A stretch of DNA of 64,000 bases from Desulforhabdus amnigena (lineage in GTDB: Bacteria > Desulfobacterota > Syntrophobacteria > Syntrophobacterales > Syntrophobacteraceae): positions 957,001 to 1,021,000 of the forward strand of contig NZ_BSDR01000001.1 in assembly GCF_027925305.1 (NCBI RefSeq). Reading direction: 5' to 3'. Made by a program: the position numbers and the translations under genes. This document shows positions 1-64,000 of the stretch, in pieces (the first letter of the stretch is position 1; each line of letters starts with the position of its first letter). The notes under the pieces are model-generated. The model made no database searches and was not told the DNA's origin. It saw nothing but the letters and a program-made list of their open reading frames with translations.

Positions 1-1109
1 TAATTGGGCAAAAGGTAAAGATCCGGGGCATCTTCTTTCAGTCCACCGTGAAAAATTTCATCCTTGAGATAAACTTCTTTTATAACCGGTTGGCCATCAA
101 AGGTGATGGTCTTTAAACCTTGTGCAAGTTCCTCTACCAGTGTTCTGTAATCTGAAGCATTAACGCTTCCTTTGGCATACCTGCCGGAAGAATGAATATA
201 AATTCTCGAAGGATCAAGACAAAAAGCCTTCACCCGGGAATCCATTCCTTTGAGCCCCTCTTGCCCCCCAAGATTCAGATATCCGTTCTCGACCAGCCAG
301 GTATTCAAATAAACTTCTCTCTTTATGGTAGTAAAACCGTGGTCGGAACAGGTGAGGAAAACAGCATTGTCATCTACAGCTTTTTTTGCCATCTTTCCAA
401 TAAACTGGTCCAGCTCTCGGTAGAACTTCTCGAATATATCAAAATGATTTCCCACCAGCGCTGAGTCAAAAAAGAAATGGTGCATACGGTCCGTTTCCGT
501 CACCGTACCGATAAATAATTGCCACTCTTCATGATCGTAAAGATATTCAATCGCTTGAATTCTCTTTCGAAAGGTTTTAAAAAGGTCTTCAAAGAAGGCC
601 TCCGGATTTTCGGCAGCAAGCCTGGCATTGACATCCAATCGGTATTCGATCGAACGAAGATAATTGTAGACACTCTCCGGATAAGTGGCTTTTTTAAGAT
701 CCAAAGCCACGAAGCCGCTTACTACCACACCATTCATGGGCCTCGCAGGATAGGTCTGGGGAATATTGATGGCGACTGTTTTGATATTTTCTTTATCCCA
801 GAAGGGCATTTCCTTAAGGGATGCAAAGTTAGGGAAAATATAATCATAACTTTGCTTATTGATTTCCATGAAGCCAAAGATACCGTGTTCTGCGGGATTT
901 TTGCCGGTCATAAAGTTGGTCCAGGCAACGGAGGATACTTCCGGCAGGCTGGATTTCATCCTGGCGAGTTGCCCTGTCTGACACAGCCTGGCAAATTCGG
1001 GCATGATCCCTCGATCCATATATTCCCTGATAAGACTGTAGGGTACACCGTCCAAACCGATGACCACTGCCTTGGGATTTTTTCTCTTTTTCTTGAATGC
1101 GCCAAACAT
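1..1109 (-). CDS. Alkaline phosphatase superfamily protein (type I phosphodiesterase / nucleotide pyrophosphatase), C-terminus beyond window
   Basis: About 369 residues are present; the ATG is at 1109 and the stop lies left of position 1. Read from the sequence, it has the metal-binding GLDG motif near residue 20, the nucleophile region SSVAWTNFMTG followed by HGIFGF near residue 70, and the CSDHGF metal site about 280 residues in. These are the signatures of the AlkP-superfamily phosphodiesterase/nucleotide pyrophosphatase proteins. No signal peptide is visible (the N-terminus is Lys/Arg-rich), so it is probably cytoplasmic. It starts 9 bases after the PP-loop gene, so the two are almost certainly co-transcribed. 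The substrate is unknown. Hydrolysis of a nucleotide or pyrophosphate linked to the neighbour's reaction is an inference only. Confidence 0.85.
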   Translation of the reverse strand, partial: MFGAFKKKRKNPKAVVIGLDGVPYSLIREYMDRGIMPEFARLCQTGQLARMKSSLPEVSSVAWTNFMTGKNPAEHGIFGFMEINKQSYDYIFPNFASLKEMPFWDKENIKTVAINIPQTYPARPMNGVVVSGFVALDLKKATYPESVYNYLRSIEYRLDVNARLAAENPEAFFEDLFKTFRKRIQAIEYLYDHEEWQLFIGTVTETDRMHHFFFDSALVGNHFDIFEKFYRELDQFIGKMAKKAVDDNAVFLTCSDHGFTTIKREVYLNTWLVENGYLNLGGQEGLKGMDSRVKAFCLDPSRIYIHSSGRYAKGSVNASDYRTLVEELAQGLKTITFDGQPVIKEVYLKDEIFHGGLKEDAPDLYLLPN

Positions 1110-1118
1110 CGATTCTCC

Positions 1119-1943
1119 TTACATGTAGCCGAGTGCTCTCAATTGATCCATGACCTGCTCTTTATCCTGCCCTCTCCCAACGCGTTCCGGAGTGTTTTCC
1201 AGGTCCTGCATCCATGCAGGGATATCGGAGACCTTCCCAGTGGCACATCGGGCACCAAGAGAACGGTAGCCGTATTTATACAGGCTACAATAAGGGACGT
1301 CATATTTAAAAGTAGCTATCCAGATATCTCGTTCACTGAAATGGAGAATGGGATGCACCCTCGTATGGTCCGGATTGGTTCTGGGACTGAAATACTCTTC
1401 GTCTTTTCGGGCCGCCTGTTCATCCCATCTGATGGCAATAAAGAGGGCCTTGATGCCGTCGTTGATGATGAACTCCCTCATAGGGATCGTCTTCATCAAA
1501 TGGTTGCAAACCGTTGAGTCAGGCACAAAAGGAAAAGACTTTTCAGAAAAACCCATTTCCTGAAGCGCTTTCTGATTCGTTTCATTGAGGGATGCAACCT
1601 GCACTTCCTCACCTATGCCGTTGACTTTTGAACTCACATCGGAATTCTTGAGAATACGAATATTAAGAGACCACAATTTCTTTATATGGTTAACGAACTC
1701 CGTGATTTCGTCAAAGACGTCCCCTTCGTCTATGAACATACAGCAGGGAAGCTTAAGACCCATCTCCTCGCAAACCAGTTTGAAAAGCCATAGGCCCATG
1801 GTGCTGTCTTTGCCGCCAGTAATCGCTATGGCTATGTTTTCTATACCGTAACGGTCTATCGCTTCCTTTATGATCAACTTCGACTTTTCGACTTTCTGGT
1901 CGATGTGCAGACTCATCAGATCCTCTTTTGTCGCTAAATCCAT
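1119..1943 (-). CDS. PP-loop ATPase, PAPS reductase / CysD-like family
   Basis: 274 residues. The PP-loop motif GGKDS lies near residue 43, and the family regions IRWDEQAAR, YFSPRTNPDHTRVHPI and a C-terminal RALGYM end are visible. These are typical of the phosphoadenosine-phosphosulfate-reductase/sulfate-adenylyltransferase-subunit-2 superfamily that activates a substrate with ATP. The start has TTAGGAG seven bases upstream of the ATG. No CysN partner, APS kinase or sulfite reductase is adjacent. The only partner is the AlkP-type enzyme downstream. The true substrate (sulfate, PAPS or another nucleotide-activated compound) cannot be read from the sequence; the closest resemblance is to the CysD-like branch. 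Confidence 0.8.
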   Translation of the reverse strand: MDLATKEDLMSLHIDQKVEKSKLIIKEAIDRYGIENIAIAITGGKDSTMGLWLFKLVCEEMGLKLPCCMFIDEGDVFDEITEFVNHIKKLWSLNIRILKNSDVSSKVNGIGEEVQVASLNETNQKALQEMGFSEKSFPFVPDSTVCNHLMKTIPMREFIINDGIKALFIAIRWDEQAARKDEEYFSPRTNPDHTRVHPILHFSERDIWIATFKYDVPYCSLYKYGYRSLGARCATGKVSDIPAWMQDLENTPERVGRGQDKEQVMDQLRALGYM

Positions 1944-2484
1944 GCGTTTCTCCTAACGATATCGACATCCAGTTTTTTGATTGGAAAGACCGGAGTTCTT
2001 AACCTGGCCGACTGCTGCTGCATTCTTGTGTCACTAAAAAATCTGATAATTCCTCCGCCGACATTGGAACGAGGTAAAATAGCAAATTGCGCACAAAATA
2101 CGCAACCAGTATCTTACCATCTAAAAGTGTAAGTAGGAACAATAAAGAAAATGGAGGCGCCAACAGCACAGGATCCAAACCACAACCCCAAAATTCCATT
2201 TTTTCATTTTTCATTTACTGAGCGATCTTTGGAATGAGGGTGAATCATTCCGATAAGACTTCTATGTATTTTATATTATTGTCTAAATTATTGATTAGGA
2301 TCAAATGTTTTACTTGCTGCTGCCCTTCTATTGCGAAATGGAAAAACTGTCAAGAACCTATTTTTCGGTGAGAAGCTTTCCGAAATACATCGTTCATGTT
2401 CCACTGGGCTCTCAACACATCCTGTCGGTTGACTTCATAAAGACCATATGCTAAGAGACGGCGGGAACTTAAGGTTAGGGAGAT
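1944..2484. other. Intergenic region between the PP-loop gene and ptsH
   Basis: Divergent spacer of about 540 bases, AT-rich in the middle (2250-2330). A TTGACT at 2429-2434 followed after 17 bases by TAAGAG could be a weak promoter for the HPr gene. A 71-codon frame on the minus strand (1999-2214) shows no family features and was not accepted as a gene. No RNA gene or repeat was recognised. Confidence 0.4.
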
Positions 2485-2787
2485 ATGCGAGTGGCCAACT
2501 CAAATTCGTGCGAGATGGATGTTTTGAATCAGGAGTTCATTGTTGCCAACAAGTTAGGGATACATGCGCGGGTCGCTGCCCAGATTGTAAAGGTGGCAAG
2601 TCAATTCAAGTCGGATGTTTGGCTTTCAAAGAGCGATACCACGGTAAGCGGAAAGAGTATCCTGGATGTGATGACATTGGTGTGCCCTCACGGCAGCACA
2701 GTCCGCATTTCGGCATGTGGACCTGATGCTGCGGAAGCCCTCGATGCTTTAGCCGCGCTATTTCAGACCAAATTTGGTGAATCCTGA
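2485..2787 (+). CDS. ptsH: HPr family phosphocarrier protein
   Basis: 100 residues, slightly longer than the usual 85-90 because of about ten extra N-terminal residues. HPr accepts phosphate from enzyme I on a histidine and passes it on. The active-site region reads NKLGIHARVAAQ, with the usual proline after HAR replaced by valine. A serine in KSILDVMTL sits at the position of the regulatory Ser46 of HPr. An AGGGAG lies just before the ATG. The enzyme I gene follows 175 bases downstream and no EII permease genes are in the window, so a regulatory rather than sugar-transport role is likely (inference). Confidence 0.92.
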   Translation: MRVANSNSCEMDVLNQEFIVANKLGIHARVAAQIVKVASQFKSDVWLSKSDTTVSGKSILDVMTLVCPHGSTVRISACGPDAAEALDALAALFQTKFGES

Positions 2788-2962
2788 TTCCATCGATAAA
2801 CATCCCATGGTTACTTTCATTATTCAGAATCTCGTCTGATCTTTTTGATGCGATGAAAGCGTTCCGTGATGAGACCCCGGATCTCTTTTACCCCATTTAT
2901 AAGGTTATTTCTCGAAGTTTTATTTTTTTCTTAAACCTTTTGAATCGATGGATTGCTTTTAA

Positions 2963-4813
2963 ATGGATCAAAGGTCCAAAGTTGTTCAAGGAATTGGAGT
3001 CTCGCCCGGTATAGCCATTGGCAAGGCCCACCTTTTAGAACAAGGTCGCATTCCAATTCCGTACTACACACTCTTGGGTGAAGAGGCTATCGATGAGGAA
3101 TGCCGGCGTTTCGATGACGCCGTCGCTAAGGCTGAACGCGATCTAGAAGCTATCAAACAAAGCATCCATCCGGACTTCAAGGAACATGTCCATGTTTTGG
3201 AAGTCCATCAAATGATCCTTCGAGACCGTCCCATCTACGATGAAACATTACGCCTGATACGGGAAGAAAAATATAATGCCCTGTGGGCGCTCATGCGCGC
3301 GCTCATGAAAGCGCACGAGCTTTTCAGATCTCTCGATGATGAATACATTCGAAGCCGGGTGGCCGATGTGGATGCAGTGGCGGAACGTATTCTGCGCAAT
3401 CTGGCTGGTCAGAATCACAGGGATTTCAACAATATCAAAGAGCGGGTCATTGTAGTGGCTCATGATCTTTCCCCGGCAGATACCGCCCAGTTGCAGCTGG
3501 AGCGCACTCTGGGGCTGGTCACGGATATGGGAGGCAGAACATCCCATACTTCCATCATCGCCCGTTCCCTCAGCATCCCGGCAGTGGTTGGAACCGAGTC
3601 GGCCACAAAGTTAGTACAAACGGGAGATATCCTTATTTTGGATGGCGCTTCCGGGAAGGTCATTCTCAACCCCACAGAAGAAGAAATCAGCTTTTACTAC
3701 GAACGTCAGGAGGAGTTGGAAAATTACATCAAGGGCATAAGCAGAATGGCCCATCTTCCGGCCGAGACTCTGGATGGCTACACTGTGAAAGTGGAAGCCA
3801 ACATCGAATTGTTGGAAGAAGTGGTGGCAGCCAAGGATAACGGAGCCGAAGGGATCGGTCTTTACCGCACTGAATTCTTCTTTATGAATCGGACCAATTT
3901 CCCGGACGAAGAAACGCTTTTTTTCGAATACCGTGAACTTTCAGAACTGATGGCTCCCAAATCGGTCACCATGAGAACCCTTGATCTCGGATCAGAGAAA
4001 CTTGCCACCTGGTATCCAAAGCTCCATGAGAACAACCCTGCTCTCGGATTGCGATCCATAAGACTTTGCCTTCATTATCGGGAACTTTTTAAGACCCAGT
4101 TGCGTGCGATATTGCGGGCGAGTGCCGTCGAGAAGAATATTCGCCTCATGTTCCCTCTGGTCTCGGGTGTGGCAGAACTTCGTGAAGCCAAGCAGGTGCT
4201 GAAGGAGGTTCAAGAGGATCTTTTATCCAAGAGGATCCCTTTTGACGAGAAGATGCCCCTCGGGGTGATGGTCGAGGTCCCTTCCGCTGTGGCAGTGGCT
4301 GATCTACTTGCCAGGGAGGTGGATTTTTTCAGTATAGGCACAAACGATTTAATACAATACAGCATTGCCATCGACCGTGTGAACGAACACATCGCCTACT
4401 TGTACGAACCCCTGCATCCTGCTGTCTTGAGGTTCATCAAACAGACCGTGGACGCTGCACATAAGGCCGGCATAGAGGTGGGGATCTGTGGGGAGATGGC
4501 GGGCGAATCGCTCTATGTGCCCATACTCTTGGGACTCCAGCTCGACAGCTTCAGCATGAATCCACAGTCGATTCCTCGCGTTAAAAACCTTATCTGCCGC
4601 TCCCGGATTAAAGAATGCCGTAGATTCGTGAACAAAATCCTTGGCATGAGTACCGCGCAGGAAATCAACGAAGTGCTGCAAGAAGTGATGATCAAGAATT
4701 TTCCCGAAGAATTCAGAGTTTTTGATCCCAGTGTATTGACGACTGAGGGAAGTGTTTCTCACAAACAGAAAAAACGTGCCAAAAAAATGCGAAAATCTCT
4801 TGAAGAATCTTGA
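2963..4813 (+). CDS. ptsI: Phosphoenolpyruvate-protein phosphotransferase (PTS enzyme I)
   Basis: 616 residues, in the usual 570-620 range. Enzyme I autophosphorylates with PEP and phosphorylates HPr. Visible order: N-terminal HPr-binding/helical domain, swivelling His domain with GGRTSHTSIIARS carrying the phosphorylated histidine (about residue 195), then the PEP-binding barrel with the signatures LYRTEFFFM and DFFSIGTNDLIQY and the CGEMAG active-site cysteine near residue 510. The C-terminus has a Lys-rich tail of about 15 residues. It forms a pair with the HPr gene upstream and is followed 15 bases later by smpB. It acts in the cytoplasm. Confidence 0.96.
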   Translation: MDQRSKVVQGIGVSPGIAIGKAHLLEQGRIPIPYYTLLGEEAIDEECRRFDDAVAKAERDLEAIKQSIHPDFKEHVHVLEVHQMILRDRPIYDETLRLIREEKYNALWALMRALMKAHELFRSLDDEYIRSRVADVDAVAERILRNLAGQNHRDFNNIKERVIVVAHDLSPADTAQLQLERTLGLVTDMGGRTSHTSIIARSLSIPAVVGTESATKLVQTGDILILDGASGKVILNPTEEEISFYYERQEELENYIKGISRMAHLPAETLDGYTVKVEANIELLEEVVAAKDNGAEGIGLYRTEFFFMNRTNFPDEETLFFEYRELSELMAPKSVTMRTLDLGSEKLATWYPKLHENNPALGLRSIRLCLHYRELFKTQLRAILRASAVEKNIRLMFPLVSGVAELREAKQVLKEVQEDLLSKRIPFDEKMPLGVMVEVPSAVAVADLLAREVDFFSIGTNDLIQYSIAIDRVNEHIAYLYEPLHPAVLRFIKQTVDAAHKAGIEVGICGEMAGESLYVPILLGLQLDSFSMNPQSIPRVKNLICRSRIKECRRFVNKILGMSTAQEINEVLQEVMIKNFPEEFRVFDPSVLTTEGSVSHKQKKRAKKMRKSLEES

Positions 4814-4828
4814 TTTTTCGCCCCGAGC

Positions 4829-5320
4829 ATGGACATGACTAAAAATAAGGCAACAGCGAACACCGCAAATCGTCTCGTATGCCAGAATAAGAAAGCTTAT
4901 CACGACTATGAAATTGTCGAAAAATTAGAAGCTGGAATCGTTCTGGTGGGAACAGAAGTTAAATCTTTGAGAGAAGGGCGAGCCAATCTGAAGGATAGCT
5001 ATGCAAAGATCAGAAAAGGAGAGGTTTTCCTTTATGGTTTGCATATCAGCCCTTATACTCATGCTTCCTACGACAACCACGATCCCGAGAGAGTGCGTAA
5101 GCTGCTTCTCCATAATTACGAAATCAAAAGGCTGACCGGAAGAACGCAGGAACGCGGATTCTCTCTCATCCCTTTAAAGATCTATTTCAGCAATGGTAGA
5201 GCCAAGGTCGAACTGGGATTGGCGCGTGGGAAAAAACTCTTCGACAAACGGGAGAGCTTGAAGAGGAAGGAAGAGATTCGCGAAATGGATCGCCTGCGCA
5301 AGCACCGCAGGGAATCCTGA
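4829..5320 (+). CDS. smpB: SsrA (tmRNA)-binding protein SmpB
   Basis: 163 residues. SmpB binds tmRNA and brings it to stalled ribosomes for trans-translation. Family hallmarks are present: NKKAYHDYEI at the N-terminus, GTEVKSLREGRANLKDSY, the HISPYTHASYDNHDPER stretch and the basic C-terminal tail KKLFDKRESLKRKEE. The first ATG lacks a clear ribosome-binding site, and translation may be coupled to ptsI, whose stop is 15 bases upstream; a second ATG lies at 4835. The ssrA gene, often found near smpB, is not in the flanking 160 bases. Confidence 0.96.
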   Translation: MDMTKNKATANTANRLVCQNKKAYHDYEIVEKLEAGIVLVGTEVKSLREGRANLKDSYAKIRKGEVFLYGLHISPYTHASYDNHDPERVRKLLLHNYEIKRLTGRTQERGFSLIPLKIYFSNGRAKVELGLARGKKLFDKRESLKRKEEIREMDRLRKHRRES

Positions 5321-5478
5321 TCCAGTGTTTGAACCATTTCCCTCGTCTGAATTCGGGCTGATTCCTCACCCGATTCGCCACGTATAATAGCGCAAGCTCT
5401 TTTTCCGCCGTTTTCGCAATCATTTTAGGATCAGGATTCGAATGCAGGTCGTCCGTTCATTTCATTGAGGGGTGTTCT

Positions 5479-6069
5479 TTGGATATCAAAGAAAAAACCA
5501 GGCAGCTTTATGAATTGTACAGGCAATTCGAGACAGCATCACAGCCCTATATCTCCTCTGCTGTCTGCAAGCCGGGTTGTGCCGACTGCTGTACGACGGT
5601 GGGCAACGTGGATATCACTACCCTTGAAGGCTTGATCATACTCCGCCATTTGCAATCCTGCCCCCCTGCCCTGCAGAAGGATTTATCGAAACGATTGAAG
5701 CTGAACCGCAAGGAAAAAATGGAATCGAAATATGCCCGCTGCGCCTTCTTGGATGCTGCCAACAGGTGTGCTATCTATACGGTCCGCCCTTTCAGTTGCC
5801 GCCGTCTTTACTCTGTAAAACCTTGTGGGGAGACGGGGCCGACGGTACATCGCCAGGTGTGGGAAATGGCTGAAAACATCGTATCAGCCATTCAGGTTCT
5901 AGACAGCAATGGCTATTCAGGCCATTTGTCTTATGTGCTTCAACTCCTGAACGATGCCCGATTCAAAAAAATATATCTGAACGACCAGTTTTTTCCAGAT
6001 GAAATCAAGGAGTTTGCCCAAAAGCACGCCCTTCTCATCAATCGTTTTACAACAACTCCGGAAAAATGA
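5479..6069 (+). CDS. YkgJ/UPF0153-type cysteine cluster protein
   Basis: 196 residues from a TTG start preceded by GAGGGG. It contains CKPGCADCC near residue 30 and CAFLDAANRCAIY followed by RPFSCRR about residues 90-115. This is the arrangement of the CxxxCxxCC metal-binding family (putative zinc- or iron-chelating domain). The C-terminal third is helical with no recognised motif. The cellular role is unknown for the family. No partner is evident: it stands alone between smpB and a dehydrogenase gene. Confidence 0.8.
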   Translation: MDIKEKTRQLYELYRQFETASQPYISSAVCKPGCADCCTTVGNVDITTLEGLIILRHLQSCPPALQKDLSKRLKLNRKEKMESKYARCAFLDAANRCAIYTVRPFSCRRLYSVKPCGETGPTVHRQVWEMAENIVSAIQVLDSNGYSGHLSYVLQLLNDARFKKIYLNDQFFPDEIKEFAQKHALLINRFTTTPEK

Positions 6070-6335
6070 GCCCTTCCGTTTGGGCGATCTGCTTCGTTCC
6101 ATATACTGAACACAAACAAGATCATGCACATTTCGATTCCAGCGAGTTCCGCCCCCCCGATCTTATCGAACACGGCATAGTCATGATACTTCTGCCTTAT
6201 GTTCCCATGACCACTTATTTTCACATATACCGTAAACGGTTGAGCATCGGATCTTCAAAACTCGGCACAAGGTCCGGTTCTTAACTGTGCGTGGTATAAA
6301 TGCAACAATGAACCCTGTTGACTGGAGTACGGTAC

Positions 6336-7301
6336 ATGAGAGCTTTACGATTGGAAGCTTTTAATGAGCTCAATCTGCTGGAAGTAGACCTTCCTGTCGC
6401 TGAGCAGGATGATATCCTGCTCAAAGTGTCTCACTGTGCTTTATGCCGCACAGATGCAAAAATGTTCCGTCAAGGACAACGGGACCTTGTGCTTCCCAGA
6501 ATTTTGGGGCATGAAGTCTTCGGATTCAATGAACAAACCGGAGAACGCTTTGTGATCTGGCCGGGAGAAGCTTGCGGCGTCTGCGAAGAATGCCTTAAGG
6601 GACACGAAAATCTCTGTTCACAAATGAGAATCATGGGGTTTCACAGAGACGGAGGCTTTGCCGAGTATCTATCCGTCAGCAAATCGAGCGTCATCCCGGT
6701 ACCCGAGAACCTGCCGGGACATCTGGCTTGCCTGGCCGAACCACTTGCAAGCACTCTCAACGCCCTTGAACAGGCAAGAGTGGAAAAGAACGAACGCATA
6801 CTGATCTATGGAGGAGGTCCTGTCGGACTTTTGATGAGTTTGGCAGCCCAGTCTTTGGGGGCAACCGCATTTGTTGTGGAGAAAAATCCACCCAAGCTTC
6901 GAAAAAGCGAAAAATTTCGAAGCAGTCTTGCCATAGAAGGCAGTCCGGAGTGCAGGCTGAAAGATTTTGACGTCGTCGTAAACGCTGCACCCTCTTTAAG
7001 TATTTTCCATGAAGGAATGTCCAAGCTGCGATCCGGCGGATGTTTTTGCCTTTTCAGTGGTTTTACGGGTGAAGGCACATTTCCGGTCTCTATCCTCAAT
7101 GAAATCCACTACCGCCAACTGCGGTTGGCGGGGGCTTACGGCAGCACTCGAAGGCATATGGAAAAAGCCGTTCTGTTGTTGAATCTGTTTCAAGAATCCG
7201 TCTCTTATCTCGTAGAAGAGGTGATCGAATTGGATCAAATCCCTCTTGCTCTTGAGGCGATTCTTTCCGGAGACACCCTAAAATTTGTTGCTAAAATTTA
7301 G
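6336..7301 (+). CDS. Zinc-dependent medium-chain alcohol dehydrogenase
   Basis: 321 residues from the ATG at 6336, which has a GGAG ten bases upstream; a longer TTG form would start at 6318. Catalytic zinc ligands are in CALCRTD and GHEV. The structural zinc lobe CGVCEECLKGHENLC has four cysteines in the classical spacing. A Rossmann motif YGGGPVGLL begins near residue 160. It belongs to the Zn-dependent MDR superfamily (threonine/sorbitol dehydrogenase-like). The substrate cannot be predicted. It is somewhat shorter than typical 340-350-residue members, mainly around the coenzyme domain. Confidence 0.85.
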   Translation: MRALRLEAFNELNLLEVDLPVAEQDDILLKVSHCALCRTDAKMFRQGQRDLVLPRILGHEVFGFNEQTGERFVIWPGEACGVCEECLKGHENLCSQMRIMGFHRDGGFAEYLSVSKSSVIPVPENLPGHLACLAEPLASTLNALEQARVEKNERILIYGGGPVGLLMSLAAQSLGATAFVVEKNPPKLRKSEKFRSSLAIEGSPECRLKDFDVVVNAAPSLSIFHEGMSKLRSGGCFCLFSGFTGEGTFPVSILNEIHYRQLRLAGAYGSTRRHMEKAVLLLNLFQESVSYLVEEVIELDQIPLALEAILSGDTLKFVAKI

Positions 7302-7483
7302 TATTTCCACTTACATTTATAAATTGTAACAAGGAACTATCCCAATACTATACTTTTCCAGCTCCACACCGTTGTGAGCATATTTTTTACAGGATTCTTC
7401 TAAAGAACCCTCTTCCGAATCTTGATCCCCGTCTTCCTTGAATCGGCAATCAAGATTTCGTCAACGCCTGAAAGGAAATGTTG

Positions 7484-8551
7484 ATGGCATTAGAAACACA
7501 ATTGCGTGAATTCGGCCGACTGATCTGTTCTATCGCTGCAGGTAGGTTCATGTCCCGGCAGGAATCGGCCGATGCGTACCGGCAGGTGATCTTGAATGAA
7601 CAACCGGAATTGCAACAGGGAGCCTTCCTCATGGCGCATATCGCGCGGGGGCCATCGACGGAAGAGCTTTCTGGAGCTTGGGACGCTTTGGACCTCTATG
7701 ACACGGAAAAGATCCACACTCAATTGACCGGGCCTGTCTGCGACATTGTGGGGACTGGCTCGGACCCCCTCAAAACCGTGAATTGTTCGACGCCCGCAGC
7801 CCTTATTGCTGCCGCTTGCGGCCTGCCCATCGCAAAAAAAGGAGCAAGGCTGGTCACAGGGGTCTCCGGAGCATCCGACATCTTCGAAATCCTCGGCATC
7901 GATCTCAACGCCCCTCTCGTTCGGGCGGAGAGAGCCTTGAACCAGTATGGTCTTTGTTATCTTCCCGGAGAAAGCTTTCTCAAGTCGGGCTGGGCAAGGC
8001 TGATCCAATCTATGCGTTTTACTTCGGCTTTCAACATCATCGGCCCGCTCACACGTCCCTGTGGACAGACCAATTCGATCGTCATCGGAGCCTATGCGCC
8101 ACACGTCTGCGATCAACTCATATCCGTCCTCAAAGAAATTGCCATGCCCGCAGCCCTTGCCCCCTTCGGAAGAGTTGAAGGAATGGATCCCGCCCTGGGA
8201 ATGGACGAATTCTCCCTGGCCGGCCCGACGCGCGTCGTGGAACTGCGGCAGTCGAAAAAAGAAATCTACGATGTTACGCCACAAGACTTCGGACTGAAGC
8301 CAGTCGGTTTTTCCACAATAGCCAGTCGCGGCACGGCACAGGAAAATGCACAGGTAATCCTCGAAGTCCTGTCAGGCCAATACGATACACCGGCTGCGAA
8401 CTTCTTTTGTATGAATGCGGCTGCCGCTCTGTATATCGCGGACCTCGTTCCTTCTTATTCAAAAGGTACAGAGATGGCCAAAGAGGCGCTTTCCTCCGGC
8501 AAGGCGCTGGAGAAACTGGAACAACTGAAGGAAATCCAGGGGAGAGTGTAA
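7484..8551 (+). CDS. Anthranilate phosphoribosyltransferase-like protein, orphan
   Basis: 355 residues; the ATG at 7484 is placed seven bases after AAAGGA. The glycosyltransferase-3 fold is clear: an N-terminal helical part, GTGSDPLKTVNCSTPAA (PRPP-binding loop), KKGARLVTGVSGASDIFE and GMDEFSLAGPTRVVEL. The TrpD motifs are altered: the KHGNR region reads KKGAR and the usual GTGGD reads GTGSD. No other tryptophan genes are in the window, so it may be a TrpD paralogue acting on another aromatic acid or a nucleic-acid-binding relative. Anthranilate activity is uncertain. Confidence 0.75.
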   Translation: MALETQLREFGRLICSIAAGRFMSRQESADAYRQVILNEQPELQQGAFLMAHIARGPSTEELSGAWDALDLYDTEKIHTQLTGPVCDIVGTGSDPLKTVNCSTPAALIAAACGLPIAKKGARLVTGVSGASDIFEILGIDLNAPLVRAERALNQYGLCYLPGESFLKSGWARLIQSMRFTSAFNIIGPLTRPCGQTNSIVIGAYAPHVCDQLISVLKEIAMPAALAPFGRVEGMDPALGMDEFSLAGPTRVVELRQSKKEIYDVTPQDFGLKPVGFSTIASRGTAQENAQVILEVLSGQYDTPAANFFCMNAAAALYIADLVPSYSKGTEMAKEALSSGKALEKLEQLKEIQGRV

Positions 8552-8647
8552 GAAAAGGCTCGTTTAAACAAAAAATTTTATATTCCCGCAGATAAAATTA
8601 AAATTTCTGATCAAAAGCGCAATGATCAACCATTGCGAGCCAAAAGG

Positions 8648-8677
8648 GACCCGGAGAGAAACGCTAACCTCCGGGTC
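8648..8677 (-). terminator. Intrinsic terminator of the efflux operon
   Basis: Nine-base perfect stem GACCCGGAG/CTCCGGGTC with a 12-base loop. On the minus strand it begins at the tolC-family stop codon and is followed by CCTTTT. It closes the tetR-adaptor-RND-outer-membrane-protein operon. Confidence 0.75.
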
Positions 8678-10025
8678 AAGGGGTAACATCGCAAATGCCC
8701 TTCGGAGTGGAATCCGGACCGGCCAGTGCTCTCTGCATATCCTCTCCCATGATCCAAAGCAGCCTGGTTTTGGCAACCAGGTAATCACGGCGCGCCCTTG
8801 CAACATTTAAACGGGCGGAGAGGAGGTTGGACTCGGCATCATCGACCTCCAGCCTTGTTTTTACTCCATAACGATATCCGGATTCCGCCATCTGCAGCAA
8901 TCTTTCCGCCTGCTCTGTCGTTGCGGCAAGAGCCTTGACAATCTGAACGGATTCATCCACACGATTGATCGCATCCCTGGCTTCGAGAGCGATCTGGTCG
9001 AGCAGTTTTTTCAATTTTATTTCGGTGGTCGATAAACGGCTTCTGGCCTGAATCACTCGCCCTTTTGTGAGAAAACCGTCGAATATGGGAAAGGAAAAAT
9101 ATACCCCTGCATCCCAGTATCCTCCGCCCGTATCGTCATGGATGTCGTCCGTATCACTCCATCCCATATTTCCCTTAAAATCCAGGCGAGGTTTGTCTCC
9201 TCCCTTTGCAACGGTCACCAACTCACCGAAAACGCCCAGTTGGCTTTTGTAATAAGCCACTTCAGGCCGGTTGGCAATGGCCCGCTCCATTACGACCTCA
9301 AAGGAATCGGGCGCCTTGGGAAGACAGAGCAGGCTGCCGGTCACCTCAAAGTCCTCTTGCACTCCCATAAAGTAGCGCAACCTGTCCTTTGCAAGTCGAA
9401 TAGCGTTTTGCGCTTGGGCCAGTGCCGGCAGAGCATTGGTCAATGCCACTTGCGCTGCCAGTACATCATAATCCGTTGCCACCTCCATCTGGAGCTTTCT
9501 CTTTGCTTCATCCAGATGTCTTTGCTTCTGGGCGACATTGTCGCTTGCCACTTTTTCCAGTTCCAAAGAGAGCAACAGGTCGAAAAAACCGGTTGAAGCT
9601 TCCCTCAACGCCAGTTGCCTCGCTTCCTGCATCTGGTGCTCCGCCGATTCCTTATCATATTCCGCCGCTTTGATTGCAGACGATATCTGGCCCCACGTGA
9701 ACAGGGCTTGAGAAAGGTGGAGGTTCGCGCTGTAATCGTTTCTTTCCCGATTGAAGCCCAAGACAGGATAAGAAGGATCGTGTGAGTAAGCACTTTGTGC
9801 TTCAATTTTGAATTGTGGTAAGGCCGCAGAACGCTCTTCGACATACCGCCCCTGGGAGATATTTTTGCCTTCATTTGCCAAAAGAATATCCCGGCTGTAA
9901 TCCATTGTCAGTCTCAAGCATTCCTCGAGAGTGATGATTTTAGCGGCAGGTGATGCAACCGGCATACAGAGCGAGGAGCATAAAATCATACAGGATATCG
10001 ACAAGAGTCTCAGTATGTTGCACAT
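8676..10025 (-). CDS. TolC family outer membrane efflux protein
   Basis: 449 residues from the ATG at 10025, which has AAGGA nine bases upstream and begins a convincing signal peptide (hydrophobic stretch ending ...PVASPAA). Two repeats of long amphipathic helices typical of the outer-membrane-factor family are seen: LTLEEC-like opening ITLEECLRLTMDYSRDI, and the second-half helices rich in LEVDDAESNLLSARLNVARA. It forms the trimeric exit channel of a tripartite pump. It lies 189 bases after the RND gene and is most likely transcribed with it. Confidence 0.92.
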   Translation of the reverse strand: MCNILRLLSISCMILCSSLCMPVASPAAKIITLEECLRLTMDYSRDILLANEGKNISQGRYVEERSAALPQFKIEAQSAYSHDPSYPVLGFNRERNDYSANLHLSQALFTWGQISSAIKAAEYDKESAEHQMQEARQLALREASTGFFDLLLSLELEKVASDNVAQKQRHLDEAKRKLQMEVATDYDVLAAQVALTNALPALAQAQNAIRLAKDRLRYFMGVQEDFEVTGSLLCLPKAPDSFEVVMERAIANRPEVAYYKSQLGVFGELVTVAKGGDKPRLDFKGNMGWSDTDDIHDDTGGGYWDAGVYFSFPIFDGFLTKGRVIQARSRLSTTEIKLKKLLDQIALEARDAINRVDESVQIVKALAATTEQAERLLQMAESGYRYGVKTRLEVDDAESNLLSARLNVARARRDYLVAKTRLLWIMGEDMQRALAGPDSTPKGICDVTP

Positions 10026-10097
10026 CTCAAAACATCCTTGGACAACGGTGAAAACCGAGGCATTCTCTTTTGCCATGGTAGATAGTGCGACATTGCC

Positions 10098-10178
10098 ACA
10101 TGAACCACGAAAGACAAGGAGGACACAGAGAAAGACTTTCAAATGAAATCGCTGTGTTCTCCGTGTCTCCGTAGTTCA
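10098..10178. repeat. Dispersed 'accac-gaggacacagag' type repeat, inverted pair
   Basis: Between the RND and TolC-family genes. The left arm begins GAACCACGAAAGACAAGG. The right arm read on the other strand begins GAACTACGGAGACACGGAG, so the two form an imperfect inverted repeat separated by about 20 bases. Similar sequence occurs at 17199-17325 and 56285-56375. Confidence 0.55.
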
Positions 10179-10213
10179 GATGAAATCTGACAACACCAAG
10201 ATGGGAATCGACT

Positions 10214-13200
10214 TCACTCGGGCTCCCCCAACACTTCCTCGAGTGGCTGTCGAAACCGCTTTTGAATGGCTAAAACGGCATCGTCGAAAAGGGTGTAAAC
10301 CACGGGAACAACCACCAAAGTGAGCAAGGTGGAAGTGATCAGACCGCCAATGACGGCCCGAGCCATAGGAGCTCTCATTTCCGCACCCGGTCCCAGTGCA
10401 AGAGCCAAGGGGAGCATCCCGAAGATCATGGCCAGAGTGGTCATAATGATGGGCCGCAGCCGAGTTTTCCCTGCCTCCACCAAAGCACTTTTTCGATCAA
10501 AACCTTGTTTTTTCAATATGTTGGCATAATCTACCAACAGAATCGCATTCTTGGTCACCAGTCCCATGAGCATGATCAACCCTATGAGGGACATGATGTT
10601 CAATGTGTCGCCGGTGAAATAGAGCATCACCACGACTCCCACCAGGGAGAGCGGTAATGAAATCATGATAGAGAGCGGCGCCACAAAGCTTTCAAACTGC
10701 GCAGCCAGGATCAGGTAAATGAGTATGACCGCCAAGGCCAGTGCTTCAGCCATATACTGGAAAGTCTCCGCCATATCCTCGGCTTCGCCGCTCCAGGAAA
10801 TGACATAGCCGGGAGGAAGGCCAACTTCCTTGACTGCGTCCTGGATGGCATTGACGGCATCTCCCAAGGCTATTCCCACATTGCTGGCGGAGAGGGTGAC
10901 CTGGCGGCGTAAGTCGAGTCGCTGAATGCGCGCAGGCGAAAGATCCATGCGCAATTGCACCACATCTCCCAAGGGCACAAGCATCCGCTGCCCATCGGGA
11001 AGGCTGGAAAGGAGAGTGAGTCGCCCAAGCTGTGCAGGACTTCGCCGGTACGATTCAGGCAGTCGAACCCTGACATCGTAGGAATCTCCATCGCTATCTT
11101 CATAGGTCGTCGCTACTTTGCCTCCGATTAAGGGCCCCAATGTTTCCACAATCTGTCCTGTCGAGATGCCTACATTCACTGCACGAGCCCGATCCACCAC
11201 CAACCGGACTTCGCTCTTGTCCTGATCGAGACTTGATGCCACATCCACCACACCCGGAATCTCCTGCATCCGCTTCTTGATTTTTTCTGAATATTCCTTG
11301 AGAACGTCGAGATCGTCACCTTTGAGATTAACATTGATGGGAGACGCACCCTGCAAGTTGTCCGCCTCAGTGATGCTGGAGATGATGCCTGGAATTTTGC
11401 TGATTTCACGCCGAGCCATGGCCTCAAGTTCCTGTTGCGTGTGATGCCGCTCATCTTTTTCCTTGAGTTTTACATAAATCGTTCCCTCTCTCACTGTTCC
11501 CATATCTCCTGCGCCTACAGTGGCATACGTCAGTTCGATGCCGGGGAGAGCATCCAGCACATCAAGTATGGCCAGGACTCTCCCGCGGCTTTCCTCGAGG
11601 CCGGCTTCGGGAGAAGCGGAAAAATTCACCTGGAATTCCCCGCGATCATATGTGGTGAAAAAAGAGCTGCCCAGTAATGGAGCCAGAAGAAGGGCACCGG
11701 CAAAGGCCGCCAGGCCGAAAGAAAATACCCGCTTGCGATGGTCAAGAGCCCAGGAGATCACTGAACGGTACTTTTCCGCCAGACCGTCGAAGCCATCGTT
11801 AAAACGTTCCAGCAGGCGATAGAGAACATTTTTATTCTTTTTTTCGCTTCCTTCCATATCCGGGTCTACCCAGCGGGAAGAGAGCATGGGATCCAGAGTA
11901 AACGAAACGAAAAGGGAAACGAGTACAGCGAAAGCCACCGTAATTCCAAACTGGTAGAAGAATCGACCCACGATTCCCTTCATGAACGCTACCGGCACGA
12001 ATACCGCCACAATGGTAAAAGTGGTCGCCATGACGGCAAGACCTATTTCGGCAGTTCCTTCGAGAGAGGCTCTGCGGTGGTCTTTTCCCCTCTGCAGATG
12101 GCGCACGATGTTTTCACGCACCACAATGGCGTCGTCGATGAGAAGTCCTATGGCAAGTGAAAGCCCCATGAGGGTCATGACGTTCAGAGTGAATCCGAGC
12201 GCCATCATGATAATGAAGGCGCTGATAACACTGATGGGAAGGGTCAAACCGGTGATGACCGTAGATCGCCAGGAATTGAGAAAGCAAAATACGATGAAGA
12301 TTGTCAGAAGCCCTCCAAGCAACAGGGTCATCTGCACGTCTTCAACGGACTCCAGGATGAACCTGGAAGAATCACGAACAATTTCCAGGCGAACACCTGA
12401 AGGCATCTCCTTTGAGAGGCCCTCGAGTGCCTCTTCGACTCCATCTGCCACGCTCACCGTATTGGCCCCGGACTGTTTCAAAACATTCAGAGCCACTGCG
12501 GGCACGCCATTCACCATTGCCAGTGACCTGGGTTCCTCGATTCCGTCCCGAACCTGCCCCAGCTCCTTCAACCGAATGGGACGGCCGTCCCTCCATGCGA
12601 TCACCATATCCGGGTATGCTGTGACCTCCTCTGGTTTGCCCGACACCCGGACGGGTGTTTCATACCCTTCACGGTTGAGACGTCCCAACGGAGTATCGAC
12701 ATTTTCCTGGTTCAGTCCTGCAATGACTTCATTTACTCCCAGTCCCAGAGCCTCCAGTCGAATGGGATCCAGCCAGACATTGACCTCTCGTTTAGAATCT
12801 CCGACCAGATCTACCCGGCCAACCCCTGGAACATTTTCGATGCGCCTCTTGATCCTTTTTTCGGCCAGAGTAGTGAGCTCCCTCGCTCCAAGAGTATCCG
12901 AACGCACAGCCAGGGAGATAACGGGAGCCGCAGAAAAATCCAGTTTCTGAATCACGGATTCATCGCATTCCTTGGGGAGTTCACCCCGTATGGCACTCAC
13001 TTTAGCTCGTGTTTCCTGCGCTGCATCGTTGATCTTCGTCTCCAGAGTAAATTGCACTACAATACTGGAAACGCCTTCCTGGGAAGTGGAAGATATATGC
13101 TTCACTCCTTGCACTGGATTGACCGCTTCTTCGATTCTTCGGGTCACTTCACGCTCTACCGACTCGGGAGGTGCTCCTTCGTAGACGGTGGTGATCGTCA

Positions 13201-13333
13201 AAACAGGGATTTCGACATCCGGGTACATATCGACATTGAGACGTCGATATGAGAAAAAACCAAGCGTCACCAGGGCAAGCATCATGACAGTGGCAAAAAC
13301 GGGTCTGCGTATGGAGAGCTCAGATAAAAACAT
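10214..13333 (-). CDS. RND efflux transporter permease (AcrB/HAE1-like)
   Basis: 1039 residues, the normal size for the family. N-terminal SIRRPVFATVMMLALVTLGF is the first transmembrane helix. Two periplasmic loop domains (about residues 35-330 and 560-860) alternate with blocks of membrane helices. The helix-4 segment has GLLIDDAIVVREN, with the tandem Asp residues used for proton relay. It is an inner-membrane drug/proton antiporter assembled with the adaptor and the TolC-family protein. Its ATG is one base from the adaptor stop codon, indicating a tight operon. The substrate is unknown. Confidence 0.95.
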   Translation of the reverse strand: MFLSELSIRRPVFATVMMLALVTLGFFSYRRLNVDMYPDVEIPVLTITTVYEGAPPESVEREVTRRIEEAVNPVQGVKHISSTSQEGVSSIVVQFTLETKINDAAQETRAKVSAIRGELPKECDESVIQKLDFSAAPVISLAVRSDTLGARELTTLAEKRIKRRIENVPGVGRVDLVGDSKREVNVWLDPIRLEALGLGVNEVIAGLNQENVDTPLGRLNREGYETPVRVSGKPEEVTAYPDMVIAWRDGRPIRLKELGQVRDGIEEPRSLAMVNGVPAVALNVLKQSGANTVSVADGVEEALEGLSKEMPSGVRLEIVRDSSRFILESVEDVQMTLLLGGLLTIFIVFCFLNSWRSTVITGLTLPISVISAFIIMMALGFTLNVMTLMGLSLAIGLLIDDAIVVRENIVRHLQRGKDHRRASLEGTAEIGLAVMATTFTIVAVFVPVAFMKGIVGRFFYQFGITVAFAVLVSLFVSFTLDPMLSSRWVDPDMEGSEKKNKNVLYRLLERFNDGFDGLAEKYRSVISWALDHRKRVFSFGLAAFAGALLLAPLLGSSFFTTYDRGEFQVNFSASPEAGLEESRGRVLAILDVLDALPGIELTYATVGAGDMGTVREGTIYVKLKEKDERHHTQQELEAMARREISKIPGIISSITEADNLQGASPINVNLKGDDLDVLKEYSEKIKKRMQEIPGVVDVASSLDQDKSEVRLVVDRARAVNVGISTGQIVETLGPLIGGKVATTYEDSDGDSYDVRVRLPESYRRSPAQLGRLTLLSSLPDGQRMLVPLGDVVQLRMDLSPARIQRLDLRRQVTLSASNVGIALGDAVNAIQDAVKEVGLPPGYVISWSGEAEDMAETFQYMAEALALAVILIYLILAAQFESFVAPLSIMISLPLSLVGVVVMLYFTGDTLNIMSLIGLIMLMGLVTKNAILLVDYANILKKQGFDRKSALVEAGKTRLRPIIMTTLAMIFGMLPLALALGPGAEMRAPMARAVIGGLITSTLLTLVVVPVVYTLFDDAVLAIQKRFRQPLEEVLGEPE

Positions 13334-13334
13334 A

Positions 13335-14501
13335 TCAAGGGTTTCCTTCCTGATTCGATATGTAGACCCCGTCCCCTTCCCTCAGGTTGAACCCACCTCT
13401 TGACACGACCCATTCTGCCCCAGTCAATCCACCTAAAATTTCGACTTTGCCTCCTTCCGTGAGGCCTGTTCTTATCTCTTTGGAATGGGCGACGCCTCCC
13501 TCGGTAACGACAAAAACCCTTGCCGTTTCCTTTTCCATGTCCCAACCAACGAGACAGTCGGCGGGTACCACCATGATGTCATGACGCTCCTCCACAACGA
13601 CCTGTCCCCGAGCGAACACCCCTCCCCTCAAAATATCGTCGCTGTTTTTGACTTCAGCCTGAATACGACCCGAACGATCGGAAGCATTCACCGTGGGATT
13701 CACCCTGTGCACCCGTCCTTCAAAAACGCGGTTGCTCAATCCATCCACAGTAAAAGTCAGCAACTGTCCTTCATGCACAAGGGGTAAATCTATAGCGGAG
13801 ACGGTAGCTGTAAAATCCAAAATCCGGTTGTCCACAATGGAGAAAAGGTGAGCCCCCTTATCCACCCAGTCGCCCACATCGACTTTCCGCTCCGAAACAA
13901 TGCCCTGAATGGGAGCAAGGATGGAGCTCTTTTGAAGATTTCGATTCGATTCCGCTAGTTGAGCTCGCGCCTGCCCCACCTGGGCATCGGCCAAAGCAAC
14001 TTGAGCTTCAGCCGATTCGAGGGCCGTTCGCCTCTCGTCGAGTTCCTGGCCTGTGACAAGGCCTCCTTCCTTGAGTTTTAGCGTCCTGTTCAGTTCCCGT
14101 TTGGCTCGATTCAGATCGACCTTCGCTTTGAGCAGCTGTGCTTCGGCTATCTTCAGCCCCGCCTGGCTCCTTTGGAGTTCAAGCTTGTAATCCATTGGAT
14201 CCATTTCAAGAAGAATGTCTTTGGGACTCACATGATCCCATTCTTTCACTCTGATTTGTAAAACACGCCCTGGAAGTTCACTTTTGACTTCTGTGACATT
14301 CTTTGCAGAAAGACTGCCGAAGACTTCGACACTCCGTTTGAGTGTGGTGCGGGAAGGAGAGATAACGTCTACGGCGATCCTAGTGTTTTCCGAAGAAGTA
14401 GTCGAAGGCTCTGCGGGTATACCTCGTGAGTACCTGAAGACCACAATGCTGCCGGTCCCGAAGACGAGCAGGAAAAGCAAGATAACGCTCATTCGTTTCA
14501 T
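13335..14501 (-). CDS. RND efflux periplasmic adaptor (membrane fusion protein)
   Basis: 388 residues from ATG at 14501. The ATG overlaps the tetR stop (ATGA), which suggests coupled translation. An N-terminal membrane anchor MKRMSVILLFLLVFG is followed by a lipoyl half-motif (LPGRVLQIRVKEWDHVSPKD), a long alpha-helical hairpin (about residues 90-170) and the second half LAPIQGIVSERKVDVGDWVDKG, then beta-barrel and membrane-proximal domains. It bridges the RND pump and the outer-membrane channel. Confidence 0.93.
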   Translation of the reverse strand: MKRMSVILLFLLVFGTGSIVVFRYSRGIPAEPSTTSSENTRIAVDVISPSRTTLKRSVEVFGSLSAKNVTEVKSELPGRVLQIRVKEWDHVSPKDILLEMDPMDYKLELQRSQAGLKIAEAQLLKAKVDLNRAKRELNRTLKLKEGGLVTGQELDERRTALESAEAQVALADAQVGQARAQLAESNRNLQKSSILAPIQGIVSERKVDVGDWVDKGAHLFSIVDNRILDFTATVSAIDLPLVHEGQLLTFTVDGLSNRVFEGRVHRVNPTVNASDRSGRIQAEVKNSDDILRGGVFARGQVVVEERHDIMVVPADCLVGWDMEKETARVFVVTEGGVAHSKEIRTGLTEGGKVEILGGLTGAEWVVSRGGFNLREGDGVYISNQEGNP

Positions 14502-15181
14502 GATCGGGCCTCTGAACATACGGTGGGTTTCACTCCGTCAAATATGACATCAATGCTCTTTTTGATTTCGCCGACGGTGAGTGGACTACGCTTCAGATTC
14601 AAAACAAGATGCGCCTGCATGGTGCGGAGTAATCCCAGCAAGAGAAGAATGACTTCGGGAAAGCTCTCTTCTTTCAATTCCCCTTCGTCTACGCCTCCTC
14701 GAAGCATTTCCGAGAAAACGTGCAACAAGTGACTGTCCACCGGTCGAAGATCATAAGCAGGCGTAGATCCGGGCGGGCCATAAATCATGGAGTTCACCAA
14801 ACGAACGAAATCCACGTGATCCCGCATCAACTCGTAAAGATGTGTATAGAGAGCAAGTAGGCATTTTCGCATTTTGCCCCTCACAGTGAGAGATTCATCG
14901 AGTACCGAACAAAAAGCATGCATGGTTTCATCAACGAGTTTTATGTAAAGGTCTTCTTTGTTTTTGAAGTAGTAATACAGGGTGGGTTTTGTAACGCCTG
15001 CGGCTTCAACGATTTCCCGAACGGATGTGCCCGCATATCCCTTGTCTGCAAATATCTTAGCCGCAGCATGGAGGATACATGCTTTCTTTTCCTGCTCTTC
15101 TGCCCATCCTGCAGAGTCGTCGTTTATAAACAATCTCAAGCCAAGCCTTTCATTGGCATCATTTTGTTGCCCGATTTTCAT
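14498..15181 (-). CDS. TetR/AcrR family transcriptional regulator
   Basis: 227 residues. A helix-turn-helix near residues 35-80 reads AAKIFADKGYAGTSVREIVEAAGVTKPTLYYYF in sense (shown here as the usual TetR signature ...GVTKPTLYYYFKNKEDL). The C-terminal ligand-binding part is variable. It is the first gene of the efflux operon and overlaps the adaptor gene by four bases. A palindromic operator overlaps the -10 box just upstream, so autorepression of the operon and derepression by a pump substrate is the expected mode. Confidence 0.93.
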   Translation of the reverse strand: MKIGQQNDANERLGLRLFINDDSAGWAEEQEKKACILHAAAKIFADKGYAGTSVREIVEAAGVTKPTLYYYFKNKEDLYIKLVDETMHAFCSVLDESLTVRGKMRKCLLALYTHLYELMRDHVDFVRLVNSMIYGPPGSTPAYDLRPVDSHLLHVFSEMLRGGVDEGELKEESFPEVILLLLGLLRTMQAHLVLNLKRSPLTVGEIKKSIDVIFDGVKPTVCSEARS

Positions 15182-15225
15182 TTGAAATATTCTCTTCCTT
15201 TAGATTTCCTTCTGTAGTCAATATT

Positions 15226-15245
15226 TATACCGATCGGTAGGTATA
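15226..15245 (-). promoter_or_regulatory. Putative TetR operator overlapping the -10 box
   Basis: A perfect 12-base palindrome TACCGATCGGTA (15228-15239) sits inside a longer TATACC-N8-GGTATA inverted repeat (15226-15245). The outer arm at 15240-15245 is also the -10 box of the efflux promoter, the position expected for repression by the adjacent TetR-family protein. Confidence 0.7.
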
Positions 15246-15268
15246 GGAAGGTAATGCTGCTTTGTCAA
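15240..15268 (-). promoter_or_regulatory. Sigma-70 promoter of the tetR-efflux operon
   Basis: On the minus strand TTGACA (15268-15263), a 17-base spacer, and TATACC (15245-15240). The transcription start would lie about 50 bases upstream of the tetR start codon. Confidence 0.7.
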
Positions 15269-15528
15269 ACGATTTCTGTTCGAAAGTTGCAATCCTGGAA
15301 TTCCACAGAAATTTCATCAAATTTTTAGTTGTCGAAAGATAACAGGAAAGGAGGAAAACCGAGGCACAAAATTCCATCCCGGCTTTCCGTAGCGGGAAGG
15401 ACCTCCGTCGAAAGGCTGTTGTGCCATCTTTTCAACCCTCCGACGGAGAAACGTTTTCTTTATTTTTCAGATAGGTTCACTTTCAGAAAGTGATATACAA
15501 GTTTATAAAATTATTAAAAATAAAAATA
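15269..15528. other. Spacer upstream of the efflux operon
   Basis: Includes an imperfect inverted repeat: cctccgtcg near 15403 and ccgacggag near 15439, flanking 28 bases. A TA-rich stretch lies at 15490-15530. No gene was recognised. Confidence 0.35.
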
Positions 15529-15984
15529 TTAGAGGTGCAAATCTAAAGGCGAAAGACTTTCGAAATGTCCAACCAACTCCTCAAAATCGGCCTCACCCAG
15601 AAAATTCTCCAGTTGTTTGGTTTGGTTGCAGCGCCCGGTGAATTCATGCCAAAAATCTTCAATCTCCCTCAGGTTGCCATCAGAGCCACCGAAGAGGGAT
15701 GTCCATTCCTCACGGATTTCGTCGTAACCCTCCAGCATTTTACAGCCCGAAGCATCCATTGCCAACATGAACAGAACGTCGCTCAATGTGACCCTATCTT
15801 CACAATCCTGAAGGGAAAAATAGACGTGAATCGCTCTCCCGGGCTTTGAGAGTCTGCATTGATAATGGGCAGCATTCTCCTCAAATTTTTCATCTCGAAT
15901 CATTGGATTGAAATTGATTTTTTCAATTTCCATGCTGATACGCTGTCTGGAAATCAAACGATCAAGAGCGGCTTTGTGTTCCAT
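15529..15984 (-). CDS. Protein of unknown function, 151 residues
   Basis: Chosen start at 15984 has an excellent AAGGAGGAG four bases upstream. The product is acidic and soluble with no signal peptide or membrane helix. It shows a beta-rich middle (QCRLSKPGRAIHVYFSLQD) and an acidic helical C-terminal half ending ESLSPLDLHL. I do not recognise a family. It is a single gene with its own ribosome-binding site, flanked by non-coding AT-rich sequence. Confidence 0.65.
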   Translation of the reverse strand: MEHKAALDRLISRQRISMEIEKINFNPMIRDEKFEENAAHYQCRLSKPGRAIHVYFSLQDCEDRVTLSDVLFMLAMDASGCKMLEGYDEIREEWTSLFGGSDGNLREIEDFWHEFTGRCNQTKQLENFLGEADFEELVGHFESLSPLDLHL

Positions 15985-16654
15985 CGTCTCCTCCTTACAC
16001 TTAATGACGTTAATGGAATACATGAAAACCGGTCTTCAAAAGGCGACCGCAGCGTCGTCAGGTCGAAAACACTCGATCTTGAGCGGAAGGAACAAGATGA
16101 GAAACTAACTCAGACTCTCTCTAAAACATCGCTGAAGAATTGTGGTAGCGGTTCTACTTCACTCAGGGTGGAAAGACGTATAAGCGTCCGAAAAAGAATC
16201 CAGGTCTAAATATATTTTTTTATAATGGCCCAACTTTTGGAAAAATTATAATAAAAAAAATTACTACTGTAAAGAATATATTTACAAAAATAAATACAGA
16301 CTCGTTTGAGACGATACAATCCATTTAGAAATCAGACAATTGGAGTAGCAGAGTGGAAATCAGAGCTTCTTATGGATCTTCCATGTGTCCATATTATATT
16401 GGGTGGTGTTTCTATACTGGAGGAGATCATTCCCCTTCCTCTTTTGCGGATCGGGTTTCCCAAAAAGTTTTTGACAGAGACTTACTTTTTGATCCCCTTC
16501 GTGCTAAATTTCGCTCGAAGCATGGTCATATATCCGTGTGTGGACTTCACAAAGTCACGCTCTTTGGAATCTATTTTTCCCACTTCCAAAACCGAAAGAA
16601 CGTGCAGAAGGAGAACCGACCTTCTGAAAAAATCGATTGAATGGAGGAAAAACA
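15985..16654. other. Gene-poor AT-rich stretch
   Basis: About 670 bases between two unknown genes. 16205-16330 is strongly AT-rich with runs of A and T. Open frames here (for example 16306-16665 on the plus strand) lack a ribosome-binding site and family features, and were not accepted. No repeat or RNA gene was recognised. Confidence 0.4.
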
Positions 16655-17113
16655 GTGGAAGTTGAGAGCAAACTCATCCCCATTTTGAGAGAAGGCATAG
16701 ACGTCATCAAAATGGTCTTTTTTCAAAAACTTAAAAGCCACCTGGAGATGAAGTATTCCTCTCTGGAGAAGGCTTCCATCGGCAAGTTGGCTGGAGCCAT
16801 CATCAACGAATTATTTGGAACGATCCACCTTGATGGGCCCTTTGCAGATTTCGCAGAAGAAAACAAGGCAAAAATCGAGCAAGAAACGGCTCAGGTCGCT
16901 GTCCATTTAAAAGAGATGCGCATCCCTTTGACCGATGCTCTGAGAATGCAATTCCTTTGCGATTACCGGGAAGGAATCGACAGCACCCATCTTCTCTCAA
17001 AAGCCAGAGACCTAGGAATACTCATTGCCGATCGCGAAGTGCCCCTTCCAGCGCAATTCATGAACCTCGTTCGCAACTTGGGAAGCACTGTTGGTATTCT
17101 TGTCCGCTCTTGA
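16655..17113 (+). CDS. Protein of unknown function, 152 residues
   Basis: GTG at 16655 is preceded by GGAGG with a seven-base gap; an in-frame TTG at 16637 is the longer alternative. It is predicted soluble and mostly helical (LIPILREGIDVIKMVFFQKL, then an amphipathic segment ENKAKIEQETAQVAVHLKEM). No family was recognised and there is no operon partner. The strong start signal and sensible composition support it as real. Confidence 0.6.
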   Translation: MEVESKLIPILREGIDVIKMVFFQKLKSHLEMKYSSLEKASIGKLAGAIINELFGTIHLDGPFADFAEENKAKIEQETAQVAVHLKEMRIPLTDALRMQFLCDYREGIDSTHLLSKARDLGILIADREVPLPAQFMNLVRNLGSTVGILVRS

Positions 17114-17421
17114 TAAATGAGGCTCACCTCCAGCGCAGTGGAAAGCGTACTTTGAGTCCGGGCATCCAATATTTTGGATTGCTCATAATAGCAACCGTCG
17201 TTCACCACAGAGGCACAGAGTATGCGGAGAACGGCTCCGAGATTATGTTCTTAAAGAGAGTCTTCGATATCAAAGCCTTTCGTTCCTACCTCGAAGCCAT
17301 GTTTCTCTGTACCCTTTACGCCTCTAGCGAATAAACCGAATATTGTAAAAAATAATTCAAAATCAAACGGCTTTCTGGGAAGAAACGCATTGCGCGCAAT
17401 GAATTCACAACCATCTCATGG
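17114..17421. repeat. Intergenic region with a dispersed repeat copy
   Basis: 17199-17240 carries CACCACAGAGGCACAGAG, and 17300-17325 an inverted partner (CTCTGTACCCTTTACGCCTC). This is the same repeat type as at 10098-10178 and 56285-56375. The remainder (17330-17421) is AT-rich with no gene. Confidence 0.45.
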
Positions 17422-18330
17422 CTATTGTTTTATTTTCTTTTCGGCAATCTGCGCTTGGGGAGTCCCTGGATATTTTTCGGCAATCCGTTCATAAAGGATG
17501 CGGGCCGCCGTGCTGTCCCCCAATTTCTCGAATGCGTTGGCCTGTTTTAACAAAGCATGGGGGAGCCTATTGCCTCCCGGATAACGGTCCACAACCTGTT
17601 GGAATGTTTCAATGGCTTCCTGGTATTTCTGCTCTGCCATGTAGCATTCGCCTGTCGAGTAAAGAGCGTTATCCGCCAGTTCGGATTTGGGGTATTTTGA
17701 AGTGAACCCCTGGAATTCTTTTCGAGCTGCAGCGTATTGTTTCTGTTGAAAAAGCTGTGTCGCTTTATCATACATTGCTTTTTCAGGGTCCACTTTTTCT
17801 GGAGCGGGAGGTGCCGGCTGTGGAGGAGCAGTTTCCTTTGTGGCAATCTTCACGGGAGGCGCCGCTGGTTTCTGGGTTGTCGGTGTCGGCACTGCCGCTG
17901 GCGTAGCTGCGGGGGGTGTCGTGGATGTAGCTGCCGGCGCAGATGTAGTTGAAGGCGGAATGGTCACTACAGGTTGCGGAGGAGGTGGTGGCGAAGAAGT
18001 CTGGGCCGCTGCCTGCTCGGCAACAGAGTGTGCCAACTGGTCGACTTTCTGAATCTTATGATCCAGTTCCTCAATACGCCCGTTGAGCGCTCCAATTTTC
18101 ATTTGAAGCTCTTCCATACGTGCATAAAGATCTGCACTGGATGAGGTCTGTGGCTGACTACTACTGGATGTTTCAATACGTCTTTCCAGATTTTGCACTC
18201 TTTCGTGCAGCATGCCTATGCTCTGCCGCATTGTGGAAGTCTCCTGAGTGCCGGCACATCCTCCGCAAAAACTGACAGAGATCATGAGGGATATCAAGCC
18301 GAATCGTCTCCACTCGTTGATCATGATCAT
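17422..18330 (-). CDS. cpoB: Cell division coordinator CpoB / Tol-Pal system protein YbgF
   Basis: 302 residues from the ATG at 18330, which follows AAAGGG. An N-terminal signal ends near CGGCAG. Then comes a trimerising coiled coil (about residues 35-105, with SIGMLHERVQNLERRIE and MEELQMKIGALNGRIEEL). A Pro/Thr/Ala-rich linker of about 80 residues precedes a C-terminal TPR domain (AMYDKATQLFQQKQYAAARKE onward, two to three repeats). CpoB coordinates peptidoglycan synthesis with Tol-mediated outer-membrane constriction. It is the last gene of the tol cluster, 278 bases after pal. The unusually long proline-rich linker is its odd feature. Confidence 0.9.
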   Translation of the reverse strand: MIMINEWRRFGLISLMISVSFCGGCAGTQETSTMRQSIGMLHERVQNLERRIETSSSSQPQTSSSADLYARMEELQMKIGALNGRIEELDHKIQKVDQLAHSVAEQAAAQTSSPPPPPQPVVTIPPSTTSAPAATSTTPPAATPAAVPTPTTQKPAAPPVKIATKETAPPQPAPPAPEKVDPEKAMYDKATQLFQQKQYAAARKEFQGFTSKYPKSELADNALYSTGECYMAEQKYQEAIETFQQVVDRYPGGNRLPHALLKQANAFEKLGDSTAARILYERIAEKYPGTPQAQIAEKKIKQ

Positions 18331-18540
18331 AAGGTACCCTTTCTTCCTTGAGCAACACATCACATTCATGAGCCGTTTTAAAATCATCTTACCTTGAAAA
18401 CACAACGTTTATGGATCGGGATTCCTTTCCCTACGTTGGATGCTGGGTTTGCAAATCCGATCTACGATTTTCATGGTTGGGGGTAAAGTTAGTATTGAGG
18501 TATGCAGTGAGAGGCAGGTCACCAAAATTCCATCCATTTT

Positions 18541-18577
18541 CAGACTGTTGAGAATCCTTTCTGGATTCAACAGTCTG
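18541..18577. terminator. Strong stem-loop between pal and cpoB
   Basis: CAGACTGTT and GAATCC pair with GGATTC and AACAGTCTG, about 15 base pairs with a two-base bulge and a TTTCT loop. No U-run follows on either strand, so it may be an mRNA-stabilising element at the pal 3' end rather than a classical terminator. Confidence 0.5.
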
Positions 18578-18608
18578 AAGCGGAATTCTGGAAAGACCCG
18601 AAAGAAAA

Positions 18609-19193
18609 CTAATAGCTCAATACAAAATGGGCACGACGGTTTTTTGCGAATGAAGCTTCATCATTGCCACCTGCCAGAGGCCGCTCTTCACCATAGCTGA
18701 CAAGGTTCAAATCCTGTGCATTCATACCGGAATTCTTCAAGTACTGAAGTGCGCTGTTGGCACGACGTTCCCCTAGAGCCAAATTGTATTCGTTTGTTCC
18801 GCGGTTGTCGGTATGCCCTTCAATAGTAACATGTACTTTTGGATAACGCTTCAGAAAGCTTACTTTCGCATCAAGGATTCTCTTGGCAGGTTCGCTCAAA
18901 GCATAAGAATCAAAATCAAAGTAGATGTCTTGATTCTCAAAGCTCTCGGCTTTGTTTAAAAACTCTTGCTTTTCCGCTTCGGAATTGATTCCAAGCTCTC
19001 TCCACCTGGCATCATCCAATCCCCCGCCGGCTCCTTCCCCCATCCTGCCGGTGTCATATCCCCCACTCGTCCCTCCGGCGCCGGGTCCAAAACCGGGTTG
19101 TGTGGGAACAGCCTTTTTAGCACAAGCTCCAGCAGAAATCATAAATAATAGAACCACAAGAACGCGACCAACCTTATTCATTTCCATTTTCAT
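18609..19193 (-). CDS. pal: Peptidoglycan-associated lipoprotein Pal
   Basis: 194 residues with AGGAGAAAG before the ATG. A lipoprotein signal ISAGAC places the lipidated cysteine near residue 24. A Gly/Pro-rich linker follows, then the OmpA-like domain with IYFDFDSYALSEPAK, VTIEGHTDNRGTNEYN and LGERRANS, the residues that bind diaminopimelate in peptidoglycan. It anchors the outer membrane to the wall and is released by TolB. It is in the order tolB-pal-cpoB as expected. Confidence 0.96.
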   Translation of the reverse strand: MKMEMNKVGRVLVVLLFMISAGACAKKAVPTQPGFGPGAGGTSGGYDTGRMGEGAGGGLDDARWRELGINSEAEKQEFLNKAESFENQDIYFDFDSYALSEPAKRILDAKVSFLKRYPKVHVTIEGHTDNRGTNEYNLALGERRANSALQYLKNSGMNAQDLNLVSYGEERPLAGGNDEASFAKNRRAHFVLSY

Positions 19194-19590
19194 CTTTCTC
19201 CTCTAGTTGTTGAATCTGCCATTCCCTGCATTATGCCCGCAATGGTCGATAATTGCATTTTTTCCAGGAGCGGCGTCCTTGCCACTCCTATCCTACATGA
19301 TGGTCAAAAATCTTAATTCTTATCCATATAAAATATACCTTTCCGACTATGAATACAAAGAAACTTAGGCGCTCAAGATCGTAATTATAGCGGCCATTTC
19401 CGTGTGTATCGCGGCCGGCAGGTTGGCCGTGCCCACAGGGCGGGAGAGCCCCAAAAAAAATGACAATCGGCAATAAAAGTTCCTGCTCTCCGGGGCCAAG
19501 ACGGCGAACCGCCCAGGCCACCCCCTTGTAGCTGGAATTTGGTTGCGTATAAAGATCATCGGCATTTAGTCAGAAGGATAATGCTCAAGA
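19194..19590 (-). other. GC-rich structured spacer between tolB and pal; candidate RNA element
   Basis: The stretch 19380-19545 is GC-rich while its flanks are AT-rich. Nested complementary segments are visible: ttggcc (19423-19428) with ggccaa (19494-19499), ggagagc (19443-19449) with gctctcc (19485-19491), and a small hairpin at 19431-19441. GGCG-GTT-CGCC adds another hairpin at 19503-19513. I could not match it to 6S, tmRNA, RNase P or SRP RNA. Open frames across it have no ribosome-binding site. It could be a processed leader of pal, an independent small RNA, or a repeat. Confidence 0.45.
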
Positions 19591-20922
19591 TCATCCCCCT
19601 CCCAACCGTGGTGACCAGCGCGGCATTTCCTGACCTCCACCCTTTGTGAGTTTCTTAATCCCCGTTCCATTCGTCAGCAGAACCCAGATGGCAGAACCTC
19701 CCTGTCGCGTTGAACTGAACGCGATCATGCGACCGTCGGGAGACCAGGTTGGAGATTCGTTATCTCCTTCACCGTGGGTCAACTGGCGCGCATCCCCCCC
19801 ATCAGGCCGAATAATGAAAATATTGTGGCGGCCTCCTGTCATGCCGCTGTAAGCAATCCAATCTCCTTTAGGTGACCAACTGGGAGAAGTATTGTAATTG
19901 CCACTGAAAGTAAGGCGGCGCTTTTGTCCACTGCCGACATCCAACACGTAGATCTGAGGATTTCCTGTTTCATTGGAGACATAGGCAAGCTTTCTGCCAT
20001 CCGGAGACCAGGCGGGAGACACATTGATGGCCCAACTATGCACCAGCTTTTGAATAATATTTCCCGAAGAGGACAAGAGGAAAATATCGGGATTCCCTTC
20101 CTGAGACAGAGTTACAGCTAGCTGACGGGACTGGGGCCTCCATGCGGGCGAAATGTTCATCCCTTTATAGCCGGAGATAAGCCATTGAGCACCACTTGTG
20201 ACATTCACACCGTACACTTTGGCGTTTCCCTCTTTATAACTCACGAAAGCAAGCTCATTCCCATCGGAACTCCACGCCGGGGATAGATTAATGCTCTGGT
20301 TGTTGGTCACCGGAATGGGGCTGCCTCCGTCGAAATCCACAATGTAAATTTCCTTGGACTTACCCTGCACCTGTACATAGGCAATCTTTGAATCAAATAC
20401 TCCTCGCTCACCGGTCAATGCGTAAAGAATTTCATCGGCAAACCGGTGAACCATGGCTCGCCAGTTCCGGGAATCCCCCTCATAGACTTTTCCCAAAACC
20501 ATTCTTGAACCGGGAACATCGAACAAGCGCGCCTCCATTCTTAGGGATGAACCCTGGACCTGATATGTCGCCCGGACAAGAAAATCGGCACCCAATTGGC
20601 GCCATTCGTTAAATTTGATATCTCCCGCAGTCACTCCCATGGTTTGTGGATCTTCGGGAAATCCTCTGGGATCCAATGGTCGAAATACTCCCGAGTAATC
20701 CAGATCGCTTGAAAGGGTTTCTCCCATTTCTCGTGCCAATTGAGGCTGGCCAGCCGTCTGAAACTTGAAATCAGGAATGGCTATGGGAATTCTTTCGAAC
20801 GCAGGCTGAGTGATATCGATGGTGACGCGTTCGGCTCGAGCCACAACCGTCCAGGCGCATAACAAAATTAGCGCCAGGAAAGAACCCGTCCATTTGATCG
20901 AAAAATACTTCCTATGCCTCAT
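19591..20922 (-). CDS. tolB: Tol-Pal system beta-propeller protein TolB
   Basis: 443 residues from the ATG at 20922 (AAGGA upstream); an in-frame GTG at 20958 overlaps the tolA stop. A signal peptide ending ...VVARA is followed by the N-terminal TolB domain (ITQPAFERIPIAIPDFK) and a six-bladed beta-propeller with repeated SPAWSPDGRKLAYVS, SPSWSPKGDWIAYSG and SPTWSPDGRMIAFSS blades. It is a periplasmic Pal-binding protein. It is shorter at the C-terminus after the last blade but otherwise complete. Confidence 0.96.
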   Translation of the reverse strand: MRHRKYFSIKWTGSFLALILLCAWTVVARAERVTIDITQPAFERIPIAIPDFKFQTAGQPQLAREMGETLSSDLDYSGVFRPLDPRGFPEDPQTMGVTAGDIKFNEWRQLGADFLVRATYQVQGSSLRMEARLFDVPGSRMVLGKVYEGDSRNWRAMVHRFADEILYALTGERGVFDSKIAYVQVQGKSKEIYIVDFDGGSPIPVTNNQSINLSPAWSSDGNELAFVSYKEGNAKVYGVNVTSGAQWLISGYKGMNISPAWRPQSRQLAVTLSQEGNPDIFLLSSSGNIIQKLVHSWAINVSPAWSPDGRKLAYVSNETGNPQIYVLDVGSGQKRRLTFSGNYNTSPSWSPKGDWIAYSGMTGGRHNIFIIRPDGGDARQLTHGEGDNESPTWSPDGRMIAFSSTRQGGSAIWVLLTNGTGIKKLTKGGGQEMPRWSPRLGGG

Positions 20923-20954
20923 TTGTATGCAATTCCTTTCAATGAAAAATTTGA

Positions 20955-22058
20955 TCACGATAGACTTTCGGGAGTAAAACGCAGGGCGATTTCCTCCTGC
21001 GGAGCACTGTAAATGTCTGGAAAAGGCGGTAGAGGTTCCGCTTTGCGCACGGCGCGTTTTGCAGATTCATCGTATAATGCATTTCCCGAACCTTTTTCAA
21101 TCCTCAGATCCAAGACCTTCCCATCCCTCCTCAGGACCACGATCAAAACTGTTTCCAGATGTTGGGACTTGAGAAATTCAGGAAGCGCCCAGTTCCGGCG
21201 AACCGCACTCCAGATAGCGTTGTAATAAGTCCGTCTCGCCAATGTCACCATGGCCCCATCAGGGCTTCCAGCAGGAGTTCCTTTTCCGTTGCCTTCCCCT
21301 GTTCCTTTACCCGTGCTGGTTGCCGGGCCCGTACCCTTCCCCCCCGTTTTTCCAGTATCCGTCCCGCCACCTTGGGCATTTACGCCACCCGATGCGTTTT
21401 TTGCGCTTGTGTCATTGTCATCAGCGTCGGAAGTGCCTTCAGGGGAACCCGAACGTTCACTTTTGGACGTAGATGCGGGTTCTTTTCCTTTGGAGGTTTC
21501 TGCTTTGGGACTCTCTGCCTTAGGGCTTTCCGCCTTAGGATTTTCTTCCCTGGAAGCTTTCGCTGTCTGTACGATTGGTTTTGGTTTGGGTTCCGGCTTC
21601 GCTTTGGGGATCAGACTATCCAATTCTTTTTCCACGGAGGGTTTGCTGCGAGAAGTTTCAACGACCTTTGGGGCCTCGGAAATCTCCATTTTCTTCACCT
21701 CCGGAGCAACCTTCGGCGCAGTTTCCTTGAGTTGAAGCCGCCTGATGGGGACAAGAGGTTGCGACTTCGCTCGACTGGATCGATTAGATGAAGGGGCTTT
21801 GGGAGAATCTTCCCCTTTGGGGTTATCTGCCTTTTTCCCACTATTCCCCTTTGGCGCCGGCGCTGTTCCTCCTCCGAGGTCCTCCATCGAAACCAGGTTT
21901 ACTGTGGAATAAGGAATCTGTGCCACTTGTTTCGGCTTGGCCCACGGGGAAATCAGCGCCGTGGTAAAAACCAGAGCGTGTATCAGAACAGATACGCCCA
22001 ATCCCTTCAGGATCTCGTCCCGAGATAGTTTACGTTGTGAGAACGTCAGGGATTCCAT
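20955..22058 (-). CDS. tolA: TolA-like energy transducer (TonB C-terminal family)
   Basis: 367 residues from the ATG at 22058 (AAGGA seven bases upstream). It has one N-terminal transmembrane helix (VSVLIHALVFTTALISPW), a long Lys/Pro/Ser/Gly-rich spacer of about 220 residues with four short repeats of KAESPKAESPKAETSK type, and a C-terminal TonB/TolA fold (RRTYYNAIWSAVRRNWALPEF to LRFTPESL). It couples the TolQR motor to periplasmic partners. Its position between tolR and tolB argues for a TolA role although the C-terminal domain matches the TonB family. Confidence 0.88.
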   Translation of the reverse strand: MESLTFSQRKLSRDEILKGLGVSVLIHALVFTTALISPWAKPKQVAQIPYSTVNLVSMEDLGGGTAPAPKGNSGKKADNPKGEDSPKAPSSNRSSRAKSQPLVPIRRLQLKETAPKVAPEVKKMEISEAPKVVETSRSKPSVEKELDSLIPKAKPEPKPKPIVQTAKASREENPKAESPKAESPKAETSKGKEPASTSKSERSGSPEGTSDADDNDTSAKNASGGVNAQGGGTDTGKTGGKGTGPATSTGKGTGEGNGKGTPAGSPDGAMVTLARRTYYNAIWSAVRRNWALPEFLKSQHLETVLIVVLRRDGKVLDLRIEKGSGNALYDESAKRAVRKAEPLPPFPDIYSAPQEEIALRFTPESLS

Positions 22059-22235
22059 AAGCTTGTCCTTTGAATTCACCGCTTGTAGTTACAATCCTAA
22101 AATTGGATGTTTTAATGCTTTAAATAGTGCATAAGCACTGAAAGCAATGCATAGATCCCTTTCAAAACAGGGAAACAGGAGCCGATTTCAACCCATTGTA
22201 GGTTGCGACCAGCGAGATCCGGCCTTTCTGACGGT

Positions 22236-22673
22236 TTACTTTTTCTTAAAAGGCGTATTGAGAGGTTCCGTCACCATTCCGATCTGATCAATGCCCGCCT
22301 GCCGTATCAGTCCCATCACTTCAACAACAAAGCCATAAGCGAGCTTTTCATCTGCCCGCAAAAAGACGCCTTTTTGTTGCTGCTTGTTCTGATACATGGC
22401 ACTCAATTTGGGGCCGAGTACGTCCAGTTCCACCGGATACTCATTGATGAAGACCTTCTGATCCTTTGTGATGGTCACCATGAGGCGCTCATCTTCCGAC
22501 GGAATGGCAGGTGCAGAAGATTCCGGCAACTTCACATCGATGCCCTGAGTCATCATAGGAGCGGTGACCATGAAAATGATCAAGAGAACCAGCATTACGT
22601 CCACAAAGGGGGTTACATTGATCTCTGAAACCATCTGCCCCCGGCCTCCATTCCCATTCATCTGCATACCCAT
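22236..22673 (-). CDS. tolR: TolR/ExbD biopolymer transport protein
   Basis: 145 residues from the ATG at 22673 (CAGGAG upstream). It has a single N-terminal helix with the conserved aspartate: INVTPFVDVMLVLLIIFMV, then a periplasmic domain ending VTEPLNTPFKKK. It works as the stator-linked proton channel partner of TolQ. About 90 bases separate it from tolQ, and 177 untranslated bases from tolA. Confidence 0.94.
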   Translation of the reverse strand: MGMQMNGNGGRGQMVSEINVTPFVDVMLVLLIIFMVTAPMMTQGIDVKLPESSAPAIPSEDERLMVTITKDQKVFINEYPVELDVLGPKLSAMYQNKQQQKGVFLRADEKLAYGFVVEVMGLIRQAGIDQIGMVTEPLNTPFKKK

Positions 22674-22762
22674 TTGGGACTCCTGAACTGCTCTAGCGAA
22701 AATCGAAAAAACAAAGACTCTTTTTCCATAACTCAATCTCCACCGAGTACCCCCCCGATGGA

Positions 22763-23572
22763 CTAATCCTGGACCGCGAAACGTTGCTGCTCAGAGGAAT
22801 ACTCTTCCTGCCTGCCCCGTCGCATGAGATCTCTTTTGAGGATATTTAAGAAATCTGCCGAAAAATGGCTCATTTCATTTTCTACCACTCGAATGCGATT
22901 GGAAAAATGGTTGTACGCAACAACGGCGGGGATGGCTGCTGCAAGTCCCATGGCTGTTGCAACCAAAGCCTCCGAAATACCTGGAGCTACAACAGCGAGG
23001 TTCGCTGCGCCTTTCGCTCCAATATCCTGAAAACTTGTCATAATCCCCCAAACGGTACCGAACAGGCCAATAAACGGAGCGGTACTCCCTGTCGTCGCAA
23101 GAAGAGGAAGAAATCGTTCGAATCGCTGCCGTTCGGACATCATGCCACCCTGAATGGCCCGGTCCACGTTCTCGATCAAGACTTCAGGGTTGACTCGCAA
23201 GTCCTGCATACTTTTTGTTTCCAGAGACTTACCCATTCGGGTGAGTTCTGTATAGCCGATGCGAAAAATCTGAGCGAGATGACTGTCTTCAAGGAACTGA
23301 CTGTCCCGATAAAGAGCAGCGTAATTTTTTCTCTGGCGAAACAGCTTAATAAAATCTTCCGATTCCTTCCTGGCGCGCCGAATCAGTCGAAACTTCAAGA
23401 GAATAATGAACCAGCAGGCAATGGAAAGGAAGAGCAAGGCCAATAGAATGAACTTTACCATCGGTCCGGCATGTTGGATCATTTCAAAAATACCATTCCC
23501 TCCGTTGGGGTGCGGAGTGGAAACACTTTCAGAAGCTGCGTATGCCATCATAACCAAAGGACTTGTTATCAT
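22763..23572 (-). CDS. tolQ: TolQ/ExbB/MotA proton channel protein
   Basis: 269 residues. Three transmembrane segments are visible: residues near 40-60 (FILLALLFLSIACWFIILLK), around 160-185 (the TGSTAPFIGLFGTVWGIMTSF family signature) and 200-230 (MGLAAAIPAVVAYNHF). It forms the proton-conducting motor with TolR. Its ATG overlaps the sirtuin stop as TAATG, so translation is coupled. The N-terminal 35 residues before the first helix are longer than in E. coli TolQ. Confidence 0.94.
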   Translation of the reverse strand: MITSPLVMMAYAASESVSTPHPNGGNGIFEMIQHAGPMVKFILLALLFLSIACWFIILLKFRLIRRARKESEDFIKLFRQRKNYAALYRDSQFLEDSHLAQIFRIGYTELTRMGKSLETKSMQDLRVNPEVLIENVDRAIQGGMMSERQRFERFLPLLATTGSTAPFIGLFGTVWGIMTSFQDIGAKGAANLAVVAPGISEALVATAMGLAAAIPAVVAYNHFSNRIRVVENEMSHFSADFLNILKRDLMRRGRQEEYSSEQQRFAVQD

Positions 23573-24333
23573 TATACATTCTTCCTCTGTTTCGGACTGC
23601 TCGCATCTAATGCCGCCACAATGGCCGGCAGGGCTTTTCCTGCCGATTCGGCTATATGGAGATCCGACATTCTATGTGAAAGTTCTGTGGCTGCGGGATT
23701 GACTTCTAGGAGAATCGCCCCCCTGCTCTTCGCAGTCCGCGGCAGATATGACGCTGGAGCCACAGTTGCGGATGTTCCCACCACAAGCATCAAATCACAG
23801 CGTTGCACGGATGTCATTGCTTTTTGATAGGCATCCGGGGGTATTTCTTCACCAAAAAAGACGAATTCCGGTCTCAAAGGATAACCGCACGCACACAAAG
23901 GAGGTATCTTTTCAAAAGAGACACTCTCTCTGGCATACTTCCGAGAACAGCGGCCGCAACGAAGTGACCGATTGTTGCCATGAAATTCGATCACATTGAG
24001 GCTACCCGCTTTCTGGTGCAAGCTGTCCACATTCTGCGTCACAATAGCTTTAAGGATTCCTCGTCGTTCCAGGTCTGCAAGAGCATAGTGCGCCGAATTG
24101 GGTACGGCTTTCATCAAAACCGAATCCATTTCCAAGAGCATTTTCCATACCTTTGCAGGATTAGAACGGAAGGAATCGATATGCCCATATTCCATGGGAT
24201 CATACTTGGACCACAGCCCTTTCTCGCTTCGAAAATCAGGGATACCACTCTCCACAGATATCCCGGCTCCCGTTAAAGCCACCGCGTAACGACTTTGCAA
24301 GAGCAGATCAGCCATCTTTTGATAATCGTTCAT
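23572..24333 (-). CDS. NAD-dependent protein deacylase (Sir2 family)
   Basis: 253 residues. The sirtuin motifs are complete: GAGISVESGIPDFRS near residue 22, TQNVDSLHQKAG near 100, the catalytic His in EFHGN, zinc cysteines CGRC and CAC, and VVGTSATVAPA. It removes acyl groups from lysines using NAD. It is the first gene of the tol cluster and overlaps tolQ by one base. A clear sigma-70 promoter lies upstream. Acetyl-CoA synthetase, a classical sirtuin substrate, is encoded 6 kb away. Confidence 0.93.
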   Translation of the reverse strand: MNDYQKMADLLLQSRYAVALTGAGISVESGIPDFRSEKGLWSKYDPMEYGHIDSFRSNPAKVWKMLLEMDSVLMKAVPNSAHYALADLERRGILKAIVTQNVDSLHQKAGSLNVIEFHGNNRSLRCGRCSRKYARESVSFEKIPPLCACGYPLRPEFVFFGEEIPPDAYQKAMTSVQRCDLMLVVGTSATVAPASYLPRTAKSRGAILLEVNPAATELSHRMSDLHIAESAGKALPAIVAALDASSPKQRKNV

Positions 24334-24378
24334 ATTACACCAAAAAATATTGTTTTTTTAATATCTTATGCTTTATCC

Positions 24379-24407
24379 ATCGTAGATCTGTCCTTTTTTC
24401 TTGTCAA
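24379..24407 (-). promoter_or_regulatory. Sigma-70 promoter of the sir2-tol operon
   Basis: Minus strand: TTGACA (24407-24402), 17-base spacer, TACGAT (24384-24379), about 45 bases before the sirtuin start codon. The rest of 24334-24657 shows no gene. The only other notable element is a run of T and A near 24340-24360. Confidence 0.6.
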
Positions 24408-24657
24408 GTGCTTCGTTTTGATCGACAACCCTTGAAGACTTATACCACCTTAGGAGTGCAATCGTGCCGAAGCTTCTCGTGTATCAAATCTTCATGAATC
24501 CAGGGTTACGGGAAGCTCCATCAAACAAAGAGCGTCTCACCGATATTTACTGGCATGCCTCACCGCCCCAATTACTGCACAGGTTTTTCTAGCCGGCCAG
24601 CCCATTTTCTCCATGGATTGAAGTCTTATATGCAATGACCATTCCATGTTGGACCAC

Positions 24658-25755
24658 TCATTTATATATCTTGAGCACCTGATCAACGAGGAGGGTATCC
24701 CCTTGAATTTGATTCCACTCGCGAAGACTCTGAGTGCTGATGTCATATTGTGCGGCGATGCCGGTGAGAGTTTCCCCTCGCGCCACTTTGTGCGTAAGAA
24801 CAACCGGCTTGTAGCTGGCAAGGAGGCATTCCATACGGCTGTTAAATTCGCTCCCCTTACCGGCTGGCACTTTGAGAGTCTGGGATCCTTCCGGGACTTT
24901 GTCGGAAATGAAAGCAGGATTGAATTTCTTGAAATCTCTGTAAGTCAGTCCAATTGCTTCAGCCACCATTTGAAGAGGGATTGGATAAGGTAGATTTACA
25001 TGCACGGACTCTGATTTTATCTGTGGATAACCAGATCCCATCGGCAATATATAGCCGTAGCGCTCGGGGTGGCTGAGAATTTCTTTAATGGCGGCAATTC
25101 GAAAAATATAGCGTTCCGTTTCCAGCGGAAGCTTGAGAGAATAATAACTGTTGACTCGCTGTTTGGCGATTTCACTCTGGATTCTGTTTTCCCCACAGTT
25201 ATAACTGGCTATGGCCAGCGTCCAATTATTGAATAACCCATAAAGATCCTTCAGATAACTGAAAGCACTCCGGGTTGCCAACTCAAAATCATAACGTTCA
25301 TCGAGGTCTTTGGATTTATCCAGTCCATATCTCGCCCCCGTGCTGGACATAAACTGCCACGGCCCGGCAGCGCCTGCCGTTGAGACGGCATAGGGCATGA
25401 GGTCGCTTTCGGCTACCGCCACGTATTTCAAGTCATCGGGAAGGTTATTCTCTGCGAGCTGGCTTTCGACCCAGGGAAGATAACGTTCCATACGTTTCAG
25501 CCAGAGATACACCTGTGCGTGGCTATAAACCACTATCGTGAATTCCCGGTCGAACCGTTCCCTAACGTCGGGATCATCGAGTGGCATCGCCTCTCCACAA
25601 AGATCCATTTTCACAGGAGGAGAATAATACGGGACTACATCAGGAATTGGAGCAGTCACAGAGGAATGCCCCACCCCCCACGCTCCATAGCACAGATAGC
25701 CAGCCCAAATTAAAATCATCATTCCGAAAATGATGATTCCGTTATTCCTCAGCAA
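24658..25755 (-). CDS. Membrane-bound lytic murein transglycosylase with LysM domain (MltD-like)
   Basis: 365 residues from a TTG start preceded by AAAGGA. An N-terminal membrane anchor (IIIFGMMILIWAGYLCYGAW) is followed by an SLT domain with catalytic Glu in VAVAESDLMPYAVS, the AAGPWQFM motif and LAIASYNCGENRI. A C-terminal LysM repeat reads HKVARGETLTGIAAQYDIS. It cleaves peptidoglycan glycan strands in the periplasm. MltD usually carries two or more LysM repeats; only one is seen here. Confidence 0.9.
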   Translation of the reverse strand: MLRNNGIIIFGMMILIWAGYLCYGAWGVGHSSVTAPIPDVVPYYSPPVKMDLCGEAMPLDDPDVRERFDREFTIVVYSHAQVYLWLKRMERYLPWVESQLAENNLPDDLKYVAVAESDLMPYAVSTAGAAGPWQFMSSTGARYGLDKSKDLDERYDFELATRSAFSYLKDLYGLFNNWTLAIASYNCGENRIQSEIAKQRVNSYYSLKLPLETERYIFRIAAIKEILSHPERYGYILPMGSGYPQIKSESVHVNLPYPIPLQMVAEAIGLTYRDFKKFNPAFISDKVPEGSQTLKVPAGKGSEFNSRMECLLASYKPVVLTHKVARGETLTGIAAQYDISTQSLREWNQIQGDTLLVDQVLKIYK

Positions 25756-25856
25756 AGCTGTATCCTTTTCTAAGAGAAAACTCGAACAACCACGTTAAAC
25801 ACTATCCATTTGAAAGAAAGATAAAGCAAACGCCACTTTCCTCAGAAAAGAAGACC

Positions 25857-25887
25857 GGTGGCTCTCTATAAAAATAAAAGAGCCACC
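25857..25887 (-). terminator. Putative terminator downstream of ndk
   Basis: Perfect nine-base stem GGTGGCTCT/AGAGCCACC around a 13-base AT loop, 60 bases past the ndk stop. On the minus strand it is followed by a T-rich but interrupted tract (GGTCTTCTTTT). Confidence 0.5.
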
Positions 25888-25946
25888 CCTTGTGTACGAT
25901 TTAACATGTTGTAGAAGGATATCAACCCCACTATCACACGAAAGCG

Positions 25947-26363
25947 TTACGAATAAATTTCCAATTGGTTGAAGAAAAAAGCGATTTCGACAACGGCCGT
26001 ATCCGGACCATCCGATCCATGGACCACATTTTGTTCGATATCCGTAGCAAAGTCTCGGCGGATGGTGCCGGCAGCAGCTTCTTTATAATTCGTTGCACCC
26101 ATGAGTTCACGATTCTTTTTGATCACGTCATTTCCTTCCAATACCATCACTACGATGGGGCCGGAAGACATAAAATCCGTCAGGCTATCATAAAACGGGC
26201 GATCTTTGTGCACGGCATAGAAACGCTTGGCGTCTTCTTTGCTTAACTTCAACATTTTCATGGCAACAATGTGGATGCCGGCTCCCTCAAAACGCTTTAT
26301 CACTTCACCGATTACATTTTTCCGGACCCCATCTGGTTTGATGATGGACAAAGTACGTTCCAT
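25947..26363 (-). CDS. ndk: Nucleoside diphosphate kinase
   Basis: 138 residues, the standard size; start at 26363 follows AAAGGAGAGAAA. It balances nucleoside triphosphates by gamma-phosphate transfer through a phospho-histidine. It has [19 protein letters not shown] at the N-terminus, the KPFYDSL-type segment ([16 protein letters not shown]), and the active-site histidine in NVVHGSDG. It stands alone with its own terminator candidate. Confidence 0.97.
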
Positions 26364-26876
26364 TTTCTCTCCTTTAAGCTTCTGAACAAACAATCCTTTG
26401 AAGAATAATGACAAACAATGTTCCAAACCGATACGCAGGCAGTATTTCGCAAATTAAGGTACCAGATGGCAAGAAATAAATAAAAAAATCTTATAGGAAA
26501 AAAGTGGGAACCAACATGGAAACTAAGTCGATAGCGGTATATTATAATGATTAAAGAATTTCGACAAAAAATTTACAACTCTTGTTTTATGGTCATCATT
26601 CACTGCAGCAAAAAACTCGTAAAAAATATATGAACTTAATTCAGGCAAATCAGAGATTCTTTGCTAATTTTCCATCCTCCCCATGACCGGAGCGGTCTCA
26701 ACAAAAATTGAAAAAGGTAAAGAGATGCAAGGTGATAGGGAAAGCGCAAAATGCTCTTTGCGATGTCAGCGTGAGCCACGAGCTATGAATCATGAGCTTT
26801 TACAAAAGATCGTAGCCTGTGAAATATTTTGACAGGCTCTGCTTTAACTTGCTGCAATTCAAGGGGGGATTTGGCG
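26364..26876. other. Intergenic region between ndk and the Rrf2 gene
   Basis: About 510 bases of divergent spacer, AT-rich at 26460-26640 and with no recognisable RNA gene, repeat or reading frame. Promoters of both flanking genes must lie here, but no box close to consensus was found. Confidence 0.35.
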
Positions 26877-27293
26877 GTGAAATTATCGACGCGAAGCAGA
26901 TACGGCACCAGACTGATGCTGGAGATGGCCATCCACTTTGATGAAGGCCCCATTCACCTGGCAGAAATTGCCCGTCGGCAAGAGATTTCCGTCAAATACC
27001 TCGAGCAAATCATCATTCCTCTCAAGAAAGCCGGTTATGTGAAGAGCGTTCGAGGGCCGAAGGGAGGACACATGCTGGCAAAACCGCCTCATGCGATCCA
27101 CATGGATGAAATTGTGTCTCTTCTTGAAGGGGGGATAGGAATTACCGAGTGCAGCGAAAATTCCAACGGTTGTGAACGATCCAGTCTCTGCCATATGCGA
27201 TTTCTCTGGAAAGAAATCACCGAAGCCATTCACGAGCGACTGCACAACATCACCCTTTTGGATCTGGTTCGAATGAATTCAGAGGAATCTTAA
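26877..27293 (+). CDS. Rrf2 family (IscR-like) transcriptional regulator
   Basis: 138 residues; GTG at 26877 is preceded by AAGGGGGG at ten bases. The winged helix begins KLSTRSRYGTRLMLEMA, with recognition-helix region ISVKYLEQIIIPLKKAGYV and wing SVRGPKGGHML. Three cysteines at about residues 92, 99 and 105 match the spacing of the [2Fe-2S]-binding cysteines of IscR (92, 98, 104). Iron-sulfur sensing is therefore likely, though no isc/suf genes are nearby. It converges with the transglycosylase gene. Confidence 0.9.
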   Translation: MKLSTRSRYGTRLMLEMAIHFDEGPIHLAEIARRQEISVKYLEQIIIPLKKAGYVKSVRGPKGGHMLAKPPHAIHMDEIVSLLEGGIGITECSENSNGCERSSLCHMRFLWKEITEAIHERLHNITLLDLVRMNSEES

Positions 27294-27312
27294 AAAATCT
27301 ACAAAAAGACTT

Positions 27313-27834
27313 TCAGGTTTTTCGCTTGTACTGCGAGTAGAACTCCAGCACTTTTTTGAGATACTCTTTGGTTTCGTTATAGGGTGGGACAGATCCATAG
27401 CGTTTTACAGTCTCTGGTCCCGCATTGTAAGCAGCGAGAGCCAAAGTGACATCGTTATTGAATCGTTTGAGCAAATATTTCAAGTAGCGCACACCACCTT
27501 TGATATTTTCCTCAGGATCGAAGGGGTCTTTGACTCCCATATCCCTGGCGGTGCTTGGCATCAGTTGCATGAGGCCTATCGCTCCTTGAGGAGATATGGC
27601 ATGATGATCAAACCGGGATTCAGCCCGTATAAGCGCTTTGACCAAACGATGATCGAGACCGTATTCAGAACAGACACTCTTAATGTGTGGGTCATAAATG
27701 GAAGTATCTCCGGTGAGATAGATGATCCAGGTAAAAACGTTGCCAGAACCATTGGATAAGATGATGAATGGGATAAAATACAATACTGCGCAGAAAATGA
27801 AAATTATTCGATATTGCATAATTTTCACACGCAT
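27313..27834 (-). CDS. Lytic transglycosylase (SLT domain)
   Basis: 173 residues with GGGGTGAAGA before the ATG. An N-terminal signal/anchor (IIFIFCAVLYFIPFIILS) is followed by a compact SLT domain with catalytic Glu in LIRAESRFDHHAISP, GAIGLMQLMPSTA and LALAAYNAGPETVKRYG. It is a small periplasmic peptidoglycan-cleaving enzyme without binding modules. Its 3' end is 20 bases from that of the convergent Rrf2 gene. Confidence 0.92.
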   Translation of the reverse strand: MRVKIMQYRIIFIFCAVLYFIPFIILSNGSGNVFTWIIYLTGDTSIYDPHIKSVCSEYGLDHRLVKALIRAESRFDHHAISPQGAIGLMQLMPSTARDMGVKDPFDPEENIKGGVRYLKYLLKRFNNDVTLALAAYNAGPETVKRYGSVPPYNETKEYLKKVLEFYSQYKRKT

Positions 27835-28225
27835 TCTTCACCCCTTGAGATTAAATTTTCAGATTTTCTGCAAACGAATCCCAAGTACCTTTTAAAAAGA
27901 TACATCAAAATCCGTCATTCAGTCTCAACATTTTAATTAACCGGATTTGGCACAAAAAATCAATACCATCGAACATATCCTTATTAATCTTACTATGTTC
28001 GCTCATGTTTTCATGTTATGTTTGTATTGGTTGATAAATTCCAGATAGACTTCTGCCTCCAGTGACTTTTCCAGAGATGTGCAGCCACATTCTTCAAATA
28101 TGTTGTGTATGGAAACATTAAGGATCTTTTAGCAGAATTTCCACTTCCAATGTTGTATTGTTGTTCGCCTGCGTATCGTTGCACTTCAACCACTCATGCA
28201 CTATACATGCCACGAGGAGGTTGCT
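27835..28225. other. Intergenic region upstream of the CoA-transferase/GNAT gene
   Basis: About 390 bases, AT-rich. No RNA gene, repeat or promoter near consensus was recognised. The strong GAGGAGG at 28214-28220 belongs to the downstream gene. Confidence 0.35.
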
Positions 28226-30121
28226 ATGCTTACAAATTATTGGCCTGATGACTATCTTGCAAAACAACACACGGCAAAAGAGGCGATCGGATTCATTCAT
28301 GCGGGACAAAGAGTCTTTATTGGATCCTCTTGCGGTGAACCCCAATGCCTTGTCAGGGAATTGGCATCTCAGTCAGGCAGTTTCACCGATCTGGAGATTG
28401 TTCGCCTTCTGAGCCTAGAAACCGCACCTATTACCCTGATAGCCAGTGAAACTTCTCGGCAGAGTTTTCACATCAGGTCTTTCTACTCCGGTTCTACCCT
28501 CCCTCAACCTCTTGCCATGAACCGGCGTTTTTTTACACCCATCAACCTTTCCGCCCTCCCCTATCTCTTTCAGACCCGGCAGATTCCGATCCATGTTGCT
28601 TTGATTCAAGTTTCCCCCCCCGATGATTTCGGCTGGATGAGCCTTGGGGTTTCCGTTGACATCACTTTGGCCGCTGCCCTTTCTGCTGATCTCGTCATTG
28701 CTCAGGTGAATCCTCGAATGCCCCGAGTCCTCGGCAGGAGTTTTATGCACGTAAACGATGTGGATGTGATCGTCGAACATGAAGAGGAACTGCTCACCAT
28801 CGGGGATATCGTTGAACCGGAATCCGCAAGGCTCATTGCAAAAAATGTAACGAAGCTCATCGATGACGGCGCCACACTCCAACTGGGCCTGGGTGCAACC
28901 CCTCAAGCAACCCTGCTGGCTCTGGCAGACAAGAACGATCTTGGAATTCACACTCAGTCTCTCACACATGGTATCATGGAACTTGTTTCAAGAGGGGTGA
29001 TCAATAATCGCAAGAAAGGGGTCAACCCCGGCAAGCTGGTGGCCAGCAGTGCCATAGGAACATCCAACCTCTATGAATTTTTGCACGATAACCCTGGTAT
29101 AGAATTTCATCCTTCCGATTATGTGAATAATCCTGGCGTCATTGCCAGCCATAACCGCATGACGTCTCTCAACGTTGCAACAGTGATGGATCTCACTGGG
29201 CAAGTGGCAGTGGACGCCCCTCCTCATAATCATTTTTCAGGGGTCACCGGAATGCTGGACTTCGTTCGAGGAGCGGCCCAGTCGCAGGGCGGGAAGTCGA
29301 TTCTCATGATCCCATCCACATCCAGAAGCGGGAAAACGAGCCGCATTGTACCCATTTTGGATAACCTGGCAGTAGTGGTTCCAAGGAGTGATGTGTATTA
29401 TGTCGTGAGTGAATATGGGGTTGTCAATCTCTTCGGGAAGAGCATCCAGGAACGTGCCATTGCCATGATCAGCCTCGCCCACCCGGATTTTCGTGACGAA
29501 CTCTTTTACAACGCTCAGAAGCTCGGATTGATAGGAAAGGAAAGAAGCCTGAAGGAATCCATTCATGCCGTCTATCCTGTAAAATGGGAAGAATCCATCG
29601 AAATCGATGGGAAAAAGGTCACCATCCGCCCTGTAAAATCTGTAGACGAACGACGTATCCAGGAACACTTTTACAACTTGGATATGAACGATATCATTTC
29701 AAGATTCTTTCACAAAAAAAACAGCTTTGTGCGCGACGATGTAGCCTCCATGTATCAAATCGATTATGTGAAAGAAATGACCATGGTGGCGGTTACCGGC
29801 GAGTTTGGTTTTGGGAAAATCATCGCACTTGGCGGCTATGTTTTGGAGCAAAATAGAAATGTTGCAGAAGTGGCTTTCAGCGTCAACAAGGAATGGCAAA
29901 ACAAGGGGCTTTCAAAGATTATATTTCGAAAACTCTATGAAATAGCTCGTGAAAATGGAATTTCTGGTTTTGTGGCTTATACTTCTATGAACAATAAATC
30001 CATGATACGGCTTTTCAAATCTCTGCCATGCAAGGTGACGACCGCTCATGAAGACGACCTCATCTGCATGCATTGCGAACTTCAATCGGGAGATACCGAA
30101 AAAGAGAACAAGTCCCGCTAA
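28226..30121 (+). CDS. Acetyl-CoA hydrolase/transferase-like protein fused to a GNAT acetyltransferase
   Basis: 631 residues; ATG at 28226 follows GAGGAGG, and the longer ATG at 28196 has no ribosome-binding site. Residues about 1-440 match the acetyl-CoA hydrolase/4-hydroxybutyrate CoA-transferase family (LGLGATPQATL, MDLTGQV, LDFVRGAAQ, YYVVSEYGVVNLFGKS, LAHPDFRDEL). Residues about 460-620 are a GNAT domain (ALGGYVLE, AEVAFSVNKEWQNKGLSKII). The family's catalytic glutamate, in NSALEVDLTGQV of active members, aligns with valine 320 in NVATVMDLTGQV. CoA transfer is therefore doubtful, and the domain may sense acyl-CoA for the GNAT. Acetyl-CoA synthetase follows 400 bases later. Confidence 0.88.
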   Translation: MLTNYWPDDYLAKQHTAKEAIGFIHAGQRVFIGSSCGEPQCLVRELASQSGSFTDLEIVRLLSLETAPITLIASETSRQSFHIRSFYSGSTLPQPLAMNRRFFTPINLSALPYLFQTRQIPIHVALIQVSPPDDFGWMSLGVSVDITLAAALSADLVIAQVNPRMPRVLGRSFMHVNDVDVIVEHEEELLTIGDIVEPESARLIAKNVTKLIDDGATLQLGLGATPQATLLALADKNDLGIHTQSLTHGIMELVSRGVINNRKKGVNPGKLVASSAIGTSNLYEFLHDNPGIEFHPSDYVNNPGVIASHNRMTSLNVATVMDLTGQVAVDAPPHNHFSGVTGMLDFVRGAAQSQGGKSILMIPSTSRSGKTSRIVPILDNLAVVVPRSDVYYVVSEYGVVNLFGKSIQERAIAMISLAHPDFRDELFYNAQKLGLIGKERSLKESIHAVYPVKWEESIEIDGKKVTIRPVKSVDERRIQEHFYNLDMNDIISRFFHKKNSFVRDDVASMYQIDYVKEMTMVAVTGEFGFGKIIALGGYVLEQNRNVAEVAFSVNKEWQNKGLSKIIFRKLYEIARENGISGFVAYTSMNNKSMIRLFKSLPCKVTTAHEDDLICMHCELQSGDTEKENKSR

Positions 30122-30519
30122 TAAAAACATTAGATGCTCTTACGGAAGTGCAATCGCCAAACATTGCGAGCATAATGGCTGGGTGCTTCCCTGAATTGTG
30201 AAGGATGGCAATCGCGGAAAGTGACGCATCCTTTGTGCATCTATACACAAATACAAGCATTTTCCGATCTTAAATAACAGTTTTCTATTGACAGGTGTCC
30301 ATCTCATTGCTAGATTTGAGGCTCGAAACTTGAGATTTCCTTTTTCACTCACCAGCGGTGCTTCCAGTTCTATCCCATCTTCTTTTCTTCGATTCCGCAT
30401 GGGTGGCGAGGCCTGATCGCAGTCCTGTGTACCGAATCTCTATTTTTTGCCGTTTTTAGTAGTTGGGTGGGCCGCCACAATGGCGGTGTACAGCAAACAC
30501 TAGCTTCAAGGAGGAATCC
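30122..30519 (+). promoter_or_regulatory. acs promoter and long leader
   Basis: TTGACA at 30288-30293 and TAGATT at 30311-30316 with a 17-base spacer make a good sigma-70 promoter. The implied leader is about 195 bases and contains a short palindrome CCGCC-ACAAT-GGCGG (30472-30486), 33 bases before the acs start. No gene lies in this interval. Confidence 0.55.
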
Positions 30520-32460
30520 ATGGCTAATGATGTGTTTCCCGTTCCCGAATCTTGGAAAAAGTCTGCTTTTTGTGACAATGAAACCTATCTGAAGATGTAC
30601 GAACGCTCCATAAAGGACCCTGAAGGATTTTGGGGGGAACAAGCCAAGAGGTTGGATTGGTTTAAACCTTGGACAAAGGTAAAAGACGGTTCTTTTGAAG
30701 GCGACATCCGCATCAAGTGGTTCGTGGACGGTAAGCTCAATGTGAGCTACAATTGTTTGGACCGACATTTGGAAAAGCGCGGAGACCAGGTTGCGATCAT
30801 CTATGAGGGAGACGATCCCAACGTTAGCAAGAGCTTCACTTACCGGCAATTGCATGAACAGGTTTGTCGCTGCGCCAATGTTCTCAAGTCACAAGGATTG
30901 AAAAAGGGTGACCGAGTCACCATTTATCTTCCAATGATTCCCGAACTGGCCATCGTTATGCTGGCCTGTACACGAATTGGTGTCATCCATTCCATAGTTT
31001 TCGCAGGATTTTCTCCGGATTCCCTCGCAGGGCGCATCCAGGATTGCGGCGGCAAGATAGTGATCACTGCAGATGAAGGATTGCGCGGTGGCAAGAAAGT
31101 GCCTCTCAAGGTAAACACCGACGAAGCTGTTTCCAAATGCCCCGACGTTGAGAAGGTCATCGTCGTGAAACACACCGGTGGCGATGTCCCTATCACACCC
31201 GGTAGAGACATTGACTATCACGAAGCCATGAAAACAGCCTCTGCCGATTGTCCGCCCGAAGAAATGGATGCGGAGGACCCACTTTTCATTCTTTACACCT
31301 CAGGGTCGACCGGCAAGCCCAAGGGCGTTTTGCACACCACAGGCGGCTACCTGGTCTACGCATCCTTAACACATCAGTATGTGTTCGACTATCATGATGG
31401 CGACATCTACTGGTGTACCGCCGACATCGGTTGGATCACCGGCCACAGCTACATCGTCTATGGACCTCTTGCCAATGGTGCAACCAGCATCATGTTTGAA
31501 GGCATCCCCAATTATCCCGATTGGTCCCGTTTCTGGGATGTCGTAGACAAGCACAAAGTCAATATTTTCTACACGGCCCCTACAGCCATTCGCGCTCTCA
31601 TGCGCCAGGGCGATGGACCGGTGAAGAAGACCTCGCGTAAGAGCTTGAAATTGCTTGGCACAGTAGGTGAACCCATCAACCCCGAAGCATGGTTGTGGTA
31701 CTACAATGTTGTTGGAGAGAAAAGATGTCCTATTGTTGACACCTGGTGGCAGACCGAAACCGGTGGAATTCTCATTACTCCCCTTCCAGGGGCTACAGAT
31801 ATGAAGCCGGGTTCTGCAACACGGCCTTTCTTTGGAGTACAGCCGGCCATTGTCGACCCTGAAGGAAAGTTCATGGAAGGTCCGGCGACAGGCTATCTGG
31901 TCATGAAGGATTCCTGGCCGGGAATGTTGAGAACCGTTTATGGGGATCACGAGCGTTTCAAACAGACCTACTTCTCCAACTATCCGGGACTGTACTTCAC
32001 CGGTGACGGCGCCCGCCGCGACGAAGACGGCTACTATTGGATCACCGGCCGCGTCGATGACGTTATCAATGTCTCCGGTCACCGCATGGGTACAGCGGAA
32101 ATAGAAAGCGCACTAGTGGCTCATCCCGCAGTCGCTGAAGCTGCAGTTGTCGGTTATCCCCATGACATCAAGGGGCAGGGAATTTACGCCTATGTCACCC
32201 TGACCGCCGGGAAGGAACCCAGCGAAGAGCTTCGAGACGAACTTGTGAAATGGGTAAGAAAGGAAATCGGACCCATTGCATCCCCCGACTTCATTCAGTG
32301 GGCTCCGGGACTTCCCAAAACCCGTTCCGGAAAGATCATGCGCCGCATTCTGCGCAAGGTCGCCGCCAATGAAGTGAGCGATCTGGGCGATACCTCTACC
32401 CTCGCCGAACCTGCAGTGGTCGACGATCTCATTCAACACCGCCAGGCCGTATCCAAATAA
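30520..32460 (+). CDS. acsA: Acetyl-CoA synthetase (AMP-forming)
   Basis: 646 residues, typical for Acs; ATG at 30520 after AAGGAGGAATCC. It activates acetate to acetyl-CoA via acetyl-AMP. Visible motifs: [20 protein letters not shown] (AMP-binding P-loop), WWQTETGG, the hinge region [17 protein letters not shown] and the C-terminal [11 protein letters not shown], whose lysine is the conserved target of acetylation by Pat-type enzymes and deacetylation by sirtuins. In this organism it could run in acetate oxidation or assimilation. It is followed by a strong intrinsic terminator, so it is monocistronic. Confidence 0.97.
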
Positions 32461-32484
32461 TTCGGCTTCGGTATCATGACAAAT

Positions 32485-32512
32485 AAAGGGGGATGGAAGT
32501 CCCCCTTTTTCT
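32485..32512 (+). terminator. Intrinsic terminator of acs
   Basis: AAAGGGGGA-TGGAAG-TCCCCCTTT stem-loop followed by more T residues, 25 bases past the acs stop codon. Confidence 0.85.
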
Positions 32513-32814
32513 TTTTTGCTGAATCCTCTGGTAAATTTTCCTCTCGAGTGTACGCATTTCAAGAGGATTTGACATCCCTTCGCTCACTGGATATATACTT
32601 CGCGCGGATGAAATCCTGACTTCTTGATGCCCCTGTAGAAGCGGCTTCCAGTCGCGATAGAAACAGCCGACTCCCAAGAGAATCGCGACCAAAAGTCAAG
32701 GTTTTAACCGTTCGCAGTATAGAAGGAATTCAGGAATAGAATTCGGCAGTACACAGCGCGCATGACAAGCTTCAAGAATCCCTGATCGCTTTCACTTTTT
32801 CGGAGGCAGAGAAA
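32513..32814. repeat. Spacer with REP-like palindrome
   Basis: 32633-32690 begins CTGTAGAAGCGGCTTCCAG and contains GTCGCGAT (32651-32658) with an exact inverted partner ATCGCGAC (32682-32689). The phrase resembles the GTAGGAGCGGCTTC...CGCGA repeats of other Proteobacteria-like genomes. No gene was recognised in the rest. Confidence 0.45.
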
Positions 32815-34467
32815 ATGGCGATAAATGACTTGGCAGGAAAGCCGGCCCCCCGATACATGCTCACAAATATTCCCCGATTGATCACGGCCTATTACACTCA
32901 TCAGCCAGATGTTGCAGAACCCTCTCAAAGGGTGGAATTTGGCACTTCAGGGCATAGGGGTTCGTCCCTGAGAAAGAGTTTCAATGAACACCACATCCTC
33001 GCCACCACGCAGGCCATCTGCGACTATCGGAAGATCAATGGTATCACTGGACCACTCTTTTTGGGAAAGGATACACATGCCCTTTCAGAACCCAGTTTCG
33101 TAACCGCCCTGGAAGTCCTTGCCGGAAACGGTGTGGAAGTCATGATGCAGGCAGACTTGGGCTACACTCCCACTCCCGTCATTTCTCATGCTATTCTAGT
33201 CTACAATCAAAAGAAAACATCAGGTTTTTCAGATGGTATAGTGATCACCCCGTCTCATAACCCTCCGGAAGATGGAGGATTCAAGTACAATCCGCCCCAC
33301 GGAGGCCCGGCAGACACTCAGGTCACCCAGTGGATTCAGGACCGAGCCAATGAACTCTTAAAAGGAAGCAACAAAGAGGTTCAACGGGTGGGTTACGAAA
33401 AGGCCGTCTCCTTAAACACTACTCATAAATATGATTACATTCGCCCCTATGTCGAAGACCTTCGCAACGTCGTCGATGTGGAGATTATAAAATCTGCCGG
33501 AATTCGTATTGGTGCGGACCCAATGGGAGGTTCATCTGTTGCTTTCTGGGAACCCATTGCGGAAATCCACCAGTTGAATATCCAGTTGGTGAATCCCGCT
33601 GTAGATCCTACTTTCAGTTTCATGACCGTGGACAAGGATGGAAAGATTCGAATGGATTGTTCATCCCCTTTCGCCATGGCTAGTCTCATCCGTTTGAAAG
33701 ACAACTATGATGTCGCTTTTGGAAACGATCCCGACAGTGATCGACACGGTATTGTAACCCACAGCAGCGGACTTATGAACCCGAACCATTACCTCTCAGT
33801 TGCTATCTGGTTCCTGTTTCAGAACAGGCCCGAATGGAGCCGAAATTCAGCGGTCGGAAAGACGCTCGTCAGCAGCAGTATGATCGATCGTATAGCCAGA
33901 CATTTGGGCAGAAAGCTTTCAGAGGTCCCTGTCGGTTTCAAATGGTTCGTAGAGGGGTTGATTGACGGGAGCTATGGATTTGCAGGGGAAGAAAGTGCAG
34001 GGGCTTCCTTCTTGCGCAAGAACGGTACTGTCTGGACCACGGATAAAGATGGAATCATAATGGATCTGCTTTCCGCTGAAATAACGGCCCGCACAGGAAA
34101 AGACCCCGCAGAACACTACGAAACCCTGGTTTCACAGTTCGGAAATCCCGTTTATGAGAGGATAGACGTCCCGGCGACACCCGAACAGAAGGCGGTACTC
34201 AAGAAGCTTTCTCCCGATCAAATCAGCGCTTCTACCCTAGGGGGGGAGACTATCCTGGCCAAACTCACTGCAGCTCCGGGAAACGGGGCCGCCATAGGGG
34301 GACTCAAGGTGATTACCGAGAACGGATGGTTTGCCGCACGGCCATCTGGGACAGAAGATATTTATAAGATCTACACGGAAAGTTTCAAAGGAAAAGAGCA
34401 TCTTTTGAAAATACAGGAAGAAGCGCGCTCCATTGTAAGCAATGCGTTTAAAATTGCAGGCGTCTGA
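32815..34467 (+). CDS. pgm: Phosphoglucomutase (alpha-D-glucose 1,6-phosphomutase)
   Basis: 550 residues with GAGGCAGAGAA before the ATG. It interconverts glucose 1- and 6-phosphate for glycogen and envelope sugars. It has [10 protein letters not shown] at the N-terminus, the phosphoserine loop [20 protein letters not shown], the metal loop [10 protein letters not shown], the sugar loop GEESAGASF and the phosphate-binding [16 protein letters not shown] at the C-terminus. It is a complete bacterial-type Pgm with no operon partner. Confidence 0.97.
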
Positions 34468-34796
34468 GCAAAGCGTTCACTCATTTTAAATACTCAAGGG
34501 TTTAGCCGCTTCATCTGATACCTGAAATTTTTTCATGAGATGAAGATTTCTCTCGCAATAACCTGTTAGGACGGAAAAGTTACTGCCCATCGGCCAAACG
34601 TAGGAAAGCGTCTCTGGACTGAAACTCAGTGCTATTTTTAAAGCAAAAGAATCGGCTCGCCATGACCAGGAAGACGTCTTCACAAGCCAATTCCTTCGCC
34701 TTCTGAAAGCATTCGAAAGAAAAATTAACACTTTTTTCTGCGAACTTGTCGCAGGAATCCGGCCTATTCAGTCTATCGGAGCAAAAATGCTTATCC
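34468..34796. other. Intergenic region after pgm
   Basis: No recognised gene. An 81-codon minus-strand frame (34486-34731) has no ribosome-binding site or family resemblance. No terminator with a U-run was found directly behind pgm. Confidence 0.3.
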
Positions 34797-35018
34797 TTAG
34801 CGAAAAGATGTTATGAAATTATCACGCGAAGCTGAAGAGTCGTCGCAGGAATTCCTCAATTCAGGTATCCACCTTCGAAGATGGGATGCTTCGCAGAGCC
34901 ACCCATACACTTCCATCGTCCTTGCGTGCCATTCAACAAAGTCAGTGAAACTCTTGACATCAGAGATTCCCCTATTTCCTTCTATTTTCCAACCGTTAAT
35001 CCCTTTTCCCTCTGCCAT
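34797..35018 (-). CDS. Small hypothetical protein, 73 residues
   Basis: Accepted because of an optimal ribosome-binding site: GAAGGAG eight bases before the ATG at 35018. The product begins MAEGKGINGWKIEGNRG and continues with an amphipathic, Trp-rich middle (FVEWHARTMEVYGWLCEA). It has no signal peptide and no recognised family. The C-terminal third looks low in conservation features, so it may be a truncated remnant of a larger gene. Confidence 0.4.
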   Translation of the reverse strand: MAEGKGINGWKIEGNRGISDVKSFTDFVEWHARTMEVYGWLCEASHLRRWIPELRNSCDDSSASRDNFITSFR

Positions 35019-35606
35019 CGTTGTATCTCCTTCAAATGTTCTATCCATACTGCCGCTACAATAAAACCGGAGTCCCAACGTTTTGGGAGTCAGGACACAC
35101 TCTCTTTTTCATTTGCCGGTAAAACATCTCGTCTTGCCGGACGAACCTCCAGGCCATCCATTTCATTTGAAGTAGATGGCTTCCTTCCGGGAAAAAAACC
35201 CCACAAAACTAAAGGATCAAACTCAATATTAATTTATTATAATAACATATTTTAATCCACACTAAATTAAGTAAAATAGAAAAACAGTAGAAGCAGTATT
35301 ATAATATACTGAATTTCAAATATATTATAGGATTAATAGCCTTAAAAACGATCAGTTTTTCAATTGGTTTTTTTCAAAATAATGTTAGTACAGCTTTTAT
35401 AGAGTTGAGAATTGACAGAATGCATCGTGATTTGTCCGGGGAAACGTGATGCGAAGAAAAAAAGAGGTCTTTTTGAGTCCAAATCCTGGTACGCTCAATG
35501 GATTGAATTCTGAGAATTTTCATGGAAGCGAAAGTGATGTGATGATATTCTGACTGGAAAGCAGCCGGGATAACATGAAAATCCATCCTTCGAGGGGAAT
35601 TCACGT
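35019..35606. other. AT-rich intergenic region
   Basis: About 590 bases; 35220-35380 is extremely AT-rich with TATTATAATA-type runs. No gene, RNA or repeat was recognised. Confidence 0.35.
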
Positions 35607-36065
35607 ATGAACAGGTTCTCGCTCTACAAAAATAGGAAGACATCTTTCAATATGTCTCTCATATTCATTTTACTGCTATTTTCAGTTTCATGCGCGACTA
35701 TCAACAAGCCAAAGAATGACGAAAAGAGTCTTTTGATTGCCGTACAGGGTTTTCTCAAGGCCATGAAATGGGAAGAGTATAAAATTGCTTCCGTATGGGT
35801 TGCCCCATCCGCGAAAGAAGACTTCTGGAAAAACATAGATCGATTCCAGGGCAAACTTCATTTGCTGGACTATGAAATCAGAGACATCGGTTTTCAAAAC
35901 CCCAATCCAACCAAGACAGTGCTTTTGCGCTGTAGGTATTATTCTACTTCCGACCCGGAGCTCCGGACGAAAACCCTGCATCAAAAATGGGTTTTTTCCG
36001 TATCTCCAGAAGGATGGCAGGTTTTGGAACCTGATCTGGGAGGATTTCTTTCGGAACAACCATAA
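35607..36065 (+). CDS. Hypothetical lipoprotein
   Basis: 152 residues with GAGGGGAATT before the ATG. A lipoprotein signal is clear: hydrophobic MSLIFILLLFSVSC with the lipidated cysteine at about residue 29. The mature part is a small alpha/beta domain (LLIAVQGFLKAMKWEEYKIA, then TKTVLLRCRYYSTSDPELRTK and KWVFSVSPEGWQVLEP). This layout resembles the NTF2-like lipoproteins of Desulfobacterota, but I do not assign the family firmly. The acyl carrier protein gene follows 190 bases later. Confidence 0.75.
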   Translation: MNRFSLYKNRKTSFNMSLIFILLLFSVSCATINKPKNDEKSLLIAVQGFLKAMKWEEYKIASVWVAPSAKEDFWKNIDRFQGKLHLLDYEIRDIGFQNPNPTKTVLLRCRYYSTSDPELRTKTLHQKWVFSVSPEGWQVLEPDLGGFLSEQP

Positions 36066-36258
36066 ATTATATTTTTAGAAAAACCTCTACCATAACAACA
36101 CGGCTTGGAGATGCTGGTATCCAGCAAAAACCTCGTGGAAGGTAGAGCAAAATTCAGTACGAAACGATTCTGCCCCAAAATGTTATTTTTAATGTTATTT
36201 TTGTGGACTCTGCAGTCCACCGTTCGATTTTTGCCCTGGAAAGACGGAGGAGATTTCC

Positions 36259-36528
36259 ATGGAAGAACAAATCAAGGGGGTTGTCCTTACAGTCATCAAA
36301 AAAATCGCACCGGAGGCGAACCTCGATCATCTGAAACCCAACAAGAGTTTTAGAGACCAGTTTGATTTCGATTCCATCGATTTCTTGAACTTCGCACTCG
36401 CACTCCAAGAAAAATTCGCAGTAAAAATCCCGGAAAACGATTATCCCAAACTGGCTACTTTGGATGGTTGTATAGAGTATTTGAAGTCAAAGATTTCAGC
36501 TGAAGTTTCCGCCCGGCTCTTACGATAA
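36259..36528 (+). CDS. Acyl carrier protein
   Basis: 89 residues; GGAGGAG lies seven bases before the ATG. The phosphopantetheine serine sits in FDFDSIDFLNFALAL near residue 40, and helices flank it. It is a stand-alone carrier without adjacent fatty-acid-synthesis genes. It differs from housekeeping AcpP in its basic segments and FDFDSIDF instead of GADSLD, so it is probably a specialised carrier. A cognate enzyme is not obvious in the window. Confidence 0.85.
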   Translation: MEEQIKGVVLTVIKKIAPEANLDHLKPNKSFRDQFDFDSIDFLNFALALQEKFAVKIPENDYPKLATLDGCIEYLKSKISAEVSARLLR

Positions 36529-36592
36529 AGTACCCAATCAAACAAATATGAAAGGAAGATTAGCGTTACACTCATACTATTTACACATTGTC

Positions 36593-39313
36593 TTATGGAT
36601 ATGAATCCGTAGCGGATTCAAAGAGCCTCAAAGAGACATGAACAACTCCGGGGTCATCCGGAATGCGTTTAACCTTGAAACCAAACGCCTCACAAAGCTT
36701 CAGCATCGCCTTGTTCTCTGCGAGCACTTCTCCGTAGATTTCACCAATATGCCGCAATCGCGCGTACTCTATGATCCTTCTCAGGAGCATGGGGCCGAGT
36801 CCGAGGCCTGTCTTATCCTGTCGCAGCAGAATAGAGAATTCTGCATTCTCGTTGTCAGGATCGGCAACGATACGAACGCCTCCATACAGTTCCATCCCCT
36901 CTTCAGTACTTCCCCCCCCTACCACAAGCGCCATTTCACGATCATAATCGATTTGAGTGAGACGAGCCGCCAGGCTATGGGGAAGTATCTGCATGGGATG
37001 CAGGAAACGCAAACGGATTTCATTGGGTGAAAGGTGTTGGAAAATTCTATGGAGCCCCGGCTCGTCTTCGGGACGAATGGGTCGAATGAAAAGCGTCTGA
37101 CCATCGGGAAGCGTAATATGCTCCTCAAGTTCTTTGGGATAAGGACATATGGAGAGACGATCCTTGGCAGACGTGCCTCGCCTCACCACTCGAATACGCG
37201 CATCCAGGGCAAGAACATCCTTCTCATCGGCCAGGAGAGGGTTGATATCCAGTTCTACGATGTTCTCCAGATCGCATACAAGCTGTGAGACTTTCACCAA
37301 TGTGAAAGCAATGCCATCCAGATCTGCATGGGGAAGGTTCTCATTCCCCTCCAACAGATGAAATATTCGTGTGCGAGTCATCAATTCCCGAGCCAGATGC
37401 ATATTCAGTGGCGGTAAGGAAATAGCTTTATCACGAATCACCTCTGCTGCGGTACCCCCATGCCCGAAAAGGATCACCGGACCAAAAAGCGTATCCTCGG
37501 TCATTCCGATAATCAGTTCATGAGCGTGCAAACGTCGAATCATGGGTTCCACAGCAAAGCCCCTGATTCTTGCGTCCGGTATCGCCTCACGAACCCTTTC
37601 CAACATGACCTCTGCAGCCCTGCGCACAAGTTCCGGACTTTGGAGATCGAGGACAACCCCCCCCACCCTGGTCTTGTGGAGGATATCGGGAGAGAGAATT
37701 TTCAGGACGACAGGCTGACCGAGATTAGTAGCGGCAACGGCAGATTTTTCCGGGTCTTCAGCGAAATAGGTGGAAACCACGGGAATGCGGTAGGCAGAAA
37801 GGACCTCTTTGGCTTCCGTTTCCATGAGCCACTCGCGCCCTTCTGCCAAGGCTTTCTCAATCACTCCCCGAGCACACTCCACGTCCGGCTTGAATATTTC
37901 GGGAAGGTTTGGCGGTGTTTCCATCAGAAGCGCTTGATTCCGCTGGTAGCGGACCATCTGCATAAAAGCGCGCACAGCATCGGAAGGAACATCATAGGTG
38001 GGAATCCGGTTTTCGATCAGCAGGTGACGTCCTGCATCGAGGCTTGTGCCACCCACCCAGCTTGTCAATAAAACGGGACGTACTCCCTTCGCTGTTTTCT
38101 TTTGGTAAGTGTCTATCACCGCTTGTGCCACCTCCGCACTGTCCACCATGGCATTGGGGCAGTTAAGGACAAGAGTGGCATCCACTCCGGGATCATTGAA
38201 CATCGCTTCTAGAGCTGCAGCATATCGTTCTCCGGAGGCATCACCGATCATGTCCACCGGATTGTCATGGGACCAGATGGAAGGAAGTTGCGCATTCAAA
38301 CGATCCATGGTTTCTGCAGAAAATTCGGCCAGTTTTCCGCCCTCATCCATAAGGGAATCGGTAGCCAGAACTCCTATCCCTCCACCATTAGTAAGAATTG
38401 CAAGTCTATCGCCTCGTATGGGGGGAAGGGTCGCCAGAGTTTCGACGGCGCTGAAAAGTTCCTGCAGATCGTACACACGTAACATTCCTGCACGGCGAAA
38501 TGCAGCGTCATAAACAGCGTCATCACCAACCAGAGCGCCCGTATGGGAAGCGGCAGCCCTGGCTCCTTCCATATGACGGCCGGCCTTGAGCACGATGACC
38601 GGCTTCATACGTGCAGCGGCACGAGCCGCAGACATGAATTTTCGTGGTTGTGTCACCGACTCCATATAAAGGAGGATCGCTCGAGCATAGGGGTCATTGG
38701 CCAAATAATCCAACATATCCCCGAAATCCACATCAGCCATCTCTCCCAGTGCAACAAAATGAGAAAATCCGATGTTTCGAGCCGTTGCCCAGTCGAGCAC
38801 AACCGTCTGCACGGCCCCGGATTGGGCCACGAAAGCGATTTGGCCCGGCAATGGCTGTACGTTGGAAAAACTTACGTTGAGATGCGTTCGAGGAACCATG
38901 ACCCCCATGCAATTGGGTCCAAGCACCCGCAGCAGATGTGGTCTCGCCCCTTCGAGCATGGCGTTTTTGAGTTTTCTCCCTTCCGCTCCCCCACTTTCCC
39001 CAAACCCTGCCGTTATGACGACTACGGCTTTTGTGCCCCGGGCGCCAAGCTCTTTCACCAACCCCGGCACAGTATCCGGCGGGGTGGCGATCACTGCCAG
39101 TTCAGGAGCCTTGGGAAGACTCGCAATGTCAGGGTAGAGCGGGATGCCGTCGATCACCTCATAATTTGGATTGACCCCGTACAACTCTCCTTCAAATCCG
39201 CTGTTCCAAAGATTCCTCGTGAGCACACCGCCAATGGAGGACTTTTTCTTACTCGCACCGACGAGCGCAACTGAGGCGGGTCTGAAAAAATAGTCAAGGT
39301 TTCGGATCGTCAT
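36593..39313 (-). CDS. ADP-forming acyl-CoA synthetase fused to a GNAT acetyltransferase (Pat-like)
   Basis: 906 residues; GAGG precedes the ATG. Domain order: CoA-binding (residues 1-140), succinyl-CoA-ligase-like (140-460), ATP-grasp (about 470-700) and C-terminal GNAT (about 735-900). The histidine at residue 257 in ASHTGAL matches the phosphorylated histidine of ADP-forming acetyl-CoA synthetases, so the synthetase half may be active. The GNAT part has LYGGVRIVADPDNENAEFSI and LGLGPMLLRRIIEYAR. Salmonella Pat, which acetylates acetyl-CoA synthetase, has the same architecture. Whether this protein makes acyl-CoA, acetylates proteins, or both is unresolved. Confidence 0.92.
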   Translation of the reverse strand: MTIRNLDYFFRPASVALVGASKKKSSIGGVLTRNLWNSGFEGELYGVNPNYEVIDGIPLYPDIASLPKAPELAVIATPPDTVPGLVKELGARGTKAVVVITAGFGESGGAEGRKLKNAMLEGARPHLLRVLGPNCMGVMVPRTHLNVSFSNVQPLPGQIAFVAQSGAVQTVVLDWATARNIGFSHFVALGEMADVDFGDMLDYLANDPYARAILLYMESVTQPRKFMSAARAAARMKPVIVLKAGRHMEGARAAASHTGALVGDDAVYDAAFRRAGMLRVYDLQELFSAVETLATLPPIRGDRLAILTNGGGIGVLATDSLMDEGGKLAEFSAETMDRLNAQLPSIWSHDNPVDMIGDASGERYAAALEAMFNDPGVDATLVLNCPNAMVDSAEVAQAVIDTYQKKTAKGVRPVLLTSWVGGTSLDAGRHLLIENRIPTYDVPSDAVRAFMQMVRYQRNQALLMETPPNLPEIFKPDVECARGVIEKALAEGREWLMETEAKEVLSAYRIPVVSTYFAEDPEKSAVAATNLGQPVVLKILSPDILHKTRVGGVVLDLQSPELVRRAAEVMLERVREAIPDARIRGFAVEPMIRRLHAHELIIGMTEDTLFGPVILFGHGGTAAEVIRDKAISLPPLNMHLARELMTRTRIFHLLEGNENLPHADLDGIAFTLVKVSQLVCDLENIVELDINPLLADEKDVLALDARIRVVRRGTSAKDRLSICPYPKELEEHITLPDGQTLFIRPIRPEDEPGLHRIFQHLSPNEIRLRFLHPMQILPHSLAARLTQIDYDREMALVVGGGSTEEGMELYGGVRIVADPDNENAEFSILLRQDKTGLGLGPMLLRRIIEYARLRHIGEIYGEVLAENKAMLKLCEAFGFKVKRIPDDPGVVHVSLRLFESATDSYP

Positions 39314-39422
39314 GCAAAAACCTCAGAAAACAAATGCGATCGATTCTCAATTATGGAAGATCTCTATTAAATTTGGAAAAAATATACCTGATGCACTGAA
39401 GCAAAACAACCGCTATCTCTAA

Positions 39423-39614
39423 CGCACAGCAGGATCAGGCAAGAGAGAAGAAAAGCTTCTCTTTGAGCAATCCATTTTCACCGGTGTTCCTGTAATTGAC
39501 AGCGACAATCGTCCCATAGGGGTCATCTCACATTACGCCAATCTATTGACGAGAACAGTTTTACATCTGCATCGTCCCTTGTATCATCACTCCCCTCAGG
39601 TTTTTCTGACATAA
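39423..39614 (+). pseudogene. CBS-domain remnant
   Basis: An open frame without a usable start codon, bounded by stops at 39420 and 39612. It reads GVPVIDSDNRPIGVISHYAN, then LLTRT, which fits the second half of a CBS domain (VPVVD..G..VGI(I/V)(T/S)..DLL). The upstream part of the gene is gone and the downstream part is not typical, so it looks like a degenerate fragment. Confidence 0.4.
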
Positions 39615-39955
39615 ATCGTTGGGATTTTTTAGATAATTTACAACAATATAAAATGGTTACCTAAACAACAGGTCTTGTTGCCCCAGAGTTGGGACTTGCA
39701 AAACAGTCTTCAGATCAAGTAGGATGCCAAAATCTTGAATGGGAGAATTGGTAAAGCGGGCAGCTACAATCCTATTCTCCTTTAAAATAGCAGAAAATCA
39801 AAGATTGGACTTTGACTTCATGGTATTCCGTTGATTTTTGAAGTTTTGTGTTCAGTTACTGAAGATGAGAGGAGGTGTGCACTGTTATGAAAACTGAACC
39901 CACAAGTCACAACACCTCATAACAACAACAGATTCTGATTTATTCATAGGTTTTT

Positions 39956-40057
39956 AGGGCCTGTAAAAAAACAAGTTCCATATTTCTTCAAAGAAGACTG
40001 GCTTCCGGTGAAACTTGGAATCCAGGAAAACCGGGAAGTAGTTCTTTTACAGACCCT
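39956..40057. repeat. MITE-like 100-base hairpin
   Basis: Terminal arms AGGGCCTGTAAAAAAAC (39956-39972) and GTTCTTTTACAGACCCT (40041-40057) are complementary at 15 of 17 positions. An inner pair CTTCCGGT/ACCGGGAAG (40002-40009, 40030-40038) extends the fold. TTA flanks both sides (ends at GGG and starts after CCC) and could be a three-base target duplication. No reading frame is inside. Confidence 0.45.
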
Positions 40058-40295
40058 TAGGTAATTTTTTCCTGACTGCCGTCTATTCCTCTTTGGTAAA
40101 ACAGCATCTCGCATGCCCGAGGAATTCTATGAGACACAAATGGGAATCCAGTCTCTCAGGACAAGCATCTTTTTTGTTCGGCATGACGTTTGCAAAATAC
40201 CAGCAAGCTGTAGCCGATCGATACTTTTGGAATAGCCTATAACATGGTTGGTCAGGAAGAAAGCTTTATCGTTAACGTAACACAGGCAGGAGATC

Positions 40296-40847
40296 ATGAC
40301 CCGAAGACAGGCTCTAAAGTTGCTCCTTTTGGGTACCGCGGCGGCATCAACGCAGCAGGTTTTCAAAAGAGAAGCAGAGGCAGCGGTTTCGCTGAAGTAT
40401 CTTTGTACCGGAAAGCTGGACTTGCACAACATTCACACCAACGAATCTCTCAGCATCCAATACCTCGACAGAGGGGGTGACTTCGATCCCCAAGCCCTCA
40501 CTAAGCTCAATCATCTCTTCAGATGCTCATACGATGATTCGCCCTTTCCCATAGACCCACAACTTTTTCTCCTTTTGGACGCTGTCCGAACAAAACTGGG
40601 GTCTCGAGAAAGACATTATCATTTGGTTTCGGGCTATCGCTCCCCTTCTTATAATGAATACCTGCGTCAAGAAGGACATGGAGTAGCCAAGAACAGCTAC
40701 CACATTAGAGGTATGGCTGCAGATGTACGTTTGGAGGGCGTGGATCTCATCGATATCCAGAAAACGGCTCTCTTGTTGAATGTGGGAGGTGTTGGGGGAT
40801 ATCCCGATTTTGTCCATTTGGACGTTGGTCCCGTACGACAATGGTAA
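40296..40847 (+). CDS. YcbK-type DUF882 protein (peptidase M15-like), Tat-exported
   Basis: 183 residues with AGGAGATC before the ATG. The N-terminus MTRRQALKLLLLGTAAAS is a twin-arginine signal. The mature domain has HYHLVSGYRSPSYNEYLR, SYHIRGMAADVRL and a C-terminal YPDFVHLDVG, giving the zinc ligands His-Asp-His of the M15-like fold (VanY/Hedgehog family). It presumably trims peptidoglycan peptides in the periplasm. It is compact and complete. Confidence 0.88.
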   Translation: MTRRQALKLLLLGTAAASTQQVFKREAEAAVSLKYLCTGKLDLHNIHTNESLSIQYLDRGGDFDPQALTKLNHLFRCSYDDSPFPIDPQLFLLLDAVRTKLGSRERHYHLVSGYRSPSYNEYLRQEGHGVAKNSYHIRGMAADVRLEGVDLIDIQKTALLLNVGGVGGYPDFVHLDVGPVRQW

Positions 40848-40925
40848 AGAGTGTGGGCGTGACGCCTGAACGGTCCGTTAAGAGAAGGGAGATTTCCTCC
40901 TGAAATCCTTCCTTCATTGATTTTG

Positions 40926-40954
40926 TTGAGCGGGAAGAAGCCTTTCCCGCTCAA
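40926..40954. terminator. Stem-loop between convergent genes
   Basis: Eleven-base perfect stem TTGAGCGGGAA/TTCCCGCTCAA with a seven-base loop, lying between the convergent YcbK-like and DUF72 genes. It has no strong U-run, so it may be only a weak bidirectional terminator. Confidence 0.5.
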
Positions 40955-40997
40955 AGAATTGAAGAACCTACAAGTCCGGAACACGATAATTCCACAA

Positions 40998-42035
40998 TCA
41001 CTCGTTTTTTTCAGTTTTACTTCCTGACTGTGGTTTTGCTGTCGTAAAAGCCTCCGCGATGCGCTTGGCAATCAGGGGCGCATTTCCCCCTGCCCGGTTG
41101 TTGACAATCACATTGACTGTCACCTCCTGTTCTATTCCTGCCCACATTATTCTTGCCGTTTCTTCGATCATCTCGGGCTGCAGCATGCCTTCAACCAGCT
41201 TTGAAAAAGGATGTGCCTGCGCATAGGCATCCTCATAACGGATTCCAAGGGGTGTCATGAGGCGAATAATACACTGCCGTTCCGCATTCAGAAAACGACC
41301 ACCTGATTTTGCAAATTGTTTTGCCAGAGGGGGAAGCCAGGACCAGTGAGACAGTACCTGGCCCACACCATGTTTTTCAAGCACGTCAAAAACCACAGGC
41401 GTGAGATAAGATTCCGTTCTCAGCTCAACATGATAGCGAGGATCAGGATAAATGGAGTTGAAAAAGAAATCCAATGAGCGGGCCAATTCCGATGCGGAAA
41501 TCCGTTCCCCTCTGCGCTGATACTCCTGTTCAAAAATAAAACCCTTCAAATTGGATCCCAAAAGGGTTAGCGCAGGTTCATAAAAGCGTTCAATAAAGGC
41601 TTTGACATTGAGATAATCTTCATTGGCAATATATTTGCCAGCATTCAAAATCTTTTGCGCAAAAATAGACTGTGGGACCTTCAGCAACAGATAGTCATCT
41701 TCTTTCAAGTGACTTTTATAACGGCTGAGCACATGAAAATTCTGAGTAGCCTCACCATCCGCAGTCAGCAAGAATCCATAGAAAGTGTAATCTATCTCCA
41801 ATATCCTGAAATGATTGAAATACTCCTCTACGCTTTCCACGGGTAAAACATCTTCCTGAAATGTTCGCCCCTTGATCTTTTTGGAACGGCTGGATATGCG
41901 GCCTTTGTAGCGGTCTTCCGAATAAATCTGCCCCACCCACCCCAAATAGCGGTCGCTCGCTGTTCCTATAAAAATATCGGGATGCAATTCTCTAAAATAA
42001 AAGTGTTCGAAGTCAAAACCCTGTCGATCAGACAT
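40998..42035 (-). CDS. DUF72 (YecE-like) protein
   Basis: 345 residues; AAGGA lies six bases before the ATG. The DUF72 TIM-barrel pattern is visible: FIGTASDRYLGWVGQIY near the N-terminus, EYFNHFRILEIDYTFYG, YLLLKVPQSIFAQK, and the late VTVNVIVNNRAGGNAPLIAK. The family's enzymatic role is unknown. The protein is longer than the typical 250-residue member, with extra sequence around residues 35-60 and 195-290. The small zinc-ribbon gene lies 50 bases upstream in the same direction. Confidence 0.85.
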   Translation of the reverse strand: MSDRQGFDFEHFYFRELHPDIFIGTASDRYLGWVGQIYSEDRYKGRISSRSKKIKGRTFQEDVLPVESVEEYFNHFRILEIDYTFYGFLLTADGEATQNFHVLSRYKSHLKEDDYLLLKVPQSIFAQKILNAGKYIANEDYLNVKAFIERFYEPALTLLGSNLKGFIFEQEYQRRGERISASELARSLDFFFNSIYPDPRYHVELRTESYLTPVVFDVLEKHGVGQVLSHWSWLPPLAKQFAKSGGRFLNAERQCIIRLMTPLGIRYEDAYAQAHPFSKLVEGMLQPEMIEETARIMWAGIEQEVTVNVIVNNRAGGNAPLIAKRIAEAFTTAKPQSGSKTEKNE

Positions 42036-42085
42036 GATCGATCCTTAACAGCAGGAGATTTCTCCATTCTTCCTGAAGTGCTGCA

Positions 42086-42250
42086 TCATATGTCCTGTGA
42101 GCTCGGCAATTCGAATTCGCCAATGCGGTCACCTCCGCAATTTGGACAGCAGGGTTGTGGATCACCCATTGTAAAATTGACTCGAACCAGTTCAAAAGCA
42201 TTTCCGACCCAGCCACAGTCCTCACATCTCAACTGCTTATGTTCCATCAT
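42086..42250 (-). CDS. Small zinc-ribbon protein, 54 residues
   Basis: GGAGAA sits just before two consecutive ATGs. The product has two zinc knuckles: CEDCGWVGNA at residues 9-12 and CPNCGGDRIGEFELP at about 37-40, the spacing of a rubredoxin-like/zinc-ribbon fold. A further Cys precedes the second knuckle. It is on the same strand and 50 bases upstream of the DUF72 gene. The function is unknown; such small ribbons often bind nucleic acid or a protein partner. Confidence 0.7.
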   Translation of the reverse strand: MMEHKQLRCEDCGWVGNAFELVRVNFTMGDPQPCCPNCGGDRIGEFELPSSQDI

Positions 42251-42388
42251 TTCTCCTTAAACCAATTTTGAATTCCACTGAACATGAGAAGACGGGACCA
42301 GCAATTCTCTTTTTGGACGTCTTTCATGATATTGGCATTTGCGACATCCCCTTCAATCCCCCTTCAAAGCGGGACTTTGTTCTAAAAA

Positions 42389-42414
42389 TTTCCCCCTGAG
42401 AGGGGAAGTTTTTT
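42389..42414. terminator. Bidirectional terminator-like stem
   Basis: TTTCCCC(C)-TGAGA-GGGGAA is bordered by AAAAA on the left and GTTTTTT on the right, so each strand has a stem followed by T residues. It would end transcription of the 66-residue gene on the minus strand. Confidence 0.6.
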
Positions 42415-42512
42415 AAAATGAGAAGCACTGCCATGGGACGATACAAAGGGATCTCTATGGAAAGCAATGGATCTGGAAGGACTCGAACCCTTGAATCCAC
42501 AATCAATCCCAT

Positions 42513-42713
42513 CTATGCGTCAGATAAGGATTTCTCTTTTCGCTGCCGATAAAATTCCATCAGAAATTCTGTTTCTTTCGATGAAAGGTCGAATCTTGAG
42601 ACAGCTTCATTGACATACTTCATCGGCGACTCACTGGGAGATTCCTCCAGGCGTGCAGAAATCCATTTCACAGCCCTGCGGATGGATTCCCCTTCGGGCA
42701 TAATATTGGCCAT
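42513..42713 (-). CDS. Small conserved-looking hypothetical protein, 66 residues
   Basis: AAGGAG nine bases before the ATG. The product is helical and charged, with no membrane segment: MANIMPEGESIRRAVKWISA, then ESPMKYVNEAVSRFDLSSKETEFLMEFYRQRK. No family is assigned, but the strong start site and the terminator downstream support a real gene. There is no partner antitoxin or toxin next to it. Confidence 0.65.
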   Translation of the reverse strand: MANIMPEGESIRRAVKWISARLEESPSESPMKYVNEAVSRFDLSSKETEFLMEFYRQRKEKSLSDA

Positions 42714-43044
42714 GACTTCATTCTCCTTACAATTGCTTTGATTGCCATCATATTATAACTATAATATATCTCCTAATGAACCGCTCGATAAGGTCATTGC
42801 AAGTACCCCCATCGATCCTGAGAGCATTTTTACAAACAAATATAATAATAACAGATTCACCTTAAATTTCAGACCACATATTGGCAATAGCCATTTGAAA
42901 AATGATCGTGCCAGCATAGGTGAGAAGGCAGCAATAACGATTGATTTTTCTTCGCACAGTAAATCGGGATAAAATCAAAAAACGAGAGGGCTTCCTCTCA
43001 AGAGAGAAAATAATTTCTTCACGCTCAACTGGAGTTCCCGTTGG
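42714..43044. other. Spacer between the 66-residue gene and the transposase
   Basis: AT-rich from 42745 to 42870. The left end of the insertion element should lie here or shortly after, but I could not pair a terminal inverted repeat with the region after 44457. Confidence 0.35.
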
Positions 43045-44457
43045 GTGAAGGAGGCCGCATTGAAAAACAATCTCATTTTTGATTTCCGAACCATGAATCC
43101 TACCACGGACAGCGCTGAGCAGGAGCAGGAAGCTCTGATCGGAATTCTCATCAAGACGGTGGAGCATTTCTTCGGTGGTTTCCAGAAGATTTTTGGAGGC
43201 GCATCCGATCCGAGAGACCAGAGGAAGATCAACTACCCTCTTGCATCTCTTTGCTTTGCAGGAGTTCTCATGTTCTTGCTGAGACTCGGAGCCAGAAGAC
43301 AGGTCACATACCAACTCCGAAAGAATGAGCCCTCCAGGGAAAAGTTCGAGATCCTTTTCGGTGTCGACTCCTTTCCCCATGGTGATACCCTTAATGATCT
43401 CTACCTCAGGCTCTCTCCGCAAGAGGCTCAAGAGGCCGTTACCGGGATGGCCGAAACCCTCATCAGAAAGAAGGTGCTCTCTCGCTGGAGACTTCGGGGC
43501 ATCTACTATGTTGTGGCTGTCGATGGGACGGGGACCATTTCCTTCGACAAGAGACATTGCCCGTACTGTCTCACCCGGACTCACGGAACCAAGACGATCT
43601 ACTACCACGAGGTGCTCGAGGCAAAGCTCGTGACCCCAAACGGATTCGCCTTCTCCCTTATGACGGAATTCATCGAGAACCCCGGGGAGAATCCCGGCAA
43701 ACAGGACTGTGAGCTCAAGGCTTTCTACCGGCTTGCACAAAGACTCAAAGAAAGATTCCCCCGGCTTCCCCTGTGCATCAGCCTCGATAGCCTCTTTGCC
43801 GGCGGCCCCACCTTTGACCTGTGCAACCGATACGGCTGGAAGTTCTTGATCGTTCACAAGGATAACCTCCCCTCCGTTGAGCAACAGTTCGAGGCCCTCC
43901 AGAGATTCCATCCTGAGTGTCACCTCGAGTACCGGACAGGCAAAGAAGCCAGAATTCACCAGCAATACCGGTGGGTAAACAACATTCCCTATATCGATAC
44001 TGAAAACAGAGAGCACTCCCTTTGCGTTCTCCGGTGCCTTGAGACCAAACCGGATAAGACAGGGCAGATCAGGACCACTCGATTCCAGTGGGTTACCAAT
44101 TTCAAAATCAGTCAGGCAAGCGCCATCGAAATAGCCAACGATGGAGGAAGGAGCAGATGGATCATTGAAAACGAGGGCTTCAATGTCCAAAAAAACGGGG
44201 GATTTGAACTGGAACATGTTTACAGCAACAATGATGTCGCCTGCAAGATCTTCTACCTTCTCTTGCAGATCGCCTGCACTCTTTTTCAGCTCATCCAAAG
44301 AGGCAGTCTCTTTCGGAGAGCTTTCCCCACGGGAGTGGGATCGGCCAAAAACATCGCGTTCAGACTTCTCGAAGCTTGGCGCAACCTCAGGCTCGCTCGG
44401 GACTTCCTCGATAGAGTCCGGGCACAGCCATTCCAAATACGATTTGACACTTCCTGA
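43045..44457 (+). CDS. IS transposase, DDE type (IS4-like)
   Basis: 470 residues. A hydrophobic segment FAGVLMFLLRLGARRQVTYQL lies near residue 75. DDE-fold elements are VVAVDGTG (first Asp, about residue 158), LPLCISLDSLFAGG (second Asp, about 250) and the final Glu in RWIIENEGFNVQK (about 377). The last matches the Y-x2-R-x3-E-x6-K type box of IS4-like transposases in outline. No frameshift is seen, so it may be active. Its GC content is higher than the flanks. Terminal inverted repeats were not found by eye. Confidence 0.85.
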   Translation: MKEAALKNNLIFDFRTMNPTTDSAEQEQEALIGILIKTVEHFFGGFQKIFGGASDPRDQRKINYPLASLCFAGVLMFLLRLGARRQVTYQLRKNEPSREKFEILFGVDSFPHGDTLNDLYLRLSPQEAQEAVTGMAETLIRKKVLSRWRLRGIYYVVAVDGTGTISFDKRHCPYCLTRTHGTKTIYYHEVLEAKLVTPNGFAFSLMTEFIENPGENPGKQDCELKAFYRLAQRLKERFPRLPLCISLDSLFAGGPTFDLCNRYGWKFLIVHKDNLPSVEQQFEALQRFHPECHLEYRTGKEARIHQQYRWVNNIPYIDTENREHSLCVLRCLETKPDKTGQIRTTRFQWVTNFKISQASAIEIANDGGRSRWIIENEGFNVQKNGGFELEHVYSNNDVACKIFYLLLQIACTLFQLIQRGSLFRRAFPTGVGSAKNIAFRLLEAWRNLRLARDFLDRVRAQPFQIRFDTS

Positions 44458-44666
44458 AGGATGTCCATGTTCCAGGCTCTGATCCCCCATACATCTATAA
44501 ATCTTTATAAACAGCACCAGAATGAGTGCACATGGGATAGCTGTATCTTCAACCTGGGATCAACTGCATTGAACGCCATGGGAGCACTTTTGAGCTGTGG
44601 TTAGATCTACTGGATCTTCACTGCTGGTGAGAAGGGAAAGAGCTCCCCTTCTCATCCTGCAGTCTA
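44458..44666. mobile_element. Right flank of the insertion element
   Basis: About 210 bases between transposase stop and cobT; the IS right end should be here. GGTGAGAAGG at 44627 also occurs in the same orientation at 42919, which may be coincidence or a target-related duplication. Confidence 0.3.
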
Positions 44667-45728
44667 TCAGTGTCCCGTATCTGTGACCCCCGCTTCTGCA
44701 AAGGTTTTTATTTCCTTGAGGACCTTCGCAGACGCTTCGATAATATTCATAGCCAGGGCAGATCCCGTACCTTCTCCGAGACGCATCTCAAGATCCAAAA
44801 TTGGACGCAACCCGAGGAGCTCCACCATGGTTGCATGTCCGATCTCCAGACTCTGGTGTGAAATAAAAAGATAATCCTTCGCAACAGGCATCAACCGGCA
44901 GGCAATCAGAGCCCCGGCTGTGGCGATGAAACCGTCGCACACGATGGGCGCCTTCACTGCCGCAGCTCCCAAAACGGCTCCAGCAAGACCGGCAATTTCA
45001 AAACCTCCCACCTTGGTCAACACATCCAAAGCATCTTCAGAATCCGGCTGATTCACTTTCAATGCCTTTTCGACCGCCCTGACTTTTCGATTGAAAGCTT
45101 CATCATCAATCCCGGTGCCGCGACCCGTCAATTGTGAGACGGGTTTTCCACTGAATGTTGCAACAATGGCCGTCGAAGGTGTGGTATTGGCTATTCCCAT
45201 GTCACCCGTACCAAACAGTTCATACCCTTCCTCGAGAAAGGCCTTCTCGACCAGGCCAGCCCCAAGGAGCAGTCCCTGAATAGCCTGCTCTCTGCTCATG
45301 GCGGGACCTTTGCAAATATTTGCTGTTCCCTTGCCTATTTTTTTATGCACCACCTGCCATTCTTCGGGGATGTCTGCCGCCACTCCGCAATCCACGACAC
45401 GGACATCAGCTCCAGCATGTTTGGCCAAGATATTGATGGAAGCCCATCCCTGGATAAAGCTGAAAACCATTTGTCCGGTAACTTCCTGGGGGTATGCACT
45501 GACTCCCTCTTCTGCCACACCATGATCTCCAGCCATGGTGAAGATGAGCTTCTTTTTGACTGACGGCGTCAGAGTACCCTGAATGGCAGCCAGACGTGAG
45601 GCAATCACTTCCAAATGTCCAAGCGAACCTCGAGGCCGGATCTGAGAATGCAGTCTCTCCCATGCCTTTTCTTGCCATTCCTTTGAACAGGGTTCAATAC
45701 GATTCATCAAGTTCTTGAGATTTTGCAA
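44667..45728 (-). CDS. cobT: Nicotinate-nucleotide--dimethylbenzimidazole phosphoribosyltransferase CobT
   Basis: 353 residues from a TTG at 45728 placed five bases after AAGGAGG; the ATG at 45743 is the longer choice but has no ribosome-binding site. It makes the alpha-ribazole phosphate used for the lower ligand of cobalamin. It has RPRGSLGHLEVIASRLA at the N-terminus, the ribose-binding GDMGIANTTPSTAIVATFSG, the GRGTGIDDEAFNRK loop, GGFEIAGLAGAVLGAA and a C-terminal LRLGEGTGSALAMNII. A cobalamin riboswitch with terminator precedes it, so it is repressed when B12 is abundant. Confidence 0.95.
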   Translation of the reverse strand: MQNLKNLMNRIEPCSKEWQEKAWERLHSQIRPRGSLGHLEVIASRLAAIQGTLTPSVKKKLIFTMAGDHGVAEEGVSAYPQEVTGQMVFSFIQGWASINILAKHAGADVRVVDCGVAADIPEEWQVVHKKIGKGTANICKGPAMSREQAIQGLLLGAGLVEKAFLEEGYELFGTGDMGIANTTPSTAIVATFSGKPVSQLTGRGTGIDDEAFNRKVRAVEKALKVNQPDSEDALDVLTKVGGFEIAGLAGAVLGAAAVKAPIVCDGFIATAGALIACRLMPVAKDYLFISHQSLEIGHATMVELLGLRPILDLEMRLGEGTGSALAMNIIEASAKVLKEIKTFAEAGVTDTGH

Positions 45729-45768
45729 TTTATCCTCCTTCATGAATTACTTGAACTATAACCGTTCC

Positions 45769-45815
45769 AAAAAAAAATCCTTCAAACTTCTCCGCAAAGG
45801 GATGTTTGAAGGATT
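45769..45815 (-). terminator. Riboswitch expression-platform terminator
   Basis: On the minus strand AATCCTTCAAAC, a 16-base loop and GTTTGAAGGATT form a perfect 12-base stem followed by nine U residues (45777-45769). It lies between the cobalamin aptamer and cobT. Confidence 0.88.
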
Positions 45816-45859
45816 GCTTGATGGCTTCGGCAATCTCGAGCCATTACCCTGAAAACTCA

Positions 45860-46045
45860 GGCATCCTCTCCATCGCAGGTCTTCTGACTTGCGGTTCGCT
45901 TTACTCTCTGTTCCTTCCCATTCCTTGCCCAAAATATACGGGCTTGCAGGAACAGTGGCTGTTTCTCAGATTTCATCCCCGCTCACAGCGTCGGCCAAAC
46001 GCTACGGTTTTTCACCGTATTCCCATTTAAGCACACAGGCACAAC
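45860..46045 (-). promoter_or_regulatory. Cobalamin riboswitch upstream of cobT
   Basis: Minus-strand signature elements: GCCTGTGTGCTTAAATGGG near the 5' side, AACGGTGAAAAACCGT-type hairpin (TACGGTGAAAAACCGTA), CAGCCACTG, and the B12-box region AAGTCAGAAGACCTGC near 45880. The 3' portion overlaps alternative hairpins: GATTGC/GCAATC (45812-45817 with 45830-45835) and ATGGCT/AGCCAT (45821-45826 with 45839-45844). These are mutually exclusive with each other, and the first also with the terminator stem. Confidence 0.85.
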
Positions 46046-46083
46046 GAAGAGGCTTAACAGAAAAAACTCTTTCTCGAAAAGTA

Positions 46084-46362
46084 CTAAGATTTTTTGAGGG
46101 TTCTTTTGATGAGCTTAAGCGCTTTTTCTGTCTCCATCACCGGGATGATTTCAGCCACACCCAGATCCGTCCAGTTATAAATGGATGATGCGAGATGAAT
46201 TTCATCATCGGCCTCGAAAAGACGGAATACGCGATGCCCCGAAATGTCAAACCACTCCCCCTTGACCGTCACTCCAATGTCCTTTTCCTTTCCGCCCATG
46301 CCTCTTTCGATAACCAAATTACGATCTTCCGGAGAATAATTAAAAATGGCCATAAACAGCAT
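46084..46362 (-). CDS. DUF3303-like protein
   Basis: 92 residues; AAAGGAG lies six bases before the ATG at 46362. The sequence fits the DUF3303 ferredoxin-like fold: MAIFNYSPEDRNLVIERG, VTVKGEWFDISGHRVFRLFEAD and TDLGVAEIIPVMETEKA. The family has no established function. It is upstream of the cobT riboswitch on the same strand but ends before the aptamer, so it is probably transcribed separately. Confidence 0.75.
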   Translation of the reverse strand: MLFMAIFNYSPEDRNLVIERGMGGKEKDIGVTVKGEWFDISGHRVFRLFEADDEIHLASSIYNWTDLGVAEIIPVMETEKALKLIKRTLKKS

Positions 46363-46673
46363 AAGAGGCTCCTTTCTCAATTGTGGAGATGGGTTAAGTG
46401 CGCACTCCTCACGATGACCGACGTCATGGTCTACAATAGAGCTCGGTGAAATCACCTGCCCCAACGCCACTCGGGCGCGACAATCAGGAGCAAGGCCATC
46501 CCTGCTCCATCAAAACAGAAACTTGATTTTTGGTGGTGCCCCCTGAAATTCTTATAACACATTATAGAGAACTCGATAATCAGAAAGTAAGCAATTAACG
46601 GTATTGCTGACAGGCGAATGTTCAGAACGACGCAGATTCAAGAAATATTCATTCGGCACTGGATGTGACATGT
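46363..46673. other. Intergenic region between the DUF3303 and Qng1 genes
   Basis: About 310 bases with no accepted gene, RNA or repeat; the promoter of the DUF3303 gene is presumably here but no strong boxes were seen. Confidence 0.35.
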
Positions 46674-47654
46674 TCAATAGAAAATGGTACGGCAGCGATG
46701 GTATGGCCTCTTTCTGAAGGATTCCATCTGCCCCAATTGCCAGAGCCAGTTGTCAACCCAGGTGCTGCTGACTTCTCTTCCCTGTGCCGCAAATGCATTC
46801 TTTAGTGCTTCCACCGCCCATACAGTCATCGCCCGGATTTCTATCTCTTCCTCACACCCCTGAGACAATACTTGCATGGAATCGACCTTGCTGGCCAAGT
46901 CCGGATGGTATGAGATCACTCCCAATGCTCTCAAAACTTGAGGTAACTTATAGTCGGCAAAAGCCGTGAGTTTATCCATATGTATGAATTTTCCCCACTT
47001 TCGTCCAGCAAATGCCAGATTCACATCCGAAATGAAGATTTGTGCTCTTTTCCAGAAATAGACTTCTATCTCACCATATCGAGCGTCATCGCGAAAACTG
47101 GGAAAAGAATCCACGATTTTTTTTACTGCGACCAGGGCATTTCCTTTTGCCGACTCAAGTAGATGAATGATATCACCCCGCCACGTAGAGTTCAGAATCC
47201 GACCCGCTTCTCTAAGATTGAAAAGCCGTTCTTCAAAGAGTGGAATTTCCACATTTCCCGACAAAATCCCTTTCAGATCATCGGCAGAAAGATTTGCCAG
47301 AAAATCCGGTTGAGTGATAGGAATCCCACTTTCTTGAGCACGCTTGAGACTTGCAGCCAACCCCCAATAACCTGATCGGGGACTTCCACCGTAGTGTATT
47401 GTCCAGGTCGGTTCGCCCACATCTGGCCAGAAGCAATGGTTTAAAATGTCCAAAACAAAAATCCAACGAACGGTTTCCTCGGAGTCATCGAAAAAGTGAC
47501 AAACGTTTTGCCATTCTCCCAAATCCCGAAAATAATCTCCCCATTTTTCCACAGCGGGTCGCACCAATTCGGGATGAAAGAATACACGACTGCATCGAGA
47601 AACGACTGCTGCTATCGATGGTAAAATAAAAAATTGAGCTTGATCATTTCGCAT
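46674..47654 (-). CDS. Queuosine 5'-phosphate N-glycosylase/hydrolase (Qng1, DUF2419)
   Basis: 326 residues. The family pattern is continuous: WIFVLDILNHCFWPD (about residues 65-80), WTIHYGGSPRSGYWGLAASL, IPITQPDFLANLS, the long YFWKRAQIFISDVNLAF, FIHMDKLTAFADYKLPQ, and VEIRA-like IEIRAMTVWAVEAL to WVDNWLWQLGQ. Qng1 releases queuine from queuosine 5'-monophosphate so it can be reused for tRNA modification. It appears complete and in one piece. No other queuosine genes (tgt, queA, queG, YhhQ) are nearby, so it stands alone and may have been acquired by transfer. Confidence 0.88.
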   Translation of the reverse strand: MRNDQAQFFILPSIAAVVSRCSRVFFHPELVRPAVEKWGDYFRDLGEWQNVCHFFDDSEETVRWIFVLDILNHCFWPDVGEPTWTIHYGGSPRSGYWGLAASLKRAQESGIPITQPDFLANLSADDLKGILSGNVEIPLFEERLFNLREAGRILNSTWRGDIIHLLESAKGNALVAVKKIVDSFPSFRDDARYGEIEVYFWKRAQIFISDVNLAFAGRKWGKFIHMDKLTAFADYKLPQVLRALGVISYHPDLASKVDSMQVLSQGCEEEIEIRAMTVWAVEALKNAFAAQGREVSSTWVDNWLWQLGQMESFRKRPYHRCRTIFY

Positions 47655-47876
47655 TGTTGGTGCTCCTCATAGAGGCACACAAAAGGCATGGAAAAAAACA
47701 GGTATTGGAATCTGAAAAACGAATATATTATAACATCTGGAAATAACAGCCTAAAAATATTTCATCTCAATAACAAAGCCCATGCGAGGACCTTTCCAGC
47801 ACCTTACATGGGCTTTTCTTTTTGGAATGTAATTTTTCTGAAAATTCAAGAGCGATGATGATAATGAAATGTTCGA

Positions 47877-49034
47877 TCAGGAAGTTGCAGCTTCTACAGC
47901 GATCTGACTTTCAGTTGCCGGTGCCAGAACCTCCTGGGCATACCGCTCCTTTACTCTCAGCAGGTAAATCACTACGGGCCTATAAGCCAGATGGGCCCAT
48001 TTGGCGAAAGGTACTTCCAGAACAAGCATGGGAACAGCTACCATCATATGAATGATATAAAGGAAATAGGTTGTAGCGGGCCAGTCCAGTAAGCGGGTGA
48101 AGTGAACAAAGATGCCGGTCAGGGTTGTCAACTGCAACAAAATGAGAAACATCCAGTCGGTCGGATGGGAATTTTGATAGGGCGGTTTGTTCTTCTTCAA
48201 ACGTCCGATGATGGCATAGGTGGTGCCGTATAGGATCGCAAACGTCGCATAATACCCCACCAATCGTACGGGATGCGAGAACGCATATTCAATGTGATCG
48301 CGTTGAAACCATCTGATGAACACAACGACCAACAGAAAAACGGATGAGTACCCCGTCATAATCATCAGGTGTACGAACCATTGCATCTTGTCCGAACATT
48401 TGCCGAAACGCTTTTGAGTCAGAAAATGAAGCAACAGTTCCTTGGCTTCGGTAGCATAAATCCTGAGAGGGACCTTAAACGCCAGCTTCCCCATAATGAT
48501 TCTAAAGCACCGAAAAACATTGCTCAAAAGCAGAAAGGAAAGGATTCCACCCATTATGAGATCTGCAATTTCAATATGTTCGGCAGGCCATAAGGAGTTC
48601 AACGCGGCATGTTCCCAATTAGGATGGCCAGTATTGAAAATGAGAAGTCCAATTCCGACCAACAAGGCAACAATAGAGATGGCGATGATTTCAAATCTTT
48701 CAGATGTATAAAATTTGCGGGCAAAACCTGTCCAATCGTAAAGAGAGGTCAAATAGCGTCGCATGACCATCATGGTTTCACCAGGGTCCGCACCGCGAGG
48801 ACAATGGGTTGAACAATCTCCACAATAATAGCAGAGCCAGGGTTCCGGAGCATGGAGCAATTTTTCTCTCTGTCCCAATTGGATGAGCCGCACCATTTTT
48901 CTTGGAAAAGGATTCTCGGGTGTCGAGAGAGGGCAAATGGCCGTACAGTTTCCACAGTTAAAGCATTTGTTGGCGTCTTTAAGACCGAAGGATTCCAAAT
49001 CTTTTATCAAGGTGGGGTCGACTCTGTTACTCAT
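47877..49034 (-). CDS. qmoC: Quinone-interacting membrane-bound oxidoreductase subunit QmoC
   Basis: 385 residues from the ATG at 49034, which has AGGAGG seven bases upstream; the longer frame to 49220 crosses an intercistronic hairpin and is not used. The N-terminus binds two [4Fe-4S] clusters: CFNCGNCTAICPLS (about residue 21) and CYYCGDCSTHCPRG (about 65), HdrC-like. It is followed by six transmembrane helices of the cytochrome b (NarI-like) type with histidines for haem. It accepts electrons from menaquinol and passes them to QmoAB and then APS reductase. Confidence 0.96.
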   Translation of the reverse strand: MSNRVDPTLIKDLESFGLKDANKCFNCGNCTAICPLSTPENPFPRKMVRLIQLGQREKLLHAPEPWLCYYCGDCSTHCPRGADPGETMMVMRRYLTSLYDWTGFARKFYTSERFEIIAISIVALLVGIGLLIFNTGHPNWEHAALNSLWPAEHIEIADLIMGGILSFLLLSNVFRCFRIIMGKLAFKVPLRIYATEAKELLLHFLTQKRFGKCSDKMQWFVHLMIMTGYSSVFLLVVVFIRWFQRDHIEYAFSHPVRLVGYYATFAILYGTTYAIIGRLKKNKPPYQNSHPTDWMFLILLQLTTLTGIFVHFTRLLDWPATTYFLYIIHMMVAVPMLVLEVPFAKWAHLAYRPVVIYLLRVKERYAQEVLAPATESQIAVEAATS

Positions 49035-49142
49035 CGCAATGCCTCCTGTCACTATAGAAGTTAGGAAGATGACTTTCACAAAGCAAAGTCTGATAAAATC
49101 AGGAGCCTGGAATGCCTCAACGCCAAGCAATCTCACGAAAAA

Positions 49143-49226
49143 GGCGCCGGATGTTCCTTTTTTTACCTTCGGTTCAAGGCTCCCGATTTGTATCGGCGCC
49201 CCCATGTTCTCGATGGACATGGGGGC
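49143..49226 (-). terminator. Intercistronic hairpins between qmoB and qmoC
   Basis: Just after the qmoB stop: GCCCCCATG/CATGGGGGC (49226-49198, 11-base loop). A second pairing GGCGCCGAT with ATCCGGCGCC (49200-49143) ends in five U residues. The two share positions 49198-49200, so they may be alternative folds that attenuate read-through into qmoC or stabilise the qmoAB mRNA. Confidence 0.55.
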
Positions 49227-49238
49227 AAGAGAAGAGAA

Positions 49239-51452
49239 TTAGTATCCCTTGTAGGGGTTGGGACCTATTTCATTGAGTTTTTCAGCGAAGGAATCAAGGA
49301 GAGCGGGGAGTTTATCATAGTCGGTAATGGCAACAGCTTCAAAACGAACGCGATCGGATTCCAGTACAAGTCGATCCAATGTCTCTTTGACTTTGCTTAA
49401 CCGAATATTTGCAAGCTCACTTCCTTTAATGAAGTGGCATTGATAGTTTTCACCATGTTGACAACCTAGAAGCAGAACACCATCAATACCCTTGGAGAGC
49501 GAGTCAGCAACCCATACAAGATTCATGGAACCAAGACAGCGCACAGGGATAACGCGCACCCAGGCATTGTAGGTCATGCGGCGCAGGCCGACCATATCCA
49601 GCGCAGCATAGGCATCGTTTTCACAGGCCAAAACGAGGATACGAGGCTTTTCGTCGTATTCTTCAGGCACATTGATAGATTTGATCGTATCACCGATCAT
49701 TCCCACCGAATAGTTCTTGAAGGAGATGATACGTTCCGGACATGCACCCATGCAAACACCGCAACGGCGACAACGGGTAGGCTGAGGCAGCGGATTTCCC
49801 TTTTCGTCTTCGTTAATAGCACCGAACGGACATTCTTCCGTACAACGCTTACACTGGGTGCAACGCTGCATGAAAAATTCAGGGAAGCTTGCATCACCCA
49901 CGCGAGGATGTACGGCCAGACCGCGGCTCGTGAGTTCAATACACTGAATCGCCTTCAATGCAGCACCCGTAGCATCTTCGATAGAATTGGCCACACCCAT
50001 GGGGCGGCGTACGGGGCCCGCCGGATAAATACCCGTACGACGGCTCTCATAAGGGAAACAGATGAAGTGAGAATCGGGGAAACCATACTTTAGACCGGGA
50101 AGTTCAGGTCCCTGCCGATACTGAAGATTGAGAATGTCGGAAGCAAGAATAGCGTCCTGAGGAGTTTCAACTTCGGGTTCGCCCTCTTTCTTCTCTTTGG
50201 CTTTTACATCCTCACCAAACGCTGTTCTGGGAACCATACCCGTAGCCAGAACGACCAGATCCAGATCGCCGATAACGATCGTATCGCCCAAAAGCTCATC
50301 GAAAGCCTGGACACTGACGTCACCGTTACTGACCAGCACTTCGGGATCCTGGCTGCGTACAAAAATAACGCCCTCTTCCTGGGCCTTTCTATAGAAATCT
50401 TCACCCTGACCGGGAGTCCGAAGTTCTTTGTAAATCACATAAACGTTGCTCGAGGGATCTTGTTGCTTGACCTCGATGGCCTGTTTCAAGGCGGTAAAGC
50501 AGCACACCGAGGAACAATACGGCAGATGGTTGGGATCACGCTGTCCCGCACATTGCAGAAAGGCAACATTCTTGACCATCTTTTGGTCACTCGGGCGGGT
50601 GATCTTGCCGGAGAGGCTGATTTCTTCAAACTGGACATTGGTGATGACGTTGGGAGATGCACCATAGCCCAGCTTGGCATCCAGTTTAGTGGGATCATAA
50701 GGTTCCCAACCAGCAGCCTGGACAACCGCACCAATACGATGCTCCATCTTCGAGCCGTTTTGGGAGATGGTAGCATTAAAAACGCAAGGGCCACCAGTGA
50801 GTGATTCTACTTTTGCTCCCGTGTAGACTTTGATCTTATCATTTTGTTGAACCGCCTGAATGATTTGATCGATGTCGTTGGTCTGGACTTCTTTATAAGG
50901 AAAGGTGACTTTTTTACCGACTTTCTTCTGATAACCACCCAACTCAGCCTGCTTTTCCACCAGGACAACTGAATAGCCGGCTTTGGCCGCTTCCAAGGAT
51001 GCGGTCATACCTGTCAAACCGCCGCCCACCACCAGAATATCGCGAGACAATTCCTCTTCCGGCTTGTAGGGTTCGGGAAGCTCCATCTTGCTGGCTTTTG
51101 TAACGCCCATTCGGAGGTAATCCTCAGCCATCATCTGAGTATCTTCTGCTTTGGGCGGCTGAGACCAGGCAACCTGTTCGCGCAGGTTGACACGTTCAAT
51201 GATGGTACCCTCAAAGTTGAAAACATCATACATGACGCGAGGTGAGCAGGCTGCTATGACGAGCGTGTTGGCACCTTCGTTGGCCATATCGTCTCTAATG
51301 AGCTGAGCCCCTTCTTTACTGCAAAGGTTTGCATGGACCTTACATATGGGAACCGACAGCTCCGAGGTCGCCAATTCGCTCAATTGATCTATATCGAGGG
51401 CATCTCCGATGCCACATCCAGTACAAATATATACTGCTAACTTTTTCTCCAT
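49239..51452 (-). CDS. qmoB: Quinone-interacting membrane-bound oxidoreductase subunit QmoB
   Basis: 737 residues. The N-terminus YICTGCGIGDALDID is followed by an FAD-binding HdrA-like domain with VVGGGLTGMTASLEAAKAG near residue 145. Two ferredoxin clusters follow: CTQCKRCTEECPFG and CRRCGVCMGACPE (about residues 535-580). A C-terminal MvhD/HdrD-type domain has RCLGSMNLVWVADSLSKG and GCQHGENYQC. It forms the cytoplasmic electron-transfer core with QmoA. Five bases separate it from the qmoA stop. Confidence 0.97.
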   Translation of the reverse strand: MEKKLAVYICTGCGIGDALDIDQLSELATSELSVPICKVHANLCSKEGAQLIRDDMANEGANTLVIAACSPRVMYDVFNFEGTIIERVNLREQVAWSQPPKAEDTQMMAEDYLRMGVTKASKMELPEPYKPEEELSRDILVVGGGLTGMTASLEAAKAGYSVVLVEKQAELGGYQKKVGKKVTFPYKEVQTNDIDQIIQAVQQNDKIKVYTGAKVESLTGGPCVFNATISQNGSKMEHRIGAVVQAAGWEPYDPTKLDAKLGYGASPNVITNVQFEEISLSGKITRPSDQKMVKNVAFLQCAGQRDPNHLPYCSSVCCFTALKQAIEVKQQDPSSNVYVIYKELRTPGQGEDFYRKAQEEGVIFVRSQDPEVLVSNGDVSVQAFDELLGDTIVIGDLDLVVLATGMVPRTAFGEDVKAKEKKEGEPEVETPQDAILASDILNLQYRQGPELPGLKYGFPDSHFICFPYESRRTGIYPAGPVRRPMGVANSIEDATGAALKAIQCIELTSRGLAVHPRVGDASFPEFFMQRCTQCKRCTEECPFGAINEDEKGNPLPQPTRCRRCGVCMGACPERIISFKNYSVGMIGDTIKSINVPEEYDEKPRILVLACENDAYAALDMVGLRRMTYNAWVRVIPVRCLGSMNLVWVADSLSKGIDGVLLLGCQHGENYQCHFIKGSELANIRLSKVKETLDRLVLESDRVRFEAVAITDYDKLPALLDSFAEKLNEIGPNPYKGY

Positions 51453-51457
51453 TGAGT

Positions 51458-52720
51458 CTACCTCCTGGCAATGGATTGGATAGCTTTAAGTGCGGCTGCC
51501 GTGCCATCTTGTACCGCTTCAGAAACGCCAACGGGGGTTCTTGTGCAACCAGCGGCATAAATGCCCGGTTTGGCCTCAAGTGATGCCACAAATCCGTACT
51601 CATCACTGCCCACGGTCCCAGGAATCGGTGAATCGGACGTATTGGGCTGCATTCCTGTTGCCAGTACCGCCATATCCACAGTTATCTGATGCAAGGCTCC
51701 AGCAGCGGTATCTTCGACCCGCAAAACAAGGTTCTTAGTGGCGGCGTCTTCTTCTATCTTGGCCACCTTTCCTTTGAAAAACTGAATATTCTGGTCTTCT
51801 TTGACCTTTTGGTAGAAATCTTCAAGCCTGTCCATTGCCCGGATATCGATATAGAAGATGTAGATTTTGGCGTCGGGGTATTGGGCGCGTACATATGTGG
51901 CCTGCTTCATGGACGCCATGCAGCAAATGGAAGAGCAGAACGGAAGATGATTCTGGTCACGGGAACCAGCACATTGAACAAAAGCGATCGTTTCAGGAGC
52001 CTTGCCGTCCGACGGCCGCACAATCTTGCCCTGCGTAGGTCCGTTCCATGCAGCCAAACGCTCCATCATCACGTTGGTGACAACGTTGGGGTACTTCTTG
52101 AATCCCAGAGTATCCAGCCTGGTGGCGTCATACGGTTTCCAACCGGTTGCCCAAGTGATGGCTCCCACCTTCAGGTTTACGGTCTTGGGCTCCATGGTCA
52201 AATCGATGGCGTCGTAAGGACATGCATCCTTTACCTTTTGCGCGTCCGGACTGGCGACCAATGCCGGGTCCAAAACGAAGCGCATGGGGAAAGCCATGTC
52301 ATGGGGCAGATAAGCCGCCTTGATTTTGTCCATACCATAATTGAAGGGGTTGTCAATTTCCATGCTGGTGGCTTCTGCGCACTTACCACAGCCGGTGCAC
52401 TTTTCATTGACATATCGAGGGTTCAATTTGATGGAGACGTCAAAATCGCCTTCTTGACCAGAAATGGCTTCTACTTCCGCCATGGTGAAGAAACGGATTC
52501 TGGGATTGTTCTTGATCCGACGGAAGTTGATTTCCAAACCGCAGTATGGCGGACACAACTTCGGAAAGTACTGATGAAGCTGAGCCACTCGTCCGCCAAG
52601 ATACGCATTCTTTTCGACGAGATAGACTTCGTGGCCCGCTTCTGCTGCTTCGATGGCGGCGGCGAGTCCGCTCATGCCGCCTCCGACCACCAAAATACTT
52701 TGAGTTACTGCGTTTGCCAT
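51458..52720 (-). CDS. qmoA: Quinone-interacting membrane-bound oxidoreductase subunit QmoA
   Basis: 420 residues; ATG at 52720 follows TTAGGAGGATAAGC. It has the FAD-binding VVGGGMSGLAAAIEAAEAG and LVEKNAYLGGRV at the N-terminus, the CPPYCGLEINFRRI segment, an iron-sulfur-like CTGCGKC near residue 115 and a second FAD contact ATGMQPNT near 375. It is HdrA-like and cytoplasmic, and first in the qmoABC operon. The aprAB genes that usually precede qmo are absent from the flank, so they must be elsewhere or unlinked. Confidence 0.97.
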   Translation of the reverse strand: MANAVTQSILVVGGGMSGLAAAIEAAEAGHEVYLVEKNAYLGGRVAQLHQYFPKLCPPYCGLEINFRRIKNNPRIRFFTMAEVEAISGQEGDFDVSIKLNPRYVNEKCTGCGKCAEATSMEIDNPFNYGMDKIKAAYLPHDMAFPMRFVLDPALVASPDAQKVKDACPYDAIDLTMEPKTVNLKVGAITWATGWKPYDATRLDTLGFKKYPNVVTNVMMERLAAWNGPTQGKIVRPSDGKAPETIAFVQCAGSRDQNHLPFCSSICCMASMKQATYVRAQYPDAKIYIFYIDIRAMDRLEDFYQKVKEDQNIQFFKGKVAKIEEDAATKNLVLRVEDTAAGALHQITVDMAVLATGMQPNTSDSPIPGTVGSDEYGFVASLEAKPGIYAAGCTRTPVGVSEAVQDGTAAALKAIQSIARR

Positions 52721-53159
52721 GCTTATCCTCCTAAGCTGATTTAAAAATATATCGAGAACCCCACCAGCGTTTGGGCACAATCTCCAAGATTTCGCTCTTT
52801 CCTATTTGCTCGGCACAAACCTTGCAAAAGCTCAAGATTCCCAATACTCCCCGTGTGCATATATACACAAAGAGCCTTGATCGTGCAACAAAAAGATCTG
52901 AAAATCCGGAGAATATTACTTTTCTCGTCGTTTCTAAATGATTCGTCTAGGAATCGTCAACCCTTTTGATGTGATGAAATTGTGAAATAAAGATCAAAAA
53001 TCAGAGCATTTTTCTTGCAAAAAGAAGCCGGCTTGCTTAAATACTTTAATCAGTGTTGATATGCACCCGGAAAAATGGATGCGTGAGGGCCGCTTTACCT
53101 GTTTTATCTGGGTACAAAGCTTCAGTTTTGAACCACTCGACTAAAAAGGGAGTGAGGCA
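52721..53159. promoter_or_regulatory. qmo upstream region and divergent spacer
   Basis: Minus-strand TTGACG at 52960-52955 is a candidate -35 box for qmo. A half-site TTGTGAAAT at 52980-52988 resembles one arm of the Rex redox repressor consensus; the other arm is degenerate (ATCAAAA). No aprAB or other gene is in this 440-base interval. Confidence 0.35.
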
Positions 53160-53360
53160 ATGGAAGAGAAGCAAGATAAAAAAGGCAAATGGATAGAATT
53201 GGCAATAAAATTGGCACTGTCACTTGCAGCACTCTTTCCAGTTTATGTGATACTCTATCTGACTTTCCCTGCATCCATTGTGGCGTTTTACCTGATTTCG
53301 GCTGTTTTATTTGCGTTTTTGGCACCTTGGGAAAATTTCAAGAAGAAATTTTTGTCTTAA
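53160..53360 (+). CDS. Small inner-membrane protein, 66 residues
   Basis: GGGAGTGAGG precedes the ATG. Two transmembrane segments are seen: IELAIKLALSLAALFPVYVI and IVAFYLISAVLFAFLAPW, with Lys-rich ends on both sides (KQDKKGK at the start, FKKKFLS at the end). A strong terminator follows at once, so it is a complete transcription unit. The function is unknown. Confidence 0.65.
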   Translation: MEEKQDKKGKWIELAIKLALSLAALFPVYVILYLTFPASIVAFYLISAVLFAFLAPWENFKKKFLS

Positions 53361-53366
53361 GCTCTT

Positions 53367-53406
53367 AAAGGGGTAAAATCGTTTCGATACATTTTGCCCC
53401 TTTTTT
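53367..53406 (+). terminator. Intrinsic terminator after the small membrane protein gene
   Basis: AAAGGGGTAAAAT pairs with ATTTTGCCCCTTT over 13 positions (one G-U), with an 11-base loop, followed by more T residues, seven bases past the stop codon. Confidence 0.85.
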
Positions 53407-53422
53407 GCCCGAGGGAAACTAC

Positions 53423-53773
53423 ATGAAAATCATTCAGTATCCGGAAGTTGAAGCGCATGTCTTCGACAAAGCTCCCGCCCGGGGAGTCAAAGGCCGTGTG
53501 GTCATCGGAAAAAACGACGGGGCAGAAAACTTTTGTATGCGTGTATTCGAACTCTCCCCCGGCGGACACACTCCCCGCCATACACACGCATGGGAGCACG
53601 AAATCTTTGTCCATGCCGGAAAAGGCGCCGTTTTACGTGACGGGACATGGCACGAGATAGAGAAAACCCATGTCGTTTTTATCCCCGGCAATGAAGAACA
53701 CCAATTGAAAAACACGGGAGACGATACTCTCGTTTTCGTCTGTCTCGTTCCTTCAAATGCACCGGAGATCTGA
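53423..53773 (+). CDS. Cupin domain protein
   Basis: 116 residues from ATG at 53423 (GAGGGAAAC upstream). The cupin metal motifs are GGHTPRHTHAWEHEIFVHAG (residues about 47-66) and the second motif PGNEEHQLKNTG near 93, giving three histidines and a glutamate. The substrate is unknown. Its terminator is shared with rmuC, whose gene converges on it. Confidence 0.85.
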   Translation: MKIIQYPEVEAHVFDKAPARGVKGRVVIGKNDGAENFCMRVFELSPGGHTPRHTHAWEHEIFVHAGKGAVLRDGTWHEIEKTHVVFIPGNEEHQLKNTGDDTLVFVCLVPSNAPEI

Positions 53774-53847
53774 ATGTCCTCTTATTAGCAACCGGCAGTC
53801 TTGCGTCCCAGAAGCGATCTGTACTTGGGGATTCGAGAAAGTGACGA

Positions 53848-53880
53848 AAATGGAGCCTTGAGATTTAAGGGCTCCATTTC
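53848..53880. terminator. Bidirectional terminator between cupin and rmuC
   Basis: AAATGGAGCC/GGCTCCATTT, ten base pairs with a 13-base loop, followed on the minus strand by TTTTCG. It lies between two convergent genes. Confidence 0.75.
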
Positions 53881-53898
53881 ATGCCCAACCACATAAAT

Positions 53899-55473
53899 CT
53901 AGCCCCCTTCCAAGCTGTTGCCCCTCTCAAAGTTCGATTCAATGTGTTCGACCGACTGGAGCTTTCTGGAAACCGTATCGATCGTTTCGGGAAATTCAAG
54001 ATCCAAACTGTTCGAAGCGCCCAAATCCTTAAACTTTCGCGCAGTGACCAAAACACGCCCTTCCAGTGACCCAACCGCTCGATTATATGCAAGAACCGCC
54101 CGATCCAAACCCTTTTTCATTTCGCTAAAGTGTCCCGTCAAAGTCCGAATTCGGTCGTAAAGCGTTTTGCCCAACTCGCTGATCGCCTGCGCATTTTCTG
54201 CGATTTGTTCCTGCCGCCACCCGTAAGCCACCGCCCTCAGGAGGGCGATCAGGGTCGTGGGGGTTGCCAGTATAACGTTTCGTTCCACTCCAAATTCGAT
54301 CAGCGATGGATCCTGCTCCAATGCCGCACTGAAAAAAGTTTCTCCCGGCAGAAACAAAACGGCAAATTCGGGGGCTGATCTAAACTGTTCCCAGTAGGCC
54401 TTGCCGCTCAACTGAGTGAGATGAGCACGAATTTGGCGGGCATGATCCATGAGTTTAGCTTCTCTCGTAACATCGTCTCTCGCCTCCAATGCTTCCAGAT
54501 AAGCCTGCAGCGGGGCTTTCGAATCCACGACGACGATTTTATGATTCGGAAGTTTGATGAGCATATCCGGACGCAATACCCCTTTTTCGGATATCACCGA
54601 TTCCTGTTGTGCAAAATCGCAATATTCCACCATACCCGCGATTTCAACGACCCGACGGAGTTGGATTTCCCCCCAACGCCCGCGCACGGTGGGAGCGCGC
54701 AGGGATTGAACGAGGCTGGAAGTCTCTCGATGCAATGCATTCTGGGTTTGAGCCAAGGATCGGATTTGCTCATTTAGACCCACATAGGCAGTGATTCTTG
54801 CCTTTTCGATCTCTCCGATCTTCTCATTCACTTTTACCAGGGAATCCCTCAGGGGTTGCACAAGTTCCCCAATCGCCTTGCGACGTGTTTCGAGATCGTT
54901 CTTGGCGCTTTCCTGGAATTTCTGCAGGGCGGTCTGTGCCAAATCCAGAAATGATTGGTTGTTATTCCTGAGCGCCTCTGCAGAGAGAGCTTGAAAAGCA
55001 TCGGAAAGTTTGGCCTGCGCTTCCCTGAGCAACTCAAATTTTTCAGCTGCGGTTTTCTGTTCCTCTTCCAGTCGTGTTTCCACTTCTGAAAGTTTTGATC
55101 TGAGGACACTGTTCTCCTTCTGAGCCTTCAGGATGAGCTCCTCCCTCGAGCGAATAGAAGCCTGCAGGTCAGGAATCCGTGAGTTCTTTTCTTCAGCCGC
55201 AACTCTACGTTCGAATTCGACCTTCATTTCATCTCTGAGACGCGATATCTCCGTCATAACCTTATCATGGGCACCCTTTAAATCTTCCAATTGCCGTTCT
55301 CTCCCTGAAAGCCTTTCCCAAAGCGTCGCCCGCTCCAGTTCCAGTTCACCTCGTATTTTTTCGCTTATCCGTTGGATCTTGAAGCGGAATATGGCCCCAA
55401 CGATGCATGAACCCAAAATCGCCCCCAACAAAAACATCAAGAGAGGAATCAGGTAGGCAGAAAAATCCTGCAT
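53899..55473 (-). CDS. rmuC: DNA recombination protein RmuC
   Basis: 524 residues with AAAGGACAATTC before the ATG. An N-terminal membrane helix ([21 protein letters not shown]) is followed by a coiled coil from about residue 30 to 170 ([21 protein letters not shown]). The RmuC core then carries [18 protein letters not shown] near residue 270 and [20 protein letters not shown]. RmuC is a putative nuclease limiting inversions. It is full length with no partner genes. Confidence 0.93.
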
Positions 55474-55745
55474 GAATTGTCCTTTATGCTGTTAGCGTGT
55501 AAATTCAAAAGATGGAATGATATTTTCTACAACCTCATTGCAAAAAAAGTCAAACATCCCTATTTGGAGTTTCCCGAATCCGGGTGCATATCACCCACTT
55601 CAACCCATGGAAGAACTCGCGTGAGCAAGATGCCTTTTCAACCATAGGCATGGGGTTATTGCCCCGCAATGGAGTGCCTTGACCCCACGGAGCGTTTTGA
55701 CTATCTTGACCTTGAGCAAACAACCTCACAAAAAGGAGTCTAAAG

Positions 55746-56177
55746 ATGGGCGGATGTGAGATACCGGAAAAGAACGCTACAAATCAAGAAGTGAGAGAAA
55801 TTTTGAAGTCGGCAAAAACAGTTGCCGTCGTGGGTATTTCTCATAAGGAAGAACGCGATAGCCACATGGTGGCCAAGTACCTGAAAGACCATGGCTACAA
55901 AATCATTCCCGTCAATCCCAAATACAAGGAAGTTCTTGGCGAAACCTGTTATCCGACTCTCAAGGAAATCCCTGAGCATATTGATATAGTGGACATTTTC
56001 AGGAATGTCGACGCCATTCCCGGCATTGTGGACGACGCCATTGAAGTGAAAGCGGGATGCGTATGGATGCAACTCGGATTGGCCCAGAATGAGGCAGCGG
56101 AAAAAGCCCGAAAAGCCGGACTCTGCGTAGTAATGAATAAATGCATGAAGATTGAACATGCCCGAATGAGCAATTAA
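55746..56177 (+). CDS. CoA-binding protein (YccU-like)
   Basis: 143 residues with AAAAAGGAG before the ATG. The Rossmann fold carries VAVVGISHKEERDSHMVAKYL near the start, then IIPVNPKYKEVLGE and a C-terminal CVVMNKCMKIEH. These are the marks of the CoA_binding_2 family, which resembles succinyl-CoA synthetase alpha. The function is unknown. It stands alone, with a dispersed repeat downstream. Confidence 0.9.
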   Translation: MGGCEIPEKNATNQEVREILKSAKTVAVVGISHKEERDSHMVAKYLKDHGYKIIPVNPKYKEVLGETCYPTLKEIPEHIDIVDIFRNVDAIPGIVDDAIEVKAGCVWMQLGLAQNEAAEKARKAGLCVVMNKCMKIEHARMSN

Positions 56178-56284
56178 GAATCTTACGCCAACATATCGGA
56201 TGGATGACAAGACGATCCGGATCTCTTGTTCGCTTTTCGAATCGTAACCGTTTATCCCCATTTGCGTATCCGTGGATTGCATAG

Positions 56285-56375
56285 ATGTCACAGAGAGGTA
56301 AAAAAAACAGCCGGTTTTTGAATTTTCCCTATCCTCTGCGATCTTTGTGTCCTCTGCGGTAAACGGTTGATTCAA
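56285..56375 (-). repeat. Dispersed 'accgcagaggacac' type repeat
   Basis: Read on the minus strand it begins TTTACCGCAGAGGACACAAA and continues AGATCGCAGAGG. It is the third copy of the repeat type seen at 10098-10178 and 17199-17325. Confidence 0.5.
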
Positions 56376-56436
56376 CCCTAACTTCCATACATGACATGGG
56401 CGGGGATGCACCTGCTTTTCCAGAGGGGATATTTTT

Positions 56437-57246
56437 ATGGAGTTTCTGCTTCCAGAGGCTTTTTTTGACGTGGATTCCTTTGAACATCGTGATCTTTTTT
56501 CCAGTTGCCGGTATGTGTGGCAAGCTCTTGAAAATATCTCATCTCATTTGGGAAAAAAACTCAAGGGCAATATTGGATCGGTGGGTAGCTTTCAGCAACC
56601 AATCCCGCAAACCGTCGTTTTATGGCAAGGGAAAATATGGAGGGACGGCTTTGAACTACTGGGAGGGGATGTCACCAGGGGGACCTTCAGAGTAAGAATC
56701 GGTGGTGAAGAAACCTCGGAGGCGGTCGTCCTTTATGCCGGTTCAATTTTTTGGGATGAAGAGATCTATATCGCCTCTGGAGCGGTGGTTGAACCGGGAG
56801 CCCTCATCAAAGGCCCCACAATGATTGGATCTTATACGGAAGTACGTCAGGGCGCATATATTCGCGGCAAGTGCATCGTCGGGGACCGTTGTGTTGTGGG
56901 ACATACCACGGAAATGAAAACAAGCGTCATGCTGAACGGCGCCAAGGCGGGACACTTTGCTTATATCGGCGACAGCATTCTGGGGAATTCGGCCAATCTA
57001 GGGGCAGGGACTAAACTGGCCAATCTCAAAATCAGGGAAGGCACCGTGAAAATAAGAATAGCGGGAGAGTCCATCGATACGGGATTGCGCAAATTTGGTG
57101 CGATTCTGGGAGATCGGGTGGAAATCGGGTGCAACGCCGTGACCAATCCTGGAACCCTGTTGGGAAAAGGCAGCCTGGTGGTCCCCGTTGCATCTGTTGC
57201 CTCAGGCTATTACACCCCCAAAAGCATCGTTCGGCACAAGGGCTGA
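56437..57246 (+). CDS. Left-handed beta-helix (GlmU C-terminal-like) acyltransferase/nucleotidyltransferase-like protein
   Basis: 269 residues with GGGGAT before the ATG. The first 85 residues have no clear nucleotidyltransferase core. From about residue 100 there are hexapeptide repeats: ASGAVVEPGALIKGPTMIGS, VRQGAYIRGKCIVGDRCVVG, AYIGDSILGNSANLGAGTKLA and VEIGCNAVTNPGTLLGKGSL. The last resembles the acetyltransferase part of GlmU. The methyltransferase gene starts six bases after its stop, so they are co-transcribed. Confidence 0.8.
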   Translation: MEFLLPEAFFDVDSFEHRDLFSSCRYVWQALENISSHLGKKLKGNIGSVGSFQQPIPQTVVLWQGKIWRDGFELLGGDVTRGTFRVRIGGEETSEAVVLYAGSIFWDEEIYIASGAVVEPGALIKGPTMIGSYTEVRQGAYIRGKCIVGDRCVVGHTTEMKTSVMLNGAKAGHFAYIGDSILGNSANLGAGTKLANLKIREGTVKIRIAGESIDTGLRKFGAILGDRVEIGCNAVTNPGTLLGKGSLVVPVASVASGYYTPKSIVRHKG

Positions 57247-57252
57247 CCATAT

Positions 57253-57795
57253 ATGACCTACCGCAACGGGCAATTTGTACGTGTCATCAATTACTACCGC
57301 AAGCGCTACAAGGCCATGGAAGAGAATGGGCAAAGCCCGTACCGCTTCACAGCTCTTGGAGCTTGGGCTGCGTCCAGAGCCCCCCATGTTTTTCATTTTT
57401 TCAGGTCGATCCATTTGGACCAATACAGGTCATTTGTGGACCTGGGGAGCGGTGATGGCCTTGTGGCCTGTCTGGCGGGCCTTTTCACACGATCTATAGG
57501 CATCGAAATCGACCCGGAACTTTGCAGGGAGGCGCACCTTGCCGCCGCACATCTTGGGATGGAACGGCAGGTCGAATTCATTTGTTCAGACTATCTCTCT
57601 CAAAACCTCGTGTCAGCAGACTGCCTTTACATATATCCCGACAAACCGTTTTACGCTTTGGAAAAAATGCTGGCCGACTGGAAAGGAACCCTCCTTGTTT
57701 ATGGGCCGCATTTCCCTCCCAAGCACCTTACTCCTATTCAACATCTTGAATGCGGGAATGAACGCATTGTTCTCTACCGGAATTTTCTCACGTGA
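57253..57795 (+). CDS. Class I SAM-dependent methyltransferase
   Basis: 180 residues; it starts six bases after the preceding stop and no separate ribosome-binding site is visible. SAM-binding motif I is FVDLGSGDGLVACLAG near residue 58, followed by IGIEIDPEL (motif II). The C-terminal half is ADCLYIYPDKPFYALEKM. The substrate is not predictable. It is coupled to the beta-helix gene upstream and may act on the same sugar or lipid precursor (inference). Confidence 0.78.
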   Translation: MTYRNGQFVRVINYYRKRYKAMEENGQSPYRFTALGAWAASRAPHVFHFFRSIHLDQYRSFVDLGSGDGLVACLAGLFTRSIGIEIDPELCREAHLAAAHLGMERQVEFICSDYLSQNLVSADCLYIYPDKPFYALEKMLADWKGTLLVYGPHFPPKHLTPIQHLECGNERIVLYRNFLT

Positions 57796-57895
57796 ATTGT
57801 ACGACCCATTTGGTCCCCCCCTGCAAACCGGCACTGCGAGAGAGCCGGGATATCTCTCCGAATGCGGAGGGCGCTGAAAAGCCAGGAACCTGGGA

Positions 57896-59068
57896 CTATG
57901 GTTCGTCACATATAACTGACGCAATCTTCCGCTGTTCATCCTCGGTAAGATAGGGGTGCATGGGCAGGCTGAAAATTCTATCGGCGCAAGCCTCGCTTAC
58001 TGGAAAATCTCCTTTGGAATAACCCAGAAAGCCGTAAGCCGGCTGAAGATGCAGGGGAGTCGGATAATAAATAGCTGTAGGGATTTCCGCCTTCCGCAGC
58101 TTTTCTTGAATGCTGGAACGTTCATGACTGCTTCTCGCCAGAACAGAATATTGCGCCCATGCGGAAAGAACTCCCGGGGGCAGTTTCGGTAGAGTGAGCG
58201 GGGCATTTCCCTCCTTCAAAAGTTCATTGTACCGGTGAGCCACTTTCCGGCGTTTTTGGAGTTCATCCGGGAAAATCTCGAACTTTTCCAGTAAAATGGC
58301 GGCTTGGAGCGTATCGAGACGCCCATTGATTCCAATGCAAAGATTTTCATACTTGTTCCGCCCCTGCCCATGAACACGCAAGGAGAGCATCTTTTCCTGC
58401 AGTTCGGTGTTATCCGTAAAACACATTCCTCCGTCTCCATAGGCTCCGAGAGGTTTTGCGGGAAAAAAGGACGTGCACCCGATATGAGCCAAGCTACAGG
58501 CTTTTCCACTCAGGCTTTCTGCGCCGAAAGACTGAGCCGCGTCCTCTATGACAAAAAGATCATATTCTTTTGCGAGGGCATTGATGCTTTCATAGTCGGC
58601 GGGCAACCCGAAAAGGTCAACGGGGATAATCCCCCTGGGGTGGGGAAACAATCTGCGATTTAGGATTTGGGGGAGCGGATGAATGCCGGCATCGTGCGTC
58701 TCGAGAGCCTTTATCGCTTTCCGCAATTGCTCAGGGTCCATATTGAAGGTGGCGGGATCTATATCGACGAAAACAGGAGTGGCCTGCAGCAAGGCAATGA
58801 CCTCAGCGGTTGCCATAAAGGTAAAGGGTGTCGTTAGAATCACATCACCAGGCCTGACATCATAAGCCATGAGGGCCAGCAGCAGGGCGTCTGTTCCGGA
58901 AGCGCACGCCAAACCATGCTTCACTCCAACGTATTGAGAAAGCACCGTCTCCAATGACTTGACTTCAGGCCCCATAATATATTGACCATGATCAAGCACC
59001 ATTTGAATCCGCTTTTCGATTTTTGCTCTGATTCGTTTTTGTTGAATATTCAAATCAATAAACTGCAT
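57896..59068 (-). CDS. DegT/DnrJ/EryC1/StrS family aminotransferase
   Basis: 390 residues; start at 59068 follows AGGGGAGATCC. PLP enzyme of nucleotide-sugar amination. It has GVKHGLACASGTDALLLALMA (cofactor phosphate site), FVIEDAAQSFGAES (Asp and Gln) and the PLP lysine in FFPAKPLGAYGDGG near residue 190. It is WbpE/DegT-like, so it likely makes an amino sugar for the envelope. It converges with the methyltransferase gene. Confidence 0.92.
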   Translation of the reverse strand: MQFIDLNIQQKRIRAKIEKRIQMVLDHGQYIMGPEVKSLETVLSQYVGVKHGLACASGTDALLLALMAYDVRPGDVILTTPFTFMATAEVIALLQATPVFVDIDPATFNMDPEQLRKAIKALETHDAGIHPLPQILNRRLFPHPRGIIPVDLFGLPADYESINALAKEYDLFVIEDAAQSFGAESLSGKACSLAHIGCTSFFPAKPLGAYGDGGMCFTDNTELQEKMLSLRVHGQGRNKYENLCIGINGRLDTLQAAILLEKFEIFPDELQKRRKVAHRYNELLKEGNAPLTLPKLPPGVLSAWAQYSVLARSSHERSSIQEKLRKAEIPTAIYYPTPLHLQPAYGFLGYSKGDFPVSEACADRIFSLPMHPYLTEDEQRKIASVICDEP

Positions 59069-59579
59069 AGGGATCTCCCCTCTTTCCTTATCCCCAAAAA
59101 AAGTGATAAAGAATCTCTTCGGATTAAAGGCATTATTAGAAGATATGCAAACACACATTGCATTTGCATGGTTTTCAGTTCAGAATCAAAAATTCTACGT
59201 AAAACCGCAATCCTCTCTGCGCATCGACTCATTGAAATGACGGTTGAATGGCATACCTGAAAATAGATGTCAATCTTTAGCCCTGATCGATTCCCCAAGG
59301 AGATCGACTAAAGGCCTATCCGAAAGCTTTACTTGGCAACGGGCACCCCTCTTCAATTCCCCCCTCGAGGGGAGCCAAGGGGGGAGCCAAGTTCTAAGAT
59401 AGAGGAGCGCATGATCGTCTTTATGCCCCATTGAACGAATCCGTTATTTGTATTATGCTAGTGAAGCAATGGCTTGGGATTTCCATCGATATGGGAAATA
59501 TGCTGCCAATTCCAACTACACAGCAACCACCCCTTTGGAGTCATATCATTCAACCAACGAAGATTTTGAGGAGAAGACC
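59069..59579. other. Intergenic region with short palindromes
   Basis: About 510 bases. 59343-59393 holds CCCCCCTCGAGGGGAG and GGGGGGAG blocks of REP-like type. A non-accepted frame runs from 59448 into cooT in the same frame, but cooT starts later. No RNA gene was recognised. Confidence 0.4.
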
Positions 59580-59765
59580 ATGTGCGAAGCCAACGCATAT
59601 CTTTGCAAGGACGGTAAAGAAGAACTTGTTTTGGAAGCAGTGGACGTTTTGGAAAATGAAGGAGACCAAGTGCGGATTGCCAATATTTTCGGTGAACAAA
59701 AGGTCGTTAAGGGCAAGATAAGAAGTATGTCCTTGGTAGATCACAAAATTCTTCTCGAGGAATAG
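59580..59765 (+). CDS. cooT: CooT family nickel-binding protein
   Basis: 61 residues. ATG at 59580 follows GAGGAGAAG, and the product starts MCEANAYLCKDGKEE, placing a cysteine at position 2 as in CooT, where it helps bind nickel. The rest is a beta-rich small fold (LVLEAVDVLENEGDQVRIA, then IFGEQKVVKGKIRSMSLVDH). CooT is linked to nickel delivery to carbon-monoxide dehydrogenase in Rhodospirillum rubrum. No CODH or nickel gene is nearby. The longer frame to 59448 is not supported because the ribosome-binding site and Met-Cys lie here. Confidence 0.8.
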   Translation: MCEANAYLCKDGKEELVLEAVDVLENEGDQVRIANIFGEQKVVKGKIRSMSLVDHKILLEE

Positions 59766-59801
59766 TCTCAAAGAAAGTCAATGGAATTCGAGGCTGGGCT
59801 G

Positions 59802-60575
59802 TCATTCATCCATAGGGAATGCGGCATGGGTTGGTTGAACGATCTCACTATCCCGATTTTGACTGACGTACCAATCGATTTGCCTACATATTCCGCGAAT
59901 GATTTTGACGTCCCTGGCTCGGAGCCCAATGCGGCTGAAGGCCTTTCTCACGCTGGTCATCCAATACTCGGGATTTTCCGGGTTGATAAAGTTAATCTTG
60001 GCGAGGGTTTTGGTCAGATGATCGTACATGCCTTCCAGTTCGTGGCGGTTCGCAAGTCTGGGAACAAAATTCTGGGGTTCTTCCTGCGTGGCTGTAAAGA
60101 GCTCATATGCTATCACCATGACCGCCTGCGCCAGGTTCAATGAAGAGAAGTCGGCGGTGGGAATAGTCACAAGTGCATCGCAATATCTCAGTTCCTGGTT
60201 GGTCAATCCCCGGCTTTCTGTGCCGAAAAGGATAGCGATTTCATTGTCTTCACTGATAGGAACCAGTTCCTGGGCAATGCGGCGAGGAGTCTTTATCCCC
60301 TGCCGATGCGATCCCGTTCTTGCAGTAGTGCCGACAACGTACCGGTAAGGGGCCAAGGCTTCCTCAATTTCATTGTATACCTCCATGTCTGCCACCACAT
60401 CTTCCGCCGTATGAGTGGCCATCCGTAAGATGCGTGTCAGGTCGCAGTCGAGGGGATTGACGACCACGAGCCGCCGGATGCCCATATTCTTAGCCGCTCG
60501 TGCCGCAGCTCCGATGTTTTCCGGGAAATGGGGTTCATGGAGAACAATTGCGATGTTCTTAAGATTCACTTTCAT
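59802..60575 (-). CDS. trmJ: tRNA (cytidine/uridine-2'-O-)-methyltransferase TrmJ
   Basis: 257 residues, normal length. SpoU-class knot: IAIVLHEPHFPENIGAAAR at the N-terminus, the SAM-binding AILFGTESRGLTNQELRYCD and IPTADFSSLNLAQAVMVIAYEL near residues 110-150. It methylates the 2'-OH of nucleotide 32 in tRNA anticodon loops. The C-terminal extension of about 70 residues is typical of TrmJ. It is monocistronic and faces the MEMO/AMMECR1 gene across a 370-base spacer. Confidence 0.93.
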   Translation of the reverse strand: MKVNLKNIAIVLHEPHFPENIGAAARAAKNMGIRRLVVVNPLDCDLTRILRMATHTAEDVVADMEVYNEIEEALAPYRYVVGTTARTGSHRQGIKTPRRIAQELVPISEDNEIAILFGTESRGLTNQELRYCDALVTIPTADFSSLNLAQAVMVIAYELFTATQEEPQNFVPRLANRHELEGMYDHLTKTLAKINFINPENPEYWMTSVRKAFSRIGLRARDVKIIRGICRQIDWYVSQNRDSEIVQPTHAAFPMDE

Positions 60576-60947
60576 AAAAAAACCTTATTTTTTCTGCGTT
60601 GACGTATAAACGGGTTGCAAACCACATTGCCCCGCTGAGAAAAGTCGAAAAACCACTAGGCCCGATTCGAAGTGTTCATGTTTCTTTTTAGAAATTTTGA
60701 GCAATTCCCGTAACGATTTTTCCACTCGAAAGAGTCCCGTACATTATAGAATTCCATCTTCGAAATCAAGCAACCATCAAACAGATGTCCGTTGACAGTC
60801 CATCGTTCCAGTGCTTACATATCAAAAAACAAAAACATCCGTCCGGCTTCGACACTTTGTTTGCCTTTTGCAGCTTACAATCGCGAGCAGCCTGAAAAAC
60901 ATTGGTCACTTGACGGGACGATGAATTATCCAATCAGAGAGGGTTTC
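60576..60947 (+). promoter_or_regulatory. Spacer with promoter for the MEMO-AMMECR1 gene
   Basis: TTGACA at 60792-60797 is a perfect -35 box with TTACAT after 17 bases. A longer in-frame start (60792) lies upstream of the chosen start but overlaps this promoter. No other feature was recognised. Confidence 0.45.
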
Positions 60948-62366
60948 ATGACCAAGGAAAAGATTCGCGAATCGGTTATTGCGGGAAGTTGGTATTCTGA
61001 TGATCCGCAGACCCTAAAACATGAAATTGCCCGTTACCTGGAAAACGCCGATATTTCGTCTATAGAAGGCGAAGTGGTGGGTCTGGTTGCCCCTCACGCT
61101 GGCTACATGTATTCTGGAGGCGTTGCTGCGCATGCTTACAAGACTCTCAAAGGCCGGTCTTTCGATAGCGTTATCGTTCTCGCCCCAAGTCACCGGGCAT
61201 ATTTCAAAGGGGCCAGTGTCTATCCTCTTGGCGGATACCGGACTCCGTTGGGTATTGTCCCTCTGGATCATGAGACAATCGCTTTGTTGCTCAAGCATTC
61301 GCCTTTCATCGAGTACATCCCAGAGGCGGACGCCCAGGAACATTCCCTTGAAATTCAACTCCCATTTTTGCAGGTCGTTCTGAGAGACTTTCGTTTGGTT
61401 CCCATTGTCATGGCAACCCAATCCTTCGACTTCTGTCTGAAGTTGGCCAACATCCTGGCAGAAGTCTGCAAGGGACGAAGGGTTCTCATTGTGGCCAGCA
61501 GCGACCTTTCCCATTATCATTCGTACAAGGAGGCCAAGCAACTCGATCAGTTGGTCATAGACCGCGTTTCCTCCTTCGATCCCCAAGGATTATCTGAAGC
61601 CCTCCGCAAAGGCGAATGCGAAGCCTGTGGTGCAGGCCCCATAATCACCATGATGTTGACCGCTCAAAAACTTGGGGCCGATCATGCCAAAGTCCTGCAT
61701 TATGCCAATTCGGGAGATATTACCGGAGATACCAGGGGTGTTGTAGGCTATATGGCGGCCGCCATCTATAAAGAGACCGGTCAAACCAAGAGCAAGCATC
61801 GTGAAAGGTCGGAAAAGGTGGGAGTGGATCTGGGACTCTCCCAAGAGGAAAAGGAAACCCTTCGACACATTGCCTATGAGGCGATCAGGAGCCGTTGTTT
61901 GGGCAAGCCTTTCCCGAAGATTCCTCTGACCTCACCGAAATTTAAAGAACATAGAGGCGCATTTGTCTGCCTTCATAAGGGAAAGGAATTGCGCGGTTGT
62001 ATCGGTATGATCGAAGGCAGGGAGCCTCTACATCAGACCATACGGGATATGGCCGTTCAGGCTGCGTTTGCCGATCCCCGGTTTTGTGCTCTGCAACCGG
62101 AGGAATTGGATCAAATCGACATTGAGATTTCCGTTCTGACACCTCTTGAACGCATTCAGAATCCCTCACAAATCGAGATCGGCAAGCATGGTATCTGGAT
62201 CCGCAAGGGAGCCTATTCCGGTTTGCTTCTGCCCCAGGTTGCCATAGAACAGAAATGGGACCGCAATACTTTTTTGGAATGGACGTGCAGAAAGGCGGGA
62301 TTACAGCCTGATGCCTGGAAAGAACCGGATACTGAAATCTATATCTTCTCGGCAGACGTTTTCTAA
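60948..62366 (+). CDS. AmmeMemoRadiSam system protein B-A fusion (MEMO domain + AMMECR1 domain)
   Basis: 472 residues; ATG at 60948 follows GAGAGGG. Residues about 1-285 are a MEMO-like domain (VVGLVAPHAGYMYSGGVAAHAYK, VIVLAPSHRAYF, EHSLEIQLPFLQ, IVASSDLSHYH, CEACGAGPI). After a linker, residues about 300-472 form an AMMECR1 domain (GAFVCLHKGKELRGCIGMIEG, FADPRFCALQPEELDQIDIEISVL). In many bacteria and archaea these are separate neighbours of a radical-SAM protein in the AmmeMemoRadiSam set. The radical-SAM partner is not in the window. Confidence 0.9.
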   Translation: MTKEKIRESVIAGSWYSDDPQTLKHEIARYLENADISSIEGEVVGLVAPHAGYMYSGGVAAHAYKTLKGRSFDSVIVLAPSHRAYFKGASVYPLGGYRTPLGIVPLDHETIALLLKHSPFIEYIPEADAQEHSLEIQLPFLQVVLRDFRLVPIVMATQSFDFCLKLANILAEVCKGRRVLIVASSDLSHYHSYKEAKQLDQLVIDRVSSFDPQGLSEALRKGECEACGAGPIITMMLTAQKLGADHAKVLHYANSGDITGDTRGVVGYMAAAIYKETGQTKSKHRERSEKVGVDLGLSQEEKETLRHIAYEAIRSRCLGKPFPKIPLTSPKFKEHRGAFVCLHKGKELRGCIGMIEGREPLHQTIRDMAVQAAFADPRFCALQPEELDQIDIEISVLTPLERIQNPSQIEIGKHGIWIRKGAYSGLLLPQVAIEQKWDRNTFLEWTCRKAGLQPDAWKEPDTEIYIFSADVF

Positions 62367-62392
62367 AATTTTTCTCATCTCGAGGAGTTCCA

Positions 62393-62929
62393 GTGGCAGA
62401 AATATTGGACCTACAGGAAAGACGCCGTCGACTGACAGCAAAAAGAGGGTTTGAAAACTGGATTCATCGTTTCAACGAATCCTTCGATGAGAACACTTGC
62501 CTGCAGGACATCAGCGATTCGACTCTCAATCAGCTGATCCAGGGGGGAGAGGAATATTCCCTACCTTTGTACGAGTTGACAATGGGAGTGAAAGGATTGG
62601 GAGCGGGCACGCACTTCCACTCTTTGAAGAATGTCGACAAAATGGCAGTCATGGACATAACCCTTTTCCTTTTGGACCAGTTGCGCTTTGAGGCTCTCAG
62701 ACGTTTGGGGTGGATTGAGAATTATCCAACGCAGCGCATTCCCCTGCTGGAGCTCGTTGAAGAATTTTCGGGACGCTTTGCAGCGACCAAGGATCAAACC
62801 CCTTCCCTATCCCCCCAGCATCCCCGGTATACTGAATACCAGAAAACTTTCGAGGGAGACCGCGGGCGATTTATCAGAAAGCTCATCCCCGACATGATTC
62901 AAGCTTTCAAGCAACGACTGCTCCAGTAA
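62393..62929 (+). CDS. Conserved-looking protein of unknown function, 178 residues
   Basis: GTG start 62393 is preceded by GAGGAG at a seven-base gap. The protein is soluble and helical with an N-terminal basic stretch (LQERRRRLTAKRGFENWIHR) and GMGxGTHFH-type segment (GLGAGTHFHSLKNVDKMAVMD). It lies 26 bases after the MEMO-AMMECR1 gene, so the two are probably co-transcribed. No family was recognised. Confidence 0.65.
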   Translation: MAEILDLQERRRRLTAKRGFENWIHRFNESFDENTCLQDISDSTLNQLIQGGEEYSLPLYELTMGVKGLGAGTHFHSLKNVDKMAVMDITLFLLDQLRFEALRRLGWIENYPTQRIPLLELVEEFSGRFAATKDQTPSLSPQHPRYTEYQKTFEGDRGRFIRKLIPDMIQAFKQRLLQ

Positions 62930-63141
62930 TGTGAAACGCGATATCCTTATCTTCTGAAAGAGTGAAAGGCGACCATCGGCGTCCCCTTTACGATTCAAAT
63001 ACCGGAAACCAGGAGGTTTGCATCGGCTGGTTTGCAAACCTCGCCAGAAACACATTAAGCTCTTTGCCTTGCATATTGCTCGGGCAAAGAGCTTAATTTT
63101 TGAAGGTAAGATAATGAAATGGCAAGAAAATCTTCCATCAA

Positions 63142-64000
63142 TCAAATTTTCAGCCATCTCTTTTCTTTAGCATTCAGGACAGCCTTAACGATTCCTTCCG
63201 TATCGATTCCTTCCGAATGATACAGATCGGACGGCTTGCCCGATAGGCCATACTTTTTCACGCCAAGTCGAATCAGCCTGCAGGGCGTCCCCTCGTCTGT
63301 CAGTACGTTGGAGACTCTTGCTCCAAGCCCGGTATCCACATGGTGATCTTCGGCAGTGATGAGGAGTCCGGTCTTGGCCGCTTCAGCAATGGCTGCAGCA
63401 TCGAGAGGCTTGATAGACGCAAAGTTCAGAACAGCCAACTGCAGGCCGTGTTTTTGAGCAAGCTCTTCCCGAGCCTGCACGGCATAATGGAGAACAGAAC
63501 CGTAGCTCAAAATGGCGCCGTGAGTTCCTCGTCTCAGCCAATCCGCCTTTCCGGGAACAAACTTATATGCTCCCCCAAATGCGGGGGCTCCTGCCTCATC
63601 CAAAATGGGAGACATTTTGGAACGTCCCATCCCGACAAAGAAATTTCCTGGATTTTCGGCGATATGGCGAATCACTCGATCCGTCTGGTTGGGGTCGGCA
63701 GGCATAAAGAGAGAAAATCCATACAGGTTTTGCAGGAGGCTCAAATAGTCGATGCACTGATGAGTTTGACCGTCTTCTCCGACGTCCAAACCAACGTGCG
63801 TGCAAACCAGTTTCAGTTGTGTCTCGTTGATATCGTTCAAACGATGCTGATTGTACGTTTCGCAAACGCCAAACACTCCAAAAGTACTGAAAAAAGCTGC
63901 AAAATCTTCTTTGCTGACAGCGCCCGCCAGAGTCGCACAGTGATGTTCCTGTATGCCTGCTTCAAAAAAGGCATTTTCGGAAAGCCTATGAAAACCCTGC
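63142..64000 (-). CDS. Transketolase, C-terminal subunit (5' end beyond the window)
   Basis: At least 285 residues; the coding sequence runs off the right edge. The visible part holds the pyrimidine-binding domain's EAGIQEHHCATLAGAVSKED and FFSTFGVFGVCETYNQHR, the region VCTHVGLDVGEDGQTHQCID and the C-terminal domain (TEDHHVDTGLGARVSNVL). Many anaerobes encode transketolase in two subunits, and this would be the second. It makes pentose phosphates in the non-oxidative pathway. Confidence 0.9.
   Translation of the reverse strand, partial: QGFHRLSENAFFEAGIQEHHCATLAGAVSKEDFAAFFSTFGVFGVCETYNQHRLNDINETQLKLVCTHVGLDVGEDGQTHQCIDYLSLLQNLYGFSLFMPADPNQTDRVIRHIAENPGNFFVGMGRSKMSPILDEAGAPAFGGAYKFVPGKADWLRRGTHGAILSYGSVLHYAVQAREELAQKHGLQLAVLNFASIKPLDAAAIAEAAKTGLLITAEDHHVDTGLGARVSNVLTDEGTPCRLIRLGVKKYGLSGKPSDLYHSEGIDTEGIVKAVLNAKEKRWLKI

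Follow-up and report, generated by a model that had tools for sequence, protein, structure and literature searches.

A qng1 gene in Desulforhabdus amnigena

The window analysed here is a stretch of 64,000 nucleotides from the genome of Desulforhabdus amnigena, and its minus strand carries a qng1 gene that encodes a protein of 326 residues. The reading frame begins with ATG, with GAGGAG a few bases 5' of it, and contains no internal stops. Two flavoprotein-like reading frames and an iron-sulfur protein gene lie upstream on the same strand, and downstream are genes for a DUF3303 protein and a DBI_PRT phosphoribosyltransferase, together with a cobalamin riboswitch. The features of the locus are:

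43045-44457, plus strand: transposase-like reading frame, matching DDE_Tnp_1_assoc under the curated cut-off
44667-45743: DBI_PRT phosphoribosyltransferase gene, which we take to be of the cobT type
45857-46061, minus strand: cobalamin riboswitch (RF00174, 84.9 bits), upstream of the DBI_PRT gene
46674..47654, minus strand: qng1
46740..46754, minus strand: codons for D301-W305; D301 and W305 correspond to Sphaerobacter D298 and W302
46953..46955, minus strand: codon for D234, corresponding to Sphaerobacter D231, mutated in 7ulc (D231N)
47043..47051, minus strand: codons for K202-A204 (KRA); K202 corresponds to Sphaerobacter K199, mutated in 7u5a (K199C)
47775..47816, minus strand: hairpin with 11 outer pairs (folding z -3.4, equalled by 1 of 200 shuffled sequences)
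47877-49220, same strand as qng1: iron-sulfur protein reading frame, matching Pfam Fer4 families

The encoded protein matches the Pfam family Q_salvage (PF10343, DUF2419) with an E-value of 9.4e-88 and 294.9 bits, against a curated cut-off of 25, and the match spans positions 2-285 of the 285-position profile. A sequence search of the PDB recovers Sphaerobacter Qng1 (7uk3/7u07, E 9e-72) and human Qng1 (7ugk, E 2.5e-51). An AlphaFold model built from 34 input sequences has a mean pLDDT of 93 and superimposes on Sphaerobacter Qng1 with bound queuosine 5'-phosphate (7u91) with a TM-score of 0.92 (E 1.4e-29, 40% identity), and on human Qng1 (7ugk) with a TM-score of 0.89. Sphaerobacter D298 and W302 are given as active-site residues in PMC11592518. 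All four catalytic residues, K202, D234, D301 and W305, are present in the window protein and conserved without exception in the alignment of 81 Qng1 proteins, which has 31 invariant columns in all. The full family pattern claimed in the preliminary description is thus borne out, as are its catalytic residues, and the assignment of the protein as Qng1 by family, full-length profile, modelled fold and conserved residues is well supported. A whole-genome profile search found this one Qng1 match only.

Genomic neighbourhood of qng1

Reading frames of at least 80 codons between 40000 and 54000 were inspected, six by Pfam and the rest by eye. The six searched with Pfam include no transporter, tgt or que gene, and the earlier statement that none flanks qng1 stands on both kinds of inspection. 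The iron-sulfur frame and the two flavoprotein-like frames upstream presumably represent qmoCBA. Because a strong hairpin separates the upstream frame from qng1, qng1 may be transcribed alone; the hairpin is possibly the end of the upstream transcript, and a consensus scan of the interval between the two genes gave no terminator-like hit.

Neighbourhoods were compared across 81 loci, in five of which (L033, L037, L043, L048 and L053) the simple reading-frame picker used for the maps lost qng1 itself. One locus from the same family, Syntrophobacteraceae (L045), has the same upstream clusters and both downstream genes; the neighbourhood otherwise varies, and no conserved qng1 neighbour throughout the order was seen among the ten neighbour clusters annotated. 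Those named include a CCA-adding enzyme, a TetR protein, a cNMP-binding protein and a periplasmic binding protein, with MurE in Ktedonobacteria. A gene of the CCA-adding enzyme or poly(A) polymerase type lies directly upstream of qng1 at five loci (L052, L055, L067, L068 and L073), which hints at a link to tRNA turnover. Apparent fusions of Qng1 in two loci (L029 and L030, open frames of 601 codons) were rejected, since the additional codons overlap an adjacent gene that is read in a different frame.

Queuosine genes elsewhere in the genome

The window genome is a single contig of 4.54 Mb with a completeness of 99.4. Whole-genome Pfam searches recovered tgt (E 7.5e-172) and queA (E 6.9e-132), which adjoin each other, and queH (E 6.2e-60). 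A row of queD, queE, queC and queF reading frames is present at G000:C1:4319813-4322322, in which queC is assigned by Pfam (E 2.1e-79) and queD, queE and queF beside it are named from their sequences, as we read them. The queE region also falls among the 51 radical SAM matches of the genome. De novo synthesis of queuosine (Q) thus looks complete in this species, as judged from its QueC, QueD, QueE, QueF, TGT, QueA and QueH sequences. The importer search covered the QPTR family only (PF02592) and gave no match at E ≤ 0.001 in the window genome; in Desulforhabdus sp. TSK (G395), of the same genus, QPTR is matched weakly (E 1e-6). The gene had been described as a lone one, and this is accurate for its flank but not for the genome, where tgt, queA, queH and queDECF lie elsewhere and the QPTR importer was not found.

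Distribution and phylogeny of Qng1

Qng1 is present in 35 of the 39 genomes of the window's order, and another member of the genus (G296) carries it. Across the phylum sample it is patchy, with 34 of 395 genomes matching at E ≤ 0.001 and 33 of 395 over the cut-off. We constructed a quick tree of the window protein and the 80 best named loci of 289 found, without bootstrap and with 28 of its 78 inner branches open. In this tree the window protein pairs with that of Desulforhabdus sp. TSK (SH-aLRT 96), and the pair lies inside a set of 25 rows (SH-aLRT 98) that contains all 15 rows named Syntrophobacteraceae. Labels reading 'Myxococcota' in the tree probably go back to old 'Deltaproteobacteria bacterium' titles.

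These data bear on the possibility that the window copy was recently transferred, or is a functionless relic in decay. The patchiness in the phylum is in keeping with it, as are the much more divergent copies in two genomes of the window's own family (G371 and G442), a genome with two copies (G454) and another with one broken-looking frame in two pieces (G455), and these same cases indicate that the history of Qng1 has not been purely vertical. Nonetheless, the retention across the order, the position in the tree beside the congener and with the Syntrophobacteraceae rows, and the stop-free frame with its catalytic residues intact all argue against either a transfer or a relic, and we regard both as very improbable. 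A recent horizontal transfer would be expected to leave the gene patchy among close relatives of the window's species and the tree in conflict with taxonomy, and neither is seen. The view in the preliminary description that bacterial homologues are scattered and probably moved by transfer therefore does not fit this order as a whole, although transfer may have occurred elsewhere, given the divergent copies in G371 and G442 and the patchiness in the phylum.

Residues that separate the Qng1 clades

The alignment of 81 proteins separates three groups at positions 64, 73 and 137: W64/H73/I137 in the window's clade (the NHCFW clade), Y64/F73/L137 in a sister clade, and W64/F73/I137 in Ktedonobacteria. 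Residue 73 is histidine in 42 of 43 members of the window's clade and phenylalanine in 24 of 25 and 13 of 13 members of the sister clades; the exceptions are a tyrosine in L077 and a histidine in L084 of the other clade. Both Sphaerobacter and human Qng1 have phenylalanine here. Since His73 replaces the phenylalanine of solved relatives and sister clades, a shifted substrate is conceivable, with the NHCFW clade acting on a different 7-deazaguanine nucleotide, be it that of epoxyqueuosine or preQ1 or a Q nucleotide carrying a sugar or glutamyl group. An account in PMC11130926 is compatible with this, in that a transporter encoded beside an Acidobacteriota qng1 carried preQ0 and preQ1, unexpectedly for its authors. 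Against it, the four catalytic residues and the remaining invariant columns are shared by all 81 proteins, and phenylalanine or tyrosine occupies position 73 in three proteins from the window's own order (L007, L009 and L020). A change of substrate is in our view distinctly improbable.

TGT pockets in Qng1-carrying genomes

TGT proteins were drawn from 66 searched genomes, of which 64 gave a match, and the loop meeting the 7-substituent was read; the genomes were hand-picked, mostly from loci on longer contigs, and incomplete metagenome-assembled genomes among them can fake absences. The single TGT of the window genome has the motifs FDECTTYP and GSLSVGE, with residues that we place, by the numbering of Zymomonas TGT, at Cys150 and Val220. 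Queuine-salvaging TGTs typically have GG[LS][AS]G, and valine may prevent queuine binding, according to PMC11570991. The GSLSVGE loop does not fit that pocket, and the only TGT of the window's species looks to be of the preQ1 type and unable to take queuine.

The same pattern extends through the window's Qng1 clade, in which none of the 28 searched genomes (Ktedonobacteria excluded) has a second or short-loop TGT. One TGT is present in 27 of these 28 genomes, with valine in 26 of the 27 and isoleucine in the other, and G419 has no TGT match. By comparison, 9 of the 11 searched genomes of the sister Qng1 clade have a TGT whose loop is one residue shorter (GGSLG, GGALG, GGSVG or GGFLG), the same length as the printed motif GG[LS][AS]G, albeit without a fit at every place. 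In five of these nine genomes the short-loop TGT is a second one, with a canonical TGT elsewhere, and in four (G432, G433, G438 and G439) no other kind turned up. Five of the nine (G423, G427, G430, G431 and G433) have it adjoining qng1.

In 16 of the 80 named loci a same-strand TGT reading frame adjoins qng1; 15 of these frames are long and one has 140 codons (L093). The 16 are L072, L074, L078, L082, L088, L089, L091, L093-L097, L101, L103, L107 and L110, and all fall within the 25 tree rows of the sister clade, with none in the other 56 rows. The two reading frames abut or overlap in several loci, and the TGT loop is of the shorter GGSLG type wherever readable. The TGT beside qng1 is likely a dedicated queuine-inserting enzyme.

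Three genomes of Acetothermia/Bipolaricaulota (G432, G433 and G439; loci L092, L094 and L112) have Qng1 and a short-loop TGT only. They gave no QueA, QueH or QPTR match, and their QueC matches are only weak, so they are possibly obligate queuine salvagers; if these gaps do not stem from incompleteness, the three must salvage queuine, which supports a queuine-inserting role for the short-loop TGT. G438 likewise has only a short-loop TGT, but a QueA-like gene is present. Coupling of the two genes is not strict, as two sister-clade genomes (G421 and G428) have Qng1 without a short-loop TGT. Seven further Qng1 carriers (G371, G034, G348, G293, G277, G132 and G331) also have none; G132 and G331 have Qng1 with the residues of the sister clade, and G348 has two TGTs, both with the SVGE loop. 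No second TGT was found in 13 genomes without Qng1, among which G016 has no TGT and G019 has one in two pieces.

The Ktedonobacteria (L181-L186) show a different, divergent second TGT in six of seven genomes, with the loop GGWPLD in five and an incomplete frame in L186. Four of them (G424, G425, G429 and G435) also have a second, divergent QueA.

Possible recycling of queuine

In the current understanding Qng1 serves salvage in queuine-requiring organisms. One possible role here is direct recycling, with the single TGT accepting queuine well enough despite its valine and closing a Qng1-TGT loop that would spare synthesis. A precedent is described in PMC11570991, where Bartonella henselae, with a GGLAVG-type TGT and QPTR, can process queuine when given enough, although the levels needed are there called not physiological. 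The serine at the second glycine place (GSL) in the TGTs of the window's species and its nearest kin could be taken in favour; we rejected it as a marker for the use of queuine, because it does not track Qng1, being present in two members of the order that lack Qng1 (G390 and G352) and replaced by GGL in the Qng1 carriers G414-G417 and G420. The near-invariant TGT valine of the window's clade, exchanged only for isoleucine, is a further argument against, and we consider direct recycling doubtful.

A second route would be indirect, in which a radical SAM lyase of the QueL type converts queuine to preQ1 for use by TGT, QueA and QueH, with Qng1 replacing the QueK of Clostridioides difficile. The set that this requires, a preQ1-type TGT with QueA and QueH, is present, and the genome's radical SAM matches offer many candidates. 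Eight radical SAM proteins lacking an assigned role, of the 51, were compared with the PDB (L204 alone and seven joined), and no queuine lyase was named among their matches; the comparison presumes that a queuine lyase chain is present in the PDB, as we assume, and is weak for that reason. None of the ten annotated qng1 neighbour clusters is a radical SAM gene. Indirect recycling appears quite unlikely.

Probable function of Qng1 in the window's species

We favour instead the reading that an active Qng1 clears queuosine 5'-phosphate arising from decay of the cell's own tRNA, and consider this probable. The predicted enzyme is an N-glycosidase with a DNA-glycosylase-like fold that would cleave queuosine 5'-phosphate by hydrolysis, yielding queuine and ribose 5-phosphate; substrate and product are assigned by analogy with solved relatives. 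With Q-making genes present and no QPTR match, the nucleotide would most likely come from the decay of Q-containing tRNA within the cell. Simple salvage is not an obvious purpose, because the only TGT looks unable to accept queuine.

The preliminary description had asked what becomes of the released queuine, and that question is sharpened by the preQ1-type TGT being the only one. Among the possible fates we would rank release first, then weak re-use, then a lyase. Clearance of a nucleotide otherwise unusable to the cell, which would retain the ribose 5-phosphate and give off the queuine, is put forward tentatively, at slightly short of an even chance; the long upkeep of qng1 is harder to explain if queuine has no user. 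Weak re-use of queuine by the valine-type TGT seems somewhat doubtful, and conversion to preQ1 by a lyase, of which none has been found so far, unlikely.

Comparison with known systems

Among the closest known systems is Qng1 of Sphaerobacter thermophilus (7u07, 7u91, 7ulc, 7u5a and 7u1o), which shares the fold and catalytic residues but has phenylalanine where the window protein has His73. Eukaryotic queuine salvage couples an enzyme of the same family with a queuine-type TGT; eukaryotes cannot make Q, whereas the Q pathway of the window's species looks complete and its TGT of the preQ1 type. Queuine salvage is direct in Chlamydia trachomatis and indirect, via QueK and QueL, in C. difficile, as reported in PMC11570991. 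The likeness to these lies in queuine being released or used from Q breakdown; unlike them, the window genome has no queuine-type TGT, QPTR was not found, and QueL was not found among the 8 of 51 radical SAM proteins compared. The qng1-TGT pairs of other Thermodesulfobacteriota and Acetothermia employ the same enzyme family, and five of nine genomes also have a canonical TGT, but these systems own the shorter-loop TGT, often beside qng1, that the window's clade lacks in 28 of 28 searched genomes.

That Qng1 occurs alongside Q synthesis is not claimed here as new, because this is probably visible in the Qng1 protein network of PMC11130926 (Fig. 6), which is marked by the Q genes of each species; the same paper surveyed the neighbours of TGT, Qng1 and QueK. 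Our literature search turned up no paper that reports a second TGT next to Qng1 in its title or abstract. This does not prove absence, and the bacterial qng1-tgt neighbourhood may well have been published already. Our additions are the split of the Qng1 clades, the retention of the gene across the order and the differing TGT loops; the window's case is that of a familiar enzyme kept for long in an unusual context. The present view of salvage does not explain this Qng1, since the order keeps the gene while the window's species appears to make Q and is without a queuine-type TGT.

A broader proposal is that Qng1 works in two modes, being wired to a queuine-inserting TGT in the sister clade and degrading Q nucleotides that derive from the tRNA of the cell itself, with release of queuine, in the NHCFW clade, where most members have the preQ1-type TGT only and many are Q makers. 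This is speculative, and doubtful as a whole. If it were true, anaerobes of the NHCFW clade would give off free queuine, which is a micronutrient for eukaryotes, themselves unable to synthesise it. The sister clade, with its queuine-type TGT often beside qng1, offers a clean comparison for the purpose of Qng1 in bacteria, and the same comparison bears on the natural origin of free queuine.

Synthesis and import of precursors

The window's species should not be taken to represent its whole clade, as a strong QueC match is missing in 13 of the 28 searched genomes. Eleven of these 13 have QPTR, and part of the clade therefore seems to import preQ0 or preQ1. Across the 66 genomes QueC and QPTR tend not to occur together (7 with both, 30 with QueC only, 19 with QPTR only and 10 with neither). 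In Desulfacinum infernum (G411), QueC is absent and QPTR is present.
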